27,305 nucleotides of DNA, from the IMG/VR virus record IMGVR_UViG_3300005842_000039, positions 1 through 27,305 of that record; one strand, 5' to 3'. Position numbers and translations under genes: made by a program. The notes under the pieces are model-generated. The model was not told where the DNA came from. It ran no database searches and worked only from the letters and a program-made list of their open reading frames with translations. This stretch comes from a virus. Every line of letters starts with the position of its first letter. Positions within the stretch are counted from its first letter, which is position 1. Of this stretch, positions 1 to 27,305 are shown one piece after another.

Positions 1-9
1 GAAGGCGGC

Positions 10-471
10 ATGACCGACATCATCGACAGATTCGTGGGCCGGTGGGCGTTTCTGTCCAACTTCCACCCGGCGCCGATGTGCTGGGAAGGGCAGTGCTACC
101 CGACCAGCGAGCATGCGTTCAACGCGGGCAAGACCACCGACTGGCTGCTGCGCTACAGCATCGCCACCCGGGCCACTCCCGCCGCCGCGAAGAAGGCCGC
201 CCGGCAGCTGCCGCTACGGCCCGGCTGGAACCACACCGTCCGGTACGAGGTGATGTGGGAGGTGTTGTGGGCGAAGTTCGCCTGCCACCCCGGCCGGGTC
301 GAGGCGCTGTTGTCCACCGGCGACGCCTACCTGATCGAGGGCACCACCTGGCACGACAACCACTGGGGCAACTGCACCTGCTACCGCCCCGCCTGCATCA
401 CCAACCCGGGCCTGAACCACCTGGGCCTGATGCTCATGGACCTGCGAGCTGAACTGAGGAGACAACGATGA
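10..471 (+). CDS. NADAR-family protein (YbiA/DUF1768-like)
   Basis: This 153-residue protein carries the family hallmarks along its whole length: FLSNF at residues 14-18, YPTSEHAF at 30-37, a lysine at 41, TTWHDNHWG at 112-120 and an N-x-LG-x-x-LM element near the C-terminus. It is a normal-length single-domain member. Characterised NADAR proteins either cleave N-glycosidic bonds in riboflavin-pathway intermediates or remove ADP-ribose from guanine in nucleic acid, the latter as antitoxin to DarT1-type toxins. In a phage accessory operon the second role, countering host ADP-ribosylation defence, is the more attractive inference, but the sequence alone does not separate them. The ATG lies in an ATGA context suggesting coupling to an upstream gene outside the window, and the stop overlaps the next start by 4 bases. 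Family assignment is firm; substrate is not. Confidence 0.9.
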   Translation: MTDIIDRFVGRWAFLSNFHPAPMCWEGQCYPTSEHAFNAGKTTDWLLRYSIATRATPAAAKKAARQLPLRPGWNHTVRYEVMWEVLWAKFACHPGRVEALLSTGDAYLIEGTTWHDNHWGNCTCYRPACITNPGLNHLGLMLMDLRAELRRQR

Positions 472-971
472 CCGACATTCCTTCCAGGGAACGCACCGAC
501 GTGGAGAGGCTGACCGCGATCGACGCGTACATCAAGATCCTCAAGACGCACGCCGACGAGCTGCGCACCAAGGTCGAGAAGCAGATGGGGGCCAGCAACG
601 ACGAGCGCAAGGGTGCTTTCCTGGCCGACGGCACCCGCCTCGGCGCCGTCACCCGTTCCGACGGCAACAAGACCACCATCATCACCAGCGAGCCGGACTT
701 CCTGGCCTGGGTCAAGAACAAGCACCCGGAGGAGATCGTTCAGGCCGTCAACCCGGCCTACCGGGCGATGCTGCTCGCCGACGCCAAGAAGGGCGCGGTG
801 GGTGAACCCGGGCACGACCCGTACGACGGTGAGCTGCTGGACTTCATCCAGGTTGTGCGGGGCGCCGCGTACGTCACGGTGACCACCACCCCCGAAGGCA
901 AAGCGCGCATGGCCGCTCTCGCCAGCGGTTTCGCCGGAATGCTCGAAAGCCCCAAGGAGGACGGCCGGTGA
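468..971 (+). CDS. Unknown phage protein with N-terminal helical segment
   Basis: A 167-residue soluble protein. Residues about 10-45 look like a charged amphipathic helix or short coiled coil, followed by a mixed alpha/beta part containing DGTRLGAVTRSDG and EPDFLAWV. There is no signal peptide, membrane segment or metal motif. The layout recalls small uncharacterised proteins of actinophage early/replication regions, but I do not recognise a named family and assign no function. The ATG overlaps the preceding stop (ATGA), with a GAGGAG ribosome site 7-12 bases upstream; the stop overlaps the next GTG. Coding is supported by strong G/C third positions and by coupling on both sides. Confidence 0.8.
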   Translation: MTDIPSRERTDVERLTAIDAYIKILKTHADELRTKVEKQMGASNDERKGAFLADGTRLGAVTRSDGNKTTIITSEPDFLAWVKNKHPEEIVQAVNPAYRAMLLADAKKGAVGEPGHDPYDGELLDFIQVVRGAAYVTVTTTPEGKARMAALASGFAGMLESPKEDGR

Positions 972-1276
972 GCGTCATCGTCAGGGTTCTTCCGGACGGG
1001 GCCATCCAGATCACCGAGGCTCCGGCCGCCGTCCAGGATGACCAGGAACCCAAGGAGGACAAGGTCCGGCTCGCCCGCCGCGCGGCGCTGCGGGCGGTAC
1101 TGGACGCACTGGACGGCTGGATCGAGGGCGCCAAGAGCAACCACGGCGCCCTGGAGCACCGAGGCGAACCGCGCGGCGAGGAGTGCTGGAACCAGTTCGC
1201 GGCTGAAGACATCCGGCAGATGGTCAACGACGCCGCCCGGGAGCTTGGTGTCCGCGAGTTCGGGAAGACGCCGTGA
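968..1276 (+). CDS. Unknown small phage protein
   Basis: A 102-residue protein starting at GTG in a GTGA overlap with the previous stop. The N-terminal 20 residues look like a beta strand pair (MSVIVRVLPDGAIQITEAP), then a charged linker, then a helical region rich in Ala, Arg and Glu. No catalytic or binding motif is visible. It sits in the coupled accessory operon and its own stop overlaps the next GTG by 4 bases. Function unknown. Confidence 0.7.
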   Translation: MSVIVRVLPDGAIQITEAPAAVQDDQEPKEDKVRLARRAALRAVLDALDGWIEGAKSNHGALEHRGEPRGEECWNQFAAEDIRQMVNDAARELGVREFGKTP

Positions 1277-1524
1277 CCCGGCAGCGGATGGTCTGGCGGC
1301 GGTACAGCCGCCGAGTCATCCCCGCCCAGCCTCGCCGACAAGGGACCGCCCACCGTGTCCAGCTTCAGATCAGCCAGTACGAGGCCCTGATCTTGCCTCA
1401 CACAGTGGTGATCCCGAACGGGGACACCATCCGAATCCCGCTCGAAGCCACCGTCCGAGGCCCCGACCCGAAGGACTGGCGGCACATCAGCCTTCCCGTA
1501 ACCATCACGGCGACCATCGCCTAA
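1273..1524 (+). CDS. Unknown small beta-rich protein
   Basis: An 83-residue protein that begins with GTG overlapping the preceding TGA. The first 25 residues are strongly basic and the rest is mostly alternating hydrophobic sequence (for example ALILPHTVVIPNGDTIRIPL), suggesting a small beta structure. No known domain is recognised. The start rests mainly on the 4-base overlap; a later start is possible. Confidence 0.6.
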   Translation: MTRQRMVWRRYSRRVIPAQPRRQGTAHRVQLQISQYEALILPHTVVIPNGDTIRIPLEATVRGPDPKDWRHISLPVTITATIA

Positions 1525-1541
1525 CCAGGAGGAGAACAACC

Positions 1542-1805
1542 ATGAGAAAACGCGCTATCATCACGGCCCTGGCGGCCCTCGGCATCTTCCTCGTCGCGAC
1601 GGCGGAGAGCTGCTCGCACGCCAGCAACAACAACAAGGTCGTCATCCCCACCGGACCGGCCAGCATCATCCAGTTCCCGTACGGCTTCCGGAACGTCGCC
1701 TACAAGTGCGACGGCCCGAACATGGTCTACAGCGGCTCCGCCGGAGCTGACGACAACCTTCCGCCGAGCATCGCGGTCGTCCCCAACGACCCGCGCTGCA
1801 AGTAA
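1542..1805 (+). CDS. Small exported protein with N-terminal signal
   Basis: An 87-residue protein starting at the ATG after a strong ribosome site (AGGAGGAG, 1527-1534), although the same frame is open far upstream. Residues 1-5 are basic (MRKRA), residues 6-20 are hydrophobic, and AESCS follows, so it should be exported; C24 could be a lipid-attachment or disulfide cysteine, but the sequence before it is a poor lipobox. The mature part has two further cysteines (C56 and C86), so a disulfide is likely. Small exported proteins of this type are common in actinophage accessory regions; no specific role can be assigned. Confidence 0.72.
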   Translation: MRKRAIITALAALGIFLVATAESCSHASNNNKVVIPTGPASIIQFPYGFRNVAYKCDGPNMVYSGSAGADDNLPPSIAVVPNDPRCK

Positions 1806-1818
1806 GGCGGGTCCAAGC

Positions 1819-2007
1819 GTGACTGGATATCTGAAGGGATCCGCAGCGACCAGGGTCGACGAGGCCATCCGCCCCCACCAGCGTCACCGGCTGGAGGCCA
1901 CACCTCGGGAGTACGTGGACGACGAGGACGGCCAGACGTACGAAGAGACCTTCCTGGTCTTGCGCTGCGCCGACTGTGATGCCGACTTGCTGGAGCTGGA
2001 CGAGTGA
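1819..2007 (+). CDS. Small unknown protein with a C-terminal CxxC
   Basis: A 62-residue, acidic protein beginning at GTG. Its C-terminal part is FLVLRCADCDADLLELDE, with one CxxC pair, and an acidic stretch (YVDDEDGQTYEETF) precedes it. One CxxC alone could make half a zinc site or a redox pair, with histidines near residues 20-25 as possible partners. The stop overlaps the next gene's GTG by 4 bases, which supports translation. Function unknown. Confidence 0.6.
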   Translation: MTGYLKGSAATRVDEAIRPHQRHRLEATPREYVDDEDGQTYEETFLVLRCADCDADLLELDE

Positions 2008-2204
2008 AGCGCACCGCCATCGCTGCTCTCGCCGTCGCGGTCGCCCTCACGGGCGGCTGCGACCCGCGACACGGCAGCACCAAACCTCCCAAGCCAGCCA
2101 GCAGCGACACCCAGTTCAAGGACAAGTGCCGCCTCTCCGGCGGCATCCCCGTCATCAGCCACCAGCACGGCGAAACGCAGTACAACTGCGTGCATACCGA
2201 CTGA
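2004..2204 (+). CDS. Small lipoprotein
   Basis: A 66-residue protein from a GTG overlapping the preceding TGA. It starts MKRTAIAALAVAVALTGGC: basic tip, Ala/Val-rich hydrophobic core and an LTGGC lipobox placing the lipidated cysteine at residue 19. The mature part is short, polar and proline-rich, with two more cysteines (around residues 43 and 62) that could form a disulfide. It should sit on the outer face of the host membrane. Phage lipoproteins of this kind sometimes block superinfection; that is only an inference here. Confidence 0.75.
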   Translation: MKRTAIAALAVAVALTGGCDPRHGSTKPPKPASSDTQFKDKCRLSGGIPVISHQHGETQYNCVHTD

Positions 2205-2228
2205 CGAGGGCGGGCGTAGCCTGACCGC

Positions 2229-2519
2229 ATGAAGCTTGGTCAGCTGGCCCGTGACCTTGGATACGCCATAGCCGCCGCCTTCGCCGTCACGCCCAAGGGT
2301 GTGGCGGGGGAGGAGCGGCTGGACTCGTACTGGACCAAAGGCGAGGGAGCGGCGAAGATCCGCTGGGCCGAGCCGTGCGCGTTCTGCCGATGCAAACAGC
2401 ACCTTGGCAAGTATCTACATGGCAATCAGCTAGATGGCCACTGCGCGAACCTGGAGAAGCGGGCGACCGGTCATTGGCCGAACCCGCAGCACTCCAAGAC
2501 AAAGCACTGCCCCTGTTAG
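2229..2519 (+). CDS. Unknown Cys/His-rich small protein
   Basis: A 96-residue protein from an ATG. The N-terminus is a short hydrophobic helix, and the C-terminal half is rich in cysteine and histidine: CAFCRC near residue 50, HC near 71 and CPC at the very end. The spacing suggests metal binding but fits no standard zinc finger that I recognise. It lies between the lipoprotein gene and the HNH gene, 24 bases from each. Function unknown. Confidence 0.65.
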   Translation: MKLGQLARDLGYAIAAAFAVTPKGVAGEERLDSYWTKGEGAAKIRWAEPCAFCRCKQHLGKYLHGNQLDGHCANLEKRATGHWPNPQHSKTKHCPC

Positions 2520-2543
2520 CCGTCAGGGGCGCAGGAGGAGACC

Positions 2544-2996
2544 ATGAGTTTCGAAGCAGCCGCAGCCCTCGCCCTGGCCCGCTCATACGGCCGCTGCGAG
2601 GGCTGCGGCATTGCGGCCCGCCTGGACCCTCACCACCGGATGACACGCGGCTCAGGAGGCGTACACGGGGCCGCAGCCGCCGTCTCCAACGATGTGCGGA
2701 ACATCCTCATGCTGTGCCGCCCCTGCCATGACACGACCCTCAATGACGCGCCGGGATGCATCAAGATCGGCTGGGTGATCGAGCGGCGCTCCGGCACCGA
2801 CCCCCTGGAAACCCCGGCGCTGATCCGCACCGTCAACGGCCACGGCTGGTGGTACCTGACCGAGGATGGCGGCTACCGGTGGTCCGACGAGATGAACCTG
2901 ACTGACCAGCTTGGCTTCTGCGAACACGGTATCCCCATCGAATACTGCGGCAACTGCCACGAATCCATGATCGAAAACGACGGAGAGAAGCCGTGA
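2544..2996 (+). CDS. HNH endonuclease with extra C-terminal zinc motif
   Basis: A 150-residue protein with a classic zinc-stabilised HNH fold: C18-x-x-C21, DPHHR at 28-32 (metal and catalytic histidines), N49 and N53, and C58-x-x-C61-H62. A second cluster, CEHG...YCGNC around residues 129-142, looks like a small zinc knuckle rarely needed in minimal HNH nucleases. HNH proteins of phages cut DNA as homing enzymes, as packaging partners of terminase, or in host DNA breakdown. No terminase gene is in view, so the role is open. AGGAGG lies 8 bases upstream of the ATG. The stop overlaps a tiny downstream GTG frame. Confidence 0.85.
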   Translation: MSFEAAAALALARSYGRCEGCGIAARLDPHHRMTRGSGGVHGAAAAVSNDVRNILMLCRPCHDTTLNDAPGCIKIGWVIERRSGTDPLETPALIRTVNGHGWWYLTEDGGYRWSDEMNLTDQLGFCEHGIPIEYCGNCHESMIENDGEKP

Positions 2997-3049
2997 CGCT
3001 GCCTCGATACACCATTCCCCGCGTCGCCCACTGCGGCGGCGGAAGCTAA
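2993..3049 (+). CDS. Possible 18-residue peptide coupled to the HNH gene
   Basis: A GTG overlapping the HNH stop (GTGA) opens an 18-codon frame encoding MTLPRYTIPRVAHCGGGS. Support comes only from the 4-base overlap used throughout this operon and from the fact that its TAA shares bases with the TAG of the convergent gene (CTAA at 3046-3049). It is too short for codon statistics and could be chance. The CGGGS tail resembles the start of the 52-residue protein at 25552-25710. Confidence 0.25.
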   Translation: MTLPRYTIPRVAHCGGGS

Positions 3050-3396
3050 GGCCCCAGCAGCGAGACGGCCTGAACCAGGACCAGCGCCGAGTCGGCGGAG
3101 ATCAGCAGCTGATTGCCGTAGAACTGGATCGGCCACACCCCGGTCATCTTCCGGTTCGCTGAGATCGGCAGAGTCAGCGTCCGCGGGCCGGTCGTCAGCC
3201 CATCCTGCCCGGCCGCCAACTGCACGGTCAGCGTGTGCGTGTTGCCGCCGTCGGTGTTCAGCAGGATCAGCGCGGTGGCACCGTCGTTGTAGCAGAAGTT
3301 CCCGTTGGCCACGTCGAATGCCTGGGAGGGGGCTGGGAGATCCAGTAGCGCCGTCCGTGTGCATGTCAGCACCGGAACGACTGTCCTACCCGCCAT
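3046..3396 (-). CDS. Small virion-type beta protein (decoration-like)
   Basis: A 116-residue protein rich in beta strands, with the pattern of small capsid or tail decoration proteins common in actinophages: a CYNDGATALILLNTDGG stretch around residues 34-50, then THTLTVQL, and a Tyr-containing FYGNQLLISADSA near the end. There is no signal peptide. It is separated from the other late genes by the terminator at 3609-3646 and a divergent gene, so it must have its own promoter. A good ribosome site (AGGGGGT) lies 6 bases upstream of the ATG. Its stop overlaps the end of the left operon. Virion role is inferred from sequence style, not proven. Confidence 0.65.
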   Translation of the reverse strand: MAGRTVVPVLTCTRTALLDLPAPSQAFDVANGNFCYNDGATALILLNTDGGNTHTLTVQLAAGQDGLTTGPRTLTLPISANRKMTGVWPIQFYGNQLLISADSALVLVQAVSLLGP

Positions 3397-3415
3397 CCCA
3401 ACCCCCTGTGTAGAG

Positions 3416-3429
3416 CCAGCCTCTGCTGG
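3416..3429. promoter_or_regulatory. Dyad in the 46-bp divergent intergenic region
   Basis: CCAGC-CTCT-GCTGG is a perfect 5-bp inverted repeat lying between the divergent starts at 3396 (-) and 3443 (+). TATCAG at 3431-3436 lies 6 bases before the rightward ATG, the position of a -10 box for a leaderless transcript; no ribosome site precedes that ATG. The dyad could be an operator or simply chance at this GC content. Confidence 0.3.
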
Positions 3430-3442
3430 GTATCAGTCTCGC

Positions 3443-3607
3443 ATGTTTGCCCTGATAGCCGCGATCATCTGGTTCCTCGCCGCGTTCGGAGTAGGGCTCG
3501 GCTCGATCAACATGCTGCTCTTCGGGCTCGCGTTCCTAGGTCTGCACTTCGCGTTCGCCTGGGGACTTCCGGTTCCGGCACCCTGGCATCGGCAACCTCC
3601 CCAGTGA
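3443..3607 (+). CDS. Small membrane protein
   Basis: A 54-residue protein (MFALIAAIIWFLAAFGVGLG at the start) with two closely spaced hydrophobic segments, residues about 2-20 and 24-44, and a polar proline-rich tail. It should be a two-span inner-membrane protein. It is transcribed against the lysis genes and ends just before the hairpin at 3609. No ribosome site is visible; a -10-like TATCAG immediately upstream fits leaderless expression, common in actinobacteria. Such tiny membrane proteins recur in actinophages without known function; a holin or exclusion role is possible but unsupported. Confidence 0.7.
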   Translation: MFALIAAIIWFLAAFGVGLGSINMLLFGLAFLGLHFAFAWGLPVPAPWHRQPPQ

Positions 3608-3608
3608 C

Positions 3609-3646
3609 GCAAGAAGCCCCCGGCCGACCGTCCGGGGGCTTCTTGC
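3609..3646. terminator. Bidirectional terminator at the end of the late operon
   Basis: GCAAGAAGCCCCCGG (3609-3623) and CCGGGGGCTTCTTGC (3632-3646) form a perfect 15-bp stem with an 8-base loop. It sits between convergent genes ending at 3607 (+) and 3654 (-). The A/T-rich outer stem supplies the weak U-tract on both strands, so it probably stops transcription in both directions. Confidence 0.85.
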
Positions 3647-3653
3647 TGTCTGC

Positions 3654-3974
3654 CTAGAACGAATTAGGAGGGGGAGGAGTGGGAGTCTTACGAGCTTGTC
3701 GATCAGCCAGCTCCTGCGGCCACGACTCCCGCTTCGTCGGCTGTAGGGGCACCAGGGCGCGGCCCTGATCATCCTTCGGGTCGGCGACGGGGGTGGCCTT
3801 CGATCGGGCGTACAGGCCGAGCAGCACCTGCAACACGCCCACCGCCACACCCACCCAGACGGCCGCCTGGCCGGTGATCAGGCCGGTGCCCTGAAGGTAG
3901 ACGAGGACGGCCAGCAGCGCCGTCATGGCAGCCACCAGGGTGGCCACCGGCGCCTTCGTGAAGGGGTTGGTCAT
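3654..3974 (-). CDS. Holin-like membrane protein
   Basis: A 106-residue protein with two membrane segments, about residues 10-28 and 33-55, separated by a short turn (QGTGLITG), then a charged, proline-rich cytoplasmic tail ending TPPPPNSF. Size, two-helix hairpin and position immediately after the endolysin gene fit a class II-type holin, which would let the endolysin reach the wall. It is the last gene before the late terminator. Several other small membrane proteins lie nearby, so which is the true holin is undecided. Confidence 0.65.
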   Translation of the reverse strand: MTNPFTKAPVATLVAAMTALLAVLVYLQGTGLITGQAAVWVGVAVGVLQVLLGLYARSKATPVADPKDDQGRALVPLQPTKRESWPQELADRQARKTPTPPPPNSF

Positions 3975-3975
3975 G

Positions 3976-4737
3976 TCAGGCCGCCGGAGGCTTCGCGGCC
4001 AGGACCGCGTCGGCGGCCCTCAGCAGCCGGTCGAGGCCCGAGCCGGACTTGAGGGGCGCCAGCTTCGCGGAGGCGACCGGGTCCATCAGCTGGTCGCGGA
4101 GACCCTGCACGTCATTGAGCTGCTGCTGCACGGTGCGGGTCGGATAGGCGGTGTTGCCGTACGGGACGGCCAGGAAGTCGTCCTTGAACGCGGCCAGCGC
4201 GGCGGCCAGTTCCTTGGTGTCCACAGCGTTCGCCTGGATCTGCGCGGTGATCCAGGTCTTGTCGGCGGCGGTGAGGGCCACGGGAACGTCCTCCAGATGC
4301 CAGGAAGCCGTCGAGGCTTCAAGATTCGAGTCGTACGAGGCGGAGAAGTGGGCGTGCTCGGTGTGCGGCGACGGCCCGGTATAGGTCTTCTGCACCCAGC
4401 CGGACGACGCGGACCAGATCCGCCGGTTGTAGATCATGTAGCGGAGACGCTTCTCAGCGCCCGAGCGGCAGCGGGCGAGCAGGAACTGGACGACCTTCTC
4501 CATCGTCAGGTCCGACTCGCGCAGGTTGTTGTCCACGTCGATCGCGTGGACCTCGTTGATGTGGTCGGCGTCGTGGATCGGCACCCGTCCGGTCTCGTCC
4601 GGATTGTGGTCGGAGACCTCGTTCTGGTGCGCCAGGTCGCCGACGCTGCCGTCCGAGGCGCGGTCGCGGGACGGGGCGATCCGGTCGAACTCGGCGAAAA
4701 GCGCCTTCAGGCAGGGGATGAGCACCCAATCAGCCAA
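3976..4737 (-). CDS. Endolysin, M15-type peptidase
   Basis: A 253-residue lysin. The N-terminal 140 residues carry M15 (VanY/D-Ala-D-Ala carboxypeptidase-like) zinc motifs: SDHNP with H44, HAIDVD with D67, and HTEHAHF with E127, H128 and H130. This domain cleaves peptide cross-bridges of peptidoglycan. The C-terminal 100 residues are helical (QQQLNDVQGLRDQL) and contain no wall-binding repeat that I recognise; they may mediate assembly or a new wall contact. No signal peptide, so release needs a holin. The start is TTG: AGGAGG lies 7 bases upstream of it, better placed than for the GTG four codons later. Confidence 0.88.
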   Translation of the reverse strand: MADWVLIPCLKALFAEFDRIAPSRDRASDGSVGDLAHQNEVSDHNPDETGRVPIHDADHINEVHAIDVDNNLRESDLTMEKVVQFLLARCRSGAEKRLRYMIYNRRIWSASSGWVQKTYTGPSPHTEHAHFSASYDSNLEASTASWHLEDVPVALTAADKTWITAQIQANAVDTKELAAALAAFKDDFLAVPYGNTAYPTRTVQQQLNDVQGLRDQLMDPVASAKLAPLKSGSGLDRLLRAADAVLAAKPPAA

Positions 4738-4746
4738 GGCTTCCTC

Positions 4747-5076
4747 CTAGTGTCTGCGCCCAGCGTACGACATCATCTTGCGGTACCGCCTGCGCAGTTG
4801 AAGATCAAAAATGATCCAGAGACGCCAGCCGAGCACCACCGGAAACCCGACCGCGAACAACACGGCCCGCACCCACGCGAACCACAGCGCATCCCCGAAC
4901 AGATACCGGACCACGATCAGGTCCAGCACCCACGCGATGATCAGCATGTACCAGAAGACATGCCAGCCGCCCCGCGAACGCCAGAACCGGGCGAGCGTCA
5001 CGAACGCTATGAAACCGGCGGTGGAGATGGCGGCCGAAACGAACACGCCGATGGTGCCCAGCAGGTCAGGTGTCAC
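4747..5076 (-). CDS. Multi-span membrane protein of the lysis cassette
   Basis: A 109-residue protein with three hydrophobic segments (about residues 5-27, 38-57 and 66-92) and a strongly basic tail (LQLRRRYRKMM). The frame is open further upstream, but the GTG at 5076 overlapping the preceding stop by 4 bases is the convincing start and gives a clean membrane protein. Placement directly upstream of the endolysin fits a second holin or antiholin. Function is not proven. Confidence 0.72.
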   Translation of the reverse strand: MTPDLLGTIGVFVSAAISTAGFIAFVTLARFWRSRGGWHVFWYMLIIAWVLDLIVVRYLFGDALWFAWVRAVLFAVGFPVVLGWRLWIIFDLQLRRRYRKMMSYAGRRH

Positions 5077-5282
5077 TCGGAGCCTCGCAGCGCTTTTTCG
5101 ATCATCGGACCGAAGTGGTTGTCGGTGTGCAACTTCCGCAGGCTCGCGGTTATTGCATCCACCCGAGGCGTCAACTCCTCCGCCTCGCGCTGCTGGTCCT
5201 GGGCCCGATCTCGCAGCTTCTCCGCCATGCGGAGCTTCTCGTCCGCCTTCTCCACCCGCTTGCGCCACAACAACCACATCAC
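5073..5282 (-). CDS. Small coiled-coil protein
   Basis: A 69-residue protein with a short aromatic start (MMWLLWRKR) followed by a long charged helix (residues 8-58) with coiled-coil character. The GTG at 5282 overlaps the previous stop and is followed directly by ATG, so either may be used. The N-terminus is too short to span the membrane but could anchor peripherally. It lies in the lysis cassette between two membrane proteins; a spanin-like job is unlikely for a monoderm host. Function unknown. Confidence 0.65.
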   Translation of the reverse strand: MMWLLWRKRVEKADEKLRMAEKLRDRAQDQQREAEELTPRVDAITASLRKLHTDNHFGPMIEKALRGSE

Positions 5283-5593
5283 GAGGGACCACCCCGTCTC
5301 TGAGTGTTGCGCCGAGCCGCCCGGTCGCCCAGAGCCTTCAGTACCTTGTCCTGGTTCTCCGCAAGCACCGTCAACTTGGCCACCGACTCTATGAGCGTCC
5401 TGTTGGTTTCAGTATTGGCAGCTACCCCGGACTCGGCTATCTCAGCCCTCTTCTCGGCACTTTCCCGCAGTTGCTCCGCGACCCGTCGCCCCAGGATCGC
5501 ACCCCGCAGCATCGCGTAGAACGTCGCCAGCAGCGCCGTAACCAGGAGACCGATGAGATACCAAGGCAAACTCTGCGCAGTTATTTCAACCAT
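5279..5593 (-). CDS. Membrane-anchored coiled-coil protein
   Basis: A 104-residue protein with one N-terminal membrane helix (residues about 9-32) followed by a long charged helix (35-90) that should lie in the cytoplasm or outside as a coiled coil, and a basic tail. It is the first gene of the lysis cassette, coupled to the next gene by a 4-base overlap. The 55-base gap upstream is AT-rich for this genome and may contain a promoter. Candidate lysis regulator or holin partner; not assignable by sequence. Confidence 0.68.
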   Translation of the reverse strand: MVEITAQSLPWYLIGLLVTALLATFYAMLRGAILGRRVAEQLRESAEKRAEIAESGVAANTETNRTLIESVAKLTVLAENQDKVLKALGDRAARRNTQRRGGPS

Positions 5594-5648
5594 TTCGCCC
5601 CGATCTCTTCAGTACGCCTTCCTAATTATCCCGTAAGGCACTGACAGA
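5594..5648 (-). promoter_or_regulatory. Possible lysis-cassette promoter region
   Basis: The gap between the last fibre gene and the lysis genes reads GGGATAATTAGGAAGG on the minus strand, an AT-rich island in a GC-rich genome. GATAAT resembles a -10 box, but no good -35 lies 16-18 bases upstream. Weak evidence only. Confidence 0.22.
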
Positions 5649-6269
5649 TCAGGGAACCGAGGTCAAGCCGATCATCGCCAAACTGATGATCGGCGGCGAG
5701 CCGGTATCAGTGTTGATCGGACCAGCCGGAGTACCTGTCCAAAACGTCTTCAATTCCAGGTAATCGCCCGCATTCAGCTTCCACATCGACATGGCCGAGG
5801 CCCACACCTGCCCGGTGTACGTGCTCAGCGGATTGAACTTCTTCCCCTGCAACCACGCGGCACCACCATTCAGGCCCACCGTGGTCTGAATGGCGCCGTT
5901 GACGCCGAACGCCGAACCGATGTTGTAGCCGCTGGTCGCCGAAACCAGCACGATGCAGCCGACCGGCGCCGTGAGCCGGGTCGGCTGACCAGCCGCCCAC
6001 CAGTTCGCATTGGCCAAGGGACTGTTCGCGCCGTTGTTGATCCGGATCGTGTCCAGGGTGATCGCCGTCAGGGTGGCCTTCGTGATGGACTGCGCCGCCG
6101 CCCGCAAAGCGGTAACCGACGCGAACCGGGAGAACTCCGACGCCATCTTCGCTGTGCCGATCAGCCCGGAATCGATGTCGCTGGCCATGGCCTGCACATC
6201 GGCCGCATTCACCACGTCGGAGGTGAACGGGTAACGCATCCGCAGGAACGGCGTCTTACGCATCGTCAT
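5649..6269 (-). CDS. Distal tail/fibre protein, paralogue of its neighbour
   Basis: A 206-residue protein. Residues 9-35 (RYPFTSDVVNAADVQAMA and following) resemble the start of the adjacent upstream protein, suggesting a shared attachment segment. The C-terminal 130 residues are beta-rich with a KLNAGDYLELKTFW strand pair, like the C1q/TNF-type jelly-roll heads at the tips of many phage fibres; that fold is an inference. The ATG at 6269 follows the previous stop by one base; a second ATG is two codons later. Probably a receptor-contacting tail component. Confidence 0.7.
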   Translation of the reverse strand: MTMRKTPFLRMRYPFTSDVVNAADVQAMASDIDSGLIGTAKMASEFSRFASVTALRAAAQSITKATLTAITLDTIRINNGANSPLANANWWAAGQPTRLTAPVGCIVLVSATSGYNIGSAFGVNGAIQTTVGLNGGAAWLQGKKFNPLSTYTGQVWASAMSMWKLNAGDYLELKTFWTGTPAGPINTDTGSPPIISLAMIGLTSVP

Positions 6270-6270
6270 G

Positions 6271-6864
6271 TCAGACCACCGGTCCCAGGTACATGCCCCA
6301 GAAAGTCGATCCGGCGCTGACCGCCTTCGAGGTGCCGCCATTGAGGTAAAGGGCCGCAAGAGCGCTGCCCCGGTAGATGGGCGCCATGGTGAACACGTTC
6401 AGCCACTCCCCGTTGGTGTTGGTCTCGTCGGACCGCTGGTAGGCGCCCGTGGTGGTCGCGACGTTGGACACCTGGTCGGTGGTGGTGACCTGAATGCCGC
6501 CCTCCACCAGATCCCCGACCGTCGCCCCGGCCAGATTGACCGACAGGACAGTCGCGCCGAAAAGCCACCAGGAAGGCGCCTGACCGGCTGGCTGCGTCCA
6601 GGTGGCCTGCCCCAGGGTGACGCCGCCGGTGTTGTCCCATTGGATCGACTGGGCCTTGACGAAGTCGGTGCCGGAAATGAACCCGGAACCGTTGGAGGTC
6701 TGCTGGAAGATGAACGACAGCCGCCCCTCGAACGCCCGGAACGGCGCCTGCTCGGCCCGCAGATCCGCGTCGATCGCGGACGCCAGCCGGAAGGCGTCCT
6801 GCACATCGGCGAAATCGGTCGTGAACGGGTACGGAAACCCTTCGACCGCAGTGTTCCCGCTCAT
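6271..6864 (-). CDS. Distal tail/fibre protein
   Basis: A 197-residue protein starting at the ATG that overlaps the previous stop (ATGA). It begins with the segment YPFTTDFADVQDAFRLASAI shared with the downstream protein, followed by a beta-rich domain ending in STFWGMYLGPVV. The pair probably forms tip or fibre proteins assembled on the long fibre gene just upstream. No enzyme motif is seen. Antisense and upstream extensions of this frame were not accepted, because the preceding gene covers that DNA. Confidence 0.7.
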   Translation of the reverse strand: MSGNTAVEGFPYPFTTDFADVQDAFRLASAIDADLRAEQAPFRAFEGRLSFIFQQTSNGSGFISGTDFVKAQSIQWDNTGGVTLGQATWTQPAGQAPSWWLFGATVLSVNLAGATVGDLVEGGIQVTTTDQVSNVATTTGAYQRSDETNTNGEWLNVFTMAPIYRGSALAALYLNGGTSKAVSAGSTFWGMYLGPVV

Positions 6865-8078
6865 GCGAAATAGTCCGAAATCTTGATGGCGGACAGCGCC
6901 GCGTAGGTGGCCGTGTACGAATTGCTGGTGGTGGGGGTGAGCAGGGAGACGTTCACCTTGACCGGCGTGGCCGGGTCGGTGCTGTAGACCATCGTCGAAG
7001 CGTGCACGGATCCGCCGACGCCACGGTCTCCGGTGTGCGACGGATTGGACCGGAACGAGTCGGCGATACCCGTGTTGAAGACGCTGGTGCTGCCGATCGA
7101 GGCCCAGATGGTGTCGCTTGCCGCCGGGCTGAACTGCGCCTCGAAGAAGACCATCCAGGCGCCGACCGGCAGGTACAGATTCTGCGGGTCGTAGCCGAGA
7201 TTGGTGGGGGTGCCGATGTTGTATTCGACCGCGTTGAACGTGAAGCCGGTGTTGTTGTTCGGGAACAGGGTGGTGCTGACCCGAACGCGCGGGAAAAGAC
7301 CGGCTAGGGAGGCGAACGGGTCGAGGGTCGCAATGACCGCGTCGGCCGCGTCGGCGAGCGATTCCAGGGCGGTCTGTCGGGGGTAGGTGAACGCCGGGTC
7401 GTAGCACATCGGGTCGGTGGTGGCGGGAACAGGCAGGCTGTACGTCCTCGACACAACGTTTTGGATCTTGACGGTGACCGTCGGGGCGGCCTGCTCGTCA
7501 CGGCCCATGATCCCGACGTTCGTCCCCGCCACATAGTTCGTCAGCGAAGCATCGGTCACCGACGCCATCCAGCCAGTCGGCTCAGTCGCCGTGGTCAGCC
7601 ACAGCTTCGACTGCAAGACGTTCGTCTGCAACGCCTGCGACCAGCGGATCGACACCCGCAGGTTGTAGACGGTGTTCGCCACATACGTCAGACCCGTCGC
7701 CACCGTGGCGATCGTGGACAGGCCACCGCCCACGACCTTCGAGAATCGCAAGCTGATCGCGCCGCCCGTCGCGACCATCATCGTGCCGTTGTAGTAGTTG
7801 CTGGTGGTGGGCAGCTTCCCCACGAACCCGACCGTGGCCAGGTTCGACGCAGGAACCGCGTTCATCGACACCTGCCCGGTGATGTCGAAGTCGGAGGTCT
7901 GCAAGTCGATGTAGCCGATCTTGTCGCCCGCCGACGACGGGGCGATCGTGGCGAAGTTCGGCGACACGTTGAACTGCGCGGCCACCCCGAACAGGGTGTA
8001 CGTCTGCCCGGACGTTGCCGTACCGAGACCGGAGGCAACGGTACGGCCGAACGAGTCGGCGTAGCCGGTGGTCGTCAT
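6861..8078 (-). CDS. Minor tail/fibre protein with lectin-like N-terminal domain
   Basis: A 405-residue protein. Residues 5-200 have the pattern of the laminin-G/concanavalin-like domain used in actinophage minor tail proteins: DSFGRTVASGLGTATSG near the start, LQTSDFDITGQVSM around 60 and WLTTATEPTGW around 162. A linker with a cysteine (PMCYDPAF, about 225) leads to a second beta-rich domain (250-405). A role in host-surface glycan binding is likely from the domain type. Good ribosome site (TAGGGGGCG) before the ATG. Confidence 0.75.
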   Translation of the reverse strand: MTTTGYADSFGRTVASGLGTATSGQTYTLFGVAAQFNVSPNFATIAPSSAGDKIGYIDLQTSDFDITGQVSMNAVPASNLATVGFVGKLPTTSNYYNGTMMVATGGAISLRFSKVVGGGLSTIATVATGLTYVANTVYNLRVSIRWSQALQTNVLQSKLWLTTATEPTGWMASVTDASLTNYVAGTNVGIMGRDEQAAPTVTVKIQNVVSRTYSLPVPATTDPMCYDPAFTYPRQTALESLADAADAVIATLDPFASLAGLFPRVRVSTTLFPNNNTGFTFNAVEYNIGTPTNLGYDPQNLYLPVGAWMVFFEAQFSPAASDTIWASIGSTSVFNTGIADSFRSNPSHTGDRGVGGSVHASTMVYSTDPATPVKVNVSLLTPTTSNSYTATYAALSAIKISDYFA

Positions 8079-8087
8079 ACCCGCCCC

Positions 8088-8645
8088 CTAGCTGGCGTTG
8101 AAGTCGATCGGGTACGACCCGGAGAACTGGAGGATGCCGGTGGTGGTCAGATCGTAGATCCGTAACGTTCCGGCCGTGTCCACGTGCAGGCTCGGGCGCG
8201 TGGTGCCCTGCGCCCCGATGATCCCGCCCACCTCACCCGGCGGGGCCGGGAGGCCCGTACAGATCGCCGTCCCGGATGCCGGGGTTCCCGCATTCGTGAT
8301 CTGCCCGATGATCTGCACCTCCGTACCGGTCAGCCGCCACTGCCCGTGCGGGTAGTTCGTGCCCCGGTCGGACCAGCCGTTCTGGTAGCCCGCGTCGGCG
8401 AAGTCGTGCCAGACGTTGACCGCCGCCCGGCCGAGGATCAGCCACGCCGCGTCCTGCCGGAACACCGATACCGTGTCTCCGACGATCGGCGCGTACGAGC
8501 CGACCACCCCGACGCCGCCGGAGAACTGCCCGCCGTTGACCGACAGTGTGATCGTCGTCCCGGAGACCGCGGCGATGGTGGCCGTGCGCAGCCCGTTCGG
8601 GATCCCGGCGGTCCGCTGCGTCTGCTTCGCCAGCTTGTTGTTCAC
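8088..8645 (-). CDS. Tail protein with OB-like N-terminal domain
   Basis: A 185-residue protein from a GTG overlapping the previous stop by 4 bases. The first 75 residues (ATIAAVSGTTITLSVNGG ... VGDTVSVFRQDAAWLILGR) match the strand pattern of OB-fold domains in baseplate and tail proteins. The C-terminal half is beta-rich and includes RLTGTEVQIIGQITNAG, typical of fibre modules. It lies between the baseplate-like protein and the lectin-like fibre protein, consistent with a connector in the tail tip. Confidence 0.7.
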   Translation of the reverse strand: MNNKLAKQTQRTAGIPNGLRTATIAAVSGTTITLSVNGGQFSGGVGVVGSYAPIVGDTVSVFRQDAAWLILGRAAVNVWHDFADAGYQNGWSDRGTNYPHGQWRLTGTEVQIIGQITNAGTPASGTAICTGLPAPPGEVGGIIGAQGTTRPSLHVDTAGTLRIYDLTTTGILQFSGSYPIDFNAS

Positions 8646-9784
8646 GAGGTCACCGGTGCATAGGCCCGCAGATTCAAGGACATGTCCCCCGTCTCTCGCA
8701 TCGGCAGCGTGAACCCGGTGATGGCCTGCACACTCGCCGCCCCGTCCGCTTTCATGTTCACCAGATCGCCCAGCTCCAGGGAGGCGTCCGGGACGATCGA
8801 CACGGAGTCCCATTCCTGGCTGATGGCGGTGGCCGCGCGCAGCGCCGACTGGGCGGCCTGCCTGCACTGGCCCTGCGTCAGCGCGGCCTGGTTCTGGATC
8901 AGCAGCGGCTTCTTTCCGAAGTTCCCCAGGTAGTAGGTGGGGCTGGTCTTGTCGGTGTCCCGGACGGTCGCGTAGACGGGAGGAGACCCGTCCTGTCGTT
9001 CCGAGGTGAAGACGACCCCGTTGTAGACGCCGGTACGGGACACGGTGATCGACCAGTCGGCGATGGTCCCGTAGGTGTCCGGAGTGAGGAGGGTGCCGTC
9101 GGTCAGGGTCAGCTGGGCCGTCTGACCAGGTTTCGTCCACGGGGTGAGCCGTTGCACGAACGAGCCGTCGGCGAGCGGGTACCAGAGCATAGAGACGGTG
9201 GCGGACATGTCGTCGAGGGCCTGAGCCCGGTCGGACTGCCACGCGATCGGGGCGATCTTCGTGCCGGTCAGGTCCGAGGTGCCGAATGTCGCATCGGGGA
9301 GCGCGTCACGAACGAGCCGTTTGAACTCGGTGCTGATCGTGTTCGACGGAACCGACGACTGCGGGGTCTCGAACTGGGCGTCCACGACATCAGCGGCCAG
9401 GTCGTTGGCGCCTATTGCCACGTCCCCGGTGCGGCGCATCTGCACCTGCTCGATCCGGCCGTGGAACACAGGGAAGCTGACGGTGGTGCCGTCCCCGTAC
9501 GTGATGCCCCGGTAGGCGCGCAGCCGGTTCCCGAAGGGGGACAGCAGGCCGCCTGTATCGAACGCTCCGGCCGCCGTAAGCGGAAACCAGGACCGGTCCA
9601 CCGAGATGCTCAGAACACGCGCCACGCGGCTGTTGAGGGTCGCGCGCACGTTGCCGTCAATGAACGGCAGCCCCTGATAGAGGATCGTTCCGTCCCGGGC
9701 CAGCACATCCACCCGGCTGTAGGCGGTATGCGGCCGAGACAGCGCATCCCGGTAAGCGGCGTCCAGCCCCCCCGCCCAGACCAT
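8642..9784 (-). CDS. Baseplate/minor tail protein (DUF5047-like)
   Basis: A 380-residue protein placed right after the Dit-like gene. It has an N-terminal region with paired strands (SRVDVLARDGTILYQGLPF, DGNVRATLNSRVARVLSISVDR) typical of actinophage minor tail proteins of the DUF5047 type, and a middle and C-terminal part that fits the Tal/gp27-like hub fold by position. The ATG shares a base with the previous stop (TGATG). The family name is from memory of its pattern and not checked. It likely forms the hub of the tail tip. Confidence 0.7.
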   Translation of the reverse strand: MVWAGGLDAAYRDALSRPHTAYSRVDVLARDGTILYQGLPFIDGNVRATLNSRVARVLSISVDRSWFPLTAAGAFDTGGLLSPFGNRLRAYRGITYGDGTTVSFPVFHGRIEQVQMRRTGDVAIGANDLAADVVDAQFETPQSSVPSNTISTEFKRLVRDALPDATFGTSDLTGTKIAPIAWQSDRAQALDDMSATVSMLWYPLADGSFVQRLTPWTKPGQTAQLTLTDGTLLTPDTYGTIADWSITVSRTGVYNGVVFTSERQDGSPPVYATVRDTDKTSPTYYLGNFGKKPLLIQNQAALTQGQCRQAAQSALRAATAISQEWDSVSIVPDASLELGDLVNMKADGAASVQAITGFTLPMRETGDMSLNLRAYAPVTS

Positions 9785-11076
9785 CAGCCAGCCGCCCCTT
9801 GCAGGACCTGAGTCCAGGTCAGCCCGGCTGCGTTGACCGCACCCCAGGTGGCGTACACGTTGCACGTGTCCTGCCAGCGGGCGCCGACGGTGCCCTGCAT
9901 GAACCCGCCCGGCGCGGCGCACACCGAGTGCGGCAGGGAGAACACCCGGATCGGGAACCGGTGATCGGGCAGCACCCGGCTCTCGGCAGTGGTACCGACC
10001 GACATGTACCGGTCCGGCACCCCGTACTCATCGGGCACCTGGAACAGCACGGGCGTGCCGGACGAGAGCAGCGCGTTGAGCCTGTCCCGGTCGGCGAACG
10101 TCCGCGACACCAGCGTCAGCGTGCTCGTCGGAGCAGACCGGGTCTTCGACACGACCACCGGATACGCCTGGTTGTTGACGCCGAACGCGACCGAGTTGGC
10201 GGCCCGGGAGTCCTCGTCGAGGGACTGCCAGAAGATCCCCTCGGTGGGGGTGCACTGCGGGTTCGGGTCGAACGAGAAGTCGACGCGGGCGTTGAAGCTG
10301 GGCCGGGTCGGGTCCTTCAGCCAGCAGGAGCCCAGCGACGCCACAGTCACGCCACCGGAGGTGGCCGAACCGGCCGCGTTGGTCAGCGCCACGGACGCGA
10401 ACGACGCGACGGTGGAAGCGGCCGGGGTGCCGTCCATGCGTAGTGCAGGCTGCGCGGACACGGTGTTCGCCGGTGCCACAGCGGTGACCACGATGGTCGT
10501 CGAGGAAAGCACGGTCGCCGTGGTGTTCGGGCTGGACAGGATCGCCCCGGAGGCGTCCCGGAAGGAGATCAGGGCGGTGATCGACTGGGAGACGGTCGAC
10601 GATGCGGTCACGGTCAGGGTGAGCGTCGCCCCAGCGGTGGCGGGCACGTCCTCGGCGCGGATGAGCGGGTTCAGGGTCGCCCCGGCCGTGTTGAAGCTCA
10701 GGAAGTTCGTGCCGGACGCGTTGGTGGTGATCCGCATGACGATGGCCGGGTCGGTCACGTACCAGGGGTCGACGTAGCCGCTGGAGAACGCCGAGTTGGC
10801 GTTCATCGTGACCGCAGGGGCGGTGGCGGTGTAGTACGACACCGTGTCCAGCGGCGCCTCGGTGTCGTACAGGACGGCCTTGAATCCGGCTTGCATCGGC
10901 ACGTACGGCAAACCGTTGATCGTCTGCGAGGTTCCGTGGCCACGGACCCGAGTGGTGGCGCCGGTGGCCGAGTCAACCCGGACCACGTAGGCGTACAAGG
11001 CGTCGATGTCGGAGAAGTCAAGGTCCAGCCGCACCTGCGACTTCGGATTGTTAGAGGTGGCGGTCAGGGTAGGCAT
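9784..11076 (-). CDS. Distal tail (Dit-like) protein with inserted carbohydrate-binding-like domain
   Basis: A 430-residue protein immediately downstream of the tape measure, the usual Dit position. The N-terminal strands (QVRLDLDFSDIDALYAYVVR) and the C-terminal part (STLTLVSRTFADRDRLNAL, then PDEYGVPDRYMSVG) fit a Dit-type core. Between them, about residues 85-245, is a Ser/Thr/Ala-rich beta domain (RAEDVPATAGATLTLTVTAS) like the jelly-roll carbohydrate-binding modules seen in evolved Dit proteins. It would bind host wall glycans while capping the tail tube. The core call is moderately firm, the insert is inference. Confidence 0.72.
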   Translation of the reverse strand: MPTLTATSNNPKSQVRLDLDFSDIDALYAYVVRVDSATGATTRVRGHGTSQTINGLPYVPMQAGFKAVLYDTEAPLDTVSYYTATAPAVTMNANSAFSSGYVDPWYVTDPAIVMRITTNASGTNFLSFNTAGATLNPLIRAEDVPATAGATLTLTVTASSTVSQSITALISFRDASGAILSSPNTTATVLSSTTIVVTAVAPANTVSAQPALRMDGTPAASTVASFASVALTNAAGSATSGGVTVASLGSCWLKDPTRPSFNARVDFSFDPNPQCTPTEGIFWQSLDEDSRAANSVAFGVNNQAYPVVVSKTRSAPTSTLTLVSRTFADRDRLNALLSSGTPVLFQVPDEYGVPDRYMSVGTTAESRVLPDHRFPIRVFSLPHSVCAAPGGFMQGTVGARWQDTCNVYATWGAVNAAGLTWTQVLQGAAG

Positions 11077-11079
11077 CCG

Positions 11080-13482
11080 TCACCTCGTTCCATAAGCCAG
11101 CTCGTTCGCCTGCGCATCAAGCTTCTTGTCAATTCGCACGTCGAGGATATCGGTGATCTCCCTGGTGCCCAGGTAGACGTGCACATTAGTGGCTTCGGCG
11201 TGCCCCGCCCGGGAGCCGATCAGGTCCAGCAGGCCGGTCTGCCGCGCGACCGCGAGAGCCCGGTCCGGGTCACTCATCGGCACGACCGCTTCCGGCCCGG
11301 CCTCGCCGACGACGGCAAGAGTGGGGGCATTGACCAGGCCACCGGAAGCGAGCAGCGGCAGATGCGGCAGGCCGATGTGCACCATGCTGGCAACCTTGTC
11401 GATGCCCGCGTTGAACCCGCCGATGACCGCGTTGATGCCCGCCTTGAGGCCGCCCAGGATGGAGTGGCCGATGTTGTTGAAGAACCCGCTGATACGGCGA
11501 GGAAGCTTGCTGACGAAGTCGACGACCGCGTTGGCGCCGGAGACGACTTCCCTCTTGGCCCATTCCCAGGCGTGCCGGAACGCCCCGGCAATGATGCCGG
11601 GCAGCCGCAGGATGAACGCGCCGATCTTTCCGGGCAGCACGGTAAAGATGTAGATCACGGCGGCGATACCGGCGCGCAGGACGGCCTCGCCAAGCGATAG
11701 GGCCATGTGCCACAGGTCGACGAACATGTGCCCGATCGCCTTGATCGCGGACCAGATCCAGCCAGGTAGCTTGATGAAGAACGCCAGCATCAGGCCGATG
11801 CCGATGCCGATCGCCTCTCCGGCCATGCGCAGGGCGCCCAGGAAGAAGTTCCAGAGGATGCCCGGGAGCGCGTTGATGGCACCGATGATCTTGTCGGGAA
11901 TGCTGGCGAAGAAGTTCGGCAGGGTGACGGTGAACCAGTTCGCGATGTCCTTGCCGACACTCTCGATCCAGTGCCAGATCCCGACGAAGAAACCCTTGAT
12001 CGCTTCCCACGCGGACTTCAGGGCGGCGGTGACGACCCCCCAGTTCTTGTAGATCAGGTACGCCCCGGCGGCGATGGCAGCGATGGCCAGGATGATCCAG
12101 GTGGCCGGGTTGAGGGCGTCCACGATCGCTTCGTAGACGGCCACCGCGACCAGGGCAGCCCGGTACACCAGCCACGCGGCGGCGGCGGCCTTGAGCAGGT
12201 CCGGGTGCTGGCCGAGCCAGGTGGCCACCGACGACAGCAGCGGAGTGACGGTCTGAAGCGCGGAGGTGAGGCCGCCGGACAGCGCCGAGATCAGCGACCC
12301 GATCGCCGGGAGCAGCGGCGTCAGGATCGCGTTCATCGACGCCAGAGCCGTGTTGAGCAGGGTGAAGACGCTGGCAAGCATCTCTTTACCTTGGGCGGTG
12401 GCGAAGAACGCGGCCAGTTCCCCGACCAGCTGAGAGATGAAGCCGAGGGCCTGACCGCCGCTGGCCTGCAACGCCCCGAGGATCGAACTGACAAGATCGA
12501 AAACGTTGTGAAGTAGACCGCCGAGCTGCTGAAGGATCACCAGGGCGTCGTTAAAGAACTTCGCCAGCGCACCCGAGTTGGCGGCCTGCTCGATGAACGC
12601 CGAGAACATGAGCAGCAGATGGCCGAGCCCGCCGGACAGCGACGCGAACAACGGACCAGCTACCGCCGCCAGCGTGGTCATCGCCCCCGCGAACGCACCG
12701 ATCGCCGGGATGAGCGGCTTCAGCGCCTGATGGGCGGCCAGGAAGATCGACGCGATGTCCGCCTGCCGGTTCCCGAACGCCGCCAGGAAGTTGTTCGCGA
12801 TCTTCCCCAGGTCCACCGACAGGGCCTGGAACCCCCGGTGCAAAGTCGGCAGCAGCCCCCGAGCCACCCGCGTCAGAGTGCCTTCGAGCTGGTTGAAGAA
12901 GACCTGCTGCACGTCCTGCTGAAGCTGATGGAACGCGGGGTGAAGCTGACGGACCTCGTTGACGAAGTCCCGCGCCGACGGCGCCAGCTTCTTCATGGCC
13001 TCGTCGAACTGCTTGGCCTTCTTCGGGTCGAAGGCAGACTTCAGCGCATCCCCGACCCCGTTGGTCGCCATCTTCAGCGTGGCCAGCGCACCGATCGCCG
13101 CGAAGATCGCCGCTGGCATCGTCGCGGCCAAGGCCGTCACAGCCGGGGCCAGCGCGGCGACCAGCTCCACGGCCAGAGCAATCAGGGACGGCATGAACAC
13201 TGCACTGGCCACGGAGAACCCCGCCACCAGCCCCTTCCACAGGCCGTTGCCGCCCTTGCGGCCCTCCCGTTGCAGGTTCGGTTCCAGCTTGTCGTCCATG
13301 CCCTTGGCGACTTCGTCGGCCGCGTGACCGCCAGCCTCGTGCGCGGACTTGTCCAGCTCCTCGAACCGCAGCCCCTTGGTCTGCTCGTCGAGCGCCTTCT
13401 TGATCTCCTCACGTAGGCCGGGCGTGAACTTGGACAGGTCCGCGAAGACCTGCACGAACGCGCGTCCCAGCACCCCAGCCAT
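11080..13482 (-). CDS. Tape measure protein
   Basis: An 800-residue protein, the longest in the window, with an N-terminal charged helical region, long stretches of Ala/Leu/Ile-rich amphipathic and hydrophobic helices (about residues 80-620) and a C-terminal glycine-rich motif ending GEAGPEAVVPM near 735-745, seen in many tape measures. It sets tail length and is ejected to form a channel in the membrane. From the usual ratio of about 0.15 nm per residue a tail near 120 nm is expected. No lysozyme or peptidase motif is seen in it. ATG start, two bases after the preceding stop. Confidence 0.92.
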   Translation of the reverse strand: MAGVLGRAFVQVFADLSKFTPGLREEIKKALDEQTKGLRFEELDKSAHEAGGHAADEVAKGMDDKLEPNLQREGRKGGNGLWKGLVAGFSVASAVFMPSLIALAVELVAALAPAVTALAATMPAAIFAAIGALATLKMATNGVGDALKSAFDPKKAKQFDEAMKKLAPSARDFVNEVRQLHPAFHQLQQDVQQVFFNQLEGTLTRVARGLLPTLHRGFQALSVDLGKIANNFLAAFGNRQADIASIFLAAHQALKPLIPAIGAFAGAMTTLAAVAGPLFASLSGGLGHLLLMFSAFIEQAANSGALAKFFNDALVILQQLGGLLHNVFDLVSSILGALQASGGQALGFISQLVGELAAFFATAQGKEMLASVFTLLNTALASMNAILTPLLPAIGSLISALSGGLTSALQTVTPLLSSVATWLGQHPDLLKAAAAAWLVYRAALVAVAVYEAIVDALNPATWIILAIAAIAAGAYLIYKNWGVVTAALKSAWEAIKGFFVGIWHWIESVGKDIANWFTVTLPNFFASIPDKIIGAINALPGILWNFFLGALRMAGEAIGIGIGLMLAFFIKLPGWIWSAIKAIGHMFVDLWHMALSLGEAVLRAGIAAVIYIFTVLPGKIGAFILRLPGIIAGAFRHAWEWAKREVVSGANAVVDFVSKLPRRISGFFNNIGHSILGGLKAGINAVIGGFNAGIDKVASMVHIGLPHLPLLASGGLVNAPTLAVVGEAGPEAVVPMSDPDRALAVARQTGLLDLIGSRAGHAEATNVHVYLGTREITDILDVRIDKKLDAQANELAYGTR

Positions 13483-13484
13483 GG

Positions 13485-14054
13485 TCAGGATCCTACGGGA
13501 CCAGGAGGCTGCGCCCCGCCCATCAGGGCCATGAACGCTTCCTCTGCGGCGCGGGCGTCGTACATCTCCTCCGTGGTCACCCCGTCCACCCCGATCGGCG
13601 GCACCCGAAGATCGATGTCGAACTTGTTGCGCTCCTGCTCATCCATGGTCCGCACGCAGATCACATAGATGGCGTTGAGGGCCGCGCCGAGGCTGACCTT
13701 CTCCATGTCGACGCCGAGCCGGGTCAGTTCCCCGCCGATGATCTGCCAGCTGTTCGCTGCCGACCGGATCAGCCGGTCCGCCTCCCACCACGGCCGCCCG
13801 GACGCTGCCGTCAGCAACTCCCGTGACCGCACCGTGATCAGATCCACATCCACGACACCGTCCAGCAACAGGTCTTCTATCTCGTCCTGAGCGGCGTCGT
13901 CCATCATGCCGGGGATCAGCGGCAGCGGCGTCTCCTCGTCGAGGAGCGCCAGGAACCAGTCGACGGCCGGACGGCCGGGCACCACGAACGTGCGCCCGGC
14001 CAGTTCGACTTCGAGCGCCCAGATCCTGAGCGCGGCAAGTGCGTCAGTCGCCAT
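13485..14054 (-). CDS. Tail assembly chaperone-like protein (second)
   Basis: A 189-residue, mainly helical, acidic protein directly upstream of the tape measure. Motifs such as RPWWEADRLIRSA and GAALNAIYVICV resemble the proteins encoded in that slot in actinophages, which act with the tape measure during tail assembly. In many phages this product arises by a frameshift from the first chaperone gene; here the two are separate and split by two unrelated genes. Overlaps the previous gene by 11 bases. Confidence 0.65.
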   Translation of the reverse strand: MATDALAALRIWALEVELAGRTFVVPGRPAVDWFLALLDEETPLPLIPGMMDDAAQDEIEDLLLDGVVDVDLITVRSRELLTAASGRPWWEADRLIRSAANSWQIIGGELTRLGVDMEKVSLGAALNAIYVICVRTMDEQERNKFDIDLRVPPIGVDGVTTEEMYDARAAEEAFMALMGGAQPPGPVGS

Positions 14055-14400
14055 CGGTCGGCAGGCCCGCCTTGACCGCAGCCTCCCGCATCACCTGCGC
14101 ATACCGTTCAGCCTTCCGGCCGTCCTGGTAGCCGATGGCGTGCCCGACGGACTTGCCCTCACGGAAGGCGGCCTTGCGCTTCTCGTCGGCCCGCCAGAAG
14201 TGGAACGGCAGCCAGACGACCAGCGCCACATAGGCGGTCAGTTGGACCGGCCAGGGCACGTACGCGGCGATGTACTCCGTCCAGGGGATCGTCCCGGCAG
14301 GATGCCAGACAGCGGCCACGATCTCCGCGACGATCGCCAGCAGGGTGACGCCGAGGAAGAGCACCGTCCAGACGACCCGCTTGGTCTTCAGTCCAGTCAC
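14044..14400 (-). CDS. Two-span membrane protein between the chaperone genes
   Basis: A 118-residue protein with membrane segments at about residues 10-31 and 48-70 and a charged, helical C-terminal half (FHFWRADEKRKAAFREGKS ...). The GTG at 14400 overlaps the lipoprotein stop by 4 bases; the frame is open further upstream but inside another gene. Its location inside the tail-assembly genes is unusual because virion proteins of siphoviruses seldom span membranes here. It is likely coupled in function with the neighbouring lipoprotein. Confidence 0.7.
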   Translation of the reverse strand: MTGLKTKRVVWTVLFLGVTLLAIVAEIVAAVWHPAGTIPWTEYIAAYVPWPVQLTAYVALVVWLPFHFWRADEKRKAAFREGKSVGHAIGYQDGRKAERYAQVMREAAVKAGLPTDGD

Positions 14401-14723
14401 GCGATCCCCCCGTGGTGCGAGCAAGCCCCCCGACGATGAGACGCGTGAGAAACTGTGCCGTCTCGGCAGGTGAAACCTCCCGAATTTTCCTGAATCTCCT
14501 CTGTCGGCAATGAGGTCGCCTCGTCAGTCGGAATCAACCGATCTGACAGCGGCGGCTCAGAAGTGGGATCCGAAAAGCTGGGCGGCACGTACATGGGAGC
14601 AGGAGGCTGAGGCTGGGCAGGAGCGTCGGACAAGTTGATTCCGCAGCAGGCCACAGCTACCGCACCAGTGAGCAGCAGGATCGCCGCACGCAGCTTCGCG
14701 GGAACCGGGGCTCGGCCGGTCAC
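14397..14723 (-). CDS. Lipoprotein with DUF3761-like C-terminal motif
   Basis: A 108-residue protein from a GTG overlapping the preceding stop. Residues 10-27 form a signal peptide with a lipobox ending AVACCG (lipidated cysteine about 26). Residues 30-80 are a proline/serine-rich linker, and the last 25 residues contain CRDGT, then SHRRGACSHHGG, matching the DUF3761 signature (C-x-DGT-x-S...G-x-CS-x-HGG) of secreted bacterial proteins. It should be displayed on the outer membrane face. Function of DUF3761 is unknown; a role in blocking secondary infection or altering the envelope is an inference. Presence between chaperone genes is odd. Confidence 0.75.
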   Translation of the reverse strand: MTGRAPVPAKLRAAILLLTGAVAVACCGINLSDAPAQPQPPAPMYVPPSFSDPTSEPPLSDRLIPTDEATSLPTEEIQENSGGFTCRDGTVSHASHRRGACSHHGGIA

Positions 14724-15082
14724 CGGGTGCGCACCCGGCGGACGGTCTGCGCCTTCTTCGGGGCGGCGGACGTGCCGTTGATCTTCTCGGCGGCGACACG
14801 GATCGAGATGAAGGTGTCCTCGACAGAGACCAGCCCGGAGATCAGGGACTCTTCGAGCCAGTCCCGGTCGGCCTCCTTGACGATCATGCTGTCGACGATG
14901 TCGCCGAGGGTGCCCATCTGCCGGACGGCGGTCGAGCGCTCGTCGTCGGTCATCTCCTCAGCGTTTTCGATCTTGCCGGTGTGCTTGAAGATCCGCGCCA
15001 GGACCACCAGCGCACCGTCCGACGGCTTACGCATCTCCACCTGCCGACCCCCGAGCGGGACCAGCGCCGTCACCTCAGCCAT
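14720..15082 (-). CDS. Tail assembly chaperone-like protein (first)
   Basis: A 120-residue protein with beta start (TALVPLGGRQVEMRKPSDGAL) and helical body, the layout of gpG-type chaperones which keep the tape measure soluble until tube assembly. C-terminus is basic (KKAQTVRRVRTR). It lies at the expected place upstream of the tape measure, but two inserted genes separate it from the second chaperone gene. I saw no standard slippery heptamer near its end. ATG start overlaps the previous gene by 8 bases. Confidence 0.68.
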   Translation of the reverse strand: MAEVTALVPLGGRQVEMRKPSDGALVVLARIFKHTGKIENAEEMTDDERSTAVRQMGTLGDIVDSMIVKEADRDWLEESLISGLVSVEDTFISIRVAAEKINGTSAAPKKAQTVRRVRTR

Positions 15083-15296
15083 TGACGGCCTCCCCCTCGA
15101 TCTCCACGGCCGAGATCAGCCGCTGCCCCGGGACGACCAGCAGCGTCCGCGCCGAGCCAGGAGCCTTGAAAACCAGCGTGTCATCGCCGACCGACGCCAC
15201 GGACGCCCCCATCGGCAACTCCACCGTCGCGATCGGCTGCTGACCGTCCCGGTTCCAGTTGCCGTCCTGCCAGGTGACCTTGAGCTTCTTCGCCAC
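15075..15296 (-). CDS. Small unknown protein of the neck region
   Basis: A 73-residue, beta-rich protein (KLKVTWQDGNWN ... VELPMGASVASVGDDTLVF). It starts at GTG with an excellent ribosome site (AGGAGGAGG). It sits between the gp10-like neck gene and the first chaperone gene, where tail terminators or small tail proteins are usual, but no family is recognised. Confidence 0.6.
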   Translation of the reverse strand: MAKKLKVTWQDGNWNRDGQQPIATVELPMGASVASVGDDTLVFKAPGSARTLLVVPGQRLISAVEIEGEAVNG

Positions 15297-15308
15297 TTTC
15301 TCCTCCTC

Positions 15309-15749
15309 CTACAGGTCCCCGCCGCCTCCACCGGCGCCGGGCTCCATCTTGTAACCCTGCTGCGCCGCCACCTCGGCCAGCGCATCCCGCATCCACGGCC
15401 TCCCTTTACGAGCGGGCTGGAAGACCGACTTGCGGACCATCGGCTGGCCGTGCCAGGTGAACGACAATGCCTGCTTCGTCTTCGGGCGGATGACGACCGC
15501 CCTGCGGCCCTCATGGACAGGTAGAGCGTACTTGACGCGGTTGAACACCTCGCCGATCTGCTTGGACTCCGTGGCCTTCATCCGGAATTGATGCCCAGCG
15601 CGCAAGTTCCCGACATCGACCGGGCACTTCACCTTCGACCGGTTCAGCACCAGCATCGTGACCCGCAGAACATCGCGGCCCGACATCTGCTGAAGGACAC
15701 CCCGGATCACCGGGCGGAACAGCTCAACCTGTACTGACTTCACCGGCAT
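15309..15749 (-). CDS. HK97 gp10-like neck/tail-completion protein
   Basis: A 146-residue protein with the gp10-like pattern: a helical start, CPVDVGNLRAGHQF around residues 44-57, YALPVHEG around 74-81, and a C-terminal PARKGRPWMRDALAEVA helix. Members of this family join the head-tail neck to the tail terminator. The ATG at 15749 gives the family-length protein; the frame is open a little further. It overlaps the end of the preceding small gene by 26 bases. C-terminus is glycine-rich (GAGGGGGDL). Confidence 0.8.
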   Translation of the reverse strand: MPVKSVQVELFRPVIRGVLQQMSGRDVLRVTMLVLNRSKVKCPVDVGNLRAGHQFRMKATESKQIGEVFNRVKYALPVHEGRRAVVIRPKTKQALSFTWHGQPMVRKSVFQPARKGRPWMRDALAEVAAQQGYKMEPGAGGGGGDL

Positions 15750-15912
15750 CGGGGGCCTCCTCGACCACACGCAGGTAGCCGTTCTCCACGTGCATCAGCG
15801 CCCAGCCCATGTCATCCGGCTGCTGAGTAAACCGCTCCCCGACATCGAGGGCGTCGAAGGACACGACCACCTCGAACACGACAGGCTCGGTCTGCTTCTT
15901 CGCTCCGGCCAC
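15724..15912 (-). CDS. Small unknown neck-region protein
   Basis: A 62-residue protein starting at GTG with AAGGAGG 6 bases upstream; a longer upstream frame is rejected because it runs through the previous gene. It is acidic with alternating hydrophobics (VVFEVVVSFDALDVGERF). No motif recognised. Its place between connector and gp10-like genes suggests a minor neck role. Confidence 0.6.
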   Translation of the reverse strand: MAGAKKQTEPVVFEVVVSFDALDVGERFTQQPDDMGWALMHVENGYLRVVEEAPDAGEVSTG

Positions 15913-15923
15913 GGTCTCCTCCT

Positions 15924-17291
15924 TCAGCAGTCCCCGCACGGTGCCATCACCGAGACGGTGACCTTCAAGGTACCGCCCGTACAGCCGCCCTCGACCGACA
16001 GTGGCTGCCAGCCGCCGACCGCGCGGCGCTGCGTCGGCAGGAAGCAGCACGCCGCCGCCCGGCGCATCAGCGTCTGATGCTGCATGGCGGTCGTGGCGGC
16101 GTTGAACCAGTCATCGTCGGATGGCGGGTTCAGGTCCTCGAAACCCTCTTCAGAGGAGGACCAGGGCATGCAGAACGCGGTGCCCATCTCCAGCACCACG
16201 GCGTAGGCGAGGGGGCCGCACGGCAGCCATGAATTGTCCTCGGCGGGGAAGTTGTCCCACGACGGGTATATCTCGGCGATCCGCACCCAGGCCAGACCGG
16301 CGCAGCATTCGTCCACGTCAGGGCCGATCAGTGGGCCGGTCTCACCCCCGGCGCGAAGCTGGATCTTCGCCGGAGGTGACGGCAGCGTATTCATTTGATC
16401 CGTCAAGCAAGCAAGTAGCTGCTGGGCCACCGGCATCCCGATCGGATCCTGCGGGCCCGTGGTCGACGCCAGCCGAGCCGTCATCACACCCGAAGCCGAC
16501 AGCGCAGCCGCCGCCCGCGCTTCGGTCACCATGCCCGCCGACAGAACCCCGTTGCCGGACAGCGCCGCCGCCACCCGCGCCTCAGCGACCAGCGGCGCAT
16601 TCAGGGTGCCCATCGCCGACAGGTCGGCGGCGATCAGCTTCTCCGAGGAGGCGTCAAGGATCTCAACGCCGGAGATCGTCCACGACAGGGTGCCCGCCGG
16701 GACGGTCAGGCCGATCGTCTGCGCCCCTGCCGTCGGGAATGGTGCGTACCCGAAGTACTGAACACTGTTCGACCCGACATGCCCGTCGTACAGGCCGTCC
16801 TCGACGACAGTGACCGGCGACCAGGTACGCCCGGCCGGGTCCCGGGAGTTGATCTCACCGAACCCGAACGACACCACCGAGTTGGGCGCTGACGTGTTGA
16901 TCGGAGCCGACAGCGTCGCGGCGCTGCCGGTGATGACGGAGAAGACGTTCGGAGTGGCCGCCAAGGATGCGTTCGACCAGCGTTCGACGACCATCGAGTG
17001 CCGCGTCGACGCCCCCGGCATGGTCGAAGAGATCGAAAACGCTGCCGGAGATCCCGACACGGTGCACGTGTAGGTCGCCGACCAGGTCTTGAACCCGCCG
17101 GGCGCGGAGATCTGCGTCGGGTTGTACGTCTGCCCGCCACCGGTCGGCGCGCCCATCGGAGCCGACGTGTCCCAGGTGACGAGCTTGACGACGATCACTT
17201 CGCCGTTGGCCGGGGTGAACGACGGCGTGGTCAGCGTCGAATTGTCCTGGCCAGGCGAATAGACCTCGTAGTGCGTGATCAGGCTTGCCAT
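15924..17291 (-). CDS. Neck protein fused to an N-terminal fibre-like domain and repeats
   Basis: A 455-residue three-part protein. Residues 1-215 form a beta-rich domain with aromatic strands and a closing TISGVEILDA strand, like fibre/adhesion modules. Residues 223-275 are three imperfect 20-residue repeats of the form LSAxGxLxAxxVxEARxAAA. Residues 284-455 match a Cys-rich neck protein that usually stands alone in actinophages: MPVAQQLLACL, DVDECCAGLAWVR, CGPLAYAVVLEMGTAFCMPW, MRRAAACC and a CGDC end. The neck part should sit between head and tail, so the fused part would be displayed on the collar. The neck call is by pattern and position; fusion is directly visible as one open frame. Confidence 0.75.
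   Translation of the reverse strand: MASLITHYEVYSPGQDNSTLTTPSFTPANGEVIVVKLVTWDTSAPMGAPTGGGQTYNPTQISAPGGFKTWSATYTCTVSGSPAAFSISSTMPGASTRHSMVVERWSNASLAATPNVFSVITGSAATLSAPINTSAPNSVVSFGFGEINSRDPAGRTWSPVTVVEDGLYDGHVGSNSVQYFGYAPFPTAGAQTIGLTVPAGTLSWTISGVEILDASSEKLIAADLSAMGTLNAPLVAEARVAAALSGNGVLSAGMVTEARAAAALSASGVMTARLASTTGPQDPIGMPVAQQLLACLTDQMNTLPSPPAKIQLRAGGETGPLIGPDVDECCAGLAWVRIAEIYPSWDNFPAEDNSWLPCGPLAYAVVLEMGTAFCMPWSSSEEGFEDLNPPSDDDWFNAATTAMQHQTLMRRAAACCFLPTQRRAVGGWQPLSVEGGCTGGTLKVTVSVMAPCGDC
16467..16625 (-). repeat. Three imperfect 20-residue coding repeats
   Basis: Residues 223-275 of the neck fusion protein contain LSAMGTLNAPLVAEARVAA, LSGNGVLSAGMVTEARAAA and a partial LSASGVMTARL copy. LSGxGxLSA repeats are common linkers in actinobacterial phage fibre and surface proteins. 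They join the fibre-like and neck domains. Confidence 0.75.
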
Positions 17292-17298
17292 GGCCGCC

Positions 17299-17700
17299 TC
17301 ACTGCATCGAGACGGTCAGAGTCCCAGCGACGATCCGGACGGTGCCAGCCGCGTTGACGACCTGCGAGTTGGTCGCCGCCCCCCACCACCAGCGGAACGG
17401 GGAACCGTTGGAGTCCCAGATCTCCACACCGACGACCGTGCAGGCGGGCATGTTGGAGAACACCAGGTCCGCCGTGTTGCCGACCGGGGAGCCGGAGCCG
17501 ACCGCCGCCGGGAACGACACCGTCTGCGGGGAGTACGTGGAGCCACCCGAGTTGGCGACCTCGGTACCGGGCGCCGAGTCCGAGCCGTTCGCCGTCATCA
17601 GCCGCACCATCAGCGGCAGTGTCGGCGCGGTCGCCCCGGCGTTGCCGGTGAGGAAGTTCAAGGCGCGGGCCTCGGCCAGGTCGGTCAGGTTGTCAGCCAT
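17299..17700 (-). CDS. Small virion/fibre-type protein
   Basis: A 133-residue protein starting MADNLTDLAEARALNFL, the opening of a widespread small phage structural family (fibre or decoration), followed by beta strands (APTLPLMVRLMTA, TVVGVEIWDSNG, GTVRIVAGTLTVSM). Its VVGVEIWDSNG strand resembles the end of the N-terminal domain in the next gene, hinting at related folds. It lies between connector and neck genes, so a collar decoration role is plausible. Confidence 0.68.
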   Translation of the reverse strand: MADNLTDLAEARALNFLTGNAGATAPTLPLMVRLMTANGSDSAPGTEVANSGGSTYSPQTVSFPAAVGSGSPVGNTADLVFSNMPACTVVGVEIWDSNGSPFRWWWGAATNSQVVNAAGTVRIVAGTLTVSMQ

Positions 17701-17709
17701 CGTGCTTCC

Positions 17710-18525
17710 TCACGGCCAGGTCGTACGGCGATCGGGGGACATGTCCATCGAGAAAACCTTAGGCGACTGGGTGAGCCGGTTCGGGTTGAACTGCACCACC
17801 AGCTGGTCAACCTCGTTCAGCCCGGTCAGGCCACGATCAAGATAGCTGCCCGGGGCCGGGAACTGCACGGTGACGCCCTGCCGAGACAGGGACTGCATCC
17901 GCTGCGGCAGTCGGCACGGCTGCCCGGCGATGGCCTTGCCGATCTCGCAGGCGAGCAGACTGCACGCGTCGAGCGCTTCCTGCGGGACGGGGGCGCCGAA
18001 GACGCCGTTGACGACGAACGTGTTGGTGACTCCGACGCCGGGGTTCTTGTCGTAGTCCTGGCATTGCGGCCAGCAGGCGCCGTCGGTGCGGACCAGCAGG
18101 CATCCGGCGTCAACCCGGTAGGCGGTCGGGTCGACGGTGGCGTTGTCGATCAGGACGGAGGTGATGGACACGACGCGCGGCAGCTCAACCTCGCAGGTGG
18201 CGCCGCAGCAGTTGATGCCCCGGCAGCCCGCGTTGTGCCAGACGCCGTTCTGGATGTAGAGCGGATAGTACGAGTTGCCCTCGTCGGTTCCCCACGGGTT
18301 GATCAGGTTGACCGGGTAGGTCTGGTAGAGCGGCGGCAGTCCGGGGGCGTTGCAGGGGCGGAGGGTGAGCGTCTGGGTGCCGAACTGGCGGCCGGTCAGG
18401 CTGTAGACGGTGAACGCGGCCAGCCGCACGGCGAGGTCTTTTTGGGCCTGGGTGAGGGTGGACCAGGTGGTGGTGCAGCCGTCGAAGGCCGTGACGGTCC
18501 AGCCGTCCGGTACAGCGCTGACCAT
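17710..18525 (-). CDS. Head-tail connector (adaptor-like) protein
   Basis: A 271-residue protein with the actinophage adaptor pattern: an N-terminal helical part with LTQAQKDLAVRLAAFTVYSLTG (20-residue core around 25-45), beta region with cysteine clusters (AGCRGINCCGATC about 99-111, ACWPQC about 150) and a helical section ALDACSLLACEIGKAIAG near 185-202. It would sit below the portal. The many cysteines could bind metal or form disulfides. GGAGGG lies 5 bases before the ATG. Confidence 0.75.
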   Translation of the reverse strand: MVSAVPDGWTVTAFDGCTTTWSTLTQAQKDLAVRLAAFTVYSLTGRQFGTQTLTLRPCNAPGLPPLYQTYPVNLINPWGTDEGNSYYPLYIQNGVWHNAGCRGINCCGATCEVELPRVVSITSVLIDNATVDPTAYRVDAGCLLVRTDGACWPQCQDYDKNPGVGVTNTFVVNGVFGAPVPQEALDACSLLACEIGKAIAGQPCRLPQRMQSLSRQGVTVQFPAPGSYLDRGLTGLNEVDQLVVQFNPNRLTQSPKVFSMDMSPDRRTTWP

Positions 18526-18546
18526 CGACCCTCCTCCGTGTTAGGT

Positions 18547-18576
18547 GAGGGGGGCCACCGCTCCGTGGCCCCCCTC
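18547..18576. terminator. Hairpin downstream of the tail-tube candidate
   Basis: GAGGGGGGCCAC (18547-18558) and GTGGCCCCCCTC (18565-18576) form a perfect 12-bp stem with a 6-base loop in the 81-base gap after the gene ending at 18607. No U-tract follows in the direction of transcription, so it may be a partial terminator or a 3'-end protecting hairpin of a highly expressed message. Confidence 0.65.
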
Positions 18577-18606
18577 GTTCCGCCCGGTTTCCCCCCTACC
18601 GGTTGG

Positions 18607-19299
18607 TCAGCTCGCGCAGCCGCAGGAAGCGGCGGGCGGTGCCAGGTATGTCCACTGAAGGTGCCGGTGGGTGTCGCTGGGGAGGGCGACCAGCAGCTTC
18701 TGGGAGGCTCCGGTGGTCATGTTGGCGAGCACGTTCTTGGGGCCGGTGCCCCAGTTGGTGCCCTGCTTGGTGCGGCCCTTCACGGTGAAGGACACGTTGC
18801 TGTTTTCGATCTTGAGGTCGCCGACCGTGCCCTCAGCGACGTACGGCAGCAGGAAGTAGCCGTACGGCACCATCGACTGCGTGCCGATCGTGACACAGGT
18901 AGGGGCCGCCATGTTCGTCCAGACTTCGAGGCCGAACGTCCCGGCCGCGTAGTTGCTGGTTCGAGTCTGGAAGCCGACCGCCTGCGCCGAGGCCGCATCG
19001 TTGAGCACCAGTGTCGATCCGGTGACCAGGTTGAACAGCTCCGGGTCGACGTTGCAGAAGGTGATCGTTACCTCGATCCACTTCAGCTGCTTCGAGGACT
19101 TCTCGTTGACGCAGATGTTTCCGGCCGCGTTCAGGACGACGATCTCCTGGCCCGACTCGATCTGGTCCTGCATCTCCACCGAGACGAAGCCGGTCGAGAC
19201 GGCCGACACGCAGGAACCCACGGCAGGGGTACCGCACGAGTTGACCGTCTGGACCCGCATGGTGGTGCCCTGGATGGGGGCCTGGCATACGGCCGTCAT
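18607..19299 (-). CDS. Major tail (tube) protein candidate
   Basis: A 230-residue beta-rich protein. The pattern VTITFCNVDPELFNLVTGSTLVLND (here in part, residues about 80-105), FGLEVWT, YGYFLLPYVAEGTVGDLKIEN and FTVKGRTKQGTNWGTGP is like actinophage tail tube proteins. It ends ASCGCAS. The strong hairpin downstream and an excellent ribosome site (TGAGGAG) fit high expression. It is unusual that it precedes the connector genes; tube genes normally follow them, so a capsid-associated role remains possible. Confidence 0.55.
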   Translation of the reverse strand: MTAVCQAPIQGTTMRVQTVNSCGTPAVGSCVSAVSTGFVSVEMQDQIESGQEIVVLNAAGNICVNEKSSKQLKWIEVTITFCNVDPELFNLVTGSTLVLNDAASAQAVGFQTRTSNYAAGTFGLEVWTNMAAPTCVTIGTQSMVPYGYFLLPYVAEGTVGDLKIENSNVSFTVKGRTKQGTNWGTGPKNVLANMTTGASQKLLVALPSDTHRHLQWTYLAPPAASCGCAS

Positions 19300-19309
19300 G
19301 TGCTACTCC

Positions 19310-19594
19310 TCAGGCGTTCTGAGCCTTACCGGGCCGCTGCTTGCGGACCGGTGGGGTGTTCGGGTTGTCCTCGGGGCTGACGTAGTCCTCCGGGGCGGGC
19401 CAGCGGTCCTCCCGCTCGGACAGGAACTCGTCCGCCACATCCTGCGGAACCCGGAAGGACAGACCGGCGTCGTGCTCGCCGCGCTGGGCCTCGACGACGG
19501 ACGGGTTGTAGCCCTTGTCCTGCGCCAGTTCCAGCAGGCGGGCCGCAACCTCGCCTTCCGGCTCGTGCTTGTTGATGATCACCACAGCAGTCAT
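19310..19594 (-). CDS. Small unknown protein of the head region
   Basis: A 94-residue, charged protein. Starts at 19594 because GAGAGG lies 9 bases upstream; an ATG at 19603 directly abuts that site and is less likely. N-terminal TAVVIINKHEPEGEVAARLL suggests an alpha/beta start, and the C-terminal third is disordered, acidic and proline-rich (PAPEDYVSPEDNPNTPP). Perhaps a minor head protein; family not recognised. Confidence 0.6.
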   Translation of the reverse strand: MTAVVIINKHEPEGEVAARLLELAQDKGYNPSVVEAQRGEHDAGLSFRVPQDVADEFLSEREDRWPAPEDYVSPEDNPNTPPVRKQRPGKAQNA

Positions 19595-19607
19595 GATCCG
19601 CATCCTC

Positions 19608-20552
19608 TCAGTAGAGCGTTGCCGCGACGGTAGTGCCAGTACCCCGCGTCATCGCGTCCAACTCGACAAGGACGAAGAAGGCCACACAATCCACTGTGAT
19701 CGCGGCGGCCTGGAAGGCTGCCGTCTGCCACGCGTTGCCCGACCGGTCGAACGTCCGCTCCGGCGGAGAGACGTAGATGTCCGGGTCGAGCCACACCGTG
19801 ACCGCGCCGGTGGCCACCATGTACGCAGAACCAGCCGGAGGCGCCACCGAATCGTCGGTGGGCTTCTTGCCGGAGTAGCCACGCCCGAACGACCACAGGT
19901 TGCCCATCGGCGTCTGCTGCGGCAACAGCTGGGCGCTCTTCGACGCCCGCGCCGGGTAGGGCGCCAGCGAGCGCTCCGCCAGGTACGGGGCCACCAGCGG
20001 GCGGGCGTGGATGATGCCGGTGTACGAGTACTGGGCGAGAGCGTCTTCGAGCAGCCCCAGCCCATATTCGATGGTGACCGGCGTGCCCGGCGTCGGGGTG
20101 ACATCGGTGATGCCCGGGACGGCCGTGTTGGTGTTGCCGTTGAACTCCCAGCGTTGCAGGACCGGCTGCACGTCGGCGGTGCCGCCCCAGAACGCCTGCT
20201 CGGCGATGTACTGCGAGTTGTCGGCAAGCCGGATCCGGGCGCGCCGGGTCACCTCGGCCGCGTCGTACGGGAGCGCGCCGAGCTTGACGCCTGCCTGGAT
20301 CTGGAACGGCAGACCGGTGGCCTGGCCGTCACAGGTGTCCAACGACAAGGGGATGGTCGGGTTGGAGCACGATGCAGCCGCGAGCAGGTGCCCGTTGCCG
20401 CAGTGTTCCTGGACGTAGGTGACGCCGCCGATGCTGCCGTGCTTCGGCAGGTCGAGCGGGCCGTTGGCCGCCGCGAACAGGCCGTACCGGATGTTGCCGA
20501 CCGGTGGCTGGTCGACGATGACCGGCCCGGCCAGTGGCGTGAGTGCTGCCAT
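19608..20552 (-). CDS. Virion structural protein downstream of the capsid gene
   Basis: A 314-residue protein with an N-terminal stretch IRYGLFAAANGPLDLPKHG, several cysteines between residues 50 and 75, and a C-terminal part with GIIHARPLVAPYLAERSLAP, FGRGYSGKKP and YMVATGAVTVWLDPDIYV. Proteins of this pattern often follow the capsid gene in actinophages. Position suggests a capsid-associated or neck role, but no specific function can be assigned. Very good ribosome site (GGAAGGAGGG). Confidence 0.65.
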   Translation of the reverse strand: MAALTPLAGPVIVDQPPVGNIRYGLFAAANGPLDLPKHGSIGGVTYVQEHCGNGHLLAAASCSNPTIPLSLDTCDGQATGLPFQIQAGVKLGALPYDAAEVTRRARIRLADNSQYIAEQAFWGGTADVQPVLQRWEFNGNTNTAVPGITDVTPTPGTPVTIEYGLGLLEDALAQYSYTGIIHARPLVAPYLAERSLAPYPARASKSAQLLPQQTPMGNLWSFGRGYSGKKPTDDSVAPPAGSAYMVATGAVTVWLDPDIYVSPPERTFDRSGNAWQTAAFQAAAITVDCVAFFVLVELDAMTRGTGTTVAATLY

Positions 20553-20581
20553 CTGCGCTTCCCTCCTTCCCGCAGTTGGGT

Positions 20582-20614
20582 TCCCGGGAGCTGACCTGGG
20601 GCCAGCTCCCGGGA
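20582..20614. terminator. Hairpin downstream of the capsid gene
   Basis: TCCCGGGAGCTG (20582-20593) and CAGCTCCCGGGA (20603-20614) make a perfect 12-bp stem with a 9-base loop in the 69-base gap following the capsid stop. No clear U-tract follows, so it likely acts as an attenuating or message-stabilising structure, letting capsid protein exceed downstream products. Confidence 0.7.
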
Positions 20615-20621
20615 TTCTCGG

Positions 20622-22493
20622 TTACGGGTTGGTCGGGAACGTCGCGAAGGTGCCGGTGGTGGCCGCCGCCAGCGCGATCGGAGCGTAGGTTCCCGAGCCG
20701 GTCGGGATGAGGCCACCGGTCGGGGTGCCGACGGTGTAGACCCGGCTGTCGAAGCAGGTCTTCGCAGCCAGGATGCCCTGCTCGGTGAACAACTGCGTCG
20801 TCTTGTTCTGCGCCAGCAGGGTGCTGTCGTAGACGGTGTCTAGGGTGATGATGTCGGCGTTGCCGCGCACCCAGGTACCGGCCGCGTACAGCAGGAACTG
20901 GAGCTGGTGCGGCCAGTCCTGGACGAAGTCGGTGGAGGTCGGCGACTGGCCGAACTGCTGCCACGCCGACGGGGCGCCGGACGGGTAGGCCGCCCAGTAG
21001 AAGGCGTCCTGCCAGTCGTAGACCCACTGGACGCGGGCGCCGCGCACGCGCAGCCAGTCCTCGATCTTCGCCATCGTGACGGCGAACTGGTCGACACCCC
21101 CGTCCCCGTCGTAGAAGGTGCGGCGCTGCACGTCAGCGCGGATCCAGGACTGCACCCAGTACGGCAGGACGATCTCGATGGTGCTGTTGAGCGCCATCCG
21201 CTGCCGGTACTTGTAGTCGACGATCGCCATGTCGATCGCGGACAGGAGCGTGGAGGTCACCGAGTGGTCGGAGTACCAGGTGGTGCCCAGGCCGGGGGTG
21301 TGGGAGGTGACGTTGCTCGGCAGCGACAGGGCCGTGGAGCCGGACACCAGAGCGTTGATCATGAACTGGTTGATCTTGTGCGTGTGGGCGACCATCGCAC
21401 CCCGCACGAACCGGGCGATCAGCTCCGGGTAACCCCGCAGCTGAAGCAGGTCCGCCTGGATCGCCAGACCGTCCGCCTCCAGCCGGGTGTCGGTGAACGT
21501 CGGGCAGGCCACGCTCATCGTCGGCTTCGTCACGCCGGAGATGATCTGAGCCTCGGTGTAGTGAAAGAAGCCCGAGCCCGAGTAGATCGAGGAGAAGTCC
21601 GGGCCGGTCGTGTACTTGATGCCACCCCGCGAGACGTTGATCTCCGGGATGTCCAGCAGACCGTCGGACGACTCCAGCTCGCACAGGTCGTAGATGACCT
21701 CGGACGGCGCGCACCAGCCGGTACCGGCCGCCGTCAGCGAGTCCAGCACACCCTTGCCGGTCGCCTCCGCCTGCTTGCGCTTGAGGTCGATCGACGCGCG
21801 CAGCGAACCGCCCGGGAGGCGCTTCTCCGACGCGGCGTACTCCAGGACCGCCGAGGCGTCCTCGTTGACGCCGCCGCCAGCGGTCAGCTCCTTCGGGTAA
21901 TCGACCTTGAACTGGGCGACCGAGTCCCGCTGGGCGCCGCCGTGGCCGCCGGACGCGCCGTACTGGATGAACCGCTTCTCGACGATCTTGCCGATCTGGA
22001 GCCAGTCGAGGTTCTGGCCGGTCGGGAACTCGCCGTTACCGGCACCCGCGATGATCACGGCCGGGGTCTGGATCTTCGGCTCGTCCTGCGGGACGGCAGC
22101 TGGGGTGGTCTTCGCGGCGACCTTGGCGACCGACGGCGCCTTCGCGGCGGCGGTGACCGGCTCCGGAGCCGGGGTCTCGACCTGAGTCTCCTCGACCTCG
22201 GCCTCCTCGGCGTCCTCGTCCTCGTCGCCGAGCGACTGGGTGAGGGCGGCGAACGCACCGGCGGCAGCGCCCCGCTGAGAGCGGGCGGCCTCGATGTTCT
22301 TGGCGAGAGCAGTCAGTTCCTTCATGGTCGCAACGTCGTCAGACGTGACGGCCGGAACGTCCATGTCCGCGAACTCGGCGGCGACCTCACGGATCTGCGA
22401 GCGGAGCGAAGTCAGTTCCTCGACGGAGAACGCGGTGAGATCAAAGTCCCCGTCGGCGTTCTTCGGCGGGAGCTGGAAAGGCAGGGTAGGCAC
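20622..22493 (-). CDS. Major capsid protein with long N-terminal scaffolding region
   Basis: A 623-residue HK97-fold type capsid protein. Residues 1-150 are not shell-like: a helical coiled coil (about 23-85), an acidic run (DEDEDAEEAEVEE, 91-102) and an Ala/Lys/Pro linker (108-145), together fitting a delta-type scaffold removed by the prohead protease. The rest holds the shell domain, with LEADGLAIQADLLQLRGYPEL and MVAHTHKINQFMINAL in the long-helix region and WIRADVQRRTFYD later. Start is GTG with AAGGA 10 bases upstream. Maturation cleavage near residues 140-165 is inferred. It is next to the glycosyltransferase, a possible modifier. Confidence 0.88.
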   Translation of the reverse strand: MPTLPFQLPPKNADGDFDLTAFSVEELTSLRSQIREVAAEFADMDVPAVTSDDVATMKELTALAKNIEAARSQRGAAAGAFAALTQSLGDEDEDAEEAEVEETQVETPAPEPVTAAAKAPSVAKVAAKTTPAAVPQDEPKIQTPAVIIAGAGNGEFPTGQNLDWLQIGKIVEKRFIQYGASGGHGGAQRDSVAQFKVDYPKELTAGGGVNEDASAVLEYAASEKRLPGGSLRASIDLKRKQAEATGKGVLDSLTAAGTGWCAPSEVIYDLCELESSDGLLDIPEINVSRGGIKYTTGPDFSSIYSGSGFFHYTEAQIISGVTKPTMSVACPTFTDTRLEADGLAIQADLLQLRGYPELIARFVRGAMVAHTHKINQFMINALVSGSTALSLPSNVTSHTPGLGTTWYSDHSVTSTLLSAIDMAIVDYKYRQRMALNSTIEIVLPYWVQSWIRADVQRRTFYDGDGGVDQFAVTMAKIEDWLRVRGARVQWVYDWQDAFYWAAYPSGAPSAWQQFGQSPTSTDFVQDWPHQLQFLLYAAGTWVRGNADIITLDTVYDSTLLAQNKTTQLFTEQGILAAKTCFDSRVYTVGTPTGGLIPTGSGTYAPIALAAATTGTFATFPTNP

Positions 22494-22550
22494 TGCGCTA
22501 GTCCTTCACTTCGAGCGCTCAGCCGGACCGTAGCAGGCACTGATGCACTT

Positions 22551-22563
22551 GCGGGCGATCATA
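22551..22563 (-). promoter_or_regulatory. Possible capsid-gene promoter -10 element
   Basis: The minus strand has TATGAT at 22563-22558, a near-consensus -10 box, giving a start near 22551 and a 57-base leader before the capsid GTG. No good -35 is found 16-18 bases upstream. It overlaps the region that must also drive the divergent glycosyltransferase gene, and GGGTACCC, a palindrome, lies next to it. Confidence 0.4.
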
Positions 22564-22604
22564 GCGGGTACCCTGCCGTTTACGGAGGAGGAGGCCGTCC
22601 AACA

Positions 22605-24332
22605 ATGGTTTTTGATCAACGAAACTCGGCGTTCGAACAAGCCAAGGCCGAGTTGTCCCGCGCTGCCCACCCCCGCGCCGGGGAGAAGGTGTGCATCGGC
22701 ACCCCACACCTCGACAAGGCGGGATGGAACTACACCGAATCTCTGATCCGCATGTGCGCTTACGACAAGCAGCACGGCAACCATCTGCTGCACAACTCGG
22801 GGCTGATGAACAACGGCGCGTTCACCCCCGTGTGGGGCCGGGGCATCGAACTGGCGCACGCCCGTAACAGCGCAGCCGCCGCGTTCCTGTCCAGCGAAGC
22901 CGACTGGCACCTCTGGATCGACTCCGACATGGGCTTCGAACCGGACTCCCTGGAAAAGCTGCTGGACGCCGCCGACCCGGTGACCGCGCCGATAATCGGG
23001 GCGCTGTGCTTCATCGAGCAGGAATACTCCCACGACTTCCGGGGCGGCCTGCGGTCCAGCCTCGCCCCCACCTTGTACGACTGGTCGTGGGTCGAGCCGA
23101 AGAACGGGATGCCCGGCGCCTACCAGCTGACCACCCGCACCGACTGGCCCAACGGGCAGGTGACGCGGGTCGGGGCGACCGGAACCGGCATGCTGCTGGT
23201 CCACCGGTCCGCGTACGAGAAGATCTCCGCCTGGTTGCAGGAGGAGGGTGCGCCGCCGTCGATCTGGTTCGAGCGCATCCCTGGACCGGCCGGAGATCTG
23301 TGCGGCGAGGACGTGTCGTTCTGCCTGCGGGCGCACCAGGTGAACCTGCCGGTTCTCGTGCACACCGGTGTCACCACCAGCCATCAGAAGACCGTCTGGT
23401 ACGGGCACGAGGACTACGCCAGCAAGCCGTTCACCCCGCCGCCGTCGAACATCCTGCCGTTGCCGCCGGATCAGTGGCCGAAGCTGGCCATCAACCCTGC
23501 CGCGGCGAAGCAGGCCGCCGAGACCTCCCCGATCCGGGAGAAGCAGGTTCCGGAGGCCGATGAGCATGTGGCCGTGATCGTGCCGGTCGCGAAGCGGAAC
23601 AACGCCAAGGCGTTTCTGACATCACTGCACGACAGCCTGACGGTGGGCCAGCGGGACCGGGTGACGGTGTACGTGATGGCCGACGCCACCGACCAGGAGA
23701 CGGTGAACGCCTGGACCGAAGCCAGGAACCTCTACCCCGCTACGTGGATCTTCGCGAAGAAGTACGCGGAACCGATGGGCACTTTCGCGGAGAAGGTGAA
23801 CGAGGGATATCGGGTCGGCGACCCGAAGCCGTGGCTGTTCATCGTCGGCGACGACGTGAAGTTCCATGCGGGCTGGCTGGACCAGGCCATGGAGACCGCT
23901 CACGCCACCGGTAAGCATGTGATCGGCACCAACGATCTGGGGAACCCGTCGGTGACCTCCGGGAATCATGCGACGCACATGTTCATCCGCCGGGAGTACG
24001 TCGACAAGACCGGTGCGTCGTGGGACGGGCCGGGGGTTGTCTGCCATGAGGGGTATCGGCACTGGTTCGTCGACAACGAGCTGATCGCGGCTGCGAAGCA
24101 GGTGGGCGCGTGGGCGCCGTGTCTGCTGTCGCACGTCGAGCACATGCACCCGTTGTGGAAGAAGGGCCCGGATGACGAGGTGTACCGGATCGGGCAGGAG
24201 GCGGCGGAGGCGGACCGGGAGCGCTGGTGGGCGCGGCAGCAGATCCACGGGGATGCTCTCGTCATGGTGAGCGCGGACGGGTTCCCGCGCCGGGTCGCCC
24301 ACCCCAGCAAGATCGAAAACGAGGGGGAGTAG
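22605..24332 (+). CDS. Two-domain glycosyltransferase (GT-A type)
   Basis: A 575-residue fusion of two GT-A-like domains. Domain 1 (about 25-300) has the HLWIDSDMGF stretch with a DSD metal motif at 106-108 and an acidic GEDVSFC at 234-239. Domain 2 (about 320-555) begins HVAVIVPVAKRNNAKAFLTS and has FIVGDDVKFHAG with GDD at 415-417 and HATHMFIRREYV further on. Each should transfer a sugar from a nucleotide donor using a divalent metal. The ATG after GGAGGAGGAGG is preferred over a much longer frame antisense to the capsid gene. Phage glycosyltransferases beside capsid genes are known to decorate virion proteins in actinophages; here target and sugar are not known. Confidence 0.85.
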   Translation: MVFDQRNSAFEQAKAELSRAAHPRAGEKVCIGTPHLDKAGWNYTESLIRMCAYDKQHGNHLLHNSGLMNNGAFTPVWGRGIELAHARNSAAAAFLSSEADWHLWIDSDMGFEPDSLEKLLDAADPVTAPIIGALCFIEQEYSHDFRGGLRSSLAPTLYDWSWVEPKNGMPGAYQLTTRTDWPNGQVTRVGATGTGMLLVHRSAYEKISAWLQEEGAPPSIWFERIPGPAGDLCGEDVSFCLRAHQVNLPVLVHTGVTTSHQKTVWYGHEDYASKPFTPPPSNILPLPPDQWPKLAINPAAAKQAAETSPIREKQVPEADEHVAVIVPVAKRNNAKAFLTSLHDSLTVGQRDRVTVYVMADATDQETVNAWTEARNLYPATWIFAKKYAEPMGTFAEKVNEGYRVGDPKPWLFIVGDDVKFHAGWLDQAMETAHATGKHVIGTNDLGNPSVTSGNHATHMFIRREYVDKTGASWDGPGVVCHEGYRHWFVDNELIAAAKQVGAWAPCLLSHVEHMHPLWKKGPDDEVYRIGQEAAEADRERWWARQQIHGDALVMVSADGFPRRVAHPSKIENEGE

Positions 24333-24947
24333 ATGCACACGCAGGTCATCGACTGGGTGGGGCAGTTCCGGACCGACGAGGACCTCTCCGTCTTGGACAT
24401 CGGCGGCCGGGACCTCAACGGCAACACCCGCTTCCTCTTCCCGAACGCGAACCCGTATCACGTCCTTGACATCCTGCCCGGCAAGGGCGTCGACATCGTG
24501 GCTGACGCCGCCACCTGGGACTTCCAGGGCTACGGGCCGTACGACCTGGTGCTGTGCACCGAGACATTCGAACACGCCGAACACTGGCCGGACATCATCG
24601 CCACCGCCCACGCGATCCTGCGGCCCGGCGGGTGGTTCATCTTCACCTGCGCCGGGCCGGGCCGTCCTGTGCACTCGGGAATCGAGGCGGTCTGGGGGTC
24701 GATCGGGAACGAGTGGTACGCGAACGTCAGCCCCCAGGAGATCGAGGCCGTTCTGAAGGAGCAGGGCTGGATCGACATCGAGACCCATCTGGTGGGTCTC
24801 GACACTCAAGGGAAGGCTGTCAAGCCCACCAGGGACGATCCGGCGACCATGGTCCCGGCTTCTGCTGGTGCCACTGGAACAGCGGAGCCTGATAGGCCGG
24901 GCGAGGTCGTGGTCTCTGCTCGTCTTTCGCGGACTGCTGGCAGCTGA
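24333..24947 (+). CDS. SAM-dependent class I methyltransferase
   Basis: A 204-residue protein starting directly after the glycosyltransferase stop. It has VLDIGGRDLNG (20-30, SAM-binding loop), DIVADAATWDF (54-64), YDLVLCTETFEHAEHW (70-85) and LRPGGWFIFTC (96-106), the Methyltransf_11 order. Target may be the sugar added by the neighbouring enzyme (O-methylation), an inference from the coupling. The last 43 codons overlap the antiparallel gene at 24820-25119, and this tail lacks family features, so the ancestral end may have been near residue 162. Confidence 0.82.
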   Translation: MHTQVIDWVGQFRTDEDLSVLDIGGRDLNGNTRFLFPNANPYHVLDILPGKGVDIVADAATWDFQGYGPYDLVLCTETFEHAEHWPDIIATAHAILRPGGWFIFTCAGPGRPVHSGIEAVWGSIGNEWYANVSPQEIEAVLKEQGWIDIETHLVGLDTQGKAVKPTRDDPATMVPASAGATGTAEPDRPGEVVVSARLSRTAGS

Positions 24948-25119
24948 CGCAGATTCGTACGCGCATCGGCTGGCCGGTCCAGGACGCCCCGTCGTAGACC
25001 AGCCAGCCCTGGACGCGTAGCGACTCGTCGGAGGCTCGCCGCGCCTGGTCGCAGCGGTCGCATGCCTGCTCAGTCAGTTCCGGGAAGACGAGGTCGGCCC
25101 AGTGCGGGAGGGTGTTCAT
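24820..25119 (-). CDS. Small zinc-ribbon-like protein
   Basis: A 99-residue protein with two CxxC pairs, ACDRCD near residue 20 and ICVSCQ near 57, separated by 35 residues (GWLVYDGASW in between): a typical four-cysteine zinc ribbon. The C-terminal third is Pro/Arg/Gln/Trp-rich and disordered. GGAGGG lies 6 bases before the ATG, and its start overlaps the stop of the upstream membrane gene. Its last 128 bases overlap the methyltransferase on the other strand. May bind nucleic acid; not proven. Confidence 0.65.
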   Translation of the reverse strand: MNTLPHWADLVFPELTEQACDRCDQARRASDESLRVQGWLVYDGASWTGQPMRVRICVSCQQSAKDEQRPRPRPAYQAPLFQWHQQKPGPWSPDRPWWA

Positions 25120-25268
25120 CGCCGCCCTCCGAGGGTGTCCAGGGCGACGGCCAGGACGTAGAAGACGATGAACAGGACGCAGGCGGCCAGGATGTATGGG
25201 CCGAGCAGCAGCAGGATGAAGAAGAACGCGATCGGGTGTCTTCGGGCGATGTCTGGGTGGCGGGGCAT
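25116..25268 (-). CDS. Small single-span membrane protein
   Basis: A 50-residue protein: a basic start (MPRHPDIARRHP), a long hydrophobic stretch (about residues 13-43, perhaps two tightly packed spans) and a basic end. GAGGAGGAG lies 6 bases upstream of the ATG, and its stop overlaps the next ATG (ATGA). It is the first gene transcribed leftward from the promoter at 25300-25327. Function unknown. Confidence 0.65.
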   Translation of the reverse strand: MPRHPDIARRHPIAFFFILLLLGPYILAACVLFIVFYVLAVALDTLGGRR

Positions 25269-25299
25269 GGGCTCCTCCTCGGGGAGTCTGTCTGCTCTG

Positions 25300-25327
25300 A
25301 GAATACGCCCCTTGCGCTGCCCGTCAA
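25300..25327 (-). promoter_or_regulatory. Leftward sigma70-type promoter
   Basis: On the minus strand, TTGACG (25327-25322), 16 bases, then TATTCT (25305-25300). The start would be near 25293, leaving a 25-base leader with a strong ribosome site before the gene at 25268. This is one of the best promoter matches in the window and interleaves with the rightward promoter. Confidence 0.7.
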
Positions 25328-25340
25328 GCTGTTGTATGCT
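25312..25340 (+). promoter_or_regulatory. Rightward sigma70-type promoter of the candidate RNA
   Basis: On the plus strand, TTGCGC (25312-25317), a 17-base spacer, then TATGCT (25335-25340). The predicted start is about 25347. Its -35 lies inside the spacer of the leftward promoter, and the leftward -35 lies inside its own spacer, so the two cannot be occupied together. Confidence 0.65.
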
Positions 25341-25346
25341 CTAAGC

Positions 25347-25541
25347 AGACATCGGGTTGCTGGTGAACAACGTCGGTAAAAGTGGAAACCAGTGCACAAC
25401 TGAAACGGGGACCGGCCAGGACCCCCACCGGAGAAGGCGATTGAGTCGCGCCGGAGGGCCGTAGAGCCTGGTCAGGTCCCCAGCCATACGTCAAGATACG
25501 GAAAGGCCCGCGCCCTCTTCCCTGAGGTGCGGGCCTTTTTG
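25347..25541 (+). ncRNA. Candidate structured non-coding RNA, about 195 nt
   Basis: The stretch lies between a good promoter and an intrinsic terminator and has no credible gene. Domain 1: GTTGCTGGT (25356-25364) pairs with ACCAG (25388-25392) and CAAC (25397-25400), leaving a 4-base bulge and an A-rich 23-base loop. Domain 2: GGGGACCGGCCAGG (25407-25420) pairs with CCTGGTC-A-GGTCCCC (25467-25481), 14 pairs with one wobble and one bulged A; inside it CCC-A-CCGG pairs with CCGG-A-GGG, topped by a GCGA/TCGC hairpin (25437-25449). A single-stranded linker leads to the terminator. Two short frames inside have no ribosome site and weak G/C bias at third positions. It matches no RNA family that I recognise. 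A trans-acting regulator or a packaging-associated RNA are both possible; neither is shown. Confidence 0.65.
25502..25540 (+). terminator. Intrinsic terminator of the candidate RNA
   Basis: AAAGGCCCGC (25502-25511) and GCGGGCCTTT (25529-25538) form a perfect 10-bp stem followed by more T; the loop contains a further CCTC/GAGG pairing. Run of five Ts ends at 25540. The A-rich 5' side gives a weaker terminator for leftward transcription from the genes at 25552 and beyond. Confidence 0.88.
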
Positions 25542-25551
25542 CGTGCTAGTT

Positions 25552-25710
25552 CTAGCTGGTCTTGCGCCAGGTCGTGCCGGGGTTCTGCGTGACGAACACC
25601 TTCACCTCGGTCTCCGTCACCGCAGCGAACGTCTTGACGACCTTGCCTTCCTTGTCCTTCACCTCGTAGTTGGCCAGCGAAGAACCGCCGCCACCACAGT
25701 TACAACCCAT
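25552..25710 (-). CDS. Small Cys/Gly-rich N-terminus protein
   Basis: A 52-residue protein beginning MGCNCGGGGSS, followed by a compact beta-type domain (YEVKDKEGKVVKTFAAVTE ... TTWRKTS). The strong ribosome site TAGGAGGAGG overlaps the protease stop, so it is co-translated with the head genes. The C-x-C-G motif could bind metal or form a disulfide; the domain resembles short beta-hairpin proteins found near head genes in actinophages. Function unknown. It is too short for many gene finders. Confidence 0.72.
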   Translation of the reverse strand: MGCNCGGGGSSLANYEVKDKEGKVVKTFAAVTETEVKVFVTQNPGTTWRKTS

Positions 25711-25722
25711 CGGGTCCTCCTC

Positions 25723-27305
25723 CTACTCGACCAGGGCGATCAGCAGATCGCCCATGGCCTCATCGTAATCAGCCTGCGGGTCGGTCGCGGTGGCCGCCGC
25801 GACCAGCGCCTGCCACTCCGCCGCCTTAGCCGCCGCCTCGTCCGCGCGGCGCTGCTCAGCGAGCATGCCCCGGGCGATGGCCGCGCCCAGCGCCTCCGTG
25901 TCCCCACCCCAGTCGCCACCACCCTGCGAGACATCGTCGGCCTTCGGCAGGGCCCCAGCGGCGACCAGGGACAGCAGCTGCTCCTGCTCGTCGACACCGT
26001 CGATGGAGGCAGCCAGCATGCGGGGGATCGGGAACCCGGCCGTGTTGACGTGCAGGGCGGCCACCATTTCCAGGGTCCCGCCGATACGCCGCCAGTCGCC
26101 GGACAGCGGCGACGCGCTCATCTGCCGGATCGCCGCCTCATCAGCCTCCGGGGCAAGCACACCAGCAACCCAGATGCCGTACTCATCCTCGCCCGCACGC
26201 ACATACGCCCCGACGTTCGAGGTCTGGTCGTAATGCTCGGCGGCAGCCGCATAGCCCAGGTTCGGCTTGGCGTGACCACCACCGTAGGTGAGGCGGCCGA
26301 CCGGAAGCCGGGTGCCGTCATCGGTGGCGATCTCACCGGTGTGGAAGTAGGCGTATCCGGTGTTGGAGTGCGGCGGCTTCACACACGAGTGGCCGATGCC
26401 GACATGGCAGGTATCCCAGACGGCGACGTGACCGGAAAGGGTCCGGTCGTCGGCGATGGTGACCGGGCGCGGGCCGGTGAACTTCGGGTCCTCAAACGCG
26501 GACTTGGGCGGGGCGAATGCAGGCGCGCCAGCAGCTGCCATCAGTGCGGCCATCTTCTCTCCGGCCTTCCAGTTCTCAGGCAGGCTGCTTTCGCAGCCCT
26601 TGCGCTTGGCGATGGCGGTCAGCCGCTTCCGGAACGTGGCCATCGGGATCTTCGGGTTGGCGCGGCCGTACGAGGAAACAGCGTCGGACACGTCCGCGCA
26701 GGACGCGATCGGGAACCGGCGCCCCTGCGGGTCGACGAAGTCCTCGTCGCCCAGCTTGCTGCGGACTTCGGCCTTGGTGACATCCGGGGCAGCGTAGGTG
26801 CCGCCACCGATACCGCCGCCACCCTGGCCCTGCTCAGCGTCGGTGCCTTGCTGCTCGGGGGCGTCAGCCTTGTTCTTCGAGGGGAGGCGACGCTTGGCGA
26901 ACTCCTCGAACTCGGCATCCGAGAGCCAGATTCCGGATTCTTCGGCGAACTCTTCGTCGTCCTGGTTGCCCTTGATCTTCTCGGGGTCGAGCTTCTTCTT
27001 CTTGGCAAAGCCGCTGTCGTCGTCGGTCTCGAAGAGCTGACCCAGCTCAGCGATCGTCTCCACAACGTTTTCGATCTTGCCGCTGGCGGTGGTGCCCTCA
27101 ACGTTCGGGTCGTGGGAGTCGATCGGGGTCAGCTTCGCGTGACCGGACAGCTCCGCGAATGCAGGGATGTGCACGAGCGTCGCCGACGCGAACCGGCCGG
27201 ACCGGACCATCTTCAACCGGGGGCCGTCGTACGCCTCCTCCGCCATGGCCGGGGCGCCGCAGCCGCAGTCACCACCGGTCTGCTTGGCGTACGCCGCCTT
27301 GGCCG
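25723..27305 (-). CDS. Prohead/capsid maturation protease, 5' end beyond the window
   Basis: The frame has an ATG at 27246 (507 residues from there) but stays open to the window edge with a plausible coding sequence (DCGCGAPAM just before that ATG), so the true start may lie outside. From the internal ATG: an N-terminal strand pattern (SGRFASATLVHIPAF), a Gly/acidic linker with GQGGGGIGGG, a helical DUF6582-like segment (RRFPIASCADVSDAVSSYGRA and RFRKRL-type continuation, about 170-220), then the protease domain with AAAEHYDQTSNVGAYV (H338) and MSASPLSGDWR (S379), matching the His/Ser of the phage serine-protease fold. It would cleave the capsid N-terminal scaffold. An Ala/Glu-rich helical tail follows. 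May be fused to or follow the portal gene. Confidence 0.82.
   Translation of the reverse strand, partial: AKAAYAKQTGGDCGCGAPAMAEEAYDGPRLKMVRSGRFASATLVHIPAFAELSGHAKLTPIDSHDPNVEGTTASGKIENVVETIAELGQLFETDDDSGFAKKKKLDPEKIKGNQDDEEFAEESGIWLSDAEFEEFAKRRLPSKNKADAPEQQGTDAEQGQGGGGIGGGTYAAPDVTKAEVRSKLGDEDFVDPQGRRFPIASCADVSDAVSSYGRANPKIPMATFRKRLTAIAKRKGCESSLPENWKAGEKMAALMAAAGAPAFAPPKSAFEDPKFTGPRPVTIADDRTLSGHVAVWDTCHVGIGHSCVKPPHSNTGYAYFHTGEIATDDGTRLPVGRLTYGGGHAKPNLGYAAAAEHYDQTSNVGAYVRAGEDEYGIWVAGVLAPEADEAAIRQMSASPLSGDWRRIGGTLEMVAALHVNTAGFPIPRMLAASIDGVDEQEQLLSLVAAGALPKADDVSQGGGDWGGDTEALGAAIARGMLAEQRRADEAAAKAAEWQALVAAATATDPQADYDEAMGDLLIALVE

Follow-up and report, generated by a model that had tools for sequence, protein, structure and literature searches.

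A conserved structured RNA of uncultured phages: a candidate gene-independent leader found ahead of unrelated small genes and tRNA-like arrays

What kind of RNA would be made from a short intergenic locus near the head genes of an uncultured phage, and what might it do? The locus occupies about 25347-25541 on the plus strand of the window, by which we mean the whole 27,305-base IMG/VR virus record analysed here, and it is laid out as promoter, RNA and terminator. Two minus-strand genes converge on it: one for a Cys-rich 52-aa protein (25552-25710; phrog_14225, weakly DUF7196) and a head-maturation protease/portal-side gene (25723-27246). On the opposite flank lie two small minus-strand genes, together with a methyltransferase and a glycosyltransferase. 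In cultured phages, relatives of the protease (less than 60% identity) belong mostly to phages of Mycobacterium, Gordonia, Microbacterium and similar genera. Because these relatives mostly infect actinobacterial genera, the uncultured soil phages that carry the RNA probably have actinobacterial hosts as well. The predicted fold of the whole RNA region has a z of -3.51, and 0 of 200 shuffled sequences were equally stable.

The putative promoter (25312-25340, plus strand) joins TTGCGC (25312-25317) to TATGCT (25335-25340) across 17 nt, and from its position transcription is expected to start near 25347. In relatives, 46 profile matches place the same block ahead of many small genes; the window seeded this profile, so that its own score there (E=2.3e-11) is not independent. 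The plus-strand intrinsic terminator at 25498-25541 has a predicted folding energy of -31.3 kcal/mol and a terminal TTTTT run. Its site is kept in relatives, and it is not exclusive to the RNA, for it also borders the convergent Cys-rich gene. An earlier, sequence-only reading of this DNA had proposed a promoter at 25312-25340 and a terminator at 25502-25540, and sequence and fold place both where it had them. A consensus promoter scanner made no call at 25312-25340; neither did a terminator scanner at 25498-25541, probably owing to its loop limit. On the minus strand, a divergent promoter-like block (TTGACG-16-TATTCT, 25288-25328) lies ahead of a small gene at 25116-25268. The two opposite-strand blocks overlap within 25288-25340, and the RNA and this gene may compete for polymerase.

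Using the protease as a query, we gathered 35 close relatives; blastn and profile searches of these recovered two blocks of the locus, namely the promoter with a 5' module, A, and a long hairpin, hp. Distant phages came from motif scans covering 2.9 million viral contigs. In all, hp is present in 21 distinct IMG/VR phages at one copy per genome, second weak model matches in some records being reverse-strand echoes of the palindromic stem. Among the extra matches to a looser tip motif, the structure is present only in L121 and L123. The transcript would comprise two independent modules, a pseudoknot and a hairpin, expressed from a recurring phage promoter.

The hairpin (25407-25481, plus strand; 75-90 nt long across phages) follows a conserved, single-stranded lead-in, CAACTGAAAC (25397-25406), that is found also in L086 and L094. 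Its basal stem, P1, has 14 pairs (25407-25420/25467-25481) and a bulged A25474; P2 has 8 pairs (25424-25431/25451-25458); a one-sided internal loop, AGAAG (25432-25436), leads to P3, with 5 pairs and a three-base loop (25437-25441/25445-25449). The tip, AGAAGGCGATTGAGTCGCG (25432-25450), is nearly invariant and follows the pattern AGANGGCGATNRANTCGCG in the 21 distinct sequences, that is, the AGAAG bulge plus GCGAU-YRA-RUCGC. The sequence-only reading had named compensatory base changes in P1 as a check on the structure, and the relatives contain them. In P2, 149 of the 160 cells from the 21 distinct sequences are standard pairs, whereas permuting the arms within type gives 121.4 (sd 3.7); kinship among the sequences is uncorrected in this comparison, and each sequence was assigned whichever P2 type (one-base bulge present or absent) gave more pairs, a choice that leans slightly towards pairing. 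None of 10,000 such shuffles reached 149. Five of the eight P2 pairs change type; pairs 2-5 show three or four standard types and pair 6 shows two. In the close set of 13 sequences, 92.3% of cells are paired, versus 32-52% with partners slid. P3 hardly varies, and hence gives no covariation signal in either direction. The covariance model was built from 13 sequences, which match it by construction; the window, one of these members, scores 99.7 bits and close relatives score up to 108, whereas the distant phages, whose stem sequences differ and which lie outside the model, score 25-63. The breadth of pair types and the presence of distant phages make chance an unlikely source of the pairing. 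Judged by these comparisons, hp is a real, selected RNA fold that has kept its shape across at least 21 phages.

Module A, a 45-nt conserved element (25348-25392, plus strand), is predicted to form an H-type pseudoknot. Stem 1 would pair 25348-25350 with 25372-25374 and 25356-25359 with 25368-25371, and stem 2 would pair 25360-25364 with 25388-25392. Like hp, A occurs once per genome. Its 12 distinct sequences are nearly invariant (93% column identity), with both-sided changes in 5 cells of stem 2. A 9-pair 5' helix had been drawn here earlier; 7 of its pairs are kept in relatives, but these do not covary, and stem 2 does so instead. Given this covariation, and a crossing stem that is mostly kept, the 5' part is better drawn as a pseudoknot. 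Support for A is weaker than that for hp because A varies so little.

Could the locus encode a peptide? The only plausible frame, from a GTG at 25363 within A, has conserved codons without silent changes and remains open in most copies of A, as would suit an attenuator with the leader peptide GTG AAC AAC GTC NNN AAA GGT GGA AAC. However, it meets a stop after four codons in L030 and has lost its start in L003, silent changes are not in excess, and the paired sites covary; we consider such an attenuator very improbable. In hp, one-nucleotide indels at paired columns break every frame. Nothing at the locus codes for protein on this evidence, in line with the earlier view that it has no reading frame with a ribosome site.

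The RNA also corresponds to no family that we could name. In Rfam release 15, the window was unmatched at the gathering threshold and the near region was unmatched at E up to 5; 13 loci from relatives returned tRNA matches only, and GOLLD and other Rfam families gave no convincing match at permissive thresholds. Searched by blastn with the region as query, annotated phages and plasmids gave no match. Module A alone had a single, chance-level match in annotated phages, and a 34-nt tip query likewise gave chance-level matches only, the one in Streptomyces phage Raleigh (13.5 bits) being in an annotated coding frame. The exact tip motif occurs 8 times in 84,980 cellular genomes; we judge these matches, in unrelated bacteria and lacking the flanking stems, to be due to chance. 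A weak hp-model match in G017 falls within sequence that reads as terminase-like coding. The open-access literature that we searched contains no description of this element. The Rfam result and the conserved structure thus agree with the sequence-only reading that this is an undescribed structured phage RNA. Structured phage leader RNAs as such are already known; within the searches made, this family and its modular use are new.

The relatives show where the RNA usually sits. Usually the promoter is followed by A and/or hp, then by a ribosome site and the start codon of a small gene. Of the 21 distinct copies of hp, 13 are followed within about 150 nt by a frame that has a ribosome site, and the distance from hp to the start codon is 23-32 nt (about 25) in seven of eight leaders measured. 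In the eighth, L004, a tRNA-like element without a normal anticodon (6606-6674, minus strand) lies between hp and the cargo gene. The cargo frames are mutually unrelated and include secreted proteins, small basic CCPMVAAV-type proteins and others; one secreted protein resembles peptidase-inhibitor family I36 weakly, below threshold. By eye, hp is the first folded element after a sigma-70-like promoter in L005, L008, L023, L087, L093 and L123. Either module can lead the same gene types alone (L018 versus L022). Leaders also contain a third conserved RNA, module C (TTACTTACCCATGTGGGNTCGATGAGACT), whose tip is fixed and whose flanking stems differ; it was seen in L030 (6400-6435, minus strand), in L022 (about 7950, minus strand) and in L134 (5540-5600). 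Comparison among phages thus shows a conserved structure, its place behind promoter-like sequence and its spacing of about 25 nt before a small-gene start. The free-standing form described in the sequence-only reading is the exception, as hp is most often the 5' leader of a small cargo gene; promoter and RNA without a gene behind were seen in three cases, the window, L030 and L093. A riboswitch-like control of translation was also considered. In predicted folds of eight leaders, hp pairs with no ribosome site, and it forms its own hairpin in seven, with L022 folding differently; a translational switch is therefore unlikely.

What, then, might the RNA do? We tentatively favour, with a little less than an even chance of its being right, a gene-independent cis-acting 5' leader whose tip is bound by a host factor and which acts on elongation or RNA stability. 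The RNA would fold on leaving the polymerase, and the tip would be held by RNA polymerase or elongation factors, or by a factor protecting the 5' end against RNases. Synthesis or survival of the downstream RNA, whether message or tRNA-like array, would be favoured. The window would have lost its cargo gene or never gained one, and the leader there would run into the terminator to yield an RNA of about 195 nt; a search behind the RNA in the window revealed no trace of a cargo-gene remnant. Several facts argue for this reading: hp stands upstream of unrelated frames at a near-constant distance; it is the first folded element behind promoters; it opens untranslated arrays, where protection or antitermination would be of use; its tip is invariant while its stems covary, as in protein-bound RNAs; and A and hp each lead alone, with module C behaving alike. 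Two facts count against it. Copies without a gene behind are not visibly decayed (99.7 bits in the window, 73.9 in L030 and 53.8 in L093), and each genome has a single copy, unlike HK022 with its two put sites.

The main rival, to which we assign a substantial minority of the probability, is a trans-acting small RNA. Here A and hp would themselves be the functional molecule, whose conserved single-stranded parts would bind a protein or RNA of the host, and the downstream genes would be passengers on the RNA's promoter. The RNA does stand alone, flanked by promoter and terminator, in the window and in L030, and promoter and hp occur geneless in L093; the single copy per genome and the shifting gene contexts also suit a trans-acting product, and tRNA-like neighbours in arrays could be cut by RNase P, freeing the RNA. 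Yet most relatives show no evident terminator separating hp from the frame that follows it, and the analysis turned up no target or partner. It is improbable that the locus is mainly a boundary or recombination module whose leader and terminator provide homologous ends for cargo swapping, with an incidental fold. Cargo does vary among relatives while those ends are kept, but compensating changes show that the RNA fold is selected, and conservation at the DNA level needs no pairing. A role in virion assembly or packaging, like that of the phi29 pRNA, is scarcely credible. The length is similar and head genes lie nearby in the window; however, Rfam offers no match, the layout of promoter, leader and cargo is unlike that of pRNA, and distant copies occur in replication-side arrays away from head genes. 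The tie to capsid genes or virion assembly that the sequence-only reading had suggested is not supported by this comparison, since distant copies of hp lie in replication-side or other regions with no rule-like packaging neighbourhood.

Under the cis-acting leader that we prefer, the closest known counterpart is the put RNA of HK022, an antiterminator just behind a promoter that acts on whatever is downstream (PMC9378689). Like put, the present RNA is a short phage leader near a promoter with a bulged stem-loop; gene independence was shown for put and we infer it here. Judged from sequence, A and hp would lie, as put-type elements do, in nascent RNA downstream of a phage promoter. That type is further marked by binding to the zinc-binding domain of RNA polymerase, with readthrough of terminators, and by two consecutive stem-loops of about 70 nt; in place of these stem-loops, hp is one long hairpin and A a predicted pseudoknot. 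Put RNA is present in two copies in a lambdoid E. coli phage and has been proven to bind RNA polymerase (PMC9378689), whereas our RNA occurs once per genome in what are probably actinophages; the likeness drawn here is one of architecture. The phi29-type pRNA shares size class and phage origin with our RNA, but a model match is absent and the genomic setting is different. Some bacterial mRNAs, such as that of ompA, carry a stable stabilising hairpin near the 5' end; compared with these, the sequence of the hp tip is conserved far beyond what stability alone needs. A wider proposal is that A, hp and C together represent a novel class of phage RNA modules, mobile and independent of the gene behind them, which would capture a host factor and serve messages and arrays alike in uncultured, probably actinobacterial, phages, as an actinobacterial counterpart of put-type antitermination or as a new RNA shield. 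It strikes us as unlikely on balance, if worth entertaining. Tips are fixed in all three modules, and covarying stems are claimed for hp only.

This is a phage RNA family supported by covariation, without a database entry, that spans unrelated gene contexts and is linked to unusual arrays of tRNA-like elements. Should the tip prove to bind polymerase or to block RNases, actinobacterial phages would have in it a control element made of RNA alone; to our knowledge, none has been described in phages of that phylum. The hairpin would also provide a well-delimited target of 75 nt for pull-down and structural studies.

The arrays are found in six distant phages, where a noncoding stretch of about 300-950 nt begins with the elements (L103 1-1100; L094 4780-5400; L086 1-700; L087 2440-2930; L083 11680-12640; L123 5780-6060); the hp of L103 is a variant form, judged by eye. 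They hold tRNA-like elements, several with odd, hairpin or missing anticodons. This placement of an RNA beside tRNA-like elements recalls GOLLD, a phage RNA in tRNA clusters with a pseudo-tRNA part (PMC6582537). Unlike GOLLD (>400 nt), hp is 75-90 nt long, is found outside arrays too and has no match to the GOLLD covariance model. Where checked, the array sits between an exonuclease gene (phrog_466 in L094; similar to Cas4/RecB-like exonucleases in L087) and a gene that we read as SSB-like, which has no family match. In L087 (3195-5195, minus strand), the exonuclease gene appears to be split by an intein-like stretch. One tRNA in L094 carries an insert of roughly 100 nt (5120-5292). Several arrays end in a large hairpin, GAGGGGCGG...CCGCCCCTC, and a motif common to L083, L087 and L123 near the array end, GTCCGGAGAGACGGAC, is possibly another RNA element.
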